Shown: piece after piece, positions 1-64,000 of the stretch
Layout: each line of letters begins with the position of its first letter
Numbering within the stretch: the stretch's first letter is position 1
Origin: Natrialba sp. SSL1
GTDB taxonomy: Archaea > Halobacteriota > Halobacteria > Halobacteriales > Natrialbaceae
DNA: 64,000 nucleotides
Direction: 5' to 3'
Assembly (NCBI RefSeq): GCF_001861355.1
Contig: NZ_MASN01000001.1
Coordinates: 1 to 64,000, forward strand
Position numbers and translations under genes: made by a program
Notes under the pieces: model-generated
The model's database searches: none
The model's input: the letters and a program-made list of their open reading frames with translations, nothing else
What the model was told of the DNA's origin: nothing

Positions 1-27
1 TGATCTCAAGGCGTCACGCTGTACCGG

Positions 28-693
28 TTGTTGAGCCTTCGGGCTAAACACATACCAATTCTTAAAGATCTTCTCACTAATCTTTCCGATAAAAGTGAAA
101 TCGATGATACATTAGTTATTGTAACAAGTGATCACGGAGAGGCATTCGGTGAATATAGCCGGGTTGACCCTCAAGTTCAACTTGTGGGACACTCGTGGGG
201 TATTCACGAATGTTTGCTACATATTCCATTGGTAATTAAGCTTCCTGGTCAGGATGCCGGATGTACTATTCGCCAAGCTGCATCTTTGACTCACATTCCA
301 GATCTCATTCGGTCTGTTGTCAATAGGGAAGAAAAACCAGAGATGGCCCTCACTAATAAGGACGTGGTTGCATCAACTTACCGTCTGCTTGAGGAGAGGG
401 CCGCTAAGAACTTCGGGTCGATATCTGGGGTAGAGAGATTTGTAGGACCATGGAGAGCAGTTTATAAGAATAATGAGAACAGCGTCCGCAAATTTGCACA
501 GAAAGGTGACTATTACCTTACTCTCGACATTCATAGTCCGCAAAAAGCGGAAGTCATATCCCATGATAACCATGATTATGTGGGCGGGAAATTTAATAAT
601 TCGGAAAATAATGGGCTTGTAACTAAAAAGTCTACAGATATAGATGAGGGCCTTGAAGATCATCTAAAAGATCTCGGGTATATCCGTCCTTAA
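28..693 (+). CDS. Sulfatase / alkaline phosphatase-superfamily hydrolase, C-terminal part
   Basis: This is the C-terminal half of a sulfatase-type hydrolase, which cleaves sulfate or phosphate esters with a metal-dependent active site. The conserved SDHGE segment (metal-binding Asp-His) and the downstream GHSWGIHE...IPLVIKLPG stretch match the family's second metal and substrate region. Family members are usually about 450-500 residues, so the N-terminal nucleophile region is missing. The frame is open back to an in-frame TGA at bases 1-3. Either that stop is real and TTG at 28 opens a remnant, or the gene is broken at the window edge. The sequence is AT-rich, like the nearby glycosyltransferases, so a role in surface glycan modification is an inference from neighbours. 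Confidence 0.75.
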   Translation: MLSLRAKHIPILKDLLTNLSDKSEIDDTLVIVTSDHGEAFGEYSRVDPQVQLVGHSWGIHECLLHIPLVIKLPGQDAGCTIRQAASLTHIPDLIRSVVNREEKPEMALTNKDVVASTYRLLEERAAKNFGSISGVERFVGPWRAVYKNNENSVRKFAQKGDYYLTLDIHSPQKAEVISHDNHDYVGGKFNNSENNGLVTKKSTDIDEGLEDHLKDLGYIRP

Positions 694-744
694 AACACGG
701 GACGAATAGCTAGACCCGAGGACTAGGAATTTTCACAACTCTCA

Positions 745-1065
745 GCGGTAACCTCTATCCCCGGTCGGGAAATACACTAACTCGATTGGTTCCTCGGCCA
801 CGAAGTCTTTCCCCGCCTTGGCGGTGAAGTACGTCGCTTGATCAACGGAACCACCAGCATCTCACCGAACTCCGCTTGGAGAGGGGTTAGAAAGCAGATC
901 GTCACCTCACCGATAAACGATTCGCCACACTATATGACCCTTGCGAGAGGCCGGCACGCTGACTGTCGGCCTCTTGCCAACTGAATACCACGCCCTGTAG
1001 AGGTCTGCACCAATCGCTTTCCAGGTTTGATCACTTGTGACGACTGTTGCATCTTAGTCACGATG
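745..1065 (-). pseudogene. Decayed IS630-type transposase fragment
   Basis: Read on the minus strand, this stretch gives two segments that look like the DDE domain of haloarchaeal IS630-type transposases. The first contains TSDQTWKAIGADLYRAWYS followed by GKRPTVSV. The second contains YFTAKAGKDFVAEEP followed by IELVYFPTG. They are interrupted by stop codons and have lost the intervening sequence, so no product is possible. Identification rests on my recognition of family motifs, not on an alignment. The rest of 694-1338 shows no convincing gene. Confidence 0.6.
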
Positions 1066-1338
1066 GCCTACTTTTTTGACCGTCTCTTTGAACTCTTACG
1101 CTCGGTTTCATCAGTTGAACATTCAACCCATGATAATATAAACACCCAACAGTTCTCACACGGTTCCACCGTCCGAGCGCGTGACCGGTTCGGACAGTTT
1201 CGGGAGTTATTGATCATAGCTGGAGGTTACAACGTTGAAAAATGATATATGCTTAAACGAGTTATAAATCATTGGTTTCAATCGAAACGTACAAATCTCA
1301 TCAGAACTCATAAGTGGTTGTGAATTAAATCGATAAAG

Positions 1339-2475
1339 ATGGAGAGCGATCGACCTGTATTAAATATATTATGGTACACAGAATGTATTGAGCATAATGG
1401 CAAAATTTGGGGAACTCATTCATTTTACATTAATGAATTATCAAAACACTTCGATATTAACTTATTCTGTAGTGTAAGGCCTCAGGGAGATATTGATCCT
1501 GACATTTACTGTCAATTTGTGGATGAAATTACGGTATTCAATTTATTTAATGAGATAAATAGAAAGGATTACATAAAAAACCACAGAAAATATATGGGTT
1601 TTATAAAGAGAGAATGTGATCTAGAAGAAGATATATTTTTAGTTAATTACCCATATATGAAAGTAGGGATGATGATGTCATATCAATTGAAAGACACAAA
1701 TCTTGTTATTAGGGCTATATCTGATTGGGTGGGACGATTTGCCTTAGAAGATGAGGGCGTAGTAACAAATGTCGCTAAGAAAAGTCTTAAACCTGCAGGG
1801 TCTATCATATATCCTATAATAACAAAAAGAATTTTTAGGGATAATCTTGTTATTTATGCGGGGGAATCACTTTATGACATTGGGAATAAAAATCAACACG
1901 AATTTATATACCTCATGAGAATTAATAATAATGATGAGGTTGTAAATTATAAATATAATCGACAAGTCATATTTATAGGCCGTGAAAACTATCAGAAAGG
2001 TATCGATTTAGCTATTAAAGCAGTGAACAATATAGATATCGATATTAAACTTAATGTTTTAGGGATGGATGATTTAACAAAATTCAATCATTTAGACACT
2101 AGGAATGTGGAATTTATGGGCAGAGTATACGATGATGAAAAGTTCTTCAATATAGTCTCGAAAAATGATTTTCTATTAATGCCTTCGACAGCAGAAAAGC
2201 AAGGTAAAGTACAATTTGAGGCCATGTCTGCAGGAGTAGTACCAATATGTGCAGATAGTGGTGGGATTCCATTTACGGTTGATCACAACTATAATAGTCT
2301 CTTGTTTGAGGAAAGATCATTAGAGGATTTAATACAATCTATGAAGAGAGGCTACTCCTCCCCGCATTTGTACCGGAGCCTTATCGATGGTGGACTTGAA
2401 ACAACAGATTCTCTAAATCCAGAATCCCAAATGAAGAAATTCGCCTCAATAATAAAAAATCACTACATAAGGTAG
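1339..2475 (+). CDS. Glycosyltransferase family 4-like protein
   Basis: A 378-residue retaining glycosyltransferase of the GT-B fold is predicted. The C-terminal half shows the usual GT4 pattern: a strand with FIGRENYQKGIDLAIKA, a GRVYDDEKFF segment, then MPSTAEKQGKVQFEAMSAG VVPI, where the Glu of the EAMSAG motif normally contacts the sugar nucleotide. It would transfer a sugar from a nucleotide donor in the cytoplasm during surface polysaccharide or S-layer glycan assembly. The ORF is very AT-rich compared with the rest of the window, which suggests horizontal acquisition. The donor sugar and acceptor cannot be read from the sequence. It stands alone between transposase remnants. Confidence 0.85.
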   Translation: MESDRPVLNILWYTECIEHNGKIWGTHSFYINELSKHFDINLFCSVRPQGDIDPDIYCQFVDEITVFNLFNEINRKDYIKNHRKYMGFIKRECDLEEDIFLVNYPYMKVGMMMSYQLKDTNLVIRAISDWVGRFALEDEGVVTNVAKKSLKPAGSIIYPIITKRIFRDNLVIYAGESLYDIGNKNQHEFIYLMRINNNDEVVNYKYNRQVIFIGRENYQKGIDLAIKAVNNIDIDIKLNVLGMDDLTKFNHLDTRNVEFMGRVYDDEKFFNIVSKNDFLLMPSTAEKQGKVQFEAMSAGVVPICADSGGIPFTVDHNYNSLLFEERSLEDLIQSMKRGYSSPHLYRSLIDGGLETTDSLNPESQMKKFASIIKNHYIR

Positions 2476-2542
2476 TTCTGTTGTAATCCTCTAAAATACT
2501 ATAATAGCAGCCAAACAGATTGATATCACGATGCTCGTCTGA

Positions 2543-3626
2543 TCGCTCATCTTAGGCTTCGCCGTGGACGGCGAAACCCGCTCTATCGCCGCGTTTCAGC
2601 GGGGCTATCAGACTGCGACTAACCAAACTGTGGCTCGTTCCAGTTTCTACGACGGATTTACGCCGGAACTCCGTGACCTCCTCAAGCGCGTGCCTGAGGA
2701 GGTCACGGTTCCGCACACCATCACTCCGCAACTCATCCAGTTCCGCGATACGATAATCGCCGATGCAACCGTGTTCAGGTTACATCCTCTCCTTACGACA
2801 TTTCCAACAACTCACGAAGATCAATCCGGAGCGCAGCTGTATCTTGTCTATAACGTCACATGAAAGACACTCGTATAGTTCAAGCTCACTGACGAACGAA
2901 CCCATGAAAGCAGCCAGTTCCCGTGTGGAACTGGCTGCGTGGACGGCCCTTTGTGTTCAATCTCGGTTTTACAGCTACCGCCACTTCGCGTTGATTTACG
3001 AGAACTATGAGTTCTTCGTGAGTCGGTTGAAGACAAACGCGAATCCACGAATTGTCGGCGAGCGACGGGAATGGCGCGGGCGCGCCATTTACTTGGCTGG
3101 AACCCATCCCCAAGACCGACTCTCGAATCTCACGCACAAGCACACCGATGTGACTGGTGAGTTCGAGTTTAAGCGCGGGAAGTATGGTGAGAAACAGTCT
3201 CTGACTATCATTGAGTTTCGTGTCGTCGGTGTCCTCATTGTGGACACCGACGACTACCACCTCTACGTGACGAACCTCCCGAACGAGTTCACCCCAGAGC
3301 AAGTAGTAGCCTTGCACAGCCTGCGATGGTAGGTTGAGTTGTTATTCCTGGATTTGAAGTGGCGGTATGGACTGGAGAAGTTCGAGATAGGTAATGAAGC
3401 GATTGCAGAGTTGCTCATGACGGCGGCTCTGCTGACGCTTGTGGTCAGCAGAGCCTTGTTAGCGGTGTTTCAGGAGATTGAAACGGACGTTGGGTATCCA
3501 GAAGAACGCTGGGCGACCGATCAAAAAGTCGTCGCCCAGCTAGTGCTTGCAGATCTCGGACTTGCTCTGGGCCATCCACCACCGAATCTTCCTGAACTGG
3601 TGCGTTGTGGCTCACCAACCAGATAG
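2543..3626 (+). pseudogene. ISH8-type (IS4 family) transposase, frameshifted and nonsense-mutated
   Basis: Three reading-frame pieces together spell most of an ISH8/IS4-family DDE transposase. Piece one includes AVDGETRSIAAFQRGYQ and VARSSFYDGFTPELRDLL. The middle carries RFYSYRHFALIYENYEFFVSRLK with REWRGRAIYL and DDYHLYVTNLP. The last carries KWRYGLEKFE and LLTLVVSRALL. A frame change occurs near 2860-2930. An in-frame TAG at 3330-3332 replaces one codon between the RW and VELLF segments, where the catalytic Glu region (usually WEVE.LFRELK) sits. The copy is therefore inactive. It separates the GT4 and GT2 genes and marks old transposition into the glycan locus. Confidence 0.85.
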
Positions 3627-3985
3627 ATCACGCCTCACCTTGAACAAACGAGTGCCTCAAGCCATCAACACAGAGGTCTGGCCTTAACCGAACACAGATG
3701 ATAATAGAGTGTATATATTGAACTTCTTTGGTCTGCCCTGTTGAATAGCACCCTGTCGGAGTGACTGCTATGAAACTAAGGTGGAATTTATGGTGGGGTT
3801 GCCATGAACCAGTCCGCCAGAAATGGTCGTCGGACTTGAACGCCGCTATCCAATAGAACACTTTGGTCGGTTCTCATAGGCAATCTCGTAATAAGGATGC
3901 GAAAAGTGTGGAGAATGGACAGTGAATTCTGGTCACTTTTTTGAAGGAGTGAAAAGGTTGTGCAAGTATGTTTGGTTTGTTTAAT
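3627..3985. other. Intergenic stretch without a supported gene
   Basis: Only short shadow frames are present. The sequence lies between the dead ISH8 copy and the convergent GT2 gene. It may include decayed IS flank, but I found no clear inverted repeat or RNA. Confidence 0.5.
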
Positions 3986-5173
3986 TCATCTATCTTCGGT
4001 TTCCCAAGTGATTATATTCTGACCGTGTATGAAATTCCATAGACCAATCAACAAGCCATAATTAGAGATCAGAAAGTAGTAGGGGATATGGAAAATTAGA
4101 GGTGGGGAAGAATACTTTTTACCGTACGCAAATCCTGTAAGAGCAAGCATATAGAATATTAATTGACTCAATAGTAATAACTCATAAAATAAAGAATTGT
4201 AAAATAAAACAATAATCAGATTGGAAAGCAGGGCTAACAGTAAGAAAACCGGAGATAACCATCTTAGAATTTTATGAGAAAAAATCTGGAATGAGAAAAT
4301 AGGAAACTGGATTGGATTTAGCAGATTAAGGTAATTGGAAATCGTATTCCAAGACCGTGTGACAATTCTTGCTCTACGGTCCATCTCTGATTCCATAGAC
4401 CCAGCAGTATCTTCCCAAGCGATCGCATCTGGGGCATATTTGACCTTCTCTCCCTTGTGTATAATGGCGAGAGGTTCAGCAAAATCACTGATAGCACCAC
4501 GTGGAAGAGGTGTATATGAGGATTTCTTAACCGCATATATTGATCCATTCCCTGTTACTAGCGAATTCACCCTCGATTCAAACCTTTTTATTATATTTTC
4601 ATATCGCCAATAGAATGATTCGCCTTCGATATCACTAGAATCTCTATATCGCAATTCACCAACTACGCAGCCTATATTATCACCGAATTTCTCCATTAAT
4701 TTATTAATAGCATTTCGGTGGTACATACTATTTGCATCAGAGAATACAATATATTCAACATCGTTCTTTGTTTTGGATACGACTCTATTTTGGCATTCAG
4801 TCTTTCCAACCCTTCCCTCAATCCGTTCTAAGTGCACCCGTTCTTCTTCATATGATTTAACGATTTTATCAGTATTATCTGTAGATCCGTCAGAGAATAC
4901 AACTATTTCAATTTTTTCCTCGGGATAATCTAGTCTTAAACTATTTTCGATTTTTTCTCCAATGACTTCCTCCTCATTATACGCTGCAATAACAAGTGCA
5001 ATTTTCGGCAATTCTCCAGTCGGCCCTCTACCCTTCTCACCACGTATAAACACATCAACTATAAATAGTAAAACTGGATATAGAAAGTATGTATGAACAA
5101 GCCCAAAAATTGACATCAGGAGTACAAATTCCAATACTATACTCATGTTCTGAAGACGGATAGCAAATAGCAT
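3986..5173 (-). CDS. Membrane glycosyltransferase family 2
   Basis: This 395-residue protein is a processive-type GT2 enzyme. A first membrane segment (about residues 10-40) is followed by the GT-A core: IALVIAAYNEEEVI, the nucleotide-binding FSDGSTDNT, the DxN-type metal motif FSDAN, an acceptor region with TGNGSIYAVKK, and an ED/RxxRxW motif (EDTAGS, then RRARIVTRSW). Three to four hydrophobic helices close the C-terminus. This layout fits transfer of sugar from a nucleotide donor onto a polysaccharide at the membrane. The gene is AT-rich like the GT4 gene, and nothing obvious is co-transcribed with it. The start at 5173 is the longest; an internal ATG at 5146 is possible. Confidence 0.85.
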   Translation of the reverse strand: MLFAIRLQNMSIVLEFVLLMSIFGLVHTYFLYPVLLFIVDVFIRGEKGRGPTGELPKIALVIAAYNEEEVIGEKIENSLRLDYPEEKIEIVVFSDGSTDNTDKIVKSYEEERVHLERIEGRVGKTECQNRVVSKTKNDVEYIVFSDANSMYHRNAINKLMEKFGDNIGCVVGELRYRDSSDIEGESFYWRYENIIKRFESRVNSLVTGNGSIYAVKKSSYTPLPRGAISDFAEPLAIIHKGEKVKYAPDAIAWEDTAGSMESEMDRRARIVTRSWNTISNYLNLLNPIQFPIFSFQIFSHKILRWLSPVFLLLALLSNLIIVLFYNSLFYELLLLSQLIFYMLALTGFAYGKKYSSPPLIFHIPYYFLISNYGLLIGLWNFIHGQNIITWETEDR

Positions 5174-5703
5174 AAATAGTACGGTTTTCAGGGAATTGTT
5201 ATTTACTTGTTGGATAGCTACTGGGGTTGGTTAGAATGGCGCACAGAGTATCTCTATGTGACGAGTGGAAACATAAGTCCAATTCACGGACTGGTGATAC
5301 CAGCCTAGCGCTCTCATGGCGAGGGATTCCCGCCAAGTCGGCCGAATAATTCCCTGTCATGGCGTTGTCGGTCCGCTTAAGACCGTTCTGGCGCAGTTTA
5401 TTCCGTTGTCGACTCTTCGGCAGCGCCTTTTTCGTTCGGACGAGATCCCGTGACGTACAGAGGACGACGTTCCGCAGCGTCGGCGAAAACAGCGGCAACT
5501 GAGTTTGACCGGCCAGTGGAACGGCTAGGGTGGGGAGAGCGTAACCATTGCCGATACCTCGAATAACGATACCTACATTTACCACGGTGGCGACTGGGTT
5601 TAGGCGTAACTCGTCCACGTTGCTAACGTTAATTGCCACAGAACAGTTTGATATTCGTATCTATTGGTCAACCATTATTGCGCCCAGTGTGGATGTGCGT
5701 GGC
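5174..5703. other. Gap between GT2 and FkbM genes
   Basis: A 146-codon minus-strand frame (5199-5639) is open here but has no recognisable family. It has the mixed composition of a degraded mobile-element end. I do not call it a gene. The promoter of the FkbM gene must lie in the last part of this gap, but no clear TATA element stands out. Confidence 0.4.
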
Positions 5704-6543
5704 ATGGGTGTGAAAGACGAGACGTTACTGAAAGCTCGGTCACTCCTGCAGTGGTTATGGGAGTCTAAAACCGGCCGTGCTGCCGAATCGCTGGGCTTGA
5801 AAGCTGAGCTCAAACGTGTTTACGATGCTGTAGACACTGAAGCAACGGCGGTTATCTCGTTTGATGTGGCTGGAGAAACGATAGATCTCGAACTCGAGAC
5901 GGTTGCTGAACGCGATGGCTTCGATGACTACCAAGGCGCTGAAAAGCCGTTAATGGCGTCCGTGGTCGATACCATCGGCCCTGACGACGTGTTCTATGAT
6001 GTCGGTGCTTACATCGGCACGTATAGCGCCCTCGTCGCGACAGCAGAACCAGAGGCGACGGTCCATGCGTTTGAGCCTGGTCCCCACCGCCGGACCCGTC
6101 TTCGCCGGACCCAATTCCTAAACGACACGGAATTCACGATCCACGACGTCGCCCTCAGCAACAAGTCCACCAACGCTTACCTCACATCTGGTGGCCGTAT
6201 CACCAATGACCCGGCAACCGACATTTCGCAAGAACACAAACAGAGACAAGGACAGAAACACCAACACGAACGGGACCCCATCACTGTCGCCCATGGCGAT
6301 ACCTATGTTCGGAATCAGGGACTCGAGCTACCTACGGTGATGAAAATCGATGTTGAGGGTGGCGAATTACAGGTGCTCGAAGGTCTTACGAAAACACTCC
6401 CCAACTGCCGAGACCTGTTCATTGAGGTCCACCCGCAGGATGTGGCGAACGTGGAGGCACTGTTCGAGTTTCTATCGATTCACGGGTTTACAGCCAACCG
6501 GCTCTTCGACCGCGAAAACGTGTTTTTCATTCACGCACAATAA
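5704..6543 (+). CDS. FkbM family SAM-dependent methyltransferase
   Basis: A 279-residue class I methyltransferase of the FkbM group is predicted. The SAM-binding strand-loop is VFYDVGAYIGTYSALVA, and motif II follows as VHAFEPGP. The later segment LPTVMKIDVEGGELQVLEG is the signature FkbM motif, and RDLFIEVHP follows. These enzymes often O-methylate sugars of glycans or antibiotics. Beside glycosyltransferases, a role in decorating a surface glycan is a reasonable inference. I chose ATG 5704 because the frame upstream (open from 5548) lacks family features and the N-terminal helix begins at this methionine. An IS6 element sits 15 bp past the stop. Confidence 0.85.
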   Translation: MGVKDETLLKARSLLQWLWESKTGRAAESLGLKAELKRVYDAVDTEATAVISFDVAGETIDLELETVAERDGFDDYQGAEKPLMASVVDTIGPDDVFYDVGAYIGTYSALVATAEPEATVHAFEPGPHRRTRLRRTQFLNDTEFTIHDVALSNKSTNAYLTSGGRITNDPATDISQEHKQRQGQKHQHERDPITVAHGDTYVRNQGLELPTVMKIDVEGGELQVLEGLTKTLPNCRDLFIEVHPQDVANVEALFEFLSIHGFTANRLFDRENVFFIHAQ

Positions 6544-6550
6544 TAATACG

Positions 6551-6558
6551 CTCGCCGA
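6551..6558. repeat. Left target-site duplication of the IS6 element
   Basis: CTCGCCGA here is repeated exactly at 7302-7309, on the other side of the element. Confidence 0.95.
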
Positions 6559-7301
6559 GGCACTGTCTAGTTCAGCACCTCCTCAGCTGGTGTCCGTCCA
6601 TTGAGTGATTGATTCGGTCGATCGTGGTTATAATGGTGTCTGAAGCGTCTGAGCCAGCGGCGTGCGCTAGCTGGACTGCCCCGCCAGAAGGAGTGAAAGC
6701 GGTCGATCCGCATTGAGACAGTCTGAAACCACTTTTCGACGTGGTTTCGGTCGCTGTAATTGAGCTGACCGCTCAAGTCGTGGCGCGCGAGGGCAGTCAG
6801 ATAGCCGGCAGCATCGACGAGAAACTCTGTCTCGTCGGTTTCGTGTTTCTCGATGAGTCGATGCAGAAATGCCGCCGCGGGGTCAGTCCCGCGGCGGCTG
6901 TAGACGTCGATTTCGAGCAGAAGCTTCGATTCTGTGTCGATCGCGGCGTACAACCACTTTTTCTCGCCGTCTACCTCGATTTGTTTCTCATCGACCGCGA
7001 CCCGCGACGGCTGGGCCGTCGGCGGGTCGCTCTGTGCCTCTGAAAGTGTGTGCGTCCAGTTCCAAATTGCGCCGTGAGAACGGTCAATACCGAGTAATTC
7101 GAGCACTGCGACGACCTCTCGAACCGACAATCTCATCGAATGGAGACGCACCCCAAACACCCTGACGGGTGTCGGGGTGCGTTCGTTCTCCCAAACCTCA
7201 TCACAATCCACGTCTAAGGTCTCTCTGAGCAGGTTGGCGAGTTGCATAGGCACTTCTCGCCACCACCTGCTCATTCCTCAAACCCTCATCTAGACAGTGC
7301 C
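6559..7301. mobile_element. Intact IS6-family insertion sequence
   Basis: A 743-bp element is bounded by perfect 12-bp inverted repeats: GGCACTGTCTAG at 6559-6570 and its complement at 7290-7301. The 8-bp direct repeat CTCGCCGA lies immediately outside on both sides (6551-6558 and 7302-7309). An 8-bp duplication is what IS6-family transposition produces. The single transposase gene fills the element on the minus strand, and its stop codon lies within the left repeat. Perfect ends and duplication indicate a recent insertion. Confidence 0.95.
6567..7274 (-). CDS. IS6-family DDE transposase
   Basis: This 235-residue transposase has the haloarchaeal IS6 layout. A short N-terminal helix-turn-helix-like region (REVVAVLELLGIDRSHGAIWNW) precedes the catalytic core. 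The DDE residues can be seen as the Asp in RVAVDEKQIEV, the Asp in EFLVDAAGYL and the Glu in RNHVEKWFQ. Length is complete for the group. The ATG at 7274 lies 15 nt inside the right inverted repeat and the stop overlaps the left one. Nothing suggests inactivation, so the element is probably still mobile. Confidence 0.95.
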   Translation of the reverse strand: MSRWWREVPMQLANLLRETLDVDCDEVWENERTPTPVRVFGVRLHSMRLSVREVVAVLELLGIDRSHGAIWNWTHTLSEAQSDPPTAQPSRVAVDEKQIEVDGEKKWLYAAIDTESKLLLEIDVYSRRGTDPAAAFLHRLIEKHETDETEFLVDAAGYLTALARHDLSGQLNYSDRNHVEKWFQTVSMRIDRFHSFWRGSPASARRWLRRFRHHYNHDRPNQSLNGRTPAEEVLN

Positions 7302-7309
7302 CTCGCCGA
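7302..7309. repeat. Right target-site duplication of the IS6 element
   Basis: Exact copy of the 8 bp at 6551-6558. Before insertion the FkbM stop codon and the sequence now at 7310 were contiguous. Confidence 0.95.
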
Positions 7310-7982
7310 ACACCAGTCTCGAACCAGAATTGGGTTGCACTGATGCCAATGACTGTTTGAGCCACCGAGTCCTGCGGGACGCACGTGACGAGCGAGGCAT
7401 CTACCGAACCGCTCGAAAACGACCAGGGATCAAGACAAGCCCAACAGCCAGACCCAAGACCACTCGTGCCAAGTGGTCGGTCGCCTACACTACCCACTGT
7501 TTATTGCCCGCTCTCCCGTGCAGTTACAGTGGCCCAACCTGTTCCTGCATCCCCAATCTCACGCGCCAGAAACATGTTCCCTTTCACGTCATGTGTTGTG
7601 TTGGCTCCACCAGTGACTCGCCGTGAGTCCTTGGTGCCGGGTAGCCACTTTCAGGCGCTCTCGCGGTAGCAGTCGAGTACTACTCGACACTCACTACCCA
7701 CCAGAGACCACTATCCGTGAGACACTCCACCGGCGGCCGTGACCAGCCGTCCCTGACTTGCAACTCCCAACTCGAACCGCAACACGAACCAACAGCAACC
7801 ACAGCGACAATACGAACGATACAAGCAGACTTCGTGTAGGCACGACACCACACCACATCTCAACACTACCCTGAATCCACCCACGACTCATTCGCCTTCG
7901 CGTCTGCCAACACTCAATACCCGAACCCCGAATCGTCGGTAAGACACTCCTGTCCTCGTGGTGTGTCGGGTTCAACTCCTGA
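7310..7982. other. Gene-poor stretch upstream of tnpB remnant
   Basis: The plus strand is C/A-rich and the minus strand G/T-rich. Open frames exist on both strands, but none gives a plausible protein. It is probably decayed mobile or accessory DNA. Confidence 0.4.
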
Positions 7983-8213
7983 CCAGTCAATTCCCCTTCC
8001 CGCAATTCGGTTGTACAGCAACTCCATGAAACACTGCCAGAACTGCGACGCCCTGTGTTGCCTGACTTCGCCCGCGTCTTCAGTGACGAGACCAATACGG
8101 CCCGTGCCTGCATCGAGTGTAGACACAACCACCTCCTCCAACACGGTGCTGCTGCCAACCACGACGGCACACCTGTCAGCAGTCCCGCCGACTCCCCACT
8201 TGAGTACATCTGA
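7983..8213 (+). pseudogene. Fragment of an unrecognised haloarchaeal gene
   Basis: The frame from 7983 to the TGA at 8211-8213 has haloarchaeal codon use and reads as a protein tail with a Cys-x-x-Cys-like ARACIECRHNHLLQHG segment, ending in SPADSPLEYI. No start codon fits, and the frame is closed by a TGA directly upstream (7980-7982). I read it as the 3' remnant of an accessory gene. Its family is unknown to me. Confidence 0.35.
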
Positions 8214-8288
8214 CACTCACTCGTCACTGTTACCACCACTGTAGCTACTCCACGCACCCAGCCATAATCACAGAGTTCGAACTGGGCG

Positions 8289-8633
8289 ACGTGGCAACAC
8301 GTCTGGGCGTTCCGACGCCTCTACGAGTACGTCGGATACAAAGCCGAAGAACACGGTATCGAAGCCGTACAGGTTGACCCGCGCAATACGTCGAAGCGTT
8401 TCTCGACGTGTGGGTTTACCCACGACGACAATCGCCATCAAGAATCGTTCGAGTGCCAAAAGTGCGGGTATGAGAACCACGCCGACTACAACGCAGCGAA
8501 GAACATCGGTTTGCAGTATCTCCGTCGTCGGCAAAATGCAGGCGACGGAGGCGCACCCGTAGATGTGCGCTTGAATCGCGGGACGCTGAACGTGAGTGGA
8601 GAGTACATACCCCCTGCCTCTGTTGAGGCATAG
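8289..8633 (+). pseudogene. tnpB: 3' remnant of an IS1341/IS605-type tnpB
   Basis: Only the C-terminal third of a TnpB-type RNA-guided nuclease remains. It begins with [20 protein letters not shown], continues with [17 protein letters not shown] and [20 protein letters not shown], and ends with [17 protein letters not shown]. This covers the zinc ribbon (two CxxC-type pairs, the first reduced to STCG) and the third RuvC Asp in HADYNAAK. The RuvC-I and RuvC-II parts are gone, so no nuclease is possible. The remnant is followed 20 bp later by an intact right-end hairpin, the region that overlaps the guide RNA in known TnpB systems. Confidence 0.85.
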
Positions 8634-8652
8634 AGCGGGAGTCCACGCGAAA

Positions 8653-8675
8653 GCCTCGGGGCTTGACCCCGAGGC
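8653..8675 (+). repeat. Right-end hairpin of IS1341/IS605-type element
   Basis: A perfect palindrome has arms GCCTCGGGG and CCCCGAGGC around a short loop. It sits just downstream of the tnpB stop, as expected for the transposon right end and the 3' part of a guide RNA. A closely similar palindrome occurs alone at 24864-24884. Confidence 0.8.
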
Positions 8676-8692
8676 AATTTACAGTAGTCGTA

Positions 8693-8857
8693 CGCTGCTG
8701 TTTTCCCAATACTAACCTGCGGAAGGACAGCCGGAATCGTCGTCGGCCCGTTGCGAAGCACGGCGTAGAACTCCGCTAGCTTCGGCTTTTGGAGGAGATC
8801 GAGGACAGGACGCAGGTCTGTCACCTCGATCTCTGTCGTGTTTTGTTGTGTCGCCAT
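8693..8857 (-). pseudogene. HTH regulator truncated by the IS1341-type end
   Basis: About 55 codons survive, starting at ATG 8857. They read TTEIEVTDLRPVLDLLQKPK, then LAEFYAVLRNGPTTIPAVLP and GKTAAYDY, which matches the N-terminal winged-helix part of small haloarchaeal transcription regulators. After AAYDY the frame runs into the palindromic end of the tnpB element, so the C-terminal half was lost through that insertion. The remaining frame reads on into transposon sequence and has no functional meaning. Confidence 0.6.
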
Positions 8858-9144
8858 CACACTCACTAGTTCACACTCCGCGAACTACAAACTACCTGCG
8901 CAACGAGAGGAGTGATGCGATCATCGGCCGAGTATTGGCACTACTCGAGTCCAGTCGATCGGCAGATCGGGAATAGCACAGTGTGTCGCGAGCCTTTGGC
9001 TTACAACCCGACGGCAAACACCACGCCAGCAGTGACGACAGGTGCCCACGGAACGCTGATAGGTTCGACCGAGAGTGATGGGGTGATCGACTGAATACGG
9101 ACCTGAACCGAGAACTGTTGTAGCTGTCCCGCCAATCATACCCT

Positions 9145-9393
9145 ATGCGGACGATCGATGTTCCCTCGGACGTCTACGATTCCATACCCGTCCCGGAAGA
9201 CGAGCGGGAAGACGTACTCCGCCGAGAGTTGGCTGTAACACTGTATCGAGAGGGAATGCTCTCGTTCGGAAAGGCGCGTGAGCTCGCCGCCCTCTCTCGC
9301 AAGGAGTTCCACCAACTGCTCGGCGACCGAAACGTTGAGCGCCACTACACGACCGAGGAACTCGCGGAAGATCTCGAGTATGGTCAACGGTGA
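9145..9393 (+). CDS. UPF0175-family antitoxin-like protein
   Basis: The 82-residue product has the UPF0175 pattern: an N-terminal acidic segment, then LRRELAVTLYREGMLSFGKARELAALSRKEFHQLLG, which forms a helix-turn-helix, and a C-terminal HYTTEELAEDLEYG. This family is usually encoded just ahead of a PIN-domain (DUF3368) protein and acts as its DNA-binding antitoxin. The same order is present here: a PIN gene starts at 9380, overlapping the end of this one. Since the toxin frame is broken, the antitoxin may be an orphan in practice. Confidence 0.85.
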   Translation: MRTIDVPSDVYDSIPVPEDEREDVLRRELAVTLYREGMLSFGKARELAALSRKEFHQLLGDRNVERHYTTEELAEDLEYGQR

Positions 9394-9891
9394 CGGCGGC
9401 GGTGACAGTGACCTCGTCGTTGCTGACACGTCTCCGAACTCACCCTTGCATTGATCGGCCGGCTCGACCTCGTCCGTGAGCAGTTCTCGACGGTCGTTGT
9501 TCCCGAACAGGTCTGGGACGAACTACTGGACGGGGGAGACGGTCTCGAGGCACTTCAGGCTGCGCATGACGAGGGTGTTTTCGAGATCGTTTCGCTCGAG
9601 GAAACACCCCTTGTCGCCGAATTTCGTCGAAATATTGACCGAGGAGAAGCCGCAGCACTGGCGTACGCGATCGAAGCGGATGCTGATCTTGTGCTCATAG
9701 ACGAGCGTGAGGCACGCCAAACCGCTCGGCGACACGGACTCTCGATAACGGGGGCAATCGGAGTTCTGTTACGCGGGGTCGACAACATGGACACAGTACG
9801 AACAGAACTCGACCGCCTTCGCGAAGCGGGCTTTTGGATTTCGGATGACTTGTACGAGACAGTTCTCGAACAAGCGCGTGACGGACGCTGA
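9380..9891 (+). pseudogene. PIN-domain (DUF3368-type) toxin, single-base frameshift
   Basis: The ATG at 9380 opens a frame that contains the first PIN catalytic Asp in VVADTSP and then stops at 9452. The rest of the protein (LALIGRLDLVREQFSTVVVPEQVWDELL and onward, through the acidic motifs DRGEAAALAYA and DADLVLIDEREAR) continues in another frame from about 9439. One missing base near 9439-9441 explains the break. A protein started at TTG 9451 would lack the first Asp. The family are ribonuclease toxins paired with UPF0175 proteins. Programmed frameshifting is not indicated by any slippery sequence I can see. Confidence 0.75.
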
Positions 9892-10123
9892 GGCGCTCCT
9901 CGAGCACTGTCCCTCTCACCTTGTGGCCCGCTTTTGGCGACCAACCGTACTCGAGTGCACGGAACGTCGAGGACTGCACCTACCGGAAGCGTGCCGACTA
10001 CGCGAGTACCCGAGCGGAACTCGTACGCTGCGGGAATCTGGTGGGCAGGTTCCACTCTCATCGTTCCTGTAGAGTACCTGTTCCTAACGTCTATGTCGAA
10101 TTACTGCGAACGTTGACGTACCG
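9892..10123. other. Gap between PIN and VapB-like genes
   Basis: No supported gene. The small frames here are shadows with atypical codon use. Confidence 0.4.
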
Positions 10124-10330
10124 ATGTCGACCGCTGACGAACAGATTCGAGTTAGCGACCGGGTGAAACGGCACCTCGATCGCCGGAGACGCGAAGGGGA
10201 GAGCTATAACGATGTACTCGAGCGACTCTTCGAAAAGGACGGTGAGCACGATCTCCTCGCTGGGTTCGGACGGTGGTCGGATGACCACGCTGATCGCGTT
10301 CGTGAGGCGCGCAAGAAGGAAACAGAGTAG
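10124..10330 (+). CDS. VapB-type antitoxin
   Basis: A 68-residue protein with the haloarchaeal antitoxin pattern: a short strand IRVSDRVKRHL, helix region RRREGESYNDVLERLFEKD, then an acidic tail DDHADRVREARKKETE that would wrap the toxin. Such proteins bind operator DNA by a ribbon-helix-helix-like N-terminus and neutralise a PIN RNase encoded directly downstream. Here only a possible relic of that toxin follows, so this is probably an orphan antitoxin. Confidence 0.8.
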   Translation: MSTADEQIRVSDRVKRHLDRRRREGESYNDVLERLFEKDGEHDLLAGFGRWSDDHADRVREARKKETE

Positions 10331-10365
10331 TCGAATGCGAGGAGCCGTTGTCTGTTGAAGAATGG

Positions 10366-10500
10366 GTGAAGATACCCGATGCGAATTTTCTCATCGACTA
10401 TCCCGAACTGAGCAAACCGAAGGAGTGCGACGAGCGCAAATTTTCGCCTCCGATCTGCATGACCCGAGCATGCTCGCGTTTCAGCACGGGGAGGGAGCCC
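10366..10500 (+). pseudogene. Possible VapC remnant downstream of VapB
   Basis: A short reading frame gives DANFLIDYPEL starting at 10378, which resembles the N-terminal strand of VapC PIN toxins (usually DxNxLIDY). The remainder does not resemble a PIN domain. Position directly after a VapB-type gene supports the idea; the match is short, so the call is tentative. Confidence 0.35.
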
Positions 10501-10504
10501 ACTG

Positions 10505-10786
10505 TTACTCGTCGCTAGGGGAGGGGCGCGGCATTGCTTCGATAGCTCGAATTCGCGGCGTTTTCTCTACGGACTGCCACTGACGCGTCCACGCTTCTTC
10601 AGGGAACAACCCGTTCTGATCGAACAACGCACGAGCCTCCGCAGACAACTCGAAAAACTGGTAAGGGAAGCCACCAGTGCGCGCTCCTGGCTCGAACTCC
10701 AGCAACTGCACAACGCCCACGTCTGTTAACATCTTGAGATGGCGACGAATGGCGTCATCACTCAATCGAGGATTCATGTACGTCAT
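10505..10786 (-). CDS. Winged-helix transcription regulator, probably N-terminally short
   Basis: The 93-residue product has a winged-helix core: YMNPRLSDDAIRRHLKMLTDVGVVQLLEFEPG, followed by FPYQFFELSAEARALFDQNG and an Arg/Trp-rich tail. It resembles small haloarchaeal ArsR-like regulators that begin with an additional recognition helix. An in-frame TGA lies a short way upstream of the ATG, so the first helix has either been lost or the start is genuine. It is divergent from the TumE gene and shares with it the intergenic CCAATGG repeats, so it may bind there. Confidence 0.65.
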   Translation of the reverse strand: MTYMNPRLSDDAIRRHLKMLTDVGVVQLLEFEPGARTGGFPYQFFELSAEARALFDQNGLFPEEAWTRQWQSVEKTPRIRAIEAMPRPSPSDE

Positions 10787-10850
10787 ACGGCCTGATACCC
10801 GGCGAAATCATATGGGTAGTAGGAGTGCGACAACTGCTATTGTTCTCCTG

Positions 10851-10887
10851 ACCAATGGTCTTATGCCATTGGCCTGTGTACCAATGG
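10851..10887. promoter_or_regulatory. Triple CCAATGG/CCATTGG operator-like array
   Basis: ACCAATGG at 10851-10858, its inverted core CCATTGG at 10866-10872 and ACCAATGG again at 10880-10887 are spaced about 14 bp centre to centre. The last copy abuts the TumE start codon at 10888. Regular spacing and alternating orientation suggest a binding site for TumA or for the divergent winged-helix protein. Confidence 0.6.
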
Positions 10888-11232
10888 ATGAGGATGGCCT
10901 CACTGACCGGCGACGACCTCAATGGCGTAAGCGAGGGGAGGAAGTACCCCGACGGGACCGTTATCCGTGTGTTTTGCATGCGGACAGACCGTGACGCGTA
11001 CCCGTCTGGGTGGGCCTATAAACTCCACTACGGCGCGACGGAGCCGGACCCGCCCCGCACGCTGGACGATGGCACTATCCGTCGATATGATAACTCGCAC
11101 GAGGATACCAAAGGGCACGAACTGCACGTCGCACCGGATCCCGACCCAGACATACTCACGTTTCCCGGGATGGTCGAACTCTGGGAACGATTCTGGAGCG
11201 AGATCCCGAAATCCGAGTTCGAAATCAAGTGA
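10888..11232 (+). CDS. TumE-family toxin (DUF6516)
   Basis: About 114 residues. The family features are a short strand region GTVIRVFCMRTDR, WAYKLHYG, an aromatic/charged centre TIRRYDNSHEDTKGHELHV and a tail FPGMVELWERFWSEI. TumE proteins are toxins inhibited by a downstream helix-turn-helix partner, and that partner begins 25 nt after this stop. ATG 10888 is preferred over the longer frame from 10855 because the extra residues overlap the operator-like repeats; ATG 10894 is also possible. The molecular target of the haloarchaeal family is not evident here. Confidence 0.8.
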   Translation: MRMASLTGDDLNGVSEGRKYPDGTVIRVFCMRTDRDAYPSGWAYKLHYGATEPDPPRTLDDGTIRRYDNSHEDTKGHELHVAPDPDPDILTFPGMVELWERFWSEIPKSEFEIK

Positions 11233-11256
11233 GGCCATCACACGACGGTGATACCC

Positions 11257-11706
11257 ATGAACGATACCACGCCACCACTGCACCCAATGGAGCGCGAACA
11301 GCTTCGGGCCGAATCAACCCTCGTCGTGACTGTAACGGCATCGAGTGAGTTCCACGATGCTGTCACCGACGGCATCGAGACCCTCGAACGGGGCGATGCG
11401 GTGGATTCTCCGCCGACGCTTTCGTTTACCAGCTACGACGATCTTATGGAGACGCTGACGCCGCGCGTCCTCGATCTCATCGAAGCCATCCGCCGGGAAG
11501 AACCATCCAGCATCAACGAGACCGCACGAGTTGTTGACCGAGACGTGAAGAACGTCCACGAGGAACTCAGTCGGCTCGCACAGCTGGGCATCATCTTCTT
11601 CGAGGAAAACGGCCAGAGCAAGCGCCCGGTCGTCTGGTTCGACGAACTTGTCATCGACCTCTCGTTTGATCCAGAAGCTGGCGACACGGCAGCCGCAGCG
11701 CCGTGA
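11257..11706 (+). CDS. TumA-like HTH antitoxin (HVO_A0114-type DNA-binding protein)
   Basis: A 149-residue protein. The N-terminal part is a small domain (LRAESTLVVTVTASSEFHDAV). The middle gives TLSFTSYDDLMETLTPRVLDLIEAI. The C-terminal winged helix reads INETARVVDRDVKNVHEELSRLAQLGIIFFEE and is followed by PVVWFDELVIDL. This is the standard antitoxin partner of DUF6516/TumE toxins in haloarchaea. It probably represses the pair through the upstream CCAATGG array. ATG 11257 was preferred to GTG 11248. Confidence 0.8.
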   Translation: MNDTTPPLHPMEREQLRAESTLVVTVTASSEFHDAVTDGIETLERGDAVDSPPTLSFTSYDDLMETLTPRVLDLIEAIRREEPSSINETARVVDRDVKNVHEELSRLAQLGIIFFEENGQSKRPVVWFDELVIDLSFDPEAGDTAAAAP

Positions 11707-11757
11707 GTTGCCTATGGAACTGAGAACCGCTAGAGATGTGCCGACAATCGAACCCTC

Positions 11758-12033
11758 TTACGACGCGTCGTCGGACTCGTCGCTCGGGTCGAGGATTTCT
11801 GCCGCTACGTCTTTCACATGCTGCTGGTGAGAAGCAGACGTCTGGACGCTTTGGGCTGCTTCGAGTTGGTCATTGACAACGGCGTTCTGCTGTGGTCCCC
11901 ACGTCTCCGGTGGGTGAGACTCGATATACTCGACCCAGCGCTTGATGCCCTCGATGCGCTGCTCGCGGTTGCGGTCGTGCTTTGCGTCGAGGTGTTCATG
12001 CACGTTTGAGTCGCTCATATTCGTCTTCGACAT
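11758..12033 (-). CDS. Small acidic protein paired with nucleotidyltransferase
   Basis: About 91 residues, highly charged and mostly helical by composition (DAKHDRNREQRIEGIKRWVEYI, ESHPPETWGPQQNAVVN). No family is recognised. It overlaps the 3' end of the upstream nucleotidyltransferase gene (start at 12033, or ATG 12018), so translation is coupled. In two-gene modules with AbiEii/MNT-like nucleotidyltransferases, the small partner is often the other half of a toxin-antitoxin pair. That role is an inference from gene order only. Confidence 0.7.
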   Translation of the reverse strand: MSKTNMSDSNVHEHLDAKHDRNREQRIEGIKRWVEYIESHPPETWGPQQNAVVNDQLEAAQSVQTSASHQQHVKDVAAEILDPSDESDDAS

Positions 12034-12598
12034 CGAGCCGCGTTACCCATTCTTCGAGACGGGGCACACTAAGACTTTCCTCGAAGAGCGTGTAGAGGTG
12101 GACTGCATCCTCGATGTCCTTCTGCGCGCCGAGGTGGAGTTTGTAGGCGATCTGAAGTTCTAACGGACCGATCGGGATTTCTTCGCCACTGACCGTGGCC
12201 GTGATAGCGTTTTCGAGGGACGCCCGGTCGAACTCGTCGCGCGCAAACTTGACTTCGAGATGCGGTGTAACCTGGTCATCCGGGGCAACCCAGATGTTAT
12301 CACCGTTGTCGAGCATCTCGTACATCGACGTGAGTGGCATTGCCGGCCCCCAGAACGCGTCTTCGTCTAGCGTTTTGGCGAGTTCGTCTGCAGTTTCCTC
12401 GTCGATCCGTTCGATAAGGACGTCGACGTCTTCGGTAGAGCGTGCTCGACCAGCGAGTATGGAGACGTACCCCGCGATGTAGACGTGTTCGATGTCAAAC
12501 TGACCGAGAATCTCGGAGAATCCAATCGCCAGCTCGTCGAGTCGGTTCGGTTCACGCTCGACGACGAGTGTTCCATTTCGTAGTTCGATACCGCCCAT
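11996..12598 (-). CDS. AbiEii/DUF6036-like nucleotidyltransferase
   Basis: A 200-residue polymerase-beta-fold nucleotidyltransferase. The motif region is IAGYVSILAGRARSTEDVDVLIE: the R-x-T-x-D-x-D metal motif is intact, while the usual GG/GS start of the fold is GYVS. A later acidic strand, PHLEVKFARDEFDR, would supply the third carboxylate. The C-terminal ELQIAYKLHLGAQKDIEDAVHLY segment is also characteristic. Members act in toxin-antitoxin or phage-abortive modules by adding nucleotides to tRNA or protein. It overlaps the small partner gene at its 3' end. Confidence 0.75.
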   Translation of the reverse strand: MGGIELRNGTLVVEREPNRLDELAIGFSEILGQFDIEHVYIAGYVSILAGRARSTEDVDVLIERIDEETADELAKTLDEDAFWGPAMPLTSMYEMLDNGDNIWVAPDDQVTPHLEVKFARDEFDRASLENAITATVSGEEIPIGPLELQIAYKLHLGAQKDIEDAVHLYTLFEESLSVPRLEEWVTRLDVEDEYERLKRA

Positions 12599-12827
12599 AG
12601 ATGCTCGTTAGCAGGCGGATGCATAAATCGTCGGGAGCCGCGATATCCGAGGCTGTTCGCTCGATCTGGCTGTTTGCGATCGTAGTCGCCTTTCTCCGAG
12701 GCCTCCGCCCACGAACACGACGAAATAGTGCCCCCGCGAACCGTCGCTCGGTCTTCCTCGCCGTCAATGTACAACTCCGACTTCGGCCCTAATTCCGTAA
12801 TGGATCTCCTGGGCTGTCCCCCACTGG

Positions 12828-12950
12828 TCATCGCCGGTCTTCGAGATCATCAATCGCGCGGTGAAACTGCTCACTGTTCGGTGGATGTGCCGTCCTCGCC
12901 TCCTCTTCTAGCACACCGATGTACGTCTCGAACTCGTCTTGCTCAAGCAT
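12828..12950 (-). pseudogene. 40-codon remnant abutting the tnpB element end
   Basis: ATG 12950 to TGA 12828 encodes 40 residues with good haloarchaeal codon use: MLEQDEFETYIGVLEEEA followed by QFHRAIDDLEDRR. It begins 9 bp from the palindromic end of the IS1341-type element, and GGAG of the hairpin lies at ribosome-binding distance. It is either a very small acidic protein or an accessory gene cut by the element. The rest of 12599-12827 shows no supported gene. Confidence 0.4.
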
Positions 12951-12958
12951 GACATCCT

Positions 12959-12978
12959 CCCCGTCGTTCACGACGGGG
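12959..12978 (-). repeat. Right-end hairpin of tnpB element
   Basis: Perfect 8-bp stem CCCCGTCG/CGACGGGG with loop TTCA, 22 bp beyond the tnpB stop. It is the transposon right end and would form the 3' part of a guide RNA in active elements. Confidence 0.8.
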
Positions 12979-13000
12979 TTTCCTCTCCGACGTGGGAGTC

Positions 13001-14359
13001 TCAGACTGTTTGAGAGTCCCCGGAGGCAACATTCCCGTCACGGTGGACGGTACTCGGGTCTGTGCGCTGTTCTTTGGGACGGTGAGAGCGTGGTGGCCCC
13101 GACCATTGGTGGTCGTCCCACTCGAACCACACGGGCCGTGCCATCGGCCTGACTGCCTGTTCTGTCTGCCGTCTCAGGAACGTTTCTGACGCTGTGAGGT
13201 CGGCGTGGCCTTCGAATCCACATTGACAGGCGAGCGTGTCCTGATGGCGTGTTGTTCGATCTGTCGACCCGCACTGCGGGCACTCTTGGCTCGTCCATGC
13301 TTCCGACCGAACTTCGACTGAGATACCGTACTCCTGAGCCGTACACGCCAGCCGTTCGGTGAACTTCTTGAACGCCCAGAAGTTGTGTGTCTTGGCGTTG
13401 GTTTCGACCGATCAATGTGTCTCAAGGACGTCGGTCAACCCGCCGATATAGACTGTGTCCACGCCCTCTGCGTACAGCCGTTCAATAAGATCACGGCACA
13501 ACGCTTCTTGGGCGTGGTCACGGCGACGGGTCCGTCTTCGGTACAGCCGCCGGATACGCTCGCTACTGTATCGGCCTTCCCGCAACTTGGACTGTAACCG
13601 GGCGATTTCTCGGGTCGTCTCGCGGAACCTGTGGAACAACTCGCGGCCTTCGTACAGGTATTGCTCGCCGGTCGTCGTGGTACAGGCGACGAGATTGTTT
13701 GCACCAATATCCAGAGCGGCCTTCTCGTCGGCCAGTGGAGTGTCCCGTGTTTCGTCAGAAACAGTCACGGGTTGTGAAGCTCGGAAGGTGCTGTCTGTCT
13801 CGTCGTACCACAGGTCGAGTCGGCCCTGTTTCTCGTACTCGGGCCAGTTCGGGTTGCCAGTGATTTCGAGCCGGAGTCGTCCGGTGTGGTCGTAGCGGTC
13901 TTTCAGTTCACTTCCGACGAGTATTTCGAGTCGGGAGCGGTCGCCCCATTCGACGGTGTACGACGTGTTGCGGATGACGGTCTTGAGTTGCCGTCCATCG
14001 TCTTCATTACCACGGAATCCCGGCGGTTCCGGGTGCTCAGTAACCGATGTGTTCGACTCGTCGTGGTACTGGTCTTTCAGTCGGAAGAACCCGCGCCACG
14101 CTTCGCTGTTTTTCCGTATCACCTGTTGGGCGGTGGACGCACCGAGAACGCCTTTGTATCGCCCTTCGAGTCGCCCGGTGTCCGCGTCCCATACGTCGCC
14201 CTCGAAGCCGTCCTCGTCGTTGTACCGCATGAGTCGCTGATAGTTGACTTCGTTCCAGAGAGCGGCGGAAGCGTCCAACAGATTGCGTAGCAGTTGCTCT
14301 CCGGTTTCGGAAAGCGGGCGTACTGCGAACGTGTTGGTACGCTTCACGACAACAGACAT
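13001..14359 (-). pseudogene. tnpB: tnpB (IS1341-type), one nonsense mutation
   Basis: A 452-codon TnpB frame is complete from ATG 14359 to TGA 13001 except for one in-frame TGA at 13412-13414 (codon 316). N-terminal [17 protein letters not shown] and the RuvC-I Asp in [15 protein letters not shown] lie before the stop. Helical repeats [19 protein letters not shown] follow, then [14 protein letters not shown]. After the stop come [19 protein letters not shown], the zinc ribbon ECPQCGS...[10 protein letters not shown] and RuvC-III Asp in GHADLTASE. The usual residue here is Trp, so TGG to TGA explains it. The truncated protein lacks the third catalytic residue and zinc ribbon. Confidence 0.9.
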
Positions 14360-14394
14360 TTGTACCTCTCTGTCTAAATGTCTTTTGGACACAG

Positions 14395-14538
14395 ATGAGA
14401 CCGAACATCGACATCTCACATACTCTAAACGGGAGGGTGAAAGATTATGCCGAGCAACAGGATCAAACCCTCGAAGAAGCGTACCGAGAAGTTATCGAAG
14501 CAGGCCTTGAGTCGTTGGAGACTCAAGAGCAGCAGTAA
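14395..14538 (+). CDS. Small ribbon-helix-helix protein of the tnpB element
   Basis: A 47-residue gene: strand NIDISHTL, helix [12 protein letters not shown], helix [18 protein letters not shown]. This is a minimal Arc/MetJ-type ribbon-helix-helix DNA-binding fold. It starts 35 bp from the divergent tnpB start, so a dimer bound between them could repress both. A palindrome like the tnpB right end lies 36 bp past its stop. I infer that it belongs to the element and regulates tnpB; no experiment is known to me. Confidence 0.75.
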
Positions 14539-14574
14539 CTCGGTGGTTTCTCACCGGAGCTTACGCGATTCACG

Positions 14575-14592
14575 CCCGCCGTGAACGGCGGG
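14575..14592 (+). repeat. Palindromic end downstream of the RHH gene
   Basis: CCCGCCGT-GA-ACGGCGGG is a perfect 8-bp stem. It is inverted relative to, and differs at two paired positions from, the hairpin beyond the tnpB stop. Confidence 0.75.
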
Positions 14593-14727
14593 ACTCTCTC
14601 GCTGTTGAAAGGTAGTCCACCAAGGTCGACTGTTTTCCACAGCGTCGTACAACACAACTCATCGGAGCACAGAACTAACGGACGTCACACTCCTTTCAAG
14701 GATAACACCAACACCGATCGACCCGCT

Positions 14728-14740
14728 ACTAGCAACTAGT
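14728..14740. promoter_or_regulatory. Palindromic operator candidate ahead of HTH/MazF pair
   Basis: ACTAGCAACTAGT (5-bp arms, 3-bp spacer) ends one base before the start codon at 14742. Antitoxin autoregulation through a palindrome over the start is common, so this is a likely binding site for the HTH protein. Confidence 0.5.
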
Positions 14741-14741
14741 A

Positions 14742-15122
14742 ATGCCGATAGATAGAGACACGTTCGAGCACTCGAGCGAGGAGGAACTCGAGGGACTATC
14801 GGCGACCGATCAGGTAATCGGTTTTCTTGCTGCGAACGATGAGTCGGCGTTCAAAGCGAAAGAGGTTGCTCGACGGACCGAACTGGACGAGGGTGCAGTG
14901 AGTACGGCGCTGTCCCGATTGAAGAATCGGAGCCTCGTCGAGCACAAGGGGTCCTACTGGGCGATTACGACGGACGTCGAGCGACTCGAGGCGCACGGCG
15001 GCTATGCCCGGGCGACGGCGCTGTTCAATGACCAGCTTGGGACAGAGGCGCGAGAGGAGTGGCGAGCACACGCGCCCGATGAACCGCATCCGAGTCAGCA
15101 AGACAATACTGACGATAGATGA
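14742..15122 (+). CDS. Winged-helix antitoxin of a MazF-type module
   Basis: A 126-residue MarR-like winged-helix protein. The DNA-binding part is ATDQVIGFLAANDESAFKAKEVARRTELDEGAVSTALSRLKNRSLVEHKGSYWAI, with the recognition helix at AVSTALSRLKNR. The C-terminal part is short and charged and could bind the toxin. The TGA stop overlaps the toxin's ATG (ATGA at 15119-15122), so the two proteins are made together. A palindrome abuts the start codon and is a plausible autoregulatory site. Confidence 0.8.
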   Translation: MPIDRDTFEHSSEEELEGLSATDQVIGFLAANDESAFKAKEVARRTELDEGAVSTALSRLKNRSLVEHKGSYWAITTDVERLEAHGGYARATALFNDQLGTEAREEWRAHAPDEPHPSQQDNTDDR

Positions 15123-15469
15123 CGGCGACGGAGCCGATTTACGAGCCCGGCGACGTCGTCTATGGTGACGACCCGTACAAAGGCGACGAAGCGGCTCGTC
15201 CGTGGCTTATCCTCTCCAACCACGACGGGCGACCGTTCCACGGCGAGCAGTATATTGCAGTCACCCTGACGACCAGAACGTGGATGGACGGACGCATCGA
15301 AATCGAGTCTGACGACTGGCTCCGTGGCGGGACGCCTGTCGACAGCCGAATCGCTCCGTGGGGGGTTCAATCGATTACGAGCGAGGACATCGATTACTGG
15401 CAGGGACGAATCGCCGAGGGCTGCTGTACTGACGCGATTGAGTCCCTCGTCGAGTACCTCCGATCGTAA
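15119..15469 (+). CDS. PemK/MazF-family toxin
   Basis: A 116-residue endoribonuclease-type toxin of the PemK/MazF fold. The N-terminal strand pair reads YEPGDVVYGDDPYKG...RPWLILSNHDG, then QYIAVTLTT, and a later PWGVQSI. These match the SH3-like barrel in which the RP(W/V)LI and T-x-x-T region form the RNA-cutting site. It overlaps the HTH gene by 4 nt. The length fits the family and no damage is seen. Confidence 0.85.
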   Translation: MTATEPIYEPGDVVYGDDPYKGDEAARPWLILSNHDGRPFHGEQYIAVTLTTRTWMDGRIEIESDDWLRGGTPVDSRIAPWGVQSITSEDIDYWQGRIAEGCCTDAIESLVEYLRS

Positions 15470-15615
15470 CCCTCACCCATGACGACCTGTTGCCGAACGC
15501 CAAATTCCATCTCCACACAGCAGGCTGTCGATTGGTCGCTTCGATGATGCAGTGCAACTGAACGGACGGGTCGATACCGATCTGTGTCGTGATTCAGGGG
15601 GGCCCCCTCCACACT

Positions 15616-15930
15616 TCACCGTTCGACGCAGTTCTCAGAGTGGGGCTCAAACAGCTGTACGCAACAGTCGTGGGTCACAGCCACCGTATAGCCGTAATAC
15701 CGAAAGGTTACACGGACGGGTGACTCGTGACGATTTGCGTGGTCGACAAGCGAATCCAGTGCCGCCGGATCTATTCGGTCGTGCAGCGGCGGGAGGTCGG
15801 CCACTGGAGTATTGGTTCTGGCGGCAACCGCCCGCGTAATCGCTGCTGTGAGTGAATCGGACCCCTGGACGTTGACACGGAGGAGGAGGTCCTCACTCTC
15901 CGGATTGGAGCCGCTGTTGGGGTTGGTCAC
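15616..15930 (-). CDS. HalOD1 output-domain protein
   Basis: A 104-residue protein. The recognisable part is LTAAITRAVAARTNTPVADLPPLHDRIDPAALDSLVDHA, then PVRVTFRYYGYTVAVTHDC. This is the HalOD1 domain, common as a stand-alone protein or receiver-domain output in haloarchaea. Its biochemical role is unknown; it is generally placed in signalling. It stands alone, facing the MazF module. Confidence 0.85.
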   Translation of the reverse strand: MTNPNSGSNPESEDLLLRVNVQGSDSLTAAITRAVAARTNTPVADLPPLHDRIDPAALDSLVDHANRHESPVRVTFRYYGYTVAVTHDCCVQLFEPHSENCVER

Positions 15931-16330
15931 ATTAGAGAGTGTGACTATCGTCCAAAGAGACTGGTTCCAATACAGTTGGGTATCATAACCCCTCTAAAAC
16001 CACACGGTTTACACGATGGGCGGCCAGTAGATTAATACACACCCCATACCACTGCACAGATAGCGAAGCAGGCGGCGTTGCCGATACAACCACCGTACGA
16101 GTCGACAACACCGTCCTCTTCGCGTCGCTACCGTCGTCGGACGGTAGCCCACTGCCGCTGTCCGATCCACTATCCCTGTGAATCGGACACAGGTCCGACT
16201 GCAGGGTGCACGCGTGTCCCACTACTCGCGTCGCACCCCGCAGTCGGCCTACTCATGTCTCAGTCCTCCAGCCAACTAGTCTCAACGGCGAGAGCAATCC
16301 ACTTTTCTTGATACACGTGTTCGTCCGGAT
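15931..16330. other. Intergenic stretch ahead of the epimerase
   Basis: No gene, RNA or repeat is supported in these 400 bp. The epimerase promoter presumably lies near the 3' end. Confidence 0.5.
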
Positions 16331-17317
16331 ATGGACATTCTCGTCACGGGCGGTGCCGGCTTCATCGGCGGTCACCTCGCCGAGTCGTTCGCCGCGGCCG
16401 GCCACGACGTTACGGTGCTGGATAACTACGAACCGTACTACGACCTCGGGATCAAGGAACACAACGTCGAAGCGGTCGAAGCAGCCGCTACCGACTCCGA
16501 CGGCTCCTGCGAGATCGTCGACGGCTCGGTCACCGATTCCGACCTCCTCACCTCGCTCACCACCCAAACCAACGTCATCTACCACCAGGCCGCCCAGGCC
16601 GGCGTCCGCAAGAGCGTCGAGGAACCCGACAAGGTCAACGAGTTCAACGTTACGGGAACCGTCAACGTCCTCGAGGCGGCCCGCACCAACGACGTCGACC
16701 GCGTCGTCTACGCCTCCTCCTCGAGTGTCTACGGCAAACCGGAGTACCTCCCCTACGACGAGGCCCACCCGAACGAACCCGTCTCCCCCTACGGCGTCTC
16801 CAAGCTCTCGGCCGAACACTACATGCGCGTCTACAACGAGGTGTACGGTCTCCCGACGGTTTCCCTGCGCTATTTCACCGTCTACGGGCCGCGAATGCGG
16901 CCCAACATGGCGATCTCGAATTTCGTCTCGCGCTGTATGCGCGGCGAGCCGCCGGTCATCTACGGCGACGGCGAACAGACCCGAGACTTCACCTACATCG
17001 CGGACGTCGTCGACGCCAATCACCGCCTGCTCACCGACGACAGCGCCGACGGAGAACTGATGAACATCGGCTCGACGGACAACATCGACATCGAGACGCT
17101 CGCGGAGGTCGTCCGCGACGAGATCGATCCCGACCTCCCAGTCGAGTACACCGAAGCACGAGATGGCGATGCCGAACACACGCACGCGGACATCTCGAAG
17201 GCGAACGAGCTGATCGGCTACGAGCCGAGTCGGGATATCCGCGAGGGCGTCAGGGAGTTCATCGACTGGTACGAGACGAACCGCGAGTGGTACGAGCCGC
17301 TCGTCGTGAACTCGTAA
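16331..17317 (+). CDS. NAD-dependent sugar-nucleotide epimerase/dehydratase
   Basis: A 328-residue extended SDR enzyme. The NAD-binding glycine motif is at the very N-terminus (VTGGAGFIGGHLAE). The catalytic triad region includes SSSSVYG and YGVSK (Tyr-x-x-x-Lys), followed by LRYFTVYGPRMRPN and RDFTYIADVV. The RPNMAI segment is typical of UDP-glucuronate or UDP-glucose 4-epimerase relatives. It would supply an activated sugar for glycan assembly, which fits the glycosyltransferases at the left of the window. The exact substrate cannot be fixed by sequence inspection. Confidence 0.9.
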   Translation: MDILVTGGAGFIGGHLAESFAAAGHDVTVLDNYEPYYDLGIKEHNVEAVEAAATDSDGSCEIVDGSVTDSDLLTSLTTQTNVIYHQAAQAGVRKSVEEPDKVNEFNVTGTVNVLEAARTNDVDRVVYASSSSVYGKPEYLPYDEAHPNEPVSPYGVSKLSAEHYMRVYNEVYGLPTVSLRYFTVYGPRMRPNMAISNFVSRCMRGEPPVIYGDGEQTRDFTYIADVVDANHRLLTDDSADGELMNIGSTDNIDIETLAEVVRDEIDPDLPVEYTEARDGDAEHTHADISKANELIGYEPSRDIREGVREFIDWYETNREWYEPLVVNS

Positions 17318-17488
17318 GCAGAGTCTCCTGGTCGTATCGCGTCTGGCTTCACGACCATGGAGGATTTTGGAACCCCTTTCTGGTCTCGCCCTACCATCGT
17401 TACAGACACGACTTGATCAGCAGTAGCTGTCACGGCGCCATCACGTGAGAACCCTTATTACGACACCTGTGTAAAGCATGTGTGTATA

Positions 17489-17782
17489 ATGTCCGGTACA
17501 GATACAGCCAACGGCGGAGACGAACCGGAAACGGTCCAGATCAATCTCCGTGTGAGCAAAGCCTTCCTTGAGGACATCGATCAGAACTGGAAGGATCAGG
17601 GATTCAATTCCCGGAGTGAATTCCTTCGCTATGCCGCTCGTGACGCCATCAAACACCCAGAGTTCTCTCGAGAGGGCTGGAAACAGATCGCTGCGGGCGA
17701 ACACGAACTGCGAACCGGCAAGGCGGAGTTTGTTTCGCGTGAGGACGTTCTCGAGTTGATGGCTGCAGACGATGACGAGTGA
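17489..17782 (+). CDS. RelB/ParD-like ribbon-helix-helix antitoxin
   Basis: About 97 residues from ATG 17489. The RHH fold is TVQINLRVSKAFLEDIDQNWKDQGFNSRSEFLRYAARDAI, with strand and two helices. The tail HELRTGKAEFVSREDVLELM would cover the toxin. It overlaps the relE-like gene by 11 nt. Imperfect ACAC/GTGT repeats between 17463 and 17488 may be its operator. Confidence 0.85.
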   Translation: MSGTDTANGGDEPETVQINLRVSKAFLEDIDQNWKDQGFNSRSEFLRYAARDAIKHPEFSREGWKQIAAGEHELRTGKAEFVSREDVLELMAADDDE

Positions 17783-18059
17783 CGGCAACTGGACGTGGAA
17801 ATTCACTTCCCGGGCAGCGACTCAATTTGAGTCCCTCGATCCGCACACGCAAGACCGGATCGTTACGAAACTCGACGAGATCGTCAACTCCGAATGGCGA
17901 GATCCGGACGACTTCCTCGAACCGTTGACCGGTGGGCCATTCGATAAACTGCGCATTGGGCAGTACAGGGTGGCTTGTATTCCGAACCACGGGGCGGACA
18001 CACTCGAAGTCCATCGAATCGAACATCGAAGCGGTGCGTATACCGCCGACGACGATTGA
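17772..18059 (+). CDS. RelE/ParE-family toxin
   Basis: A 95-residue RelE-fold protein: WKFTSRAATQFESLDPHTQDRIVTKLDEIV, then LEPLTGGPFDKLRIGQYRVACIPNHG and LEVHRIEHRSGAYT. The central LRIGQYRV strand and the C-terminal His/Arg-rich HRIEHRSGAY match the mRNA-cleaving or gyrase-binding families. It overlaps its antitoxin and appears intact. Confidence 0.9.
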   Translation: MTSDGNWTWKFTSRAATQFESLDPHTQDRIVTKLDEIVNSEWRDPDDFLEPLTGGPFDKLRIGQYRVACIPNHGADTLEVHRIEHRSGAYTADDD

Positions 18060-18152
18060 GTCTCATTGGCTGTAGACAACCTTGAGACGTCATCCGTTGA
18101 ACCAGTCACAGAGCGTGAACACTTATCCGGACAGCGAACACCAGTTGGGGAC

Positions 18153-20327
18153 ATGCACCCGTTCCACATTCTGCATGTGGACACCGACGCTGCCTTCGCG
18201 ACATATGTGTCGACAGCGGCTACACACGCGTCGGTCACGGTCACAGCTGTCGACACAGCAGCGGCCGCACTCGAGTACCTCGCCGATGACGACCACAGTA
18301 TTGACTGTCTGGTAACCGAGTACGATCTTCCCGAGTCGAACGGACTCGAGTTACTCGAGCGTGTCCGGGACGCACACGCTGAGCTCCCGGTTGTCCTGTT
18401 CACTGCGGAGGGAACAGAGCGGATCGTGAGCGATGCGATATCGGCTGGTGCGACCGACTATCTGGAGAAAACGGGCGGGACAGAACGCTACGACCTGCTG
18501 TTGAATCGGATCGAGAAATTCGTCGACCGACATCGGTCCACCCAGGAACGGGACAGGGTCTATCAGGCACTCGCGAGTGCGACCGAAGGGGTCGGACTGC
18601 TTGGGCCGGACAATCGGTACATCTACGTCAACGATGCGTACGCAGCAGTGTACGGCTACGAACCCGAGGATCTCATCGGGACCCATTGGAAACACCTCTA
18701 TCCAGCCGACGAAATCGAGCGCTTCACCGACGAGATCCTGCCGGCACTCCGCCACAACGGTGAGTGGAGCGGACGCAGTCGAGGGAAGCGAATCACTGGT
18801 GAGACGTTTCCCGAGGAACTCTCGCTCACGAGTCTCGAAAACGGTGGACACGTCTGTGTCGTCCGCGACGTCTCCGAGCAACTGGCTCGCGAACAGCAGT
18901 TCGACACGCTGGCGGACAACCTCCAGGGCGTTGTCTATCGCTGCGGGTACGATCCCGACTGGCCGATGCAACACGTCCTCGGGAACGTCGAGGAGTTTCT
19001 CGGCTACACGGCCCACTCGCTCGAGACACAGCGACTCCTGTGGAACGATGTGATCCACCCCGAGGACCGCGAGATGGTGTGGGAGACCGTTCGAGAGGCG
19101 GTGTCTCGTGGCGAGACGTTCCAGTTCACCTACCGGCTCAAAACGCGGTTTGGCGAGACGAAGTGGGTCATCGACCGCGGCCGAGGAATTACAGATGCGG
19201 ATGGCTCGGTCACTGCGCTGGAGGGGTTGATCACCGACATCACCGCACGCAAGGAACACAAGCGGGAACTCGAGTGGAAGACCAAGGCGATGGACGAAGC
19301 TTCGATGGGGATCGTTATCGCCGACCCCACCGAAGCCGACATGCCGATCACCTACGTCAACGAGCAATTCTGCGAACTGACGGGCTACGACAGGGGGGAT
19401 GCGCTCGGTCGCAACTGCCGATTTCTGCAGGGCCCGCTCACCGCGGAGTCGACAGTCGACACAATACGCGAGCGACTGGACAACGCGGAGCCAGTCGATG
19501 TCGACATCCTCAATTACAGACGCGACGGTACCCCCTTCTGGAACAACGTGCAGATCACGCCGGTGTTCGACGACGATGGCTCGGTGTCGTACTTCGTCGG
19601 CTTCCAGACCGACGTCACGGCACGGATCGAGTACGAGCGACGCATTGCGGTGCTCCACCGGATACTCCGCCACAACATCCGAAACCATCTCAACGTCCAG
19701 CTCGCCCAACTCGAGGAACTGCTCGACTCGGCGTCGAGTGAGGAGGCCGTCATAGAAAACGTTCGAGCGCCGGCGCTCAGCCTGCTCGAATCGAGCGAGA
19801 AGGCCCGCCGGATCGAATCGGTCCTCTCGTCGGCCTCGTTCGATCCGGACACCGTCCCGATCTCGTCGCTGCTCGATCAGGCGTACTCGAGTGCCAGCCT
19901 TCCGGAGGGCGGGGAGAGTGTCCACGTTTCGCGAGAGGATGGAGCGGATCCGACCGTGTTGGCTCCGCCGGAAGTTGCCGTTGCGTTCCGCGAACTGATC
20001 GAAAACGCGGTTCGCCATGCGACAGACGCCTCGCCCACCGTGTCGATCACCGTCGAAACGGAGACGACGACGGTTGCATCGGACGGGCGGACGGCTGCGG
20101 TTGTCGTCGTACGGATCGAGGACACGAATCCGCATATCGCCGAGATGGATCGGACGAGGCTGCTCGGGAACGACGAATCACCGGTCCACCACGGGTCGGG
20201 ACTCGGTCTCTGGCTGGTCAACTGGCTGGTCACGATGTCCGGAGGGATGATCGAACACGAGGCGATGGATGGTGGCGGAAACCGTATTTCGGTCGCGCTC
20301 TTGCGTCCGGAACCACAGCGCTCCTGA
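18153..20327 (+). CDS. LOV-domain hybrid sensor histidine kinase
   Basis: From ATG 18153 this is a 724-residue cytoplasmic kinase. Residues 1-120 form a receiver-like domain in which the phosphoacceptor position is Glu56 (TEYDLP). Two PAS domains follow (about 130-240 and 250-365). The third PAS (about 375-490) has the LOV signature GRNCRFLQ with the photoreactive Cys422, flavin-contacting NYRRDG and FWN, and the terminal FVGFQTDVT glutamine. HisKA has His507 in RHNIRNHL; the ATPase domain has ELIENAVRHA and GSGLGLWLV. It should be a blue-light-regulated kinase. TTG 18066 is an alternative start, but the receiver fold begins at the ATG. No cognate regulator is adjacent. Confidence 0.9.
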   Translation: MHPFHILHVDTDAAFATYVSTAATHASVTVTAVDTAAAALEYLADDDHSIDCLVTEYDLPESNGLELLERVRDAHAELPVVLFTAEGTERIVSDAISAGATDYLEKTGGTERYDLLLNRIEKFVDRHRSTQERDRVYQALASATEGVGLLGPDNRYIYVNDAYAAVYGYEPEDLIGTHWKHLYPADEIERFTDEILPALRHNGEWSGRSRGKRITGETFPEELSLTSLENGGHVCVVRDVSEQLAREQQFDTLADNLQGVVYRCGYDPDWPMQHVLGNVEEFLGYTAHSLETQRLLWNDVIHPEDREMVWETVREAVSRGETFQFTYRLKTRFGETKWVIDRGRGITDADGSVTALEGLITDITARKEHKRELEWKTKAMDEASMGIVIADPTEADMPITYVNEQFCELTGYDRGDALGRNCRFLQGPLTAESTVDTIRERLDNAEPVDVDILNYRRDGTPFWNNVQITPVFDDDGSVSYFVGFQTDVTARIEYERRIAVLHRILRHNIRNHLNVQLAQLEELLDSASSEEAVIENVRAPALSLLESSEKARRIESVLSSASFDPDTVPISSLLDQAYSSASLPEGGESVHVSREDGADPTVLAPPEVAVAFRELIENAVRHATDASPTVSITVETETTTVASDGRTAAVVVVRIEDTNPHIAEMDRTRLLGNDESPVHHGSGLGLWLVNWLVTMSGGMIEHEAMDGGGNRISVALLRPEPQRS

Positions 20328-20554
20328 GCGGATCGTACTGGAGTGCGCAACCCAGACCTGGACTGACTGACGGAGAGTGACGACAGCGTGCCCATCGTCC
20401 AGGACTGCACCCGAACCCACTATACGAGAAAGCCAGCGACCGGTTCGCAGTGGCGACCTGTCCTGGGATGGAAATAGCCAACACAAAACAAGATTCGCAA
20501 TACAGTCAGCAACCAGACTATTCGGCCATGAGCACAAACTAGTTTGACTGAAGG

Positions 20555-20560
20555 TTTATA
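20555..20560 (+). promoter_or_regulatory. TATA box of the second histidine kinase
   Basis: TTTATA is centred about 28 bp before ATG 20586, the spacing expected for a leaderless or nearly leaderless haloarchaeal transcript. Confidence 0.6.
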
Positions 20561-20585
20561 CCGCATGAATCGCTAGTAGAGTCGA

Positions 20586-21638
20586 ATGACTGGGGACGAC
20601 ATATCTGATTATGAGCATATCTCCGATGAGCTCTCCGATATCGACGATCGCTTCTTTCGAATTCTTGCACTGAACACGTCGGAAGGACTGCTCACAATCG
20701 ACAAACAGAGCCAGATTCTATTTGCAAATCCCGCTATCGAGGACATTCTCGGCTACACGCCGTCGGAACTGGTCGGGAGTTCGAAACTCGAGATCATCCC
20801 TGAGCGATTGCGGCCGGTTCACGAGCGCCAACTCGCGAAGTACATCGACACCGGTGAGCGAAATATCGACTGGGACGGAATGGAGTTGCCTGCACTCCAC
20901 AAGGATGGACACGAGGTTCCAGTATCGGTTAGCCTCCGGGAGCATGAGTACAAGGGAACCAGGCTGTTCACCGGCGTGTTTCAAGATATCTCTAATCGGA
21001 AGGAAAAAGAAAATCGCCTGCAGGAACAGAACGAGCGCCTCACAGAGTTCGCGAGCCTCCTTTCACACGACCTACAGAATCCAGTCAACATCGCGCAGGG
21101 GTACACAACAGACCTGATGACCGATCTCGACCGGGCCGAATTAGACGAGATCATGGACGCTCTCACGCGAATTCAGGAACTTCACGACGACATGCTCACG
21201 CTCATCAGACAGGAAAATCAGGCCCACTCTCGCGAGCGTGTCTCACTCGAGGATGTCGCGACTGAATCCTGGCGCTGGGTCGATACGAAGAACGCGACGC
21301 TGACCATCACGGACGACGTCCGACCAGTTCAGGCCGACGAAACACAGTTTAAGTCGTTACTCGAGAACCTGTTCAACAACGCCGTCGAGCACGGCGGCCC
21401 GAACGTGACAGTCGAGGTCGGCTGGCTCGCATCCGACACTGGGTTCTACGTCGAAGACGATGGGAACGGGATCCCCGAGGACGAACGCGAATCGATCTTC
21501 GATCACGGATACACGACACACCGCGACGGAACCGGTCTTGGGCTTTCGATTGTCGAACGAGTCGCCTCCGCTCACGACTGGGAGATCGAACTCGGCGAGA
21601 GCACTGGCGGAGCGCGGTTCGAATTCTACATCGAGTAG
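20586..21638 (+). CDS. PAS-domain sensor histidine kinase
   Basis: A 350-residue soluble kinase. One PAS domain covers about residues 25-140 (LNTSEGLLTIDKQSQILFANPAIEDILGYT to TGVFQDIS). A linker coiled coil (KEKENRLQEQNERL) leads to the HisKA H-box ASLLSHDLQNPVNI with His161, and the ATPase domain has LLENLFNNAVEHGG, DDGNGIPEDE and GTGLGLSIVERV. There is no membrane segment, so it senses a cytoplasmic signal. It has its own TATA box, so it is probably not in an operon with the LOV kinase 258 bp upstream. Confidence 0.9.
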   Translation: MTGDDISDYEHISDELSDIDDRFFRILALNTSEGLLTIDKQSQILFANPAIEDILGYTPSELVGSSKLEIIPERLRPVHERQLAKYIDTGERNIDWDGMELPALHKDGHEVPVSVSLREHEYKGTRLFTGVFQDISNRKEKENRLQEQNERLTEFASLLSHDLQNPVNIAQGYTTDLMTDLDRAELDEIMDALTRIQELHDDMLTLIRQENQAHSRERVSLEDVATESWRWVDTKNATLTITDDVRPVQADETQFKSLLENLFNNAVEHGGPNVTVEVGWLASDTGFYVEDDGNGIPEDERESIFDHGYTTHRDGTGLGLSIVERVASAHDWEIELGESTGGARFEFYIE

Positions 21639-21649
21639 ACGTTCCTCAG

Positions 21650-22549
21650 CTACGTCTCGTCGCTGCGTCCTTCTCCTGTGACCTCTGCATCCCCGTCTGC
21701 CTCCTCCGTTCTCTCTCGGTCTGTCCCCACTCCTTCCGCTCTCGCTTCCGAGGAGTCCAGTTCGTCGCTTCGGCCGGCCGCCTCTGGCGGCTCAGGCGGC
21801 TCGAACGCCGCGATAAGCCATTGCCCGGCCCGCGTCTCCACCAACTCGTCGAGACTCCGCTGTGACCGGGTTCCCGCTGCTGCCAGGACCGAGACACCGA
21901 GCGTGAAGACAATTGCCAGTTCGGACGGGGCCGTTCCACTCAGAACCGAGTACAACAGTGAGATGAGAAGCAGGGGAAGAACCAGGAGGCTCACGATCCG
22001 AATCGGTCGGTCACGAATCGCGGCCCACCCCTGACGCCCTCGCGTTGCGAGTCCGGAGGACTCGAGTGCAACGTCGAGACGTGCGAGCACGCGATCGAGC
22101 ACTCGAATCACCGGCCCGACGGTCCACGTCTCGCGCAGGTCTATAACGATCACGTCGGGATCGGGTTCGGCCGTAAGCCAGCGATAGCAGTACGACTGTT
22201 CGACGTAGTGTTTCCAGATGGCACCGATCGAGGCGATCCGTGACTGTTTTGCCACCGCCGTCGCTCGCGATTCGACGCGCGAGAACGCCGCCGATACGTC
22301 GGCCAGCCGCGACTGTGCGGCTGATTCGCGAGCCGTATCCGTGAGTTGGGCGACGCGAGAGGTGCCAGCGTCTTCGTCTGGCCGAGTGGCGGTATCCACC
22401 ACGCCCGCCACATCGGCGTCCGTCGTCGGTGGTTCACGACCCGCGTCTTCAGTGGCCGCTCCGCCCGCCATCTCGTCGGTGTTTCGAGCCCGTTCATCGG
22501 TGTCGTGATCGGTATCTGAGTCGGTGGTCGACTCCGATCGATCACTCAT
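21650..22549 (-). CDS. Acidic membrane protein of unknown function
   Basis: About 299 residues from ATG 22549. A long acidic, Ser/Thr-rich N-terminus (about 100 residues) precedes a helical region SRLADVSAAFSRVESRATAVAK, a conserved-looking core EQSYCYRWLTAEPDPDVIVIDLRETWTVGPVIRVLD, and two hydrophobic helices (VSLLVLPLLLISLLYSVLSG and ELAIVFTLGVSVLAAAG). The C-terminus is again acidic. No family is recognised. It lies head-to-tail with the DUF4330-like gene (about 140 bp gap), so joint function in the membrane is possible. Confidence 0.65.
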   Translation of the reverse strand: MSDRSESTTDSDTDHDTDERARNTDEMAGGAATEDAGREPPTTDADVAGVVDTATRPDEDAGTSRVAQLTDTARESAAQSRLADVSAAFSRVESRATAVAKQSRIASIGAIWKHYVEQSYCYRWLTAEPDPDVIVIDLRETWTVGPVIRVLDRVLARLDVALESSGLATRGRQGWAAIRDRPIRIVSLLVLPLLLISLLYSVLSGTAPSELAIVFTLGVSVLAAAGTRSQRSLDELVETRAGQWLIAAFEPPEPPEAAGRSDELDSSEARAEGVGTDRERTEEADGDAEVTGEGRSDET

Positions 22550-22690
22550 CGTGTTCGCACCTCGGTCGATGGCTGCGGCCAGGGTCGCCGTATCACTCGC
22601 GGCCCGAGCGCTGTCGCTCGACAGACTGCGAAGCGTTCGCAATGAGCGAAGATCATAGTGAGAGCGAACATAGGACGACAGATGACGCCG

Positions 22691-23539
22691 TCACTCGAGT
22701 TCGGTGACGGTACCGCTAACAGTCGTGGACTCAAGGTCGAACGCAATAGAGCTTCCGGCCGTGAGTCGGTCACCGCGGAAGTAAACACCCGCTTCACCAG
22801 TCCGCTCTGTCGTTTCTAGCTCGACGGTGAGCGTTACGTCCTCGTTCTGTGGGTGTTCGGTTTCGTAGAGTTCCCCGTCCTCGGTTTCGGCGACGACGGT
22901 TGCTGGGTCACGTTCGACGGCGGTGACCGTTACAACGGTCTCGCCGTGTGCGGTTTCAGTCATGTTTTCCGAGAGGTGGTCCGCGACGCTCGGATCGACG
23001 TTCGAGAGAGACACGGTCGCGGTCGTCGTTGTCGGCTCGATACCGAGCGTGTCGTCGTCGGCATCGACCGCAGTGACCGTGCCGTTCGTGGTGTACCAGC
23101 CGAGATCGAGGCGAAGGCTCTCGCCGAGGTGAAGCGGCTCCGATCCGACGCGGAACACGTCGCGGTCGTTCTCCGTACTCGCCAATCCGTCGACCTCTGC
23201 ACGGACGAGCGCCTCTTGCGGGCCGTTCGGTGGCGGTGCCGTGACGTAGACGTCGCTCAGCGTCACTTGCTCACCGGTACCTGCGACCGTGGCGGTCGTT
23301 CCGTTATCCAGGCGCTCGGCAACGTAGTCGGGCTGGTCACCGAGGTCGAGGGTGACGTAGCGTGTCTCTGACTCCCCGTCGGGTCCGCTCTCCGATTCGT
23401 CGTCCGCCGCTGGCTCGTCACCACTGCCCAGAACGAGTGCGGCCCCCGCCACGACGACGGCCAACACCATGAGGATGACGAGCGCGTCGACGACGTTGAC
23501 GACCCCGAAGATGTTGCCGTCTTCGTCGATCAGTGCCAT
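22691..23539 (-). CDS. DUF4330-family membrane-anchored protein
   Basis: About 282 residues from ATG 23539. It starts MALIDEDGNIFGVVNVVDAL, the signature of DUF4330, and continues in a single transmembrane helix VILMVLAVVVAGAALVLG. The rest is an acidic extracellular region with repeated beta-type segments such as LRLDLGWYTTNGTVTAVD and ELETTERTGEAGVYFRGD. In other organisms the family occurs near polysaccharide export genes, but its function is unknown. ATG 23539 places the DUF4330 motif at the N-terminus, which is why it was preferred to the longer frame. Confidence 0.75.
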   Translation of the reverse strand: MALIDEDGNIFGVVNVVDALVILMVLAVVVAGAALVLGSGDEPAADDESESGPDGESETRYVTLDLGDQPDYVAERLDNGTTATVAGTGEQVTLSDVYVTAPPPNGPQEALVRAEVDGLASTENDRDVFRVGSEPLHLGESLRLDLGWYTTNGTVTAVDADDDTLGIEPTTTTATVSLSNVDPSVADHLSENMTETAHGETVVTVTAVERDPATVVAETEDGELYETEHPQNEDVTLTVELETTERTGEAGVYFRGDRLTAGSSIAFDLESTTVSGTVTELE

Positions 23540-23847
23540 TGGTTTGCTCGGTGACGTGATTGATTCCGGTGACACCGCACCGGTTTCTTTCTGTTGACTG
23601 TGCTCTTGCTCACTGCTCTCGCAGTGGGGGCTGTGCTGCCCGTCGTGTGGTTGCGATCCCGGGCGGGCTCACTGGTGTTCATGCCACAGTTCTGCGCACC
23701 CGATACTAAATAGGTTCTCCTTCGGGAATTAGCAATTGCAATGTAGGTGTGTCAATGGGTCAAGAACTCTTTCTGTGACGTTTGAGTTAGCAGCTGGCTA
23801 CCTCGTTCTTTCATATTGATACAGTCTTGTGTCACGATCCTCTCATT
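23540..23847. other. Intergenic stretch
   Basis: About 300 bp, more AT-rich near 23700-23830, with no supported gene. It holds the promoter of the DUF4330-like gene and the 3' flank of the lipoprotein gene. Confidence 0.4.
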
Positions 23848-24594
23848 TCAGCATTGCAATGCGGTTCTCGTTTCGATCCCGTTTGCTCCATCCGCGCCGT
23901 CTGCCCCATCTGCGTCGACCGACTCAGCCGCTCTCTCTGACACGCCGAAGCCGTCCACCCCATCCTCTCCATCCTCCCCACCCAGCTCGCTGGCCCCACC
24001 TGACCCAACCGCCATCTCTGTCACCCCCACCGAACAGTCTGCCAGCCGCCAGTCCACAGTCGTTTCAGCAGTTGCCGTCTCCGTCGCTACCACAAGGTCG
24101 TAGGTTCCGCTTGCACCGAACTCGAGTACGACAGCCCCAGCCCCGGGAATCTGAATCAATCCATCCACTACCCGCTCTCCGTCGTGTTCGACAGTCATCG
24201 TCACCTCGACACCATCCGACACCGCATTCACGACTTGTACGCTGTACGTCCCTTCTCTGTACTCCCAGACCTCGCGCTCCGACTCGGTCTGAATCGTCGC
24301 CTGCTCGAGTACGTCGCTGTCGTTGCTGAGCGACTCGAGTTGGTCTGAATCGATCTGGCTGGGTTCCGTGCCGGTACTGTCAGTGGCGGCATGGTCGTCG
24401 GATGTGTCTGATTCGGTTGCCGTGCCGGTCCCGTTCGGCGTCGTCGAACCGGACGTGCCATCCTCGTTGAGACAGCCTGCGAGCAGTGCGAGGGTGGTGC
24501 TCCCGGCCAGTGTCGCGAACGTCCGTCTGGAGACACTCGTCACAAGCAGCGCGGTCACGGTGAGTACGGCGAGCGGGGCACGAGTACGGGCCAT
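23848..24594 (-). CDS. Secreted Tat-type lipoprotein of unknown function
   Basis: About 248 residues. The N-terminus contains SRRTFATLAGSTTLALLAGC, a twin-arginine signal followed by a lipobox cysteine, so the protein should be exported folded and lipid-anchored. The region after the cysteine is Thr/Ser/Asp-rich. A beta-rich domain follows (EREVWEYREGTYSVQVVNAV to AGAVVLEFGASGTYDLVVAT), and the C-terminus is a Gly/Asp-rich repeat (DGADGADGANG). The repeat is short and may vary in number. No enzyme motif is visible. Confidence 0.7.
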   Translation of the reverse strand: MARTRAPLAVLTVTALLVTSVSRRTFATLAGSTTLALLAGCLNEDGTSGSTTPNGTGTATESDTSDDHAATDSTGTEPSQIDSDQLESLSNDSDVLEQATIQTESEREVWEYREGTYSVQVVNAVSDGVEVTMTVEHDGERVVDGLIQIPGAGAVVLEFGASGTYDLVVATETATAETTVDWRLADCSVGVTEMAVGSGGASELGGEDGEDGVDGFGVSERAAESVDADGADGADGANGIETRTALQC

Positions 24595-24609
24595 ACTGGG
24601 GAGCCACAC

Positions 24610-25279
24610 GACCGACGTAATGGTAGTTTTTCACGAACCGATGACTGTCAGAACGGTTGTCTCGTCACTGTGCTGTGTTCGGTTTCCCTATTCGTCGCGT
24701 AGAACCCTCACTCTCCGATTCTCGCCTCGATCGCCTCATAGCGAACTGGACCGAGCCAGTAAGCCGATAGCGACTAGCCGTCGACGGAGGTCTCCTGTTC
24801 TGCTACCTGGTAGGATGCTCCTACCCGTGGCTCGGTCTCCTTCATCAAAACTCAAGGCGGATACCTCGGGGCTTGACCTCGAGGCAGTTGACTGTGACAC
24901 ACTGCCTGACGTCGTCACGGCTACCCGCCGATCATACCACCGCGACGAACAAGTCACTATTCCGTAGTCGAGACTGTTCTGAGCGCTCATTTGGCACTGC
25001 ACTCGAGTAGCGTTCTGTTCTGTGATCCGGTCGTCTGTCGTGGCATGGTGGTGCAGTAGATTGATTATGAATATTCGATACCTTCGTGGACGTAGACAAA
25101 CGTGGTACTCGCTCGCGATGCGTCTCTGAACGCTGAACGCTGAACTCTGAACGATTGGGGCTCTGAAAATCAGGGTCTGTCTCTCCAACCGCATTGGCCG
25201 GTCTTCCGATGGTCGTACCGAAGAAACGAGAAAGAGTCGAATAGCAGAATACGGCCGAACGTATGCGCAGAAGCGCGAA
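24610..25279. other. Gene-poor stretch with a solo transposon-end hairpin
   Basis: No supported gene in about 670 bp. The only structured feature is a palindrome at 24864-24884 that copies the end of the tnpB remnant near 8.65 kb. Overlapping frames on both strands look non-coding. Confidence 0.5.
24864..24884 (+). repeat. Solo IS1341/IS605-type right-end hairpin
   Basis: CCTCGGGGCTTGACCTCGAGG differs at one base from the corresponding segment at 8654-8674 and shares the following GCA and flanking pattern. It has no tnpB beside it, so it is either a relic of a deleted element or a non-autonomous copy. Confidence 0.7.
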
Positions 25280-26878
25280 TTAGGCTCCGGCCCAGACGTT
25301 CGTTGCGGAGACCGCTCCGAACTGAACGTTTTCGTTCTCCTGGAGGACGACCTGTGCGGAGTCAGCGCTGCCACCGTCGTCGGCGACGGCGATTGCAGCC
25401 TGCTGCTCGTTGATGTTCTCTTGGTTGATGAACTGGAGCTGTTGAATTGCGGCGGTCGCCTCCTGCTCGACGTCGTTAGTCTGCTGTGCGTCGGTGTCGA
25501 ACGCGATGCCGGGTGCACCCTCGACATCACCGCCACCGAGCGTCATGCTGGTGGTCTCGGAGTGGATGGTGCTGTCGTGGACGTAGCCGGGCCCGGCGTA
25601 GACGTTCAGCGCGTCAGCGAAGCCGATCTGTGCGTTGATGTTCGTCTGGTGGGCGAGCTGGACTGCAGTGGCGTCGCTGCCGTTGGTCGCGATCGCCATC
25701 GCAGTGCTCTGGAGGTTGACGTTCATCTGTTCGACTTCCTGTGCCTGAGCGACGCCGGAGGTTGCGGTCTGTCCGTCGCCGTCGTCAGCACCCTTCTTGT
25801 GGTGGTCCTTGTCCTTCTTGTCGTCCTTCTTATCGTCATGCTTCTTGTCGTCGTACTTCGCGTCCTTCTCGTCCGCCTTCTCATCGAGCGCGCTCACTGC
25901 CTGTGCGGTGTCTTCCATCGCAGCGGCGTCGTCGATACCGGCCGTCGCGATGTTCATGCCGGCGAGTGAGGCGAAGACGCTCGAGGCGTCTGCGGCACCG
26001 ATCTGCTCGTTGAAGTTCGACTGTTCGGTGAGCTGAATCGCCGTTGCGGTGCTGTTTTCACCGACGGCGATCGCAACTGCGCTGTCCTGCTGGTTGACGT
26101 TCTCTTGGTAGGCCGCCTGCTCCTGGTTGACCGTCGCGTCAGCGGACTGGTCCATGAAGTCACCGCCACCAGCGTAGACGTTCGTCGCGTTCGCGACTCC
26201 CTGCTGGAGGTTCTGGTTCGTCTGGTGGGACTGCTGGATCGCGAGCGCCTCGCTCTCGTTGTCCGCGAGAGCGAACGCAGTGCTCTGTTCGTTGTAGTTC
26301 AGCTGACCGACGTACTGACTCTGGGTCACTTCAGCTTCGGCGACCTGATCGGCATCAGTGTCGACCTTGTCCTTGTGGCCCTTCTTGTCGGCAATACCCC
26401 AGCCGTCGAACTGCTTGCCGTCACCGTTACCGAGGACGACGTTGACGGTGCCGACATCCTCGAAGGAGGTGAACTGGCCAGCCTGCGTCTCCGCGAGTGC
26501 CTCGGCGAACTGCTCGTTGTCGTTGTACTGGTTCGCCTCCTGGATCGCGGTTGCTTCACCGCCGTCGATCGCGATCGAGGTTGCGTTCGACTGCTGGTTG
26601 ATGTTCACCTGATCAACATCCTGGTACTGGTTCACCGTCGCGTCAGCTTCGCCGGACGCGTGAGCTTCGATATACTCGTCGAGTGTCATCCCGTCGAGCT
26701 CAGCACCGAAGACCAGGTACAGTTCTTCACCGTTCTCGAGTGCGTGAACGTCACCGTTCGACTTCACGTCCTCGCCGGCTGCTGCTGCGGGGGCGCCCAT
26801 CGCAATCATCGATAGGGCGACGATACACGCCATCAGGACGGTCGTATACTGTGACCGTCTTGTCGTTGTGTTACTCAT
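25280..26878 (-). CDS. Secreted curlin-like Q/N-rich repeat protein
   Basis: A 532-residue exported protein from ATG 26878. A Sec signal ends near AAAAGED (residue 35). Five blocks follow at about 82-123, 184-226, 250-292, 378-418 and 478-520. Each has two QxNxN rows about 27 residues apart, with alternating Ala/Ile positions between (as in QVNINQ...SIAI...AIQ...QYNDN). The every-second-residue pattern indicates beta strands with stacked Gln/Asn, similar to bacterial curlin repeats. Block ends repeat N-V-[YW]-A-G. A charged Lys/Asp/His tract spans about 332-363. It is probably a surface or fibre-forming protein. No database match was tested. Confidence 0.7.
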   Translation of the reverse strand: MSNTTTRRSQYTTVLMACIVALSMIAMGAPAAAAGEDVKSNGDVHALENGEELYLVFGAELDGMTLDEYIEAHASGEADATVNQYQDVDQVNINQQSNATSIAIDGGEATAIQEANQYNDNEQFAEALAETQAGQFTSFEDVGTVNVVLGNGDGKQFDGWGIADKKGHKDKVDTDADQVAEAEVTQSQYVGQLNYNEQSTAFALADNESEALAIQQSHQTNQNLQQGVANATNVYAGGGDFMDQSADATVNQEQAAYQENVNQQDSAVAIAVGENSTATAIQLTEQSNFNEQIGAADASSVFASLAGMNIATAGIDDAAAMEDTAQAVSALDEKADEKDAKYDDKKHDDKKDDKKDKDHHKKGADDGDGQTATSGVAQAQEVEQMNVNLQSTAMAIATNGSDATAVQLAHQTNINAQIGFADALNVYAGPGYVHDSTIHSETTSMTLGGGDVEGAPGIAFDTDAQQTNDVEQEATAAIQQLQFINQENINEQQAAIAVADDGGSADSAQVVLQENENVQFGAVSATNVWAGA

Positions 26879-27523
26879 GTTTCGTTTGATCTGAGCCGTG
26901 AGAGTCTTTTGTTTCTGCATCTCCACGGCGCAAACCTTCGTATCCTGATGACAGACTTTGTTATCTGGTTGTTGTCGAACTGATGGAAGCGCCTACCGAA
27001 CGGAAGACGGCGACTTCTGCCTCCGAATGGAGTGCTTTCGACGGTGGTAGCCACCGAAACAGCGGACCGACTGCATCCGGTTAGAGCGGTGTCTACAGAC
27101 ACACAACCACCCTGTTCGGATTCGTCCCACCTGAACGGTCACTGCCCGATGATTGTTACAGCGACCAAAGTAGGGCGTTACCGTTCTCAAAACAGTCACC
27201 CCGTTTCTGTGTCTGGCTACACTCGTCTGTTGCAACCGTTCAATGGCCGGTCAACGACGGGGCTGAGAGACTGTCGTCATCGTTCCAGAGAAACACGCGT
27301 TTCAGCGAGGTGTAGGATGGCTCACAGAGCGATAGTTTCGGCTTCAATCGGGCTAATCGGAGTATTCGCCGTGAAACCGTTGTTCGGGTTGAAGTACTCC
27401 TCGCTGTTGGGTTATGACCGGGCAACGCGCCACAGCAATCGGGGCCACCAGTGGCTTGAACACTGAACTCGTCGTCACGAGGGGCCCCGGTCTGTCGTGG
27501 AGCGTGCCTCAGGATTACAACAC
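26879..27523. other. Divergent intergenic region between the two Q/N-rich genes
   Basis: About 645 bp without a supported gene. It must contain the promoters of both divergent secreted-protein genes. Its length leaves room for regulator sites, but I found no clear palindrome. Confidence 0.5.
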
Positions 27524-27916
27524 ATGAAGCGAACACTCGCAATTACACTGACGGTAGCGCTCATCGGCAGCCTCATGTTCATGGGGTTCGCCGGCACGGC
27601 AGCAGCACAGAACGACGTCGATCAAGAGACGGGTGACGCGAGCGTCGAGATCGGAATCGACCAGAACAACAACAACGCACAGGTAGGCATCGCTGAGTCG
27701 CACTCCAGTTCGTTCGCCCTTGGTGCATCGGCCTCTGACAGCAAGTGGGGCACCTCGACCGGCGCATCCTCCTTCAGTGCCTCTAACGCTGAAGTGAACC
27801 AGGACCAGACCGCGGTTCAGGTTAACAACGCCGAAGTCAGTGACGTGACGGCCGAGAGCGGTGACAACGTCAATGTCGGCGACATTGACCTCGACTTCAA
27901 CGGCAACGGCGACTGA
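27524..27916 (+). CDS. Small secreted Q/N-rich protein
   Basis: A 130-residue protein from ATG 27524. The signal peptide MKRTLAITLTVALIGSLMF continues to GFAGTAAAQ. The mature part is Asn/Gln/Ser-rich: ASVEIGIDQNNNNAQVGIAE, then SSSFALGASASDS and ASNAEVNQDQTAVQVNNAEVS, ending DIDLDFNGNGD. Alternating polar/small residues indicate beta strands like those of the large repeat protein encoded divergently 645 bp away. A minor fibre subunit or nucleator is a possible role by analogy with curli CsgB; this is an inference. Confidence 0.65.
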   Translation: MKRTLAITLTVALIGSLMFMGFAGTAAAQNDVDQETGDASVEIGIDQNNNNAQVGIAESHSSSFALGASASDSKWGTSTGASSFSASNAEVNQDQTAVQVNNAEVSDVTAESGDNVNVGDIDLDFNGNGD

Positions 27917-27999
27917 TAACAACAGTCGATACCGCCGACGATAACCACCTTCTTTCAATTTCTCATCGTCAGTCAAAACGCCGCTTTGCGCTGCATGCG

Positions 28000-29355
28000 T
28001 TACTGAATCTCCGCACCCGCTACGAGGTGTTCTGCACGCTTGAGTACCGTCCGGATCGCGACACCGGCTTCCGACGCCACCTGCGAGGCCTCATCGTACT
28101 CTGCACTCACGTCGTACACCGCACCGTCACTATCCCGGGCGATTTTGACCGCCACCTCGTACTGTTCCCCATCCAGCTCCACCGCCACCGTCTCGAACTC
28201 CCGGTCGGCGATCCAGCGGTGGGTCACACCCGAATCACGAACCCCCAACGTGCCCGTCTCCTCGGCGAGTCGCCGTGCAACCCGCGTTCGGTCCTCGGGC
28301 TTGCAAATCACCTTCACCAGATGCCCGGGCCGTGACTTCTTCATCGTCGCCGGGAGAATCGAGACATCTCGTGCACCCGCCTCAGCCAGGGTTTCCTGGA
28401 GGCCGCCGAGCACCTCCGGCGTCGCGTCGTCGAGGTTCGTCTCGAGTACCGCGATCTCATCCTTGTACAATCCGCCGGCTCCCTCGCCGACCAGCACTCG
28501 GAGGACGTTCGGGTGGGGGTCGAGTTCGTACCCGCCAGCGCCGTAGCCGGCGGCCGTCACGTCGAGTTCGGGAAGCGAGTCGACGCCGTCGGCGAGGTGT
28601 GCAAGGATCGCTGCGCCGGTCGGCGTGAGTAGTTCAGCCTCGACAGGGCCACCGCGAAGCGCCCAGTCGGCTTCCTGCGCAATTTCGACGACCGCCGGTG
28701 CGGGAATCGGGTACTCACCGTGGGCCATCGAGGCTGTCCCACCGCCGGTCGATAGCGGCGTGGTGACGATGCGATCCGGCGCGAGATCGTGAACCAGCGC
28801 CGCCGCACCGACGATGTCCGCGATGGCGTCGTCCGCGCCGACCTCGTGAAAGTGGATGGACTTGAGTGCCTTGCCGTGGACGTTGGCTTCGGCTTCGCCG
28901 AGGCGTTCGAAGATGGCGAGTGCGTCGCGCTCGACGGGGTCGGGGAGGGCCATGGTTTCGACGATGGTGCGGACTTCGGTGTAGCTGCGGTGTGGGCCGT
29001 GTCCTTCGGCGTGGGTGTGTTCATGGTCGTCGTGTGTGTGCTCGTGTGCGTGGTCGTGGCTGTCAGTGTGGGAATGGGTATCCTCGTGTCCATGGTCGTG
29101 ATCGTGCACATGACTCTGCTCATCGGCGTCCGCATCGCCCTGCTCGTCCTCACCGTCACCGTGTTCCCCAGTCAGCACCACATCCACCGTCGCCCCCGAA
29201 ATCCCACACCGAACCGTCTCCTCGATCCGATACGCGACGTCGAGTTCGTCCGTGATGGACTCGAGTACGTCCGGGTCAGCGCCAGCATCCAGTAAGGCAG
29301 CGAGGATCATGTCGCCGCTTGCGCCCATGCGGCCGTCGAAGGCGAGAACGTGCAT
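28000..29355 (-). CDS. larC: LarC-family nickel-pincer cofactor protein
   Basis: A 451-residue DUF111/LarC protein. It starts with FDGRMGASGDMILAALLDAGAD and contains the conserved EVGADDAIADIVGAAALVHDL, STGGGTASMAHGEYPIPAPA, LTPTGAAIL, and ETNLDDATPEVLGGL segments. LarC inserts nickel into the pincer cofactor of lactate racemase and relatives, using CTP. Residues about 75-125 are a His/Asp-rich tract (HDHDHGHEDTHSHTDSHDHA and onward), longer than the His stretches usual in the family and probably nickel-binding. larB, larE and larA are not in the window, so the cofactor's use is unknown here. Confidence 0.9.
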   Translation of the reverse strand: MHVLAFDGRMGASGDMILAALLDAGADPDVLESITDELDVAYRIEETVRCGISGATVDVVLTGEHGDGEDEQGDADADEQSHVHDHDHGHEDTHSHTDSHDHAHEHTHDDHEHTHAEGHGPHRSYTEVRTIVETMALPDPVERDALAIFERLGEAEANVHGKALKSIHFHEVGADDAIADIVGAAALVHDLAPDRIVTTPLSTGGGTASMAHGEYPIPAPAVVEIAQEADWALRGGPVEAELLTPTGAAILAHLADGVDSLPELDVTAAGYGAGGYELDPHPNVLRVLVGEGAGGLYKDEIAVLETNLDDATPEVLGGLQETLAEAGARDVSILPATMKKSRPGHLVKVICKPEDRTRVARRLAEETGTLGVRDSGVTHRWIADREFETVAVELDGEQYEVAVKIARDSDGAVYDVSAEYDEASQVASEAGVAIRTVLKRAEHLVAGAEIQ

Positions 29356-29762
29356 ACAGAGAGGAGGGATAGCGTGCGCAAAAAGCCATGCTTCTCTGGT
29401 GTCTGTGGTGTGTCTGTGTTGGTTCGTGGTGTGTTCGTGTTGCGTCTGCGGTCTGTCTGCGGCCGCTCGTGGACGTGCTCCTCGGATGGTGATTCTGGGT
29501 GTCTCGCCAGCGGTCGGCTGGAAGTGGTCCGGCTGCCGGGCTGGGAGTGGTCCGACTATAGACGTGAGTTGAATCGGGTGCGCCCGCGAACTGACTCCAG
29601 GTACGTGAGTGTCACGCTGGTTCTCTCAAATCACACCGCCGTCGACACTTCTATGTATCTACCTGCCAAACATTGCTTTGGTAGCACCTAGCAAACTTTG
29701 ACGAGCAAAAAACCTATCCGATCCGGAATCGGAGTCACAGACATTGCCGTGCATCCTGAATC
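29356..29762. other. Intergenic stretch ahead of cdc48
   Basis: About 400 bp without a gene. The part at 29385-29460 is GT-rich low-complexity DNA. The cdc48 promoter is near 29700-29740, where an A-rich run (AAAAAACCTAT) could be the TATA region. Confidence 0.4.
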
Positions 29763-31991
29763 ATGAATGAAGTTCAACTGGAGGTTGCGAAGGCGTACCC
29801 GAACGACTCGGGTCGTGGTATCGCCCGACTCGACCCGGACACGCTGTTACATCTAAAGCTCAGTCCGGGCGACATCATCGAGATCGAAGGTGCAGACACG
29901 ACTGCAGCGAAGGTATGGCGTGCAGACCGGCAGGACTGGAACACGGATACCGTCCGAATTGACGGTTTCACGCGACAGAACGCCGACGTGGGTATCGGCG
30001 AGCGGGTCACCATTCGAAAGGCGGAAGCGACGAAGGCGGACAAACTCACGCTCGCGCCGCCGGAGGAGGCCTCGGTGCAGTTCGGCTCCGACGCGGCGGG
30101 TATGGTCAAACGCCAGATCCTGAAGCGGCCGGTCGTCGGCCGCGACATCGTGCCCGTGATGAGTTCGACGAACCACCCGTTCATGCGCTCGCCGGGCCAG
30201 GCAATCCCCCTGATCGCCGTCGAGACTGAACCAGAGGGCGTCGTCCTCATCACCGAGGATACTGACGTCGAACTCCGGGAGGAACCGATTTCGGGCTTCG
30301 AGAAGACCGGGGGCGGGATCACCTACGAGGACATCGGCGGACTCCAGGGCGAGATCCAGCGCGTGCGGGAGATGGTCGAACTCCCGATGAAACACCCGCA
30401 GATCTTCAAGAAACTGGGGATCGAGCCACCACAGGGTGTCCTCTTACACGGTCCACCGGGGACCGGGAAGACCCTCCTCGCGAAGGCCGTGGCCAACGAG
30501 ACCTCCGCGTCGTTCTTCTCGATCGCCGGCCCGGAGATCATCTCGAAGTACTACGGTGAATCCGAGCAACAGCTCAGGGAGATCTTCGAGGACGCGAGTG
30601 AGGAGTCGCCCGCGATCATCTTCATCGACGAACTCGACTCCATCGCGCCAAAACGCGAAGACGTCACCGGCGAGGTCGAACGCCGCGTCGTCGCCCAGTT
30701 GCTGACGATGATGGACGGCCTCGAGGCCCGCGGGCAAGTCATCGTCATCGCGGCGACGAACCGCGTCGACAGCGTCGACCCCGCGCTTCGCCGACCGGGC
30801 CGTTTCGACCGCGAAATCGAGATCGGCGTCCCGGACGAGGTCGGCCGTGAAGAAATCCTGCAGATCCACACCCGCGGAATGCCGCTCTCGGACGATGTCG
30901 CGCTCTCGCACCTGGCCGACGAGACCCACGGCTTCGTCGGTGCTGACATCGAGAGCCTGACCAAGGAGGCCGCGATGAAGGCACTGCGTCGGTACCTCCC
31001 CGAGATCGATCTCGACGAGGAGGACATCCCGCCGAGCCTGATCGACCGGATGATCGTCAAGCGCGAGGACTTCCGCGGCGCACTCGGCGAGGTCGAACCC
31101 TCGGCGATGCGAGAAGTCCTGGTCGAACTCCCCAAGATCTCCTGGGACGACGTCGGCGGCCTTCACGACGCCAAAGAGCAGGTCCAGGAGTCTGTCGAGT
31201 GGCCGCTCAACAACCCCGATCGGTTCAGTCGGTTGGGCATCGACCCGCCAGCGGGCGTCCTGCTGTACGGGCCGCCCGGAACAGGGAAGACGCTCATGGC
31301 GAAAGCCGTTGCCAACGAGACCAACGCGAACTTCATCTCGGTTCGCGGCCCACAGCTGCTCTCGAAGTGGGTCGGCGAATCGGAGAAGGCCATCCGCCAG
31401 ACCTTCCGCAAGGCGCGGCAGGTCTCCCCGACGGTGATCTTCTTCGACGAACTCGACGCGCTCGCCCCCGGCCGCGGTGGCGAAACCGGATCCAACGTCT
31501 CCGAACGTGTCGTCAACCAGCTCCTGACGGAACTGGATGGCTTAGAAGAAATGGAGGACGTGATGGTCATCGGCGCGACGAACCGTCCGGACATGATCGA
31601 CCCCGCACTGCTGCGCTCGGGTCGATTCGACCGGCTCGTCATGATCGGCGAACCCGACGTCGACGGCCGCGAACGCATCCTCGACATCCACACGGGAGAG
31701 ACGCCGCTTGCCGCGGACGTCACCCTCCGCGAAATCGCGGAGATCACCGACGGCTACGTCGGCAGCGATCTCGAGTCGATCGCCCGCGAGGCTGCCATCG
31801 AGGCGCTTCGCGAGGATCATGAGGCCGACATCGTCGAGATGCGCCACTTCCGCCAGGCGATGGAGAACGTCCGTCCGACGATCACGGACGACATCCTCGA
31901 CTACTACGAGCGCATCGAAGAGGAGTTCAAGGGCGGCTCGAGTGGCCCCGACCCGACCGGCCGCCGCGGCAGCCGGATCGGCTTCCAGTAG
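29763..31991 (+). CDS. Cdc48/VAT-type AAA+ ATPase
   Basis: A 742-residue tandem AAA+ unfoldase. The N-domain (about 1-180) begins [21 protein letters not shown]. Domain D1 has Walker A GPPGTGKT near residue 228, Walker [13 protein letters not shown] and an Arg-finger region [14 protein letters not shown]2 has GPPGTGKT near residue 502, [13 protein letters not shown] and [12 protein letters not shown]. It forms hexamers that extract and unfold proteins for the proteasome. Haloarchaea carry several paralogues, so the exact isoform is not fixed. It appears monocistronic. Confidence 0.97.
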
Positions 31992-32427
31992 TCCGTCCCG
32001 GTCGCTTTCGTTCTGCCGCCGTTTTGCGTTCGTCCGCTGCTTGCCGACACCAGTGACAACTCACCCGTGTGTTTTGTATCGGTCCCCGCCTGTAGCGAGA
32101 CCGAAAGAGGGCACATGACTGCTGGCCCACCACCGTAAGCAGTGCTTACTCCCCGCTAACATCGACTTAGTCACACCCGCAGTGGCTGTCCGTCTCGAGT
32201 ACCGTGCTCGCATCGCGGCTGTCGTTTCGTCGCGGTAAAATCGGCAGCCGACTCGAGTATCCGCTATTCTCGTCGTGAGTTCTCGTGGTGGTTCTCGTGA
32301 TGAATCGGGTGCAGTTCGTGTTCAGGCTTGCCCCACACTCGGTTGAATTCTCTCGAATGGGTTCGAATGAACCGAAACGGTCGATATCCTATATGCCGCC
32401 TCTCGCCCATCGTTGAGACACTCGTCG
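31992..32427. other. Intergenic stretch after cdc48
   Basis: About 435 bp without a supported gene. CCTATATG near 32391-32398 is a possible TATA element for the small membrane protein that starts at 32428. Confidence 0.4.
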
Positions 32428-32808
32428 ATGTCAGAGCCTTCTGTCGCCCCTGATCGAACTGCCGAGTCGTCGTCGACAGCGGACTCACAAGCGAATCGAG
32501 ACCACAACGAGTCGCCGACCTCCCAGGCCGAACGGCCCACGACGCCACCCCACCAGATGAACCAGACAAGCGACCCCTCCCACTCTCCGGCTGACCGCCG
32601 TGACACGCCAGCAGCGTCACAGCCGCTTTCGCTCCGCGTTCGTGCCATCGCGTTCTGGTCTGCGATCGTCCTGCCGTTTGTGTACGTCCCGCTCTTGCTT
32701 ACTGGCCTCTCGACGTGGGTCGAGTCGATGCTCTTCCTGTTCTTGCTTGGTTGTAACCTCGTCGCACTCTATGTGGGTCACGAGCACTGTCAGTCGAACG
32801 ACCACTGA
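32428..32808 (+). CDS. Small two-helix membrane protein
   Basis: A 126-residue protein with a disordered polar N-terminus of about 70 residues and two hydrophobic helices: AIAFWSAIVLPFVYVPLLLTG and MLFLFLLGCNLVALYVGHEH. No family is recognised. The segment after RVRAIAFW looks conserved in character, and haloarchaea carry many such small membrane proteins. ATG 32428 is preferred over 32413 because of its spacing to the possible TATA. Confidence 0.6.
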   Translation: MSEPSVAPDRTAESSSTADSQANRDHNESPTSQAERPTTPPHQMNQTSDPSHSPADRRDTPAASQPLSLRVRAIAFWSAIVLPFVYVPLLLTGLSTWVESMLFLFLLGCNLVALYVGHEHCQSNDH

Positions 32809-32887
32809 TTTAGAAATCGGCGTCGGGCATCGAGCCCCGTTCCGATCGTTTTATTCGAAGATGTCCGAGTCTGGTACGTCAGCACCG

Positions 32888-33826
32888 TCAGTCGTCAGCA
32901 CCCGTACTCGAGTCCCCGCCAGGAGTACGACCGAGCGTCTCACGAATCGCGCGTCGTTTGACGAGGACGAACCCGAGTGCGATGAGGAGGAAGCCGCCCA
33001 GCGTCGCGGCGTCGACGACCTCGCCGAGGTAGAGCCAGCCCACGATTGCCGTGAAGATCGGGGCCACGTAGGAGACCATGTTGATTTCGACGGCACCGAG
33101 TCGCTCGAGGAGGTCGAAGTACAGCAGGAAGCCAAGCGCACTCGCGACGACGGCGAGATAGCCGAGTGCGCCGAGTGCCTGCGGGTCGGTCCAGGCCGAC
33201 GGCTCGATCGGTTCCCGAAGGGCGAGACTGAGGAGATGCATCAGGAGTGCGCCGCCGAGCATCGACCAGGCTTCCATCGTCTCGATCGGCAGTGCAGCGT
33301 CGATGCGGCGGGTTAGAACGCTGCCGAGTGCGAATGCGGCGGCCGCACAGAAGACGAGTACCTTGCCGATGACGTCTGGGGCAAACAGATCACCGGTTTC
33401 TGGCTGTGAAATCACTGCCACACCGACGAGTCCGAGACCGACACCGATGACGCCGAGCGCCGAGAGCGCGTCGGATGGCATCAGCAGGCGGGCGAAACCG
33501 GTCGTCAGAACGGGTGAGAGACTCACCAGTATCGCGGCTGCGGCGGCGGTCGTGTGTTGCTGGCCGACGAACAGGAACGCGTGGTAGGCTGCGATCAGCA
33601 GCGTCGCGCCGACGGCGACGACGGCCCACTCTGCGCGGCCCGTGGGGTACCAGTCATCGACGGCGTAGGCCGCGTACGCGAGCATCAGGATGCCGGCGAT
33701 ATCGTAGCGTAAGGCAGCGAACAGCACCGGCGGGAAGTGCTCGAGTCCGGCGCTGATAGCGACGAATGCGGTTCCCCAGGCGGCAGCGAGAACGAGAAAG
33801 AGTCCGGTGTTTCGGGCGCGGCTCAC
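32888..33826 (-). CDS. EamA/DMT-superfamily transporter
   Basis: A 312-residue membrane protein with ten hydrophobic helices in two EamA repeats. The first repeat begins GLFLVLAAAWGTAFVAISAGLEHFPPVLFAALRYDIAG, the typical family start; the second includes AEAWSMLGGALLMHLLSL-like helices and ends VSYVAPIFTAIVGWLYLGEVV. Such proteins export or take up metabolites such as amino acids or nucleobases. The substrate is not predictable. It starts with GTG and stands alone. Confidence 0.9.
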   Translation of the reverse strand: MSRARNTGLFLVLAAAWGTAFVAISAGLEHFPPVLFAALRYDIAGILMLAYAAYAVDDWYPTGRAEWAVVAVGATLLIAAYHAFLFVGQQHTTAAAAAILVSLSPVLTTGFARLLMPSDALSALGVIGVGLGLVGVAVISQPETGDLFAPDVIGKVLVFCAAAAFALGSVLTRRIDAALPIETMEAWSMLGGALLMHLLSLALREPIEPSAWTDPQALGALGYLAVVASALGFLLYFDLLERLGAVEINMVSYVAPIFTAIVGWLYLGEVVDAATLGGFLLIALGFVLVKRRAIRETLGRTPGGDSSTGADD

Positions 33827-33857
33827 AGGAGCAACTCGCCTGTCTGTGACACTATCT

Positions 33858-33909
33858 GTTACGATTCGAAGATGGGCAGAATCCGATGCTGGTTACGATT
33901 CGAAGATGG
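33858..33909. repeat. 18-bp direct repeat
   Basis: GTTACGATTCGAAGATGG occurs exactly at 33858-33875 and 33892-33909, 34 bp apart, upstream of the EamA gene. Confidence 0.8.
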
Positions 33910-34056
33910 ACACTGGTGATACCAGACCGGGCCGAACCAGATCACCGGCAGAAACAGAGACGGCCTGGGTCTCACCCTGTCGTTCCCACGCCGTTTCGCC
34001 ACAGCCACACTGTCAGCAGGGGCTCTCGGTGGACTCCACGTGGTCGATCGTCGCCG

Positions 34057-34434
34057 CTACAGCGTCGCTCGCTTTCGCAGTTCCGGATGCTCTTCCGTCT
34101 GCCTGAACTGCTCGAGTAACGGCTTGATGTCCTCGAACCCGTCGTCGAGGACGACGTCACCGCTTCGGAGGTCGTAGTCGATAATCTCGTAATCAGCCAG
34201 TCGTGGCAGATGATTGTGGATCAACGAAATATACACCTGTTGGCGCGTCTCCTCGTCGACCGCGTCGTGGTCTCCCTGCCGGTCGCCCTCGAGTTCCCAG
34301 GCTGCAATCTGATCGATGAGGGCGTCGATATTCGCTCGGCGACCGTCCGACAGTTGATACAGCAGATACCGACGCTCAGATTTTGACAGCAGTGAGCATG
34401 CCGCTTCCATCCGAGAGGCGCTGGTTTGGTTCAT
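34057..34434 (-). CDS. DUF7344-type winged-helix protein
   Basis: A 125-residue haloarchaeal protein: LLSKSERRYLLYQLSDGRRANIDALIDQIAAWE, then VYISLIHNHLPRLADYEIIDYDLRSGDVVL. This matches the DUF7344 helix-turn-helix group, in which ERR-x-LL-x-L and HNHLPRLADYEIIDYD are typical. Probable transcription regulator. No neighbour is close enough to be an operon partner. Confidence 0.8.
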   Translation of the reverse strand: MNQTSASRMEAACSLLSKSERRYLLYQLSDGRRANIDALIDQIAAWELEGDRQGDHDAVDEETRQQVYISLIHNHLPRLADYEIIDYDLRSGDVVLDDGFEDIKPLLEQFRQTEEHPELRKRATL

Positions 34435-34637
34435 ATCTATGCCAAGCTAGTGACGGTATTACACCTACTGCCAATACAGATTGGGTCCGTTCGTTCAGTA
34501 TTTCGAACCCGTTTCGAAATTCCGATGCTGGAGCCACTCACGACCGGAAAATGGGGACTCGTGTGTGAAGAAATACCATTATTCGAGTTACGGCAACTGA
34601 ACACTCTGTACTCCCTGAATATAGGGTGTGTGAGCGC

Positions 34638-36104
34638 TTAGCTCCAGGTATCTGGATCGACTGCGTGATCGCCAGCGCCGCCCTCACCGTAGAGATGGCA
34701 GGCAACCGGATGTGCGCCCTCTCCGAGACCCGGGTTCTCGCGCTCACAGACGCTCTCGTACTCCATCCGAAGGATCGACTCGGCTGCTTCCCAGTCGGCG
34801 TCTGCCAGTTCGGCGAAGGCCTCGTCGACGACCTCGCGGTGGCGATCCGGCAACGGCTCGTCGAACAACCGCTCGTGGAGCAGATCGACGAACGCCGGGA
34901 CGTCTTCGGACGGAACCGACCCGTCCTCAAATTCGATCTGGTCGCCACCAACGGTCTCGAGTGAGATGTCTCGACTCTCGACCCGCTCTCGAGCGGTCAT
35001 GATCTCGCGGAAGGTCTCCTGTTCGATCTGCAGGTTCTCCGGTGGGATCACCATCGGACACCGCGTCCGGAACCGACAGCCACTCGGCGGATCACGCGGC
35101 GACGGCACGTCTCCCGCGAGGGTCTCTCGGTCGCGCTCTCGTTCCTCGGTCGTCGCCCTCGGGACACTCTCGAGTAGCGCCTTCGTGTAGGGATGTTTCG
35201 GATCGTCGAACAGCTCCTCGACGGGGCCGACCTCGACGATCTCACCGAGGTACATCACGGCGACCCGGTCACAGATGTGGCGGATCACCGAGAGGTCGTG
35301 GCTGATGAGCAGGTAGGTGAGGTCGAACTCGTTTTGCAGGTCCTCGAGGAGGTTCAGGACCTGTGCCTGCACGGAGACGTCGAGCGCGCTCGTCGGCTCG
35401 TCGAGCACGAGGAACTCCGGCTCGAGTGCGAGCGCGCGGGCGATGCCGATGCGCTGGCGCTGGCCGCCGGAGAACTCGTGGGGGTAGCGGTCGAGTTGGT
35501 CGGTCGAGAGGCCGACGCGCTCGAGGAGGTCCTGCACACGGGCACGGCGTTCGTCCGGGGTACCGACGTCGTGAATGTCGAGTGGCTGCTTGACGATGTC
35601 GCCGATCGTCATCCGCGGGTCGAGACTCGAGAAGGGGTCCTGGAAGACGACCTGTGCGTTCTGGCGGAAGTCGGTGAGTGATCCGTCGTCCATCTCGTAG
35701 ACGTTCTCGCCGCCGAACTCGACGCGGCCGTCGGTCGGCTCCTGGAGGCGCAACAGGGTTTCACCGGTGGTCGACTTCCCGCAGCCGGATTCGCCGACGA
35801 GACCGAGCGTCTCGCCCGCGTGGATGTCGAAGCTCACGCCGTCGACGGCGCGGACGGCGACTGGCTCGCCGCCCAGGAGTCGGTCGAGCAGCGAGTCGTT
35901 CTCCCAGAAGTACTTCTCGAGGTTCTGGACGCTGACCAGCGGTGCTTCAGCACCCGTTACAGCCGACGTGGTGGCGTGGGCATCGCTGTCGACTCCCGTT
36001 CGGGACGTCGTCTCTGTTTCGGACCCGGAACCGGCAGCGTTCACTCCTGACTCCGTCCCTGCTGTCTCGGCCGTGTGGTCGTGTTGCTCATCGGAACTCA
36101 TCAT
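34638..36104 (-). CDS. dppF: Dipeptide/oligopeptide ABC transporter ATPase, second subunit
   Basis: A 488-residue ATPase. After an acidic 50-residue extension come Walker [11 protein letters not shown]-loop [12 protein letters not shown], signature SGGQRQRIG, and Walker [13 protein letters not shown] with [12 protein letters not shown]. The oligopeptide-specific C-terminal domain has [11 protein letters not shown], and a further 100-residue C-terminal region carries no known motif. It is the last gene of the A-B-C-D-F operon; its ATG overlaps the dppD stop by 4 nt. Confidence 0.93.
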
Positions 36105-37387
36105 GACTCACCTCCGGACTCCTCGATTGTCGTCTGTGGCTGCGTTCGCTCCTCCGGCGGTTCGCCCGCGGACTGGTCGGGCGTTTCGTGCTTGTCCCCC
36201 GCTGGCCGTTCGGTTTCGTCGAAGTAGCCTGCCGGTACCGCATCCCGCTCGTCGTACGAGCGCTCTGCGAGCACACACCGGACGGTGTGGTCGTTACTGC
36301 CCGAGGCAGCGTACTCGGGCGGGTGTTCCAGACACTGATCCATCGCCTTCGGACACCGGTCGGCGAAGTGACACCGGTCTCCCATCTCGTGATCGAGCAG
36401 GCTGGGGACGTTCCCGCCAATCGGCTGGAGCCGACCGCCAGCGCTCTCGAGGTCTGGAATCGAGCCGAGCAGCCCCTCCGTGTAGGGATGGACGTGGTCG
36501 TCGAAGACGTCCTCGAGTGTCCCCCGCTCGACGATCTCGCCGGCGTACATCACGCCGACGCGGTCGCACATCCGCGCAACGACACCCAGGTTGTGCGTGA
36601 TCAACAGGATCGTCATGCCCGTCTCCTCCTGCAAGTCGTCGAGCAGATCGAGGATCTGGGCCTGAATCGTCACGTCCAGCGCCGTCGTCGGCTCGTCGGC
36701 GACGAGTACGTCCGGCTCACCCGCAAGCGCCTGGGCGATCATCGCCCGCTGGAGCATCCCACCCGAGTACTCGTGTGGGTACTCGTCGGCTCGCTCGACG
36801 GGGTCCGGAATGCCGACTAACTCGAGTAGCTCGATCGCTCGCTCCCGGCTTTCGTCGGTGACGAATCGCTGGGAGGGGAGCATCGTCGAGAGCAGGTAGT
36901 TGCTAAAGGAGTAGTCGGCCGTCTGTGTCTTGGCCTTCGTCGAGCGTGGGTTCGCACTGGCGCGTTGCTGGACCTCGACGGCTTCGGCGAGCTGTTCGCC
37001 GACGGTCAAGCTGGGGTTGAAGCTGCTCTCGGGGTCCTGGAAGATCATGCTGAAGGAGGTTCCCCGGAGCGCCGTTCGCTCCTGTTCGGTGATCGAGAGC
37101 AGGTCGACGAAGTCGCCGTCGACGGCTTCGTCGTTGTCTTCGGCGATGTGGTCGGCAAGTTCGGCGTCGTTGAACCAGATACGCCCGTCCGTGATCCGAC
37201 CGGGCGACTCGATGAGGTCCATGAGCGAGCGGGCGGTCACGCTTTTCCCGCTGCCACTCTCGCCGACGATGCCGAAGACCTCGCCGCGTTCGATGCGGAA
37301 GTCAAGGTCGTCGACTGCGTTTACCTGCCCCTGTTCCGTAAAGAAGCGAGTCGAGAGTCCCTCGACGCGGATAATATCCTCAGTCAT
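36101..37387 (-). CDS. dppD: Dipeptide/oligopeptide ABC transporter ATPase, first subunit
   Basis: A 428-residue ATPase: Walker [10 protein letters not shown]-loop [17 protein letters not shown], signature YSGGMLQRA, and Walker [13 protein letters not shown] with [13 protein letters not shown]. The C-terminal cysteine region ([16 protein letters not shown]) is typical of oligopeptide family ATPases. ATG 37387 follows the dppC stop directly; GTG 37396 is an alternative. It would pair with DppF to drive import. Confidence 0.93.
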
Positions 37388-37388
37388 G

Positions 37389-38399
37389 TTAGACACCTCC
37401 CTCTCCCTCGATGTTCGGGTCGAGGGCGTCCCGGAGCCAGTCGCCGAGCAGGTTGATGCTGACTACGGCGAGCACGATCGCGATGCCGGGGATCGTCGAG
37501 ATCCACCAGGCGGTTCGCAGGTAGTCCTGGCCCTGGCTAATCTCGTACCCCCACGAGAGCGTCGTCCCGGAGAACCCGAGGTACGACAGCGAACTCTCGA
37601 GGAGGATGATCGCGGCGACCTGGATCGTCGCGAGCACGATGATCGGCGTGAGGCTGTTCGGCAGGACGTGCTTGCGAAGCACGGTCCAGTTGCTCGCGCC
37701 GAGGCTTCGTGCGGCTTTCACGTACTCTTCGTTGCGTATCGCGAGCGCCTCTCCGCGGGCGACGCGGGCGAACCACACCCAGTTGACGAGTGCAACGACG
37801 AGTGTAACAGTGCCGGGAAGCACCGCGTATTCGGGCATCCCATCGGCGAACCCGGCCATAACGATCGGATCCGGTATGTGTTGGACGCTTCTGCCGAACA
37901 CCCCGATGAGGGCGATTGCGAGGACGAGCGACGGGAACGCGAGCATGATGTCCGCAACCCGCATCATGGAGTCGTCCGTCCGCCCGCCGAAGTACCCCGC
38001 AACCAGCCCGAACGGCACGCCGAAGGCCGCAGCCAGACCGGTTCCGATCAACCCGACTAACAGCGACGTTCGCGCACCGAACAGCATCCGCGAGTAGACG
38101 TCCTGTCCGAGGTTGTTCGTCCCGAGTACGTGCTCGGAGGTTGGCTCGACCGTGTGTGGAATGCGTTCACGGCCGTCGTCACCATCCTCCCAGGCGTGTG
38201 TCTCGTAGTCGAACCCGATCGGTGGGTAGGAACTGCCCTCCTCGTCGAAGTGACCGGTCTGACCCGGATGATGGGTCGCAAGTATCGGTGCGAAGGTCGC
38301 GACCAGAATAATGACGAGCGCAATCGCGAGTCCGAGTTTCGCCATCAGACTCTGGTCGAACTCCCGCTTCAGACTCGATTTGAGCCGATCGGAAATCAT
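37389..38399 (-). CDS. dppC: Dipeptide/oligopeptide ABC transporter permease C
   Basis: A 336-residue permease with an N-terminal helix (KLGLAIALVIILVATFAPILA), a periplasmic-side insertion (HPGQTGHFDEEG to RIPHTVEPTSEHVLGTNNLGQDVYSRML) and five further helices. The EAA-like coupling loop EEYVKAARSLGASNWTVLRKHVLPN is intact. The start overlaps the dppB stop by 4 nt. Confidence 0.93.
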   Translation of the reverse strand: MISDRLKSSLKREFDQSLMAKLGLAIALVIILVATFAPILATHHPGQTGHFDEEGSSYPPIGFDYETHAWEDGDDGRERIPHTVEPTSEHVLGTNNLGQDVYSRMLFGARTSLLVGLIGTGLAAAFGVPFGLVAGYFGGRTDDSMMRVADIMLAFPSLVLAIALIGVFGRSVQHIPDPIVMAGFADGMPEYAVLPGTVTLVVALVNWVWFARVARGEALAIRNEEYVKAARSLGASNWTVLRKHVLPNSLTPIIVLATIQVAAIILLESSLSYLGFSGTTLSWGYEISQGQDYLRTAWWISTIPGIAIVLAVVSINLLGDWLRDALDPNIEGEGGV

Positions 38400-39385
38400 T
38401 CGTCGACCACCCGCGGGTTGAGGTAGGCGTACAGCGAGTCGACGACGATGTTGATCACGACGAACCCGATCCCGATGAAGATGAGCACGCCCTGGATCAC
38501 CGGCCAGTCACCGGCATAGAGGGCGTTGATCAGCCTCGTACCGAGTCCCGGCCAGTCGAAAACCCACTCGGTGATGACCGCGCCACCGATGAGCGTCCCG
38601 AGTTGAAGGCCGAGCACCGTGATGATCGGGATCATCGTGTTCCGAAGGACGTGCTTGTATCTGATCAGCACGCTCGGCAGTCCCTTCGCTTCGGTCGCCG
38701 TCACGTAGGGCTTTCCGAGTTCGTCAACCATACCACTGCGTGTCAGTCGCGTAATAAGGGCTGTAAAGTACGTCCCTAGTGTGAGAGCGGGCAGCGTCAT
38801 ATGGCGGAACCAGGTAATCAGATCGTTGAAGTAGCCGGTCGTGACGAGCACGGTCACGGCTTCGACGAAGCCAACCGGGCGCTCGCTCACCGGGAACACG
38901 CCAAACTGCACCGAGAGGACGAGAATCAACATGATCCCCAGCCAGAAGTTCGGCGTACTGATCCCAACCAGCGAGAACATCGTTGCGCTGTAATCCGAGG
39001 GCTGGTGTCGCCTCGTTGCGCTGATCACGCCAAGTGGGATCGCGATGACGATCGCGACGATCGTTGCGGCGATCGCTAACTCGAGTGTCGCTGGCACTCG
39101 TTCGATAACCATGGTCGTTACGTCGCGGCGAGACTGGTACGAGAATCCGAGGTCGCCGACCAGGATGCCCTGGAGGTACTCGATGTACTGGATGAGCAGC
39201 GGCTGGTCGAGTCCCATATCCTCGCGAACCTGTTGACGGATTTCGGGGGATGTCGCCGGATCAACGATCAGGTCGACGGGGTCACCAGGTGCGATAGCCC
39301 GAAGTCCGAAGGTGATCGTGACCACTCCCCAGACGACGAAGATACCCTGTAGTGTTCGTTTAATAAGGAATTTGGCAAGAGACAT
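38396..39385 (-). CDS. dppB: Dipeptide/oligopeptide ABC transporter permease B
   Basis: A 329-residue permease. It begins KFLIKRTLQGIFVVWGVVTITFGLRAIAPGDPVDLI, the usual DppB/OppB N-terminus, has six helices and the coupling loop KPYVTATEAKGLPSVLIRYKHVLRN. It lies between the solute-binding protein gene (265 bp upstream) and dppC, with which it overlaps. Confidence 0.93.
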   Translation of the reverse strand: MSLAKFLIKRTLQGIFVVWGVVTITFGLRAIAPGDPVDLIVDPATSPEIRQQVREDMGLDQPLLIQYIEYLQGILVGDLGFSYQSRRDVTTMVIERVPATLELAIAATIVAIVIAIPLGVISATRRHQPSDYSATMFSLVGISTPNFWLGIMLILVLSVQFGVFPVSERPVGFVEAVTVLVTTGYFNDLITWFRHMTLPALTLGTYFTALITRLTRSGMVDELGKPYVTATEAKGLPSVLIRYKHVLRNTMIPIITVLGLQLGTLIGGAVITEWVFDWPGLGTRLINALYAGDWPVIQGVLIFIGIGFVVINIVVDSLYAYLNPRVVDE

Positions 39386-39650
39386 CGACTATGTATGCGT
39401 TCGAATCGTGCGAAGATGGATCGTCTGTTGGTACGTCTGCTGTGCGTGTCTTGACATTGGTCCGACGTTGGTGTCGGTTCGCCACGTCGTGTGGGTCCGA
39501 CACCGATCACCGATCACCGAACCGCTACCCGAAGTCGCGGAAGCTGCCTCCCCAGCAGGCATCGCGTGTTTCGGGTGGCGAGTAGTCAGTGACGGTCGAC
39601 GGGCACGAGTGGCGAGTGGCGAGTCGTGTTTCGTGTCCTGTTCTTGATCC

Positions 39651-41207
39651 CTACCGCTGCATCTCGTCCAGGAAGATGCTTTCGTCGGCGCGTGGCTCCC
39701 AGTCGACGTCAGAGCGGATCCCGTAGATACTCTCCTCGCGGTGGAGGAAGACCCACGGCGCTGCCTCGTAGAGCTCTGCGTTGATCTCCTGGAGGAGTTC
39801 TTCGCGCTCGTCCGGATCGTCGACGCTCTGGCTCTCGGTGATCATCTCCTCGATGTCGTCGTCCATGAAGTTGTACGACGCCTGTCCCTCGACGAACCAC
39901 GGGGTAAGGCCGTAGTCGCCGTCGTACGTCGGGTTCCCCCAGCCGATAAGGAAGAAGTCCGGCGACGTCGACGGGTCGCCGTCGAGCGAGGACTCGGTGA
40001 GGCTCTCGAAGTCGACGATCTGGAAGTCACAGGAGACGTTGTCCAGCTGGTCGATCTGCTGGGCCGCCGTCTCCGCGACTTCGGTGTCGTTGAGGTATCG
40101 TCCCTCGGGCGACTCGAGTGTGATTTCGACGTCCTCGTAGCCACTCTCCTCGACGAGCGCTTCGGCCTCCTCAGGATCGTGTGGGTATGGGTCCAGCTCG
40201 TCGTTGTAGCCGAAGACACCCTCTGGGAGGGGCTGGGAACTCGGTGCACCGAAGCCGTCGAGCACGTTGTCGATGATAGAATCGACGTCGACAGCGTAGT
40301 TCATCGCCTGGCGGAACTCCTGGCTGTCGAACGGTTCGTCGTCGTTCGGCATGACCAGGAAGATGTTTCGGAGGCTGGTGACCGTCCGAATATCGGCGTC
40401 ATCGAGTTCGTCGATTCCCGCAGTGTCCGTCGGCGGGACGTTGACGATCAGGTCGCTCTCGCCCGTCTCGAGTTCGGAGACTCGCGTGCTCGCCTCGCTG
40501 GCTGCACGGTAGCGGACGCGGTCGATATCGGGGACATCGCCCCAGTAGTCGTCGAACGCCGTGTAGATAATGTCCTGATCCGGCGTGTACTCTTCGACCT
40601 GGTACGGCCCGGTTCCGTTCAGTTCCTCGTTTGCGGGCTGGTCCTGGTCTTCCATCCACTCCTCGCTGACGACGGTCGCGACGGTAGCGAGGTTGAACTC
40701 GACCAGCGACGCCACGGACTCGTGTTCGACGAGCACGGTCGTGTCGTCCTCGGCTTCAGCGCCGGTGACACCGGGGTAGCGGTCGGCCTGTTCGCTGACG
40801 ATGCCGACGTCTTCGTCGACGGCACGGTTGATCGTGTACGCGACGTCCGAGGCCGTCATCTCCTGGCCCTCGTGGAACACGACATCGTCTCGAACCGTCA
40901 GCTCCATCGTGTTGTCGTCGGGGTGGTCCCACTCCTCGACGATTCGTGGCTCGAGTTCACCGTCGGACGTAATGTCCCAGAGCGGCTCGTACACCTGGTC
41001 GAGCACGTTGTACGTCGGCGAGTCGTTGTGGTCGTTCGGATCGACCGTTGTCGCAAACTCCCCCTGCGTGACGACGAACTCGTCGTCACCATCACCGTTC
41101 GAGTCGTCAATACAGCCAGCTATTGCTGCAAGCCCAGCAATACTCGTCGCTGCTCCGGTCCGCTGCAGTAGCGTCCGGCGGTCGAGTGAATAATTGGCAC
41201 CCTGCAT
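39651..41207 (-). CDS. dppA: Dipeptide/oligopeptide solute-binding lipoprotein
   Basis: A 518-residue extracellular binding protein of family SBP_bac_5. The N-terminus has a twin-arginine signal (SLDRRTLLQRTG) and lipobox ending AIAGC, so it is exported folded and lipid-anchored. Family segments include DQVYEPLWDITSDGELEPRIVEEW, VRDDVVFHEGQEMTASDVAYTINR and FDSQEFRQAMNYAVDVDSII. A strong TATA box lies about 30 bp before ATG 41207, so I prefer that start to ATG 41219. It leads the transporter operon; the exact ligand is unknown. Confidence 0.93.
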   Translation of the reverse strand: MQGANYSLDRRTLLQRTGAATSIAGLAAIAGCIDDSNGDGDDEFVVTQGEFATTVDPNDHNDSPTYNVLDQVYEPLWDITSDGELEPRIVEEWDHPDDNTMELTVRDDVVFHEGQEMTASDVAYTINRAVDEDVGIVSEQADRYPGVTGAEAEDDTTVLVEHESVASLVEFNLATVATVVSEEWMEDQDQPANEELNGTGPYQVEEYTPDQDIIYTAFDDYWGDVPDIDRVRYRAASEASTRVSELETGESDLIVNVPPTDTAGIDELDDADIRTVTSLRNIFLVMPNDDEPFDSQEFRQAMNYAVDVDSIIDNVLDGFGAPSSQPLPEGVFGYNDELDPYPHDPEEAEALVEESGYEDVEITLESPEGRYLNDTEVAETAAQQIDQLDNVSCDFQIVDFESLTESSLDGDPSTSPDFFLIGWGNPTYDGDYGLTPWFVEGQASYNFMDDDIEEMITESQSVDDPDEREELLQEINAELYEAAPWVFLHREESIYGIRSDVDWEPRADESIFLDEMQR

Positions 41208-41229
41208 ACGTTGACTCATAGAAGGGCTG

Positions 41230-41244
41230 TTATTTATATATACT
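41230..41244 (-). promoter_or_regulatory. TATA box of the dpp operon
   Basis: On the minus strand TATATATAAATAAC spans about 41243-41230. Its centre is about 30 bp from ATG 41207, so transcription would begin close to that codon (leaderless) and just inside the longer 41219 frame. Confidence 0.65.
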
Positions 41245-41402
41245 GGTACGGCATCACATATCTCGTGCGTAAGTGTCTCATTTCTCTAGGTATCGCGGAC
41301 AAATACGCACTTTCTCGGCACATTCTGGGAGAGAACACTGTCACGGATTCACCACCTGAGACGTGCCACAAGTTTAAGTGCGACACAGGACGTACCACGA
41401 GT

Positions 41403-42050
41403 ATGGCCGCTCACGGCCGGTCCGCACTGCGGGACCTGTTCGACGAGTCGCCGACGCCCCACATCGCCCACCCCCCGCGGACCCATCACCGAGACTTCTA
41501 CGTCGCTACCGATGGGTCCTTCCGCCAGTCGGGTGGCGGGCTCGGCGCCGTCATCGAAACGCGCGACGGCACCCGCGTCGCCAGAGTTGCGACCGCGGAT
41601 ACGCCGCCGGACAACAACGTCGCCGAGTATCGGGCGCTTCACCTCGGACTCGACGTACTCGCCGCACGCGCGCCGCGGGACGCATCTGTTGGCGTCCTCA
41701 TCGACCACGACGCGCTGGCGAGCAACGTCAACAATACGATCCTGGCGACGAGTCACCCGGATGGAAAACCGCCACAACCGGTTTCGATTCCGGCTGCAAC
41801 GCGCTATCACTGGCGTGGCATCCAAGCACGGCTCACCGGCTTCGGCGAGGTCCGTGCTGCCCGAATCGACAGCGACCAGAACCCGGCCCATCCGCTCGCG
41901 AACGCACCCGGTCAGTACCAGCACGTCAACCGCGAACCCGACCGCTGTGTGCTCCCGGAACCGCCACAGTCGGAGCCGTCCCCGACCGAGTTCCCGCCAC
42001 CATCTCGTGCGAACCGGAACAACGGTGGTGGCAGTCAGGCCTCTGACTGA
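41403..42050 (+). CDS. RNase H-like protein
   Basis: A 215-residue protein with an RNase H fold: FYVATDGSFRQSGGGLGAVIE holds the first catalytic Asp, NNVAEYRALHLGLDVLAARA the Glu, VGVLIDHDALASNVN the next Asp, and DSDQNPAHPLANAP the last acidic/His region. This is the type I RNase H-like group widespread in archaea, which cleaves RNA in RNA-DNA hybrids. The last 40 residues are low-complexity and Pro-rich. ATG 41403 places the domain near the N-terminus; the longer frame begins inside the dppA promoter. Confidence 0.85.
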   Translation: MAAHGRSALRDLFDESPTPHIAHPPRTHHRDFYVATDGSFRQSGGGLGAVIETRDGTRVARVATADTPPDNNVAEYRALHLGLDVLAARAPRDASVGVLIDHDALASNVNNTILATSHPDGKPPQPVSIPAATRYHWRGIQARLTGFGEVRAARIDSDQNPAHPLANAPGQYQHVNREPDRCVLPEPPQSEPSPTEFPPPSRANRNNGGGSQASD

Positions 42051-42144
42051 CGAAACCGCCACCGCCATCGAGTATCGGGTATCGTGTAGGCCGAGCGCAG
42101 CCGAACCGCCATCGTTATTTCGCCGCTCCAGAGAGTCGTCTTCG

Positions 42145-42603
42145 ATGAGCCTTCGCGTCGCCGTCGCCGCCCCGTTCGTCCAGAACGGCACGAACCGACT
42201 CGAGGAGAACGAGTTCGTCGTCGCGCTCTCGCTCGACCGCGACTGGTTCTCGCCCGATCAGTCAAAACGCCTGATCGACGTGGCGACGCAGGACGGCCTC
42301 CTCGAACCCGATGGCAACGAACTCGTCGCCGGGTTCGACCCCACCGAGGTGACGATTCCGGAAGCGTTCGTTCCGGACGAAGATATTCTCACGGAGCGCT
42401 CCGCGTTCGAACGCGTCCTCGACGCGCTCGTCGCCGAAGGCATGGCCAAACACGAGGCCGTCGGGGCGATCAACACACTCCAGGGCGAACTCGGTGTCAC
42501 GATCGAGACGGCAGCAGTGATCTACGCCCGCCGCGAGGGGCTCGACATCGACGAGTTGATTCCGGTTGCGCGTTCGGCGCTCGTCCCTGACGCAGACAGC
42601 TAG
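42145..42603 (+). CDS. DUF2240-family protein
   Basis: A 152-residue archaeal protein: SLRVAVAAPFVQNGTNRLEE, then FVVALSLDRDWFSPDQSKRLIDVATQDGLL and the C-terminal helical region FERVLDALVAEGMAKHEAVGAINTLQGELGVTIETAAVIYAR. Family DUF2240 proteins occur in most haloarchaea and methanogens; function is unknown. It lies 94 bp after the RNase H gene and may share its transcript. Confidence 0.8.
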   Translation: MSLRVAVAAPFVQNGTNRLEENEFVVALSLDRDWFSPDQSKRLIDVATQDGLLEPDGNELVAGFDPTEVTIPEAFVPDEDILTERSAFERVLDALVAEGMAKHEAVGAINTLQGELGVTIETAAVIYARREGLDIDELIPVARSALVPDADS

Positions 42604-42734
42604 GTGTCGGCTACCCTAAAAGTCAGCACCCGGAAACCAGCGGTCAGTATCCTGCGGCTAGTACCCAGCAACCCGAAGCCAGAAGCCGAAGAGCGTTAAC
42701 CGCCACACCCAGAACAGCTACCAGAGACTCACTC

Positions 42735-43166
42735 ATGGTCGAGGACCGGATCACCGACGGCACCCGAATCGCACAACTGCTCTCCTCCGAACTCGACGGC
42801 CGAGAAGACGGGGGACTCGAGTCCCTCGCCGTCACGAACGCGGACACGGATGTCGAGCCGACGGCGGATGGAACGCGTGCGTACGATGTGACGATGACTA
42901 GAGCTGTGGATACTGCTGCAGGCGAGAGCGGTGATGACGACACCACACTACTCGCCCAGGTGTTCGTCCAGCCGGATCGCGCCCGACTCAAGTTCACCGC
43001 TGGACAGGACGGTGCGGCTGAGGCGGCCGCCGAGGCCGACCTTCGCGTTCGGCCGAAGGCGACCCAGCCGCCGCGGACGCTGGTGTTCGTCGAGAGCGGT
43101 GCGGAGGTCAAGCGAGCAACGGATGTCGTGCAGGCAGTTCTCAGCGCCGTCCAGACGGCAGACTAG
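42735..43166 (+). CDS. Conserved haloarchaeal protein of unknown function
   Basis: A 143-residue acidic protein: MVEDRITDGTRIAQLLSSEL, a beta-rich middle (TRAYDVTMTRAVDT, TTLLAQVFVQPDRARLKFTA) and a C-terminal TLVFVESGAEVKRATDVVQAVLSAV. I recognise the type as a stand-alone conserved haloarchaeal gene but not a function. It follows the DUF2240 gene by about 130 bp. Confidence 0.7.
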   Translation: MVEDRITDGTRIAQLLSSELDGREDGGLESLAVTNADTDVEPTADGTRAYDVTMTRAVDTAAGESGDDDTTLLAQVFVQPDRARLKFTAGQDGAAEAAAEADLRVRPKATQPPRTLVFVESGAEVKRATDVVQAVLSAVQTAD

Positions 43167-43396
43167 CTGGACAGTGTACCGGTGATGGCTGCGGTCCGGC
43201 GGTCGTGATAGAGACGGAGGTGGTCAACCGGACGGACGAGGTCGTATTGGGAATGCTCGCCTGGTGCAACCGGTAGTATCAGGTATTCTGAACAGCCGGG
43301 CGCAGATCACTGTCTGGCGTTTCCAACCCAAAATCGACAACTACGGTATCGCCTTTCGACATTATTACTTTCCTACGCTCGTATCGTTCGAACAGA

Positions 43397-45244
43397 ATGG
43401 CTACTGAGGTTGCGCTTACCGTCGATCTCGCTATTATTCTTTTCAGTGCGACACTCGCCGGATTCGTCGCCAAACAGACGGGCCAACCGACGATCATCGC
43501 CTACATTCTCGCTGGGGTCGTAATCGGCCCAGCGGCGCTCGGGATCGTCGAGGTCAGCGAACTGACTGAACTGCTCTCCGAACTCGGACTCGCGTTCTTG
43601 CTGTTCTTGCTCGGGATCAAGATGCGACTCGAGGAGATCCGTCACGTTCTCTCGTCGATCGTCAAAATCTCGATCCCGCAGATGATCGCGGTCTTCCTCG
43701 TGGGTGCAGGCATCGCGTTCGCGCTCAACTTCGGCCTCGTCGAGTCGGTGTTGATCGGTCTGGCGGTGATGTACAGTTCGACCGCGGTCGTCATCAAGAT
43801 GCTCACGGACAAGGACGAGGCGACCTCGCTCCACGGAAAGCTCGACGTTGGCGTCTTGCTCGTGCAGGACGTCGTCGTCGTCATTATCCTGGCCGTCCTC
43901 GCGGCTGGACAGCCGGACAGCCTCGCCGAGGTTGCGACGACCCTCGCCGTCGTGCTGGTCCTCGTTGCGCTCGTGACGATTGCGGCTCTCGTCTCCTCGC
44001 GAACGGTCTTGCCGGTCGTCTTCCGCCGGATTGCCGACAACGAGGAGATCTTCTTCCTCGTCGCCATCGCGTGGGCGTTCCTGTTCGTGTTCGTCTCCGA
44101 CAACATCAACCTCTTTCTCGAGCCACTGTTCGGGATTACGGCGTACCTCTCGATCGAGATGGGAGCGTTCATGGCCGGCGTGGCCATCGCACAGCTTCCG
44201 TACAGCAAGGAGTTACAGGACCGGGTCAACCCGCTGACGGACCTGTTCGTCATGGTCTTCTTCGTCTCGGTCGCGATCGACCTCGAGGCGGCACAACTCT
44301 TAGAGTACGCCCCGGAGGCGATCATCGCCGCGCTGGTGTTGATGCCCGTGAAGTTCCTCATCTTCTTCTCACTACTCGACTGGCAGGGCTTTGGCTCCGA
44401 GACGACGTTCCTCGGCAGTATCAACATGATTCAGGTCAGCGAGTTCGGGATCATCGTCGCCGCCGTCGCTGTCGAGGGTGGCTTCATCGAGCCCGAAATC
44501 CTCGGCTTCATGACGCTGCTGGCGATCTTCACGATGGCCGTCTCCGTGTACCTCATCGAGTTCAGCCACCAGCTATTCGAGCGCTTCGAGCCGACGATCA
44601 CGCGGTTTACGAGTGAGGGCGACTTCGAGGGCGGCAAACAGGAGTATCGGGATCACGCGGTCGTCGTCGGCTACGACGAGGTGACCCGAAACGCGCTCCC
44701 ATTGCTCGCGGCCCACTACGACGACGTCGTCGTCATCGATCGAACGGTCGAACACATCGAGACGCTCGAGGCAGAAGGATACGACACCGTCTACGGTGAC
44801 TTCCGCAACGCGACGATTCGGAAGGATGTCGCCGTCTCGAAGGCCGACTTCGTTCTCTCGTCGTCGGTCGATCCGGCGGTGAACTCGGTGTTACTCGAGT
44901 CGGTCGACGAGGAGGCGACTGTCCTCGTCGAAGCCGAGCGACTCGAAGACGCGCGTCTGCTCTACGAAAGCGGTGTTCACTGTGTGCTCATGACCCCATA
45001 TCTCGCGGCCGACAGACTCGGAGAGTATCTGGAGACGTACCTCGAGGAGGGCAGCGACGACGAACTCGAGGCGGCACTCGAGTCGGATATCGAACTGTTG
45101 GATAGTACTGAACCGTTCCCGGGGCCTGCTGGTGGTGTTGAAACGGGGACTGGTGCTGGTACTGGTCTTGGTTCTGGCTCTGGAACTGACGATAGCAATG
45201 ACAGTGGTAGTGGAAGTGGCAATGGAGGTGGTCTCGATGAGTGA
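43397..45244 (+). CDS. CPA2 cation/proton antiporter, first gene of pair 1
   Basis: A 615-residue protein. The membrane domain (about 1-385) has 12 or more helices, starting LAIILFSATLAGFVAKQTGQPTIIAYILAGVVIGP, the exchange-site motif LLVQDVVVVI and the QVSEFGIIVAA helix. The cytoplasmic part is a TrkA-N-like fold, HAVVVGYDEVTRNALPLLAA, in which the GxGxxG is replaced by GYDEVT. The tail is Gly/Ser/Asp-rich. It probably exchanges Na+ or K+ for H+ across the membrane. The stop overlaps the next gene by 8 nt. Confidence 0.9.
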   Translation: MATEVALTVDLAIILFSATLAGFVAKQTGQPTIIAYILAGVVIGPAALGIVEVSELTELLSELGLAFLLFLLGIKMRLEEIRHVLSSIVKISIPQMIAVFLVGAGIAFALNFGLVESVLIGLAVMYSSTAVVIKMLTDKDEATSLHGKLDVGVLLVQDVVVVIILAVLAAGQPDSLAEVATTLAVVLVLVALVTIAALVSSRTVLPVVFRRIADNEEIFFLVAIAWAFLFVFVSDNINLFLEPLFGITAYLSIEMGAFMAGVAIAQLPYSKELQDRVNPLTDLFVMVFFVSVAIDLEAAQLLEYAPEAIIAALVLMPVKFLIFFSLLDWQGFGSETTFLGSINMIQVSEFGIIVAAVAVEGGFIEPEILGFMTLLAIFTMAVSVYLIEFSHQLFERFEPTITRFTSEGDFEGGKQEYRDHAVVVGYDEVTRNALPLLAAHYDDVVVIDRTVEHIETLEAEGYDTVYGDFRNATIRKDVAVSKADFVLSSSVDPAVNSVLLESVDEEATVLVEAERLEDARLLYESGVHCVLMTPYLAADRLGEYLETYLEEGSDDELEAALESDIELLDSTEPFPGPAGGVETGTGAGTGLGSGSGTDDSNDSGSGSGNGGGLDE

Positions 45245-46955
45245 CCTGCTCACCGCCGTCTCGATCATGTTCATCGTCACCGGTCCGTTCTTGCTCGTGG
45301 CCAATCGATACGATCTGCCGACGGTGCCGTTTTTCATCCTCGCGGGCATCGCCGCCGGCTTCGGGCTGGATGCGTTCGGTATCCCTGACGAGCTCACTCT
45401 CGAAATCGCCCAGTACGGTATCGCGTTGCTCGTCTTTTCCTTCGGTGTCGGTATCGATATCTCCGCTGTCCGCTCGGTGATCTGGGACAGTGAACTCGCC
45501 GCGCTTGCCCAGATTCTCGTCGTCGGTTCAGTCGGGTACGCACTGAGCGTTGCACTCGGTGTTACGCCCAGTGAGGGGATCTACGTCGGCATTGCGGCGG
45601 CGCTCTCGTCGACGATCGTCGGACGCGGGCTGGTACAAACGGACATTCAGTCACGCCTCGTCCGCGGTCGGCTTTCGAACTCGATCCAGTTCGTTCAGGA
45701 TCTGTTCGCGATCCTGCTCGTGCTTGTCCTCGGAACCGGACTCGGCACAGGAACGGTCGGGGCCGGTCCGGTCGCGATGGCCGTCGGATACGGGCTCGCG
45801 CTGATCGCAGCCGCCTTCCTCGTCAATCGGTATCTGTTCGACGCCATCGGCCGACTCGCCGGCGACTCGGACGAACTCATGATTCTCGGCGTCGTCTCGC
45901 TGCTCGCGGCGTTCGTCGGCGCAGCCCAGTCTGCCGACATCTCGATCATCGTCGGTGCGTTCGCCGCCGGTCTCGCGATCCGACACGATCCGATCGAGTA
46001 TCTCGGCCTGTTCAACGGACTCGAGTCGGTCCGTGATTTCTTCGTCGCGATCTTCTTCGTGACGGTCGGTGCGCTCATCACGTTCCCGTTCGTCGAAGCC
46101 GCCTGGGACGAATCCGTCGGCAAACTCCTCGTCGCGGGGGGGATCGTCGTGCTGACGGCGGTCGTGAAGCCGGCGATCACGACGGCGGTCTTGCTGTTCA
46201 GAGGCTACGAGCGACGGACAGCGACGCTCACCGCCATCAGCATCGATCAGGTCAGCGAGTTCGCGCTGATCATCGCAATCCAGGCGCTGTTGCTGGGGCA
46301 AATCTCTGAGACGCTGTTCGATGCGATCATCCTCGCCGCTGCGGTGACGATGGTCACCTCGAGTCTGAGCCAACGCTACGACGAACAGCTCTACCGCGCG
46401 CTCGTGAACCGTGGGCTGCTCCCGAGTGCACACGGCAAAATTGACGCGTGGAGCGATGTCCCGGATGATCTCTCCGATCACGTCATCATCGTCGGCTACG
46501 GTCGCCAGGGGAAGCGACTGGCCCAGACCTGTGACGACCTCGACCAGCCGTACGTCGTCGTGGAGAACGATCCGGCACGCCGGGAGACGGTCGCGGCGGA
46601 GTCTGACGCCGTGGTCGTCGGCGATGCAATGGAGAGCTACACCTGGGAGAAAGCGAACGTCGAGGACGCCCGGATCATCCTCTCGACGGTCGCGTCAAAG
46701 CCCGTCTCCAGACGGCTGCTCTCCTACAATTTCGACGCCGACATCGTGCTGCGGGCGACCGACCAGTCGGAGGCGCGGACCCTGCTTGAGTCCGGTGCCC
46801 TCTACGTCAGCGTCTCGGAACTGCTCGCTGGCCAGCAACTCGCCGAACACGTCGAGGCGCTCCTCGAGGGCGACCTGACCGCTGCGGATCTTCGCGAAGA
46901 ACGGCAGGCTGATCTGGCGTTGCGTGCAGATGTGATTCAGCACCACCTCCAGTAA
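45237..46955 (+). CDS. CPA2 cation/proton antiporter, second gene of pair 1
   Basis: A 572-residue antiporter. The membrane domain begins LLTAVSIMFIVTGPFLLVAN and holds SIQFVQDLFAILLV and QVSEFALIIAIQALLLGQISETLF. The C-terminal TrkA-N domain has the canonical HVIIVGYGRQGKRLA motif, so it can bind NAD(H) or a related nucleotide. It overlaps the preceding gene in ATGAGTGA, so the two subunits are made coupled, presumably as a hetero-oligomer. Converges with pair 2, whose last gene stops 101 bp further. Confidence 0.9.
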   Translation: MSDLLTAVSIMFIVTGPFLLVANRYDLPTVPFFILAGIAAGFGLDAFGIPDELTLEIAQYGIALLVFSFGVGIDISAVRSVIWDSELAALAQILVVGSVGYALSVALGVTPSEGIYVGIAAALSSTIVGRGLVQTDIQSRLVRGRLSNSIQFVQDLFAILLVLVLGTGLGTGTVGAGPVAMAVGYGLALIAAAFLVNRYLFDAIGRLAGDSDELMILGVVSLLAAFVGAAQSADISIIVGAFAAGLAIRHDPIEYLGLFNGLESVRDFFVAIFFVTVGALITFPFVEAAWDESVGKLLVAGGIVVLTAVVKPAITTAVLLFRGYERRTATLTAISIDQVSEFALIIAIQALLLGQISETLFDAIILAAAVTMVTSSLSQRYDEQLYRALVNRGLLPSAHGKIDAWSDVPDDLSDHVIIVGYGRQGKRLAQTCDDLDQPYVVVENDPARRETVAAESDAVVVGDAMESYTWEKANVEDARIILSTVASKPVSRRLLSYNFDADIVLRATDQSEARTLLESGALYVSVSELLAGQQLAEHVEALLEGDLTAADLREERQADLALRADVIQHHLQ

Positions 46956-47056
46956 CAGTAACGGGACTGTATCGATAGCGACATTCCTTCTATCGAAACC
47001 ACAGCAAGGTTCGGATGTCGGACCTGCCGCCGGATTCGGATTCTGTCTTCGCCTGT

Positions 47057-48739
47057 TCAGATGCGTTCGTTGCGACTCGCGAATCCGTAGCGCTCGAGTG
47101 TCTCGAACATCTCGAGGTGCTGTTGTCTGACCGCGTCGGCGTCACCCTCGTCGGCTTCGATGGTGTCGACAACATCGTCCAGTTGGTCGCCGGCGAGTAC
47201 GTTGGGGACACTCACGTAGGTCGCGCCGTCGTCGAGCAGGTCACGCGCCTCAGCAGAGGTACCGGCGCGGAGGATCACGTCGGCGTCGGTGTCGATATCG
47301 AGGACCGCCTCGGAGACGAGACTGTGATCGACAGTCGAGACCACGAGCGAGGCGTCTTCGACGGCCGCCTTCTCCCAGGGATAGACAGATAGCGCGTCTC
47401 CGAAGACGTAGTTGCGACACTCCGTTTGAATATCGTCCCAGAGGACGGGGTCGTTCTCGATGACGACGTAGTCGATGTCGCGTCGCTCGCAGGTTTCGAC
47501 GAGTCGCCGCCCCTGTCGCCCGTACCCGACGACGACGATGTGGTCGGTCAGCCCCTCGGAGACGTCGCTTCGGTCGTCGATCTTTCTGGTCTGGCGGCCC
47601 GCGACGACTCGTTCGACGATCGATCGATAGACCGGTTCCTCGTATCGTCTGGCGACCGACGTCAGGATCATCGTCGCCGCCGCAGCGAGGATGATTCCCT
47701 CGAACAGCGTCTCAGAGATGGCCCCGAGTAACAGCGCCTCGATCGCGATAACGAGCGAGAGCTCGCTCACCTGATTGAGACTCGAACTCGAGAGGAACGC
47801 GGTTCGGACGTCGTACCCCTCGAAGACGAACGCGAGCGTCATCACGAGCGGGTTGACGAAGAGGACGAGGGCAGTGAGCGTGGCCCCGATGACGAACACG
47901 TCGAAGCTCGGAATCGTGACGAGCGAGCCGAGCGTGACGAAGAAGATAGCGACGAAGAAGTCACGGATGGAGGCGATACCGTTGCGGACACCGAGCGAGG
48001 AGACGTCGTCGCTGCGGATCGCGATGCCGGCGGCGAACGCGCCAACGACGGCCGAGAGGCCGGCGAGTTCGGCACCGGCGAGGAAGGCGATGAGGATGGA
48101 GATACTCCCCATCATGACGAGTTCGTCGGAGTCGCCGGCGAGGCGAACGAGCAGCGGAAAACCGTGGCGATAGACGAGCATCGAGGCGAGCAACAGGAGG
48201 ACGGCGAAGCCGATCTGTGAGGTGACGAGCGTCGTCGTGTACTGGTCTGCAGAGAGGATGACGATCAGTCCGATCGCGAGCAGGTCGTCGAAGAAATGTA
48301 CCGACGAGGCGAGTCGGCCGTGGACGAGGTTGTTCCGAATCTCCTGTTCGAGCACCTCGGAGCCCACGATCGTCGAACTGAGCGTCGCCGCAATCGCGAA
48401 GTAGACGGCGTTCTCGGTGCCGAAGCCGAACAGCGTGGCGACGACGAACGCGATCGGCCCCACGACGATCAGTTGCGTGCCAGCAGCCGTTTCTGCGTCC
48501 CGAAGCACCGCTTGCACCGAGCTGAAATCGAACCGGTACCCGAACGTGAACACGAGGAACGCGATGCCCCACTGTGCGAGTTCGATCAACTGGTCCTGAG
48601 CGACGAGTTCGCCGGCCCCGATGACGAACCCCGCGAGCAGGTAGAACGGTACCGGCGACAGCGATAGCTGATTCGCAATCAGCAAGAACAAGCCGGCCGC
48701 GATGAACACGATCGCGAGCGAGGTGATCAGATCAGTCAT
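47057..48739 (-). CDS. CPA2 cation/proton antiporter, second gene of pair 2
   Basis: A 560-residue antiporter related to the protein at 45237-46955. It begins DLITSLAIVFIAAGLFLLIANQLSLSPVPFYLLAG, and the exchange motif is SVHFFDDLLAIGLI (Asp-Asp rather than Gln-Asp). QVSELSLVIAIEALLLGAISETLF follows, and the TrkA-N motif HIVVVGYGRQGRRLVE is intact. ATG 48739 gives the same 8-nt overlap as the other pairs; ATG 48745 and GTG 48748 are possible. Confidence 0.88.
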   Translation of the reverse strand: MTDLITSLAIVFIAAGLFLLIANQLSLSPVPFYLLAGFVIGAGELVAQDQLIELAQWGIAFLVFTFGYRFDFSSVQAVLRDAETAAGTQLIVVGPIAFVVATLFGFGTENAVYFAIAATLSSTIVGSEVLEQEIRNNLVHGRLASSVHFFDDLLAIGLIVILSADQYTTTLVTSQIGFAVLLLLASMLVYRHGFPLLVRLAGDSDELVMMGSISILIAFLAGAELAGLSAVVGAFAAGIAIRSDDVSSLGVRNGIASIRDFFVAIFFVTLGSLVTIPSFDVFVIGATLTALVLFVNPLVMTLAFVFEGYDVRTAFLSSSSLNQVSELSLVIAIEALLLGAISETLFEGIILAAAATMILTSVARRYEEPVYRSIVERVVAGRQTRKIDDRSDVSEGLTDHIVVVGYGRQGRRLVETCERRDIDYVVIENDPVLWDDIQTECRNYVFGDALSVYPWEKAAVEDASLVVSTVDHSLVSEAVLDIDTDADVILRAGTSAEARDLLDDGATYVSVPNVLAGDQLDDVVDTIEADEGDADAVRQQHLEMFETLERYGFASRNERI

Positions 48740-50468
48740 CGTCATCACCTCCCTGCTGGCGAGACGGGTCCGACGGTGCAGACTGTGCCCCGTCTCCGCG
48801 TTCGATACGGATGATGTCGTCCGCGATTGACCGCTCGAACGCCTCCCGGTCAGTGACGTACTGTTCGATGTACTCGCTCAGCCGTTCTGCAGTCAGGTAC
48901 GTACTCATGATGACGTAGGCTGCACCCCGGTCGTAGAGTTCGCGCGCGTCGTCGATTCGCTCCGCCTCGACGAAGACCGTCGCGTCGTCCGGGGCCTCCT
49001 CGAGTAGCGCCTTGTTCACCTCGGGCTGGACGGTCGAACTCAAAACGAAGGCAGCGTCCTTGAGGTTCGCCTCCTTGCGGATTTCGCCGTGGCGGAAGTC
49101 GCCGTAGATGGAGTCGTACTGGCCCTCCGCTTCCAGCGATTCGATGTGATCCGTTTGCCGGTCGATGATGACGACATCGCCGTACTCGTCTTCGAGTCTC
49201 GGCAGCACGCGTTCAGTGATTTCGTCGTAGCCGATCGCGATGACGTGATCCGAGTGGGACTCGAGTTCGACGTCGTCCTTGTCTTCGGACTCGAACCGTT
49301 CGAACCAGGGCTGGACGCGGTCGTAGATGGTGTGGTTGTAGCTGATGATGTACGTCGAGAGGCTCATCGTCAGCAGTGCCATCAGGCTGAGGTAGCCGAG
49401 TACGTCGGTTTCGATGAAGTCCTGCGTGACTGCGAGCGCGCCGACGACCAGCGAGAACTCGCTGACCTGGACCATGTTGATCGAGCCGAGGAACGACGTT
49501 CCGACGCTGAATCCCTCGCGGTCGATCAGGTAGAACATGATCCAGAAGTTGCCGACCATCAGGATTGCGGAGGCGACGATCGCTTCGAGCCAGTAGGCGG
49601 TCAGATCGTCCGCCGCGAGCTGCAGGCCGATACTCGCGAAGAAGACGAGGATGAAGAAGTCCGTGATCGGCGTGATCCGGTCCTCGAGTTCCTTACTGTA
49701 GGGAAGCTGTGCGATGCTGATCCCGGCGAGGAACGCGCCGACTTCGAGCGAGAGGTCAAAGTATTCGGAGATGGCGATGAAGAGGAACGCCCACGCGATG
49801 GCGACGATGAGGAAGACGTCCTTGTTGTCCGCGATGCGCCGGAACAGTCGCGGGAGGAGATAACGCGAAGAGGCAATGGAGAAGACACCGATGAAGGTCA
49901 TCATGACGGCAATGACGCCGAGTGTGGTTGCGATTTCGCTCGCGCTACCGAGTTCCTCGGCACTGAGCAGTGCGAGGACGACGACGAGGTAGATGTCCTG
50001 AACGATGAGGACGCCAACGTCGATTTTGCCCGGGAGCGAGGTGATCTCGTCCTTGTCGGTGAGGATCTTGACGATGATCGGCGTCGCGCCGAAGACGGTG
50101 GCCAGCGCGATGATGGCGACTTCGGTGGGATCGAAGCCGAGCGCCCACGCGACTGCCAGCGCCAGCGCCGTCTGCAGGATCGTCTGCCAGACGGCAATGT
50201 TGACGATCGGGCGTAAGATCTCCCGAATGTCGTCGAAGCGCATCTTCATCCCGAGCAAGAACAGCAGGAAGCCGAGCCCGAGTTCGGCCATGAGTTCGAC
50301 GAGTCCCTCCTCGGTGACGATGTCGAACATCACGGGGCCGAGAATGAGCCCGGTTAGAATGTACGCGATGATCGTCGGCTGCCCGAACTGCCGGGCGATG
50401 ACGCCGATCGTCGTCGCCGTCACTATAATAATCGCAAAGTCGGCAGCGAGGGCGATTTCACTCATCAA
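48732..50468 (-). CDS. CPA2 cation/proton antiporter, first gene of pair 2
   Basis: A 578-residue relative of the protein at 43397-45244: ADFAIIIVTATTIGVIARQFGQPTIIAYILTGLILGP, exchange motif LIVQDIYLVVVL, and QVSEFSLVVGALAV. The TrkA-N strand reads HVIAIGYDEITERVLPRL, so the GxGxxG motif is altered to GYDEIT. The C-terminus is acidic. Its stop overlaps the second gene's start (ATGACTGA on the minus strand). Confidence 0.9.
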   Translation of the reverse strand: MMSEIALAADFAIIIVTATTIGVIARQFGQPTIIAYILTGLILGPVMFDIVTEEGLVELMAELGLGFLLFLLGMKMRFDDIREILRPIVNIAVWQTILQTALALAVAWALGFDPTEVAIIALATVFGATPIIVKILTDKDEITSLPGKIDVGVLIVQDIYLVVVLALLSAEELGSASEIATTLGVIAVMMTFIGVFSIASSRYLLPRLFRRIADNKDVFLIVAIAWAFLFIAISEYFDLSLEVGAFLAGISIAQLPYSKELEDRITPITDFFILVFFASIGLQLAADDLTAYWLEAIVASAILMVGNFWIMFYLIDREGFSVGTSFLGSINMVQVSEFSLVVGALAVTQDFIETDVLGYLSLMALLTMSLSTYIISYNHTIYDRVQPWFERFESEDKDDVELESHSDHVIAIGYDEITERVLPRLEDEYGDVVIIDRQTDHIESLEAEGQYDSIYGDFRHGEIRKEANLKDAAFVLSSTVQPEVNKALLEEAPDDATVFVEAERIDDARELYDRGAAYVIMSTYLTAERLSEYIEQYVTDREAFERSIADDIIRIERGDGAQSAPSDPSRQQGGDDDD

Positions 50469-50603
50469 AAATCCAGCTCGGATGGGCTTTCGTGTATCCG
50501 ACCTTTATGCGTTGTTGTCCGTTGTCACTGGCCCTTCCGCCATTCTTGGCAAATTTTGCAGGATGGCCGTGTCCTCCTACTCCGACAGTGTCCCACTTGT
50601 CCC

Positions 50604-52262
50604 TTACTCCGATCCCATCTCGGCTCGCTCTCGATCATGGCCTCGCTCAACGAACTCCTCGCGCGAAATCTCTCCTTCGAGAACCGCCACGAGATCGTCG
50701 CCGACCCGTTCGGCCGCAAGCACGTCCGGATAGATCACGCCGCTCGCCCCGCGCTCGCTACACTCGGCCGCCTGTTCAGTCGTGTCGACACGGACGATGC
50801 GCGGCACGTCCGTCTCGAGTCCGGCCACCGCTTTGGCCCGTGCCTGCCGCGGTGTGAGCGCAACGACGAGCGCAGCCTCCTCGAGCTGAGCCTGTTTCCA
50901 GACCTGCTCGTTCAGCACGTCGCCGTAGACGTAGTTCTCGCAGGCCTCCCGGATCTCGTCGTACAGCGCCGGATTGTCCTCGATGACGAGCAGCGGTCGC
51001 TCTCGCTCGTGGGCCGTACTCGAGTCCACCAGTTCGCGCCCGCCGTGTTCGAAGTCGACGACGATGACGTGATTCGAGAGGTCGTCGGAAACCTGCGTTC
51101 GCTTCCCGACGGACTCACCGAGCGCGCTGACGACGCCGCGCTCGCGGAGCCAGCGGTTGATCGACTCGGCGTGTCGACCGGTGGACGCCGCCAAGAGCAT
51201 CGTAATCGCGGCGGTGAGGATGATCGCCTCGAAAACGGGGGCGGCGATCTGCTCCGCCGCCAGCGCCTCGATCGCGATGAAGAGGCTGAAGATACTCACC
51301 TGGTCGAGCGTGAGGCCGGTCAGCACGGCCGTGCGACCGTCGAAGCCGGTCCGCAGGAGCAACGCAGCGGCGAGCAGCGGGTTGAGTACGACGATGGCGA
51401 CCAGGAGGACGAGCGTGTAGCCGATCGACTCGAGTCCCGGGAGCGTCAGCAACGCGCCGAGCGTGACGAAGAAGATCGGCGAGAAGAAGTCCTCGAGGTC
51501 GTCGACGGTGTCTACGAGTTCGAGTGAATGTGGGTAGTCGTCGGCGACGGCGATGCCGGCGGCGAACGCGCCGACGACGATCGAGAGGGTTGCCGCCTCG
51601 GCGAGGGCGATGAAGCCGACGACGAAGGCGATGCCGATGAGCATCATCACTTCCGAGTCACCCCGAAGGCGGGCTGTCAACCGGTGGAAGACAGCGTACC
51701 GGATGATGAGCGCGAGCGCGAGAATGCCGCCAGCGGCGGCGAACTGTTCGACGGCTGGCGTCGCCGCGTAGACGAACGCGCTCAGCGAGAGCACGATGAG
51801 CACGCCAAGTACGTCCTCGGTGAAGTGGATCGACTCGGCGAGTCTGGCGTACGTCGGCCGGGTGTCGGCTGCGCTGTCGAGATAACTGGTCGCGACGAGC
51901 GACGAACTCAGTGCGGCGGCGACGCCGAGGTAAACGGCGTTGGTCGCGTCGAGGCCGAACACGAGTCCCGCACCGACGGCCAGACCGCCGACGACCGCGA
52001 CCTGGACGATGCTGACGGCGACGCTGATTCGACCCGTCGAACGGACGGCACCGAGGTCGACGTGGATCCCGAACAGGAACACGAGGAAGGCGACGCCCCA
52101 CTGGGCGAGGTCGAGCAACTGCGACTCGTCGATGACGACGCCGACGAGAACGCCGGCGAGCAGGTAGAACGGAATCACCGGCAACGATCGCTGTGCGGCG
52201 ACGACCAGAAGCACTGCCGCGATGCCGAAGATGAGCGTCAGCGCGAACAGAACGTCATACAT
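50604..52262 (-). CDS. CPA2 cation/proton antiporter, second gene of pair 3
   Basis: A 552-residue antiporter of the second-gene type: MYDVLFALTLIFGIAAVLLVVAAQ, exchange motif SIHFTEDVLGVLIV (Glu-Asp) and QVSIFSLFIAIEALA, where the usual Glu after Ser is replaced by Ile. Its TrkA-N strand is HVIVVDFEHGGRELVD, so unlike the other two second genes it has lost GxGxxG. ATG 52262 gives an 8-nt overlap with the upstream gene. Confidence 0.88.
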   Translation of the reverse strand: MYDVLFALTLIFGIAAVLLVVAAQRSLPVIPFYLLAGVLVGVVIDESQLLDLAQWGVAFLVFLFGIHVDLGAVRSTGRISVAVSIVQVAVVGGLAVGAGLVFGLDATNAVYLGVAAALSSSLVATSYLDSAADTRPTYARLAESIHFTEDVLGVLIVLSLSAFVYAATPAVEQFAAAGGILALALIIRYAVFHRLTARLRGDSEVMMLIGIAFVVGFIALAEAATLSIVVGAFAAGIAVADDYPHSLELVDTVDDLEDFFSPIFFVTLGALLTLPGLESIGYTLVLLVAIVVLNPLLAAALLLRTGFDGRTAVLTGLTLDQVSIFSLFIAIEALAAEQIAAPVFEAIILTAAITMLLAASTGRHAESINRWLRERGVVSALGESVGKRTQVSDDLSNHVIVVDFEHGGRELVDSSTAHERERPLLVIEDNPALYDEIREACENYVYGDVLNEQVWKQAQLEEAALVVALTPRQARAKAVAGLETDVPRIVRVDTTEQAAECSERGASGVIYPDVLAAERVGDDLVAVLEGEISREEFVERGHDRERAEMGSE

Positions 52263-54051
52263 CGGTCTCACCTCCGTTTTCGTCGTTTCGTCGATCCCGT
52301 TCCTCGTCGCGGTGGCGAGTTCGATCCCGGCCGTCGTCGCGACTGGTCGACGCCGGATCGACTGACTCGTTCGCCCGCAGCGTCTCGCTTCGCGCTCGCT
52401 CCGACAGTTCTGCCAGCCGCTGGTCGAACGCCTCGCGGTCGTCGAACGTTGCGAGCAACTCGGCGAGTTCAGTGCCGACGAGCCCAGCGGTCTCGACGAC
52501 ATAGTCTGCGCCGTGGTCGCGAAGCCGCTGGGCCGACGCTTCGGTGGTCGTTCGTACGATCGAGATCGTCTCGGGCGTCTCCTCGACCAGCCGCCGGTTG
52601 ACGTCGTCCCGCGTAGCGACGCTCACGAGCACGTCCGCCTCGGCGACGTTCGCCTCCTGTCTGATCTCGCCGTGTCTGGCGTTCCCGAAGATGAACTCGT
52701 GGTCGCCTTCGGCAAGTTCCTCGACGTACTCCGCACCGTCCTCGACGATGACCACGTCCTCGACGGCGTCCTCGAGTAGCGTCGCGAGCTCTGCGGTAAA
52801 CCGATTGTAACCGACGATGACGGCGTGGTCCTCGTACTCCACGGGATCGGCTTCGATCGTGTCCTCGCGCTCGAACCGCGAAAGGAACGGTTCGACTCGA
52901 TCGAAGATTTCCCGGTTGTATCGCACGTAGTACGTCGAAATCGGCATCGTCACGAGGGCCATCAGGCTGAGAAAGCCGAGAATCCCTTCCTCGACGAACC
53001 CCTCGTTGACCGCGAGCGCCCCGAGGACGACGGAGAACTCGCTCACCTGCAACATCGAGATGGTGCCGAGGAACGAGGTCTCCATGTCGAAGCGCTGGCT
53101 GTAGAACAGCCCGAAAACGATGCCGAAGTTGATCACGAGCAAGGCCGCACAGGCGAGTAGTGCCTCCTGCCAGTAGGCGAGCAACTGGCCGCGCTCCATC
53201 TGCAACGCGATGCTCGCGAAGAAGACGGCGATGAAGAAGTTCGTCGCCGGCCGCATCCGCTCTTTGAGCTCCGTGCTGTAGGGCAGCTGTGCCAGCGAGA
53301 GGCCCGCGATGAACGCGCCCAGCTCGACCGATAACTCGAGTGCCTCCGCGGCGAAGATGAAGACAAACGCCCAGGCGATACCGACGGTGAACAGCGTGCT
53401 CTTGTTTGCGGCGCTCGCCCGCAACAGTGACGGAAGGACGTATTTGCTGGCGGCGTAGGCGACGAGGCCGATGGCGACCATCAGGATGAGCACCCGGCCG
53501 ATGCTCGTGGCGATCTCGGCGGTGTCGTCGACGGTACCGACGGTGAGGATGGCGAGCGCCAGCACGAGGTAGATGTCCTGGAAGATGAGGATACCGACGT
53601 CTGCCTTGCCGTACAGCGTCTTGAGGTCGCCCTTGTCGCCGAGTACCTTGACGATGATCGGCGTCGCGCCGAACGTGGTGGCGAGTGCGAGCATCAGCGA
53701 TTGAAAGAGTGTGAACCCGAGGGCGAGCGCGACTGCGGTCGAGGCGATTGCCTGCAACACCGCCTGGCCGACGGCGATCACGCCGACCGGGCGCATGATC
53801 TCCCGGATATCGTCGAACCGCATCTCGATGCCGAGCAAGAAGAGCAGGAAGCCAAGCCCGAGTTCGGAGAGGATCTCGATCAGTTGGTCCTCGCCGACGA
53901 TGCCGAGTCCGATCGGCCCGACGACGACACCGGTCAGGATGTAGGCGACGATCGTGGGCTGGCCGGTCAGTCTGGCGGCGTAGCTGAGGACGGCGGCAGC
54001 GACGATGAGCAACGCGAAGTCCGTCGCGAGTGCGATTCCACCGAGCGACAT
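52255..54051 (-). CDS. CPA2 cation/proton antiporter, first gene of pair 3
   Basis: A 598-residue antiporter of the first-gene type: TDFALLIVAAAVLSYAARLTGQPTIVAYILTGVVVGP, exchange motif LIFQDIYLVLAL, and QVSEFSVVLGALAV. The TrkA-N strand HAVIVGYNRFTAELATLL again lacks GxGxxG. The C-terminal 60 residues are Arg/Asp-rich and low-complexity (TSRDDGRDRTRHRDEERDRR). Overlaps pair 3's second gene as ATGTATGA on the minus strand. Confidence 0.9.
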   Translation of the reverse strand: MSLGGIALATDFALLIVAAAVLSYAARLTGQPTIVAYILTGVVVGPIGLGIVGEDQLIEILSELGLGFLLFLLGIEMRFDDIREIMRPVGVIAVGQAVLQAIASTAVALALGFTLFQSLMLALATTFGATPIIVKVLGDKGDLKTLYGKADVGILIFQDIYLVLALAILTVGTVDDTAEIATSIGRVLILMVAIGLVAYAASKYVLPSLLRASAANKSTLFTVGIAWAFVFIFAAEALELSVELGAFIAGLSLAQLPYSTELKERMRPATNFFIAVFFASIALQMERGQLLAYWQEALLACAALLVINFGIVFGLFYSQRFDMETSFLGTISMLQVSEFSVVLGALAVNEGFVEEGILGFLSLMALVTMPISTYYVRYNREIFDRVEPFLSRFEREDTIEADPVEYEDHAVIVGYNRFTAELATLLEDAVEDVVIVEDGAEYVEELAEGDHEFIFGNARHGEIRQEANVAEADVLVSVATRDDVNRRLVEETPETISIVRTTTEASAQRLRDHGADYVVETAGLVGTELAELLATFDDREAFDQRLAELSERARSETLRANESVDPASTSRDDGRDRTRHRDEERDRRNDENGGETDV

Positions 54052-54227
54052 GATCGAGAGCTAGCAGTAGCCGACGGGTGCGATCGGACCACACCGAGTC
54101 CCACGACGGTTCCGACGGCCGAGCACCTGAAACAGCCTCTGTCGCACCCAGCTACCTCGTCCCATCGGAAAAGCGTTCGCGCTGCACGCATGCGCCGATA
54201 ACACCTGGTCTACCAGTCAGCCAGTGA

Positions 54228-54596
54228 CTACTCGAGTAACCCCTCGACTAGCAACTCCGCCGAGGAGAGGTTGGTCGCGAGCGGAACGTCGTGGACGTCA
54301 CAGATCCGCAACAGTGCAGAGATGTCCGGCTCGTGGGGTTGGGCGCGGAGCGGGTCGCGCAGGAAGACGATACCGTCGAGTTCGTCCGCGGCGACTTCGC
54401 CGCCGATCATCAGGTCGCCGCCGTAGGGGCCGGACTCCTTGCGCTCGACCTCGAGATTGGTTTCCTCCTGGAGTCGTTTGCCGGTCGTCCCGGTCGCGAC
54501 GAGGTCGCAGTCGGTGAGTGTCGGCTCGTAGCGGGTGGCGAACTCGATCAGTGTGGGTTTCTTCTCGTCGTGAGCGATCAGTGCGATGCGGCCCAT
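54228..54596 (-). CDS. mgsA: Methylglyoxal synthase
   Basis: A 122-residue enzyme converting dihydroxyacetone phosphate to methylglyoxal and phosphate. Family motifs: [32 protein letters not shown] (phosphate-binding TTG), [11 protein letters not shown] and [17 protein letters not shown], which carries the catalytic Asp. Length matches the family. The neighbouring divergent gene is a glyoxalase-like protein, so synthesis and removal of methylglyoxal may be balanced by this pair. Confidence 0.93.
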
Positions 54597-54806
54597 ACGG
54601 CGTGGTCGACCGCTTGACGGGTAAGTCGCTCACTCGCATGTGAGCGGTCTAGGTAGATGTGATTGCTCTGGGTAGGTGTGACTAATGTGACTGATTCGGG
54701 TAGCTGTGACTGGCTCGACGTACTGTGATAGACCCGCGTGCGTCGAACGCGGGGACGGCAACGACGGAGGCGAACGTTTTTCCGCACGGGCTGTCCGGCT
54801 TTCGCT

Positions 54807-55289
54807 ATGCCAGCGCCATCACCACCATCATCGTCGCCATCGACGCCAGCTGATGCGCCGTCCTCAAAGCCCGACGCCCACCACGTCGGCATCACCGTCG
54901 ACAATCTCGACACCGTCCTTCCGTTCTACCGCGACGATCTCGGCCTTACGGTCGTCGACGAGTTCAGTGTCGCCGGTGACGAACTTGCCGCTGCGATAAA
55001 CGTTGCAGACGCGAGCGGCACGTTCGTCCATCTCGAAGGCGAGGGCGGGCACGGCTCCCGCATCGAACTCGTTTCGTTCGAACCTGCCGCTCGAGACGCA
55101 CCAACCGCAGGGCTCAATCAGCCTGGTGCGACGCACGTCGGCCTCCAGGTCGACGATCTCGACTCGTTCTACGCGACCCTCGACGACGACGTCACGACAC
55201 TGAGCGAGCCCCGAACGACCGACAGCGGAACGACGATTCTCTTCCTGCGCGATCCGGAGGGGAATCTCGTCGAAGTACTCGAGTCCTGA
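54807..55289 (+). CDS. Glyoxalase/VOC-superfamily protein
   Basis: A 160-residue VOC protein. After a Pro/Ser-rich start (about 25 residues), one beta-alpha-beta module is HHVGITVDNLDTVLPFYRDDLGLTVVDEF and the second is THVGLQVDDLDSFYATLDDD, ending ILFLRDPEGNLVEVLES. Conserved His near the first strand and Glu at the end are the metal-binding positions of glyoxalase I or methylmalonyl-CoA epimerase. Beside methylglyoxal synthase a glyoxalase role is plausible; methylmalonyl-CoA epimerase is the main alternative. Confidence 0.85.
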   Translation: MPAPSPPSSSPSTPADAPSSKPDAHHVGITVDNLDTVLPFYRDDLGLTVVDEFSVAGDELAAAINVADASGTFVHLEGEGGHGSRIELVSFEPAARDAPTAGLNQPGATHVGLQVDDLDSFYATLDDDVTTLSEPRTTDSGTTILFLRDPEGNLVEVLES

Positions 55290-55380
55290 GCAACAATGAT
55301 CGTGGCCGGTAGCCGAGTCTCGATCACCAAACACAGAGACAGCCACTGGGACCCAGGAGAGAGCCTAAGCAGACAGCGCG

Positions 55381-55749
55381 TTACTCACGTTCGAACGTCG
55401 ACCGGACCTGTTCGACGTCGGTCTCACAGGAGGGACAGGTTTCCTTCTCCTCGGCGATGTAGACCGCCTTGCACGTCGAACACTGGAACAGGTTGCCGCT
55501 CGCGCCGGTTCTCGAGTCGGCGGAGGATTCTGCTTCCGGCGACGGCGTCTCGGTGGAATCAGTGCCGCCGAGCAGTGACCTGATTCCGAAACTGGTTCCG
55601 CTATCAGTGTCGGACTGTGCCGTCCCGCCAGCCCGCGTCGTGAGTTGTGTGCCGGTACTGGGGCCCGTCCCACGCCGAAGTGTCGACTGTACGTGGTCAC
55701 GAACGCGACCGAACTGCAACAACGGCTTCATCTTCCGGCGAATGTCCAT
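55381..55749 (-). CDS. Zinc-ribbon protein
   Basis: About 122 residues. The N-terminus is basic (MDIRRKMKPLLQFGRVRDHV), the middle is disordered and Ser/Thr/Gly-rich, and the C-terminus is a rubredoxin-like zinc ribbon FQCSTCKAVYIAEEKETCPSC. ATG 55731 is also possible. Function unknown; small zinc-ribbon proteins of this kind are abundant in haloarchaea. Confidence 0.75.
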   Translation of the reverse strand: MDIRRKMKPLLQFGRVRDHVQSTLRRGTGPSTGTQLTTRAGGTAQSDTDSGTSFGIRSLLGGTDSTETPSPEAESSADSRTGASGNLFQCSTCKAVYIAEEKETCPSCETDVEQVRSTFERE

Positions 55750-55920
55750 ACATGGTGTATGTAGAATGACCCCGAAGTAGATGCCGTCTAAAATATTTGG
55801 TGGCCGACCGTGTGACCCGTCCACTCACTGCATATCGATTGCACACCGCCTCGTCGTTCTCGTTCGCCGTGTTGGGGCCGGATAGGAAGTTTTTCCACCT
55901 CCGCGGAGCCACTCGCGTGC

Positions 55921-56721
55921 ATGAACTTCTTCGACCGCCTGCACGACCGCATCCGAACGGTCGACAGCGTCGTCAGCGTCGGCCTCGATCCAGACCCGTC
56001 TCGCATTCCCGACCACCTCGCCGACTACGATCTCCCGCGATGGGCGTTCAATCGCCGCATCATCGACGCAACCCACGAACACACTGCAATCTACAAACCG
56101 AACGCCGCCTTCTACGAGGACCCCGACGGCTGGGCCGCGCTCGAGGAGACCATCGCCTACGCCCACGGCAAGAACGTCCCCGTCCTGCTCGACGCCAAGC
56201 GCGCGGATATCGGGAACACGACCCGCCAGTACGCCCAGATTCTCGAGAAAGTCGACGCGATCACGGTCAACCCGTACATGGGGCGGGATTCCCTCCAACC
56301 ATTCCTCGCCGACGAGGAATCGGGCGTCTTCGTCCTCTGTCGCACGTCGAACCCCGGCGGCGCGGACATCCAGGATCTCGAACTCGAGTCCGGTGAGCCA
56401 GTGTACGAGCGCGTCGCCGCGCTCGCAGATCTCTGGAACGAGAACGACAACGTCGGCCTCGTCGTCGGCGCGACGAAACCAGCGGAACTCGAAGAGCTCC
56501 GCGAGCAGGTGCCCGACCTGCCGTTCCTCGTCCCTGGCGTGGGCGCACAGGGCGGCGACGCCGAGGCAGCCGTCGAGTTCGGGTTGGCGAACGGTGTCGG
56601 GCTGGTGAACTCCTCGCGTGGCATTATCTTTGCAGGCGAACACGACGGCGAGGAGTTCGCCGCAGCGAGCGGCCAGGCGGCGAAGCGGCTCAAGAAGCGG
56701 CTCAATCAGTACCGGGACTGA
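55921..56721 (+). CDS. pyrF: Orotidine 5'-phosphate decarboxylase
   Basis: A 266-residue enzyme for the last step of UMP synthesis. The long (type 2) form is seen: VVSVGLDPDPSRIPDHL, IYKPNAAFYE, the catalytic VPVLLDAKRADIGNTTRQYA with the Asp-Lys-Asp network, TVNPYMGRDSLQPFL and LVPGVGAQGGDAE for phosphate binding. Length and motifs are complete. A leaderless start at 55921 is likely. A 10-bp tandem repeat lies just after the stop. Confidence 0.96.
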   Translation: MNFFDRLHDRIRTVDSVVSVGLDPDPSRIPDHLADYDLPRWAFNRRIIDATHEHTAIYKPNAAFYEDPDGWAALEETIAYAHGKNVPVLLDAKRADIGNTTRQYAQILEKVDAITVNPYMGRDSLQPFLADEESGVFVLCRTSNPGGADIQDLELESGEPVYERVAALADLWNENDNVGLVVGATKPAELEELREQVPDLPFLVPGVGAQGGDAEAAVEFGLANGVGLVNSSRGIIFAGEHDGEEFAAASGQAAKRLKKRLNQYRD

Positions 56722-56760
56722 GTTATACCAGACAGACTGTACTGAACCAGACCGAGCCAC

Positions 56761-56830
56761 ACCGAACCACACTGCACCACACTGCACCACACTGCACCAC
56801 ACTGCACCACACTGCACCACACTGAACTGC
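56761..56830. repeat. 10-bp tandem repeat
   Basis: Five perfect copies of ACTGCACCAC occupy 56771-56820, flanked by degenerate units (ACCGAACCAC before, ACTGAACTGC after). It begins shortly after the pyrF stop. There is no spacer structure, so it is not CRISPR. Confidence 0.9.
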
Positions 56831-56894
56831 AGTGGGCTGACTCACCGCCACGACTCCGCAAAAACGAAACCGGGGACCGCCGTCGCAAACCCGA

Positions 56895-57521
56895 TCACGC
56901 AGGTGACCGAACCTCGACAGTCGGCGTATTCGGCTGTGCGAGCGTGATGAGCGTATACACCGGTGAGCGCTGCGGATACGCCTGTACGGCGGCTTGTTCT
57001 TCTGCCGTCAGATCCCCCGTCACGTCGACCTCGATCTCGAGTTCACCGTACATCTCGTCGGCCCTGTCGAGATCGTGGATCCCGAACAGCATCCGGAGAT
57101 CCACGGGTGCACGGACTGTCGTCGTCACGTCCTCGATTGCGATCCCTTCACGGATCGCGTTGTAACCGATCGTGCCGTTGATACAGGCCGTCAGGGCTGC
57201 CAGTGCCCCCTCGATGGCTTCGTAGCGGTCCGTCGGCTCGAGATACCCCATCGCATCTTCGAGCTCCGGCGGCAGTCCGAACTCGAGTGTGTGTTCGCGG
57301 TCGCCACCCATTTCCTCGCCGCCAAGTTCCCACATGCCGATCGTGGCGGTCGTTCGGTTGGTGACGCTCTCGCTGGCACCGGTTGCGCGGAACTCGAGCA
57401 TGCCGTCGGTCGGGTTTGCGGCGAGCCAGTCGATGAAGTCCGCGTGTGCGGCGGTATCGACGCCGTGGTCGATACCAGTCGTCGCTCGTGTCGGTCGTCG
57501 TTGGTTGGTGTTCGTTCCCAT
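56895..57521 (-). CDS. OsmC-family protein
   Basis: About 208 residues from ATG 57521. The C-terminal two-thirds resemble OsmC/Ohr proteins: a beta part (GMLEFRATGASESVTNRTTATIG), the helix RYEAIEGALAALTACINGTIGYNAIREGI with one reactive-type cysteine, and EDVTTTVRAPVDLRMLFGI. Family members act as thiol peroxidases for organic hydroperoxides or as related stress proteins. Only one cysteine is in the expected helix position, so peroxidase activity is uncertain. N-terminus is polar and disordered. Confidence 0.75.
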   Translation of the reverse strand: MGTNTNQRRPTRATTGIDHGVDTAAHADFIDWLAANPTDGMLEFRATGASESVTNRTTATIGMWELGGEEMGGDREHTLEFGLPPELEDAMGYLEPTDRYEAIEGALAALTACINGTIGYNAIREGIAIEDVTTTVRAPVDLRMLFGIHDLDRADEMYGELEIEVDVTGDLTAEEQAAVQAYPQRSPVYTLITLAQPNTPTVEVRSPA

Positions 57522-57688
57522 CGGATTCACCAACTGCGATACGCGTCGGTCGAAAATAAAGGAGCGACGGCGCGACTGCGCGGCTTTCGACCGGATGACC
57601 GCCTCGCGGTGCGTTTCGCGCCGGATCGTCTCCCGTGGATGTCGCGTCGGTGTCGGTTCCGTACGGAACTCTCGTTACTCGCAGTCGG

Positions 57689-57985
57689 TCAGATTCGAAA
57701 TTGCTCTTCTCGCACGTCTCGTCCTTCCTCCCACTCGACAACCCGACCAACCACGCGTCCATCGCGTACCCGATCGGTAATCTCGACCGTGACCTCGATC
57801 GGCACGGCGGCTGCCTCGGCTTTCGCATCCAGCTCCGCTGGCAGTTTCTCACCGACGACGATCGGAAGCGGACTAGACTCGAGTGGATGGGCTGCGACGA
57901 ACTCCCCATCGCGCTCCTCGAGAGCGACGCGGAACCGCTCGCCGACGCCGACGGCGGACTCGAGTTGGTTACGAATCGAGGTCAT
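57689..57985 (-). CDS. Conserved haloarchaeal protein of unknown function
   Basis: A 98-residue beta-rich acidic protein: SIRNQLESAVGVGERFRVALEERDGEFVAAHPLE, then PIEVTVEITDRVRDGRVVGRVVEWEEGR. It reads as an intact domain but I know no function. It is 6 bp from the zinc-finger gene upstream on the same strand, so the two form an operon. Confidence 0.7.
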   Translation of the reverse strand: MTSIRNQLESAVGVGERFRVALEERDGEFVAAHPLESSPLPIVVGEKLPAELDAKAEAAAVPIEVTVEITDRVRDGRVVGRVVEWEEGRDVREEQFRI

Positions 57986-57991
57986 GGTGTC

Positions 57992-58177
57992 TCAAAACCG
58001 GTGAATATCCACGTCATCCGAGTTCGGATCCCGTCCTGGCTCGGCCTGTGCTGCACAGTCGGCACAGAGGCCCTTCCCGCGCTCGTAGTGCTGTTCGCAG
58101 GCGAGCGTGCCGCAGTTGTCACAGCGCTCCTGGGCCGGACGCGATTCGCAGATCTGACAGAGGCCGCTGACGCTCAT
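57992..58177 (-). CDS. Small zinc-finger protein
   Basis: A 61-residue protein with two tandem zinc-binding knuckles: CQICESRPAQERCDNCGTLACEQHYERGKGLCADCA. Spacing resembles B-box/HIT-like fingers of small haloarchaeal proteins. It probably binds a protein or nucleic acid. It is co-transcribed with the gene 6 bp downstream. Confidence 0.8.
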   Translation of the reverse strand: MSVSGLCQICESRPAQERCDNCGTLACEQHYERGKGLCADCAAQAEPGRDPNSDDVDIHRF

Positions 58178-58314
58178 ACGGACAGTAGGGGCTCGAGTAC
58201 CTTGAAACTGGAGCCGGCGTCAGCCTCTCGAGGGTGACATACATCGATGTTTGGTATGTGGAATGGTAACTAGAGACGAGAAGGCTTTTGCCGTGTGGCC
58301 CGCTACCGGTTGGT

Positions 58315-59916
58315 ATGAGCCGTGACCGGGCTCTTCTCGAGCGAGCCCTGGACCGTGGCGAACAGGACGGTGGCAGCGTCGAGTTCAAGGAACGGCTTTC
58401 ACGTGACGTTCATCTCGAGAGTGGGCGACGCGAGAGCCTGGCCGCCCAACTTCGACACCGATTGCTCTCCGGTGACGGAGAGGCGACCTACGTCGTCGGC
58501 GTGACGGACGACGGCGGACTCGCCGGCATCGACCCCGATACCTTCTCCGAGACGATGGACGTTCTCTCGTTGCTCGCCGAGGAGGCCGACGCACACATCG
58601 ATGACGTCCAGACCTGGGGTGTCAACCAGGGCCTCGTCGGCGTTGCAACGATCAACGAAGGCAGCGTCCTCGAGACGGACGACGAACACGTCGTCGTCGG
58701 TACTGCAGGACACGTCGACCACGGCAAGAGCACGCTCGTCGGCTCGCTCGTCACCGGGAACCCGGACGACGGCGACGGCGCAACGCGTGCGTATCTCGAC
58801 GTACAGCCGCACGAAGTCGAGCGCGGGCTCTCGGCTGACCTCTCCTACGCGGTTTACGGCTTCGACGAGGATGGTCCCGTCCGCGTCCGCAACCCGAACC
58901 GGAAGGCAGACCGTGCAGGCGTCGTCGAGGAGGCAGACCGCCTCGTCTCGTTCGTCGACACCGTCGGCCACGAGCCGTGGCTCCGAACGACGATTCGCGG
59001 GCTCGTCGGGCAGAAACTCGACTACGGACTACTGGTCGTCGCTGCCGACGACGGCCCGACCCGTACGACCCGCGAACACCTCGGCGTCCTGCTCGCGACC
59101 GAACTCCCGACGATCGTCGCGATCACGAAGACCGACGCCGTCAGCGAGGAGCGCGTCGAGGAAGTCGAACGCGAGGTCGAGGACCTTCTCCGGGAGGTCG
59201 AGAAGTCGCCGCTTCGCGTCGCCCGCCACGGCGTCGACACCGCAATCGAGGAGATCGGCGAGCGCGTCGTTCCGATCGTCGAGACCAGCGCCATTACGAT
59301 GGACGGTCTCGATACGCTCGACGAACTCTTCGACCGACTCCCCAAGACCTCGCAGGACACCGGCGAGTTCCGGATGTACGTCGACCGCAGCTACTCGGTG
59401 ACCGGCGTCGGCGCAGTCGCCTCGGGAACTATCAAATCCGGCGAAGTCGAGGCCGGCGACGAACTCCTGATCGGTCCGATGCCTGACGGCCGCTTCCAGG
59501 AAGTCGAAGTCCGCTCGATCGAGATGCACTACCACCGGGTTGACCAGGCCCAGGCCGGCCGCATCGTCGGCATCGCGCTCAAGGGCATCAAAGAGAGCGC
59601 AATCGAACGCGGGATGGTCCTCCTACCACAGGACGCCGATCCGGACCCAGTCCGCGAGTTCGAGGCCGAAGTCATGGTACTCAACCACCCGACCCGGATC
59701 GGCGACGGCTACGAACCCGTCGTCCACCTCGAGACGATCGGCGAGGCAGCCGCGTTCCACCCCGACGAAGGCCGGCTGCTTCCGGGCGATACGGGCGAGA
59801 CCAGCGTCCGGTTCAAATTCCGACCGTACCTCGTCGAGGAGGGCCAGAAGTTCGTCTTCCGCGAGGGCCGGAGTAAGGGCGTCGGGACGGTCACTGACGT
59901 CCAGCCACTCGAGTAG
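58315..59916 (+). CDS. GTPBP1-like translational GTPase
   Basis: A 533-residue GTPase. After a 120-residue N-terminal domain come G1 GTAGHVDHGKST, G3 DTVGHEPWLRTT, G4 AITKTDAV and G5-like ETSAITMDG. Two EF-Tu-type beta barrels follow (YSVTGVGAVASGTIKSGEVEAGDELLIGP and VRFKFRPYLVEEGQKFVFREGRSKGVGTV). This is the archaeal relative of eukaryotic GTPBP1, linked to translation and RNA quality control; its exact archaeal role is not established. ATG 58315 opens the conserved N-terminus. Confidence 0.88.
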   Translation: MSRDRALLERALDRGEQDGGSVEFKERLSRDVHLESGRRESLAAQLRHRLLSGDGEATYVVGVTDDGGLAGIDPDTFSETMDVLSLLAEEADAHIDDVQTWGVNQGLVGVATINEGSVLETDDEHVVVGTAGHVDHGKSTLVGSLVTGNPDDGDGATRAYLDVQPHEVERGLSADLSYAVYGFDEDGPVRVRNPNRKADRAGVVEEADRLVSFVDTVGHEPWLRTTIRGLVGQKLDYGLLVVAADDGPTRTTREHLGVLLATELPTIVAITKTDAVSEERVEEVEREVEDLLREVEKSPLRVARHGVDTAIEEIGERVVPIVETSAITMDGLDTLDELFDRLPKTSQDTGEFRMYVDRSYSVTGVGAVASGTIKSGEVEAGDELLIGPMPDGRFQEVEVRSIEMHYHRVDQAQAGRIVGIALKGIKESAIERGMVLLPQDADPDPVREFEAEVMVLNHPTRIGDGYEPVVHLETIGEAAAFHPDEGRLLPGDTGETSVRFKFRPYLVEEGQKFVFREGRSKGVGTVTDVQPLE

Positions 59917-60059
59917 TACCGCTCGCATACCACGCGGGTACACTACCCGAACACGACATCCGCGCATGGCATCCGCACACGTCACCGGAACACGGTCACC
60001 CCGCGGCCCCATCGTTCTGTTCCGACACACTTTTCGACTAGCTGCCACCTCGTTCGGCC

Positions 60060-60413
60060 ATGCTCCCTGACTCCCCGTCGGATCGACTGTGGTGGGCGAT
60101 CAGTGAATCGGTCGTCCTCTTTGGCATCTTCCTGTTCTGGGTCGCCGTCACCACTGTCATGACGATCGCGATCAGGATCTTCTTCGTTCCCTTCGAACTG
60201 CTCGGATTCGTCGCGCCTCCTGCGCCCGCGTTTGTCCAGCCGATAACCGGTTTCTGGAGTCTTGTCGTTCCGCTGGCGGTGCTCACGTCGTTGCTCTATA
60301 TCATCGTTCGTGGCGGGACGCTGCTCATCGATTACTACGAGGATCACGGCGGTCGACACGACCGTCAGGATCCGCACGAGACCCACGATCAGCAACCCCA
60401 CCAGTCGAGCTAA
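60060..60413 (+). CDS. Small membrane protein
   Basis: A 117-residue protein with two or three hydrophobic helices (ESVVLFGIFLFWVAVTTVMTIAI, a middle helix and WSLVVPLAVLTSLLYIIVRGG) and a charged C-terminal tail rich in His/Gln/Asp. Family unknown. Its TAA stop overlaps the stop of the convergent gene in a 4-nt CTAA. Confidence 0.65.
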   Translation: MLPDSPSDRLWWAISESVVLFGIFLFWVAVTTVMTIAIRIFFVPFELLGFVAPPAPAFVQPITGFWSLVVPLAVLTSLLYIIVRGGTLLIDYYEDHGGRHDRQDPHETHDQQPHQSS

Positions 60414-60796
60414 TCGTCCCCGATCCGACCCACTCCCACCGGGTGATCACCGATTACCGTTCCACCCAACGTCACCGCATCCGGGTGCATGAAGAGAATC
60501 ACGTCCTCCGGCATCGAAACATCCGTCCAGAGCTGGCGTTCGAGAAACGGCATCGACTCGACCGCGAGCTCATCGGCCAGCAGGCGGCGCTCGAGTACCC
60601 GCCGATTGTTCGGATGGAGGTAGAACTCGCAGGTGGTCGGGTCGGTCCGTGACTCGAGTGCGTCGAACAACTGTCGGCAGACGTCGATCACGTCGGGTGC
60701 GTCGACGGTGACGAGCGACGGCTCAGGGCCGTCTGTCCTCCCAGTCTCACGGATTTCGTCGACGACGGACTGGAAGTTGATCGCGTGGTTGGTCAT
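60410..60796 (-). CDS. Conserved protein of unknown function
   Basis: A 128-residue protein: INFQSVVDEIRETGRTDGPEP, VDVCRQLFDALESRTDPTTCEFYLHPNNRR, ELAVESMPFLERQLWTDVSM and VILFMHPDAVTLGG. It reads as an intact globular domain but no family is recognised. Its TAG stop overlaps the TAA of the convergent membrane-protein gene. Confidence 0.65.
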   Translation of the reverse strand: MTNHAINFQSVVDEIRETGRTDGPEPSLVTVDAPDVIDVCRQLFDALESRTDPTTCEFYLHPNNRRVLERRLLADELAVESMPFLERQLWTDVSMPEDVILFMHPDAVTLGGTVIGDHPVGVGRIGDD

Positions 60797-60889
60797 AGTG
60801 TGATCTGCGCAGCAATCGAGTAAAGTCGGCCGATTCCTGGTTCCTGCTCCTGGCTCTGAAACGTCGACGCAACGCTAGCAAGTGACGGT

Positions 60890-60940
60890 GAATCCCGGAC
60901 TTCAGACCCCGGACCTCAGACTCCGGACTTCGGACTCACC
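60890..60940. repeat. Imperfect short direct repeats
   Basis: Variants of CCCGGACTTCAGAC recur about three times (near 60895, 60910 and 60923), directly beside the HAD gene's stop. Function unknown. Confidence 0.5.
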
Positions 60941-61622
60941 ACGGCGTCGTCGCCAACTCTTCGAGCGAGCCTAGCGTGTGCGTGGGTTCGGGAGTCGGCT
61001 CCGACGGCGCGTCGTCGGTCGCTGGAATCCACACCGACCGCAGTCCAGCTGTCCGAGCGCCCGCGATGTCCGACGAGAGCGAGTTCCCGATGTAAACCGC
61101 ACGCTCCGGCGTGGACTCGAGTTGCTCCAGTGCGAGGTCGAACGGTTCGGCCGCGGGTTTCGGCGCTGTGTCGTAGCCAGCGCAGACGACGGTCTCGAAC
61201 CGGTCGTCGAGACCGATCGCCTCGAGTTTCGTCCGCTGCATTTTGGGTGGGCCGTTCGTGATCAGCCCGAGCCGGTACTCTCCAGCGAGTTGGTCGACGA
61301 CCTGCCGTGCCCCTGGCAAGGGTTCGATGCGCTCCTGGTCGCGAAGTTCCTCGAACGCATCCGCGACTGCCTCGCCCGCTGCGCGGTCGTGGCCCGCGGT
61401 GACGGTTAGATCGCCGAAACACTGCCGTCGAAGGTCGAGAATATCCGTACTGTCCGCGAGGTAGTCGCGGTAGCGGTCGTAGTACGCGCCGATGTCCCAG
61501 CACTGCGCGACGCCGGCGCGCTCGAACGCCGCCGCGAGTACCTCCTCGCCGTCCTGGCTGTAGGTACACAGTGTGTCGTCGAGATCGAAACAGACGACGT
61601 CGGTATCGTTCGTCTCAGTCAC
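60936..61622 (-). CDS. HAD-superfamily hydrolase
   Basis: A 228-residue phosphatase-like enzyme. The nucleophile motif is VVCFDLDDTLC, motif II LGLITNGPP, the Lys of motif III in APKPAAEPFDLALEQL, and motif IV is VYIGNSLSSDIAGARTAGL. The cap domain is helical (subfamily IA). Haloarchaea have many such phosphatases; the substrate is unknown. Confidence 0.9.
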   Translation of the reverse strand: MTETNDTDVVCFDLDDTLCTYSQDGEEVLAAAFERAGVAQCWDIGAYYDRYRDYLADSTDILDLRRQCFGDLTVTAGHDRAAGEAVADAFEELRDQERIEPLPGARQVVDQLAGEYRLGLITNGPPKMQRTKLEAIGLDDRFETVVCAGYDTAPKPAAEPFDLALEQLESTPERAVYIGNSLSSDIAGARTAGLRSVWIPATDDAPSEPTPEPTHTLGSLEELATTPW

Positions 61623-61691
61623 GGCTGCTGAATTGTCGCGGGTCCCGATAAAACGCGCTGTCTCCGATCGACGTCCACGCTCGATCCCAGC

Positions 61692-62222
61692 CTACGGTGT
61701 GGCGGTACTGATCTGGTACCGGGGTTCGTCCTCGCTTGTAACCTGCTCCGCGAGTTCGAGTAGCGCAGCCCACTCGAGTACCCTCCCCACGCGCTCCCGT
61801 TGCACCGGTCGGCGCGAGGCTGCATCGACGCGTTCCGTGACGGTCGCCGCTGACAGCGGTTCGGCAGCAGCGCCGAGTACGTCGAGTACTGTCTGAGCGC
61901 CGTGGACACGGTCCTGAAACGCCGTCTGGATCGGGGCCAACTCGAGTTTCTGTTCTGCCCGGCGATAGCCTTCCGCTCCGTCAACGGCGAGTTCGAGCGC
62001 GCGAAGGAAGGTGAGCCAGGTTGCGGCGTCGTCGCGGTCTCGGATCTGAATTTGTCTCCCCGCGCTCTCGTTACTCCGATCCAGCACCCGCGCACAACAG
62101 TCCGGCGTGTCTGCCGCCTCGGCCTCCGTGGCCGGAAGGGTGGCCCGGACTGTGGCGATGGACTCGAGTACGTCCGCAGCGTCGTGGGGTGGCTCTGGAA
62201 TCGGTTTGAACGTGAGGGACAT
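61692..62222 (-). CDS. Haloarchaeal protein with possible winged-helix C-terminus
   Basis: A 176-residue protein: LTFKPIPEPPHDAADVLESI, a helical middle (QIQIRDRDDAATWLTFLRALELA) and a C-terminus VLDVLGAAAEPLSAATVTERVDAASRRPVQRERVGRVLEWAALLELAEQVTSEDEPRY that looks like a winged helix. No family name is recognised. It lies between the HAD gene and mch on the same strand; a role in their regulation is only a guess. Confidence 0.65.
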   Translation of the reverse strand: MSLTFKPIPEPPHDAADVLESIATVRATLPATEAEAADTPDCCARVLDRSNESAGRQIQIRDRDDAATWLTFLRALELAVDGAEGYRRAEQKLELAPIQTAFQDRVHGAQTVLDVLGAAAEPLSAATVTERVDAASRRPVQRERVGRVLEWAALLELAEQVTSEDEPRYQISTATP

Positions 62223-62320
62223 GTGCTGTGTTGTGGTGTTGGAGCAGGTTCAGCGAGTGTGGGCGCGGATGAGCGTGGGTGAGTGTGGGTGAGTGTGGCT
62301 GTGTTCGTGCGCGTGGCTGC

Positions 62321-63253
62321 TCAGAGGTCGAACGACTCGGCAACGAGCTCCTCGTCGCGCTCGCCGTGGACATAGGTTGGGCCGCCGAGCACGTCGATCG
62401 TCACCGTCGCGGGTGCGAACAGATCCGAGGGCACTTCCTCGAAGTCCCAGTCGAGGTCGTCGAAGATATCGCCGAACGGCCTGCCGTGCTCGTCGGCGGC
62501 CGTCGACGGCACCGAGTCGAAGATGTCCGCGTCCTCGCGAACGGTGATATGTGCCGAGCCGCCGTAGGCGATTGCATCGTTCGTGCGCGCGATGGCCGTC
62601 CGCTCGTCCTCGGGCACTGGTGCAACCGGCGCGCGGCCCGTCGCCGAGACGATATCGTGCAGGTCGTACCCCAGTTCGGCGAGCCGGAACGTCGCAAGCT
62701 CGGCCGCGCGTGCGGCGTTCGTGATACTCCCGGCGAGGCTCGCTGTCGGGTAGGCGAGCAGGAAGACGCTGCTCGTCTCGACTTCCGCGAGCTCGGCGAC
62801 CTGTTCGGCTGCGGACTCGGTCGGGTGATCTTCGGTCTCGACGGCGAGTGCCGTCAGGTCGAACGCGTCCGTGTAGCCGACGCGGCGGAACTCCTCCTCC
62901 TCGGCGACGAGCGCCCGTGCAGGCCCGCTGCCGAGCCCCTCGAAGTCCTCAGTGATGAGCTCCCAGCCGGCTTTCTGCGAACAGAGCAACGAGAGCGCTG
63001 GCTGGTCGGTCGCCAGCTCAATGTACGGGATCGTCGCACCGCCGAGTTCGCCCAGTTCGTAGCTCGGCGTCGCTAGCCCCGCCGTCTGAATCTCCGTCAG
63101 CAACAATCCCGCCTCGATCCCACCGTCGAACTCGAGTCCGAAGTCGAGCACGGTCGACTCGGTGTCGAGATCGTAGCCGCCGATGTTGAGTTCCTCGGCG
63201 TACTCGAGGGCTTCGTCGACCAACTCGATCGCCATTCGGTTGAGACTCTCCAT
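62321..63253 (-). CDS. mch: Methenyltetrahydromethanopterin cyclohydrolase
   Basis: A 310-residue enzyme of C1 metabolism that converts methenyl-H4MPT (or tetrahydrofolate analogue) to the formyl form. It begins ESLNRMAIELVDEALEYAEELNI and shows DFGLEFDGGIEAGLLLTEIQTAGL, CSQKAGWELI, GSGPARALVAEEEEF and LGYDLHDIVSATGRAPVAPVPEDE, as in archaeal Mch. Haloarchaea use it with folate-type carriers. Length and motifs are complete. Confidence 0.95.
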   Translation of the reverse strand: MESLNRMAIELVDEALEYAEELNIGGYDLDTESTVLDFGLEFDGGIEAGLLLTEIQTAGLATPSYELGELGGATIPYIELATDQPALSLLCSQKAGWELITEDFEGLGSGPARALVAEEEEFRRVGYTDAFDLTALAVETEDHPTESAAEQVAELAEVETSSVFLLAYPTASLAGSITNAARAAELATFRLAELGYDLHDIVSATGRAPVAPVPEDERTAIARTNDAIAYGGSAHITVREDADIFDSVPSTAADEHGRPFGDIFDDLDWDFEEVPSDLFAPATVTIDVLGGPTYVHGERDEELVAESFDL

Positions 63254-63354
63254 AGGCTACGCTTCAGCGTCCGGCATAAAACAGTTTGCCAGTTCCAGTC
63301 TGACTTGCGTCAGACGCTCGGTGCGGACGGAGGGGTTGTCGCAGTGAATTGATG

Positions 63355-63564
63355 TCAGGCCGCTGGCTCGTAGCCAGCGTCGGCGATGGTGTCCGCAATT
63401 GTAGACTCGTCGATAGCCGCGTCGTCGTGTTCGACGCGGACCTCGTCTGCCTCGTGGTTCGCCGTCACGGACGAAACGCCCTCGAGCGACTCGACGGCGT
63501 CGATAACGTTCGATTCGCAGCCCCCGCAGGACATGCCGGTTACCTCGAGTGTCGTCTGTTCCAT
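63355..63564 (-). CDS. Heavy-metal-associated (HMA) domain protein
   Basis: A 69-residue single HMA domain: MEQTTLEVTGMSCGGCESNV with the CxxC copper-binding motif, then VSSVTANHEADEVRVEHDD and DTIADAGYE. It acts as a soluble copper chaperone (CopZ type) for a P-type ATPase, which is not in the window. The upstream frame back to 63699 is non-coding in character; ATG 63564 is chosen. Confidence 0.9.
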   Translation of the reverse strand: MEQTTLEVTGMSCGGCESNVIDAVESLEGVSSVTANHEADEVRVEHDDAAIDESTIADTIADAGYEPAA

Positions 63565-63649
63565 ACGCGTCGTTTGTGCCAGTTCTGGTTGAACCTTGCG
63601 CTCACAGCGGTGGTCTCCTCCAGCTAGTGATCCTCCTCGTCTGTCGGCC

Positions 63650-63964
63650 CTACTCGTCCGTGTTCGTCGGTTCCCGTCCCAACTCGGCCGCGACGGCATC
63701 GACCTTCTCGGCCGCGGTCACCTCACGCGTGCGCTTATCATCGATTTTCAGCACGGTGCTCACACGATCTCCGTCGACAGCATCGTGTGCCGCCTGCGCC
63801 GCCGCAAAGAGTTCGTCCGTGCTCTCGGCTTCGATCACGGTCCCCATCGGATTCGTCTCGTACTCGACGTCGTACTCCTCGAGTGCGTCGACTGCCTTCG
63901 CGACCTCCGCGGACATGCTGTCTTCGATTACCGGTGCAACGCTCAGGAGTGCGATTACGGTCAT
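63650..63964 (-). CDS. MTH1187/YkoF-family thiamine-binding-like protein
   Basis: A 104-residue protein of the MTH1187 family: MTVIALLSVAPVIEDSMSAE, AVDALEEYDVEYETNPMGTVIEAE and VDGDRVSTVLKIDDKRT. The fold is ferredoxin-like and related proteins bind thiamine. Function in haloarchaea is not established. Complete within the window. Confidence 0.88.
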   Translation of the reverse strand: MTVIALLSVAPVIEDSMSAEVAKAVDALEEYDVEYETNPMGTVIEAESTDELFAAAQAAHDAVDGDRVSTVLKIDDKRTREVTAAEKVDAVAAELGREPTNTDE

Positions 63965-64000
63965 AGCGGTTGTCTCTCACCACGTTCGGTGTTATCCTAA

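What the first reader, a model, noticed from the sequence alone, without database searches (positions are those of the whole stretch)
25280..27916. Possible archaeal functional-amyloid pair: curlin-like Q/N repeat protein with a divergent small partner
The 532-residue protein has a Sec signal and five blocks with paired QxNxN rows about 27 residues apart. The alternating in/out residue pattern is what stacked beta-arch repeats such as CsgA show. The small divergent gene encodes a second signal-peptide protein with the same Q/N-rich alternating style. Major plus minor subunit is the layout of curli operons, but no CsgG-type exporter is visible, so export would be by Sec alone. I know of no described curli-like system in haloarchaea, though my knowledge may be incomplete.
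Basis: partly seen in the sequence, partly recalled or inferred. Interest (0 to 1): 0.85.

Follow-up and report, generated by a model that had tools for sequence, protein, structure and literature searches.

The report
Haloarchaeal five-layer Q/N fibre-protein candidate
Salt-loving archaea carry a conserved, undescribed pair of secreted proteins, one with exactly five glutamine/asparagine-rich repeats and a small one with a single such repeat, built on the plan of bacterial biofilm amyloids but not related to them by sequence, so they are a concrete candidate for an archaeal biofilm fibre.

Summary
P0001 (26878-25280, -) has a Sec signal and five ~60-residue repeats, each with two QxNxN rows 27-28 residues apart. 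Q/N autocorrelate at even lags only (z 6.5 at lag 2). Of 48 relatives, 47 have exactly five repeats; Q, N and Ala ladder columns are nearly invariant. The small divergent gene (27524-27916, +) is homologous: a repeat profile built from major proteins alone finds the mature small proteins, which carry about one repeat, 24 of 31 above every shuffle. The pair is divergent in 30 of 34 named loci, and across Natrialbaceae the two are gained and lost together. It is not curli: no curlin-repeat match, and no CsgG, CsgE or CsgF in the genome. The plan (fixed repeat number, one ~55-residue layer per repeat, disordered linkers, Asn/Gln ladders, minor partner sharing the repeat) is that of Pseudomonas FapC. 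FapC and CsgA fibrils are also the top Foldseek matches, though not significant (E 0.05-0.4). No described family covers it. Best explanation: a secreted repeat-stacked cross-beta protein that polymerises outside the cell, with the one-repeat protein as nucleator or cap. Fibre formation is inferred, not shown. A Tat-exported sister subfamily without the partner warns that some members may work as folded monomers.

The parts
25280..26878 (-). Major five-repeat secreted protein (532 aa, pI 4.05 mature)
26777..26878 (-). Sec-type signal peptide (residues 1-34, cleavage before GED...); the RR pair is not conserved in the family, so not Tat
   Evidence: sequence and alignment
26483..26653 (-). Repeat R1
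   Evidence: repeat-profile match
26171..26350 (-). Repeat R2
   Evidence: repeat-profile match
25970..26152 (-). Repeat R3
   Evidence: repeat-profile match
25772..25969 (-). Charged, low-confidence linker between R3 and R4 (KDDKKHDDKKDDKK...)
   Evidence: pLDDT below 50 for residues 304-367; sequence
25595..25771 (-). Repeat R4
   Evidence: repeat-profile match
25289..25468 (-). Repeat R5, reaching the C-terminus
   Evidence: repeat-profile match
27524..27916 (+). Small divergent partner (130 aa), degenerate single-repeat protein with a strongly conserved signal peptide
27638..27691 (+). First Q/N row of the small partner (ASVEIGIDQNNNNAQVGI)
   Evidence: alignment
27785..27841 (+). Second Q/N row of the small partner (NAEVNQDQTAVQVNNAEVS)
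   Evidence: alignment
26947..26965 (-). GATAACAAAGTCTGTCATC element about 87 bp upstream of the major gene's ATG; its GATAACAAAG core is conserved in 29 of 33 loci, and the 19-mer occurs once without mismatch in the genome

Best explanation
The locus encodes a secreted, repeat-stacked cross-beta protein and its small partner. Shown: the five-repeat protein has a Sec-type signal; each ~60-residue repeat has two strictly alternating Q/N/Ala rows joined by an NGSE-type turn, and repeats are separated by acidic, charged linkers; the small protein carries about one repeat of the same family and is co-inherited with the major one. Predicted at moderate confidence: each repeat is one beta layer of two very long strands and a short one. 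Inferred: layers stack through Asn/Gln side-chain ladders, giving a five-layer monomer whose exposed ends template the next monomer outside the cell. Fibres would then form in the S-layer space or biofilm matrix without a dedicated exporter, since archaea lack an outer membrane. The one-layer partner would nucleate or cap growth. Because repeats have almost no Lys/Arg and about 14% Asp/Glu, assembly should need molar salt. Some lineages add a PGF-CTERM anchor to the major protein.
For: Even-lag Q/N periodicity and 27-28-residue row spacing. Near-invariant ladder columns. 47 of 48 members have exactly five repeats, as do 14 further, mostly distant ones. Each repeat is conserved by position: 62-67% identity between species at the same index against 39-52% between repeats of one protein. 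Repeats hold 0.5% K+R and 13.7% D+E. The repeat profile finds the small partners and, most clearly, single-repeat partners in Haladaptatus (E 5e-18 and 6e-16). Divergent pair in 30 of 34 loci. Co-inheritance: 82 strong or 87 any of 87 major-positive genomes against 0 strong of 20 major-negative, Fisher p about 2e-17, with paired loss inside several genera. AlphaFold: repeats mostly at pLDDT 70-89, three strands per repeat (22, 6 and 26 residues), linkers below 50. Foldseek top PDB hits are FapC, FapC, then CsgA fibril. FapC paper PMC12392863: 94% with three repeats, one cross-beta layer per repeat, Asn/Gln network, disordered linkers. PGF-CTERM in some members.
Against: No fold match reaches significance (best E 0.046, probability 0.05, TM about 0.12), and Foldseek's amino-acid term could favour any Q/N-rich fibre. 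AlphaFold means are low (56 and 70; pTM 0.49 and 0.39). A sister subfamily with the same five repeats has a Tat signal, a route for folded proteins, and lacks the small partner, so five layers may be a finished monomer. Conserved non-repeat segments (YLVFGAD, FDGWG) suggest functions beyond a plain fibre. No experiment exists.
Confidence: 0.5

Rival explanations
1. The major protein folds into a discrete five-layer beta-solenoid that stays monomeric (or oligomerises in a limited way) as a surface or matrix adhesin or S-layer-associated protein; the small protein is a one-layer cap or ligand.
For: Repeat number is fixed at five across all subfamilies; Tat-exported sister subfamily; PGF-CTERM-anchored members; repeats conserved by position.
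Against: CsgA of enterics and FapC also have near-fixed repeat numbers and polymerise (PMC3521004, PMC12392863). Long disordered linkers between layers are unusual for a plain solenoid. No capping domain was recognised.
Confidence: 0.32
2. It is a true curli system, homologous to CsgA/CsgB.
For: Q/N/Ala alternation and a major-minor pair; the CsgA fibril is the third Foldseek hit.
Against: No curlin-repeat Pfam match in 34 members; CsgA and CsgB do not score with the repeat profile; no CsgG, CsgE or CsgF in the genome.
Confidence: 0.03
3. Antimicrobial halocin, enzyme or other secreted soluble factor with a low-complexity body.
For: Secreted, acidic, some conserved non-repeat motifs.
Against: No enzyme or bacteriocin family match; repeats dominate the conserved positions; co-inherited homologous partner rather than an immunity gene.
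Confidence: 0.07
4. Intrinsically disordered low-complexity matrix protein without stacked structure.
For: Charged linkers and many residues with pLDDT below 50.
Against: Strict strand-type alternation, near-invariant ladder columns and repeat pLDDT mostly 70-89.
Confidence: 0.08

Closest known systems
FapC/FapB functional amyloid of Pseudomonas (PMC12392863; PDB 9u4u, 9nqd)
   Same: One cross-beta layer of about 52-62 residues per repeat, tightly fixed repeat number (three in 94% of FapC), disordered variable linkers, conserved Asn/Gln network, major and minor proteins sharing the repeat; top Foldseek hits here.
   Different: No significant sequence or fold match; five repeats rather than three; minor protein has one repeat rather than three; different motif; no conserved exporter gene next to it; archaeal; export apparently by Sec alone.
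Curli CsgA/CsgB (PF07012)
   Same: Secreted Q/N/Ala repeat protein with a smaller homologous partner; five repeats as in enteric CsgA.
   Different: No PF07012 match, repeat ~55 aa instead of ~22, no CsgG/E/F, divergent rather than operonic gene order.
Curlin-repeat protein of a Haloterrigena relative (L067; compare the single archaeal protein with curli-like repeats mentioned in PMC3521004)
   Same: Haloarchaeal, secreted, Q/N repeat.
   Different: 19-residue repeats over the PF07012 cut-off; does not score with this repeat profile; an independent family.
Methanospirillum sheath amyloid-like protein (PMC10593813, PMC6242892)
   Same: Archaeal extracellular amyloid-like assembly.
   Different: Tubular cell sheath in methanogens; not tested directly against this family; the family profiles found no relevant PDB sequence.
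Putative amyloid in Haloferax volcanii biofilm (PMC4180959)
   Same: Haloarchaeal matrix material binding Congo red and thioflavin T.
   Different: No structural gene established. In the order-wide sample this family was seen only in families f1, f4, f14 and f17; Haloferax itself was not searched by name.

Membership tests
Curli (csg) system | Curlin repeat PF07012 in the subunit | tested here: not met
   No match in P0001 at E up to 10, nor in 34 members at E up to 1; CsgA/B not found by the repeat profile
Curli (csg) system | CsgG secretion channel | tested here: not met
   No match in the window's genome; E. coli control found
Curli (csg) system | CsgE and CsgF assembly factors | tested here: not met
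   No match in the window's genome; E. coli control found
Curli (csg) system | Major and minor subunit with homologous repeats, adjacent genes | tested here: met
   Repeat profile finds small partners; adjacent in 30 of 34 loci, but divergent
Fap (FapB/FapC) system | Significant sequence or fold match to FapC | tested here: not met
   No PDB sequence match; Foldseek ranks FapC first but E 0.046-0.1, probability at most 0.05
Fap (FapB/FapC) system | FapF channel and FapA/D/E genes | not tested
   No model searched genome-wide; no conserved exporter recognised among recurrent neighbours within 10 kb
Functional amyloid in the broad sense | Polymerises into cross-beta fibres | not testable with these tools
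   Needs purified protein
Functional amyloid in the broad sense | Repeats able to stack as beta layers | tested here: inconclusive
   Same three-strand pattern in both modelled repeats, pLDDT 62-83 by block in the R2-R3 model; no coordinates inspected
Secreted protein via Sec | Sec signal without conserved Tat motif | tested here: met
   Alignment of signals; contrast with the Tat subfamily

The most novel reading that the evidence does not exclude
An archaeal functional-amyloid system, independent of curli and Fap in sequence, in which a five-layer Asn/Gln-ladder monomer is exported by Sec alone, polymerises in molar salt, and is nucleated or capped by a one-layer protein.
Probability: 0.42. 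Interest if true: 0.85.

Novelty: new variant of a known kind. Interest (0 to 1): 0.72.

Why it matters
Haloarchaeal biofilms have been stained as amyloid-containing, but no structural gene is established. This pair is a concrete, genetically tractable candidate present in most Natrialbaceae genomes sampled. If it forms fibres, it would show the same design (one Q/N-laddered layer per repeat, fixed repeat number, small repeat-sharing partner) arising without curlin or Fap homology, without an outer-membrane channel, and on an acidic halophilic scaffold. It could also be a source of salt-gated fibre materials.

Tried and rejected
Pfam and NCBIfam on both proteins: nothing meaningful. PDB sequence searches with single protein, family profile and repeat profile: nothing relevant; the repeat profile's only hit was a PhoQ fragment at E 0.015, judged compositional. 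Viral contigs: no relatives; viral fold library: nothing significant. Curlin membership and Csg accessory proteins: rejected. Exporter or assembly gene in the neighbourhood: only larC and cdc48 recur on the partner's side in 25 genomes, which look like bystanders. Repeat searched across 393 genomes of the phylum: only members of this family were found. Idea that the small protein derives from one particular repeat: no consistent best repeat. A start codon 14-16 residues upstream: rejected because in some relatives no usable start lies there; the upstream conservation looks like a leader or promoter. The co-occurrence count was redone strictly because the small-partner profile also hits the major repeats weakly.

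Full report
OBSERVATION. The 532-residue ORF at 26878-25280 (-) and the 130-residue ORF at 27524-27916 (+) are present as described. P0001 has five blocks, each with two QxNxN rows 27 or 28 residues apart. Q/N autocorrelation is raised only at even lags, and strict alternating triples occur 21 times against about 3 in shuffles (0 of 2000 reach it). This is more than composition.

FAMILY. Relatives are found in 49 of 100 sampled relatives, 97 of 391 order genomes and 34 named loci, all Natrialbaceae: Natrialba, Natrinema, Halopiger, Haloterrigena, Halovivax, Natronorubrum and others, plus Haladaptatus and Halomicrococcus of the Haladaptataceae. Public annotation is 'hypothetical protein' or 'PGF-CTERM sorting domain-containing protein'. 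No Pfam or NCBIfam family covers the repeats. The window lies in a Natrialba-like genome (inference from the 90-92% matches).

ANATOMY OF THE REPEAT. From 145 repeat units of one length the consensus is QxAxAxVxQxQxVxQxNxNxQxxAxAxA-(NGSE)-AxAxQxAxQxNxNxQxGxAxAxN, with the Q and N columns of the two rows at 94-100%. Inward-facing candidates are Q, N, A, V and G; the alternate positions are variable. Repeats contain 0.5% Lys+Arg and 13.7% Asp+Glu; Lys is confined to linkers. 47 of 48 distinct members have exactly five repeats (the exception has an extra half), as do 14 further, mostly distant majors. Linkers vary (median 38, 4, 44 and 40 residues). Repeats keep their identity by position across species.

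THE SMALL PARTNER. It lies divergently upstream in 30 of 34 loci, in one to four copies; of the rest, one is at a contig edge and three show none. It shares a strongly conserved signal peptide. A profile built only from the major repeats scores the mature small proteins above all shuffles in 24 of 31 cases; P0002 gets 16.1 bits against at most 8.0 for shuffles. In Haladaptatus the small proteins are clean single repeats (E 5e-18, 6e-16). Across Natrialbaceae, 87 of 87 genomes with the major also hit the small profile (82 strongly), against 1 weak hit in 20 without it. Fisher p is about 2e-17 on the strict table; this is not corrected for phylogeny, but joint absence recurs in several genera. 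The two are most likely a functional pair.

STRUCTURE. AlphaFold2 with 34 relatives gives pLDDT 70-89 in most repeat blocks and below 50 in linkers. A repeat-2/3 block alone (128 aa) gives mean pLDDT 70, with the same three strands (22, 6 and 26 residues) in each repeat. Foldseek's best PDB matches are two FapC fibrils for the whole model, and FapC, FapC and CsgA fibril for the block, with HELLF and HET-s further down. None is significant and global TM-scores are about 0.1, so this is a pointer only.

WHAT IT WORKS LIKE. The FapC design (PMC12392863) is one cross-beta layer per repeat, three repeats in 94% of proteins, an Asn/Gln hydrogen-bond network, disordered linkers, and a minor protein with homologous repeats. 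The present family shows the sequence-level counterparts of these features with five repeats and a one-repeat partner, without sequence kinship. CsgA is a poorer analogue: shorter repeats, no long linkers, and its exporter set is missing.

MECHANISM. Shown: a Sec-type signal, five conserved repeats, a homologous co-inherited small partner, no conserved exporter gene nearby. Inferred: layers stack, monomers polymerise outside the cell, the partner nucleates or caps, and salt screens the acidic surface. Members with PGF-CTERM would be tethered by archaeosortase (established knowledge of that motif).

CAUTION. A sister subfamily carries Tat signals (RRGYLKG type), Lys-rich tails in most members and no single-repeat partner in the stretches read, but still has exactly five repeats. 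Tat exports folded proteins, so five layers can probably form a finished domain. This keeps the monomeric solenoid rival alive.

REGULATION. GATAACAAAG lies 85-87 bp upstream of the major gene in 26 of 33 loci and at -99 in three more; these are 29 of only 30 copies in 1.3 Mb of both strands, and the longer form is unique without mismatch in the genome.

VERDICT. 'Curlin-like' holds as analogy, not as kinship. It is a new family of probable repeat-stacked extracellular proteins in haloarchaea, with fibre formation plausible but unproven.

Noticed in passing
L067:1300-2037 (-): A 245-residue haloarchaeal protein with tandem 19-residue curlin repeats over the PF07012 cut-off, in a genome resembling Haloterrigena turkmenica; perhaps the 'single archaeal protein' of PMC3521004. 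It is independent of the present family.
   Followed up: partly
L104, L105, L110-L115, L120, L121: Sister subfamily of five-repeat proteins with Tat signals, most with Lys-rich C-tails, and no single-repeat partner in the stretches read; sometimes on megaplasmids or as a second paralogue.
   Followed up: partly
window 26947-26965 (-): GATAACAAAG-type element conserved about 87 bp upstream of the major gene across the family; also a conserved AAACAAAAGACTCTCACGG stretch between it and the ATG.
   Followed up: partly
L045 and L046: Natronorubrum bangense carries the major and its two small partners on both the chromosome and an 828-kb plasmid.
   Followed up: no
upstream of small genes, e.g. L044, L036, L042, L039: Recurrent GATGCGTGCCT-like motif shortly before the small partner's ATG in many loci.
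   Followed up: no
L048, L050, L052-L054, L057: In Natrinema-type loci the small-partner array includes larger proteins with the same signal peptide and an added non-repeat domain.
   Followed up: no
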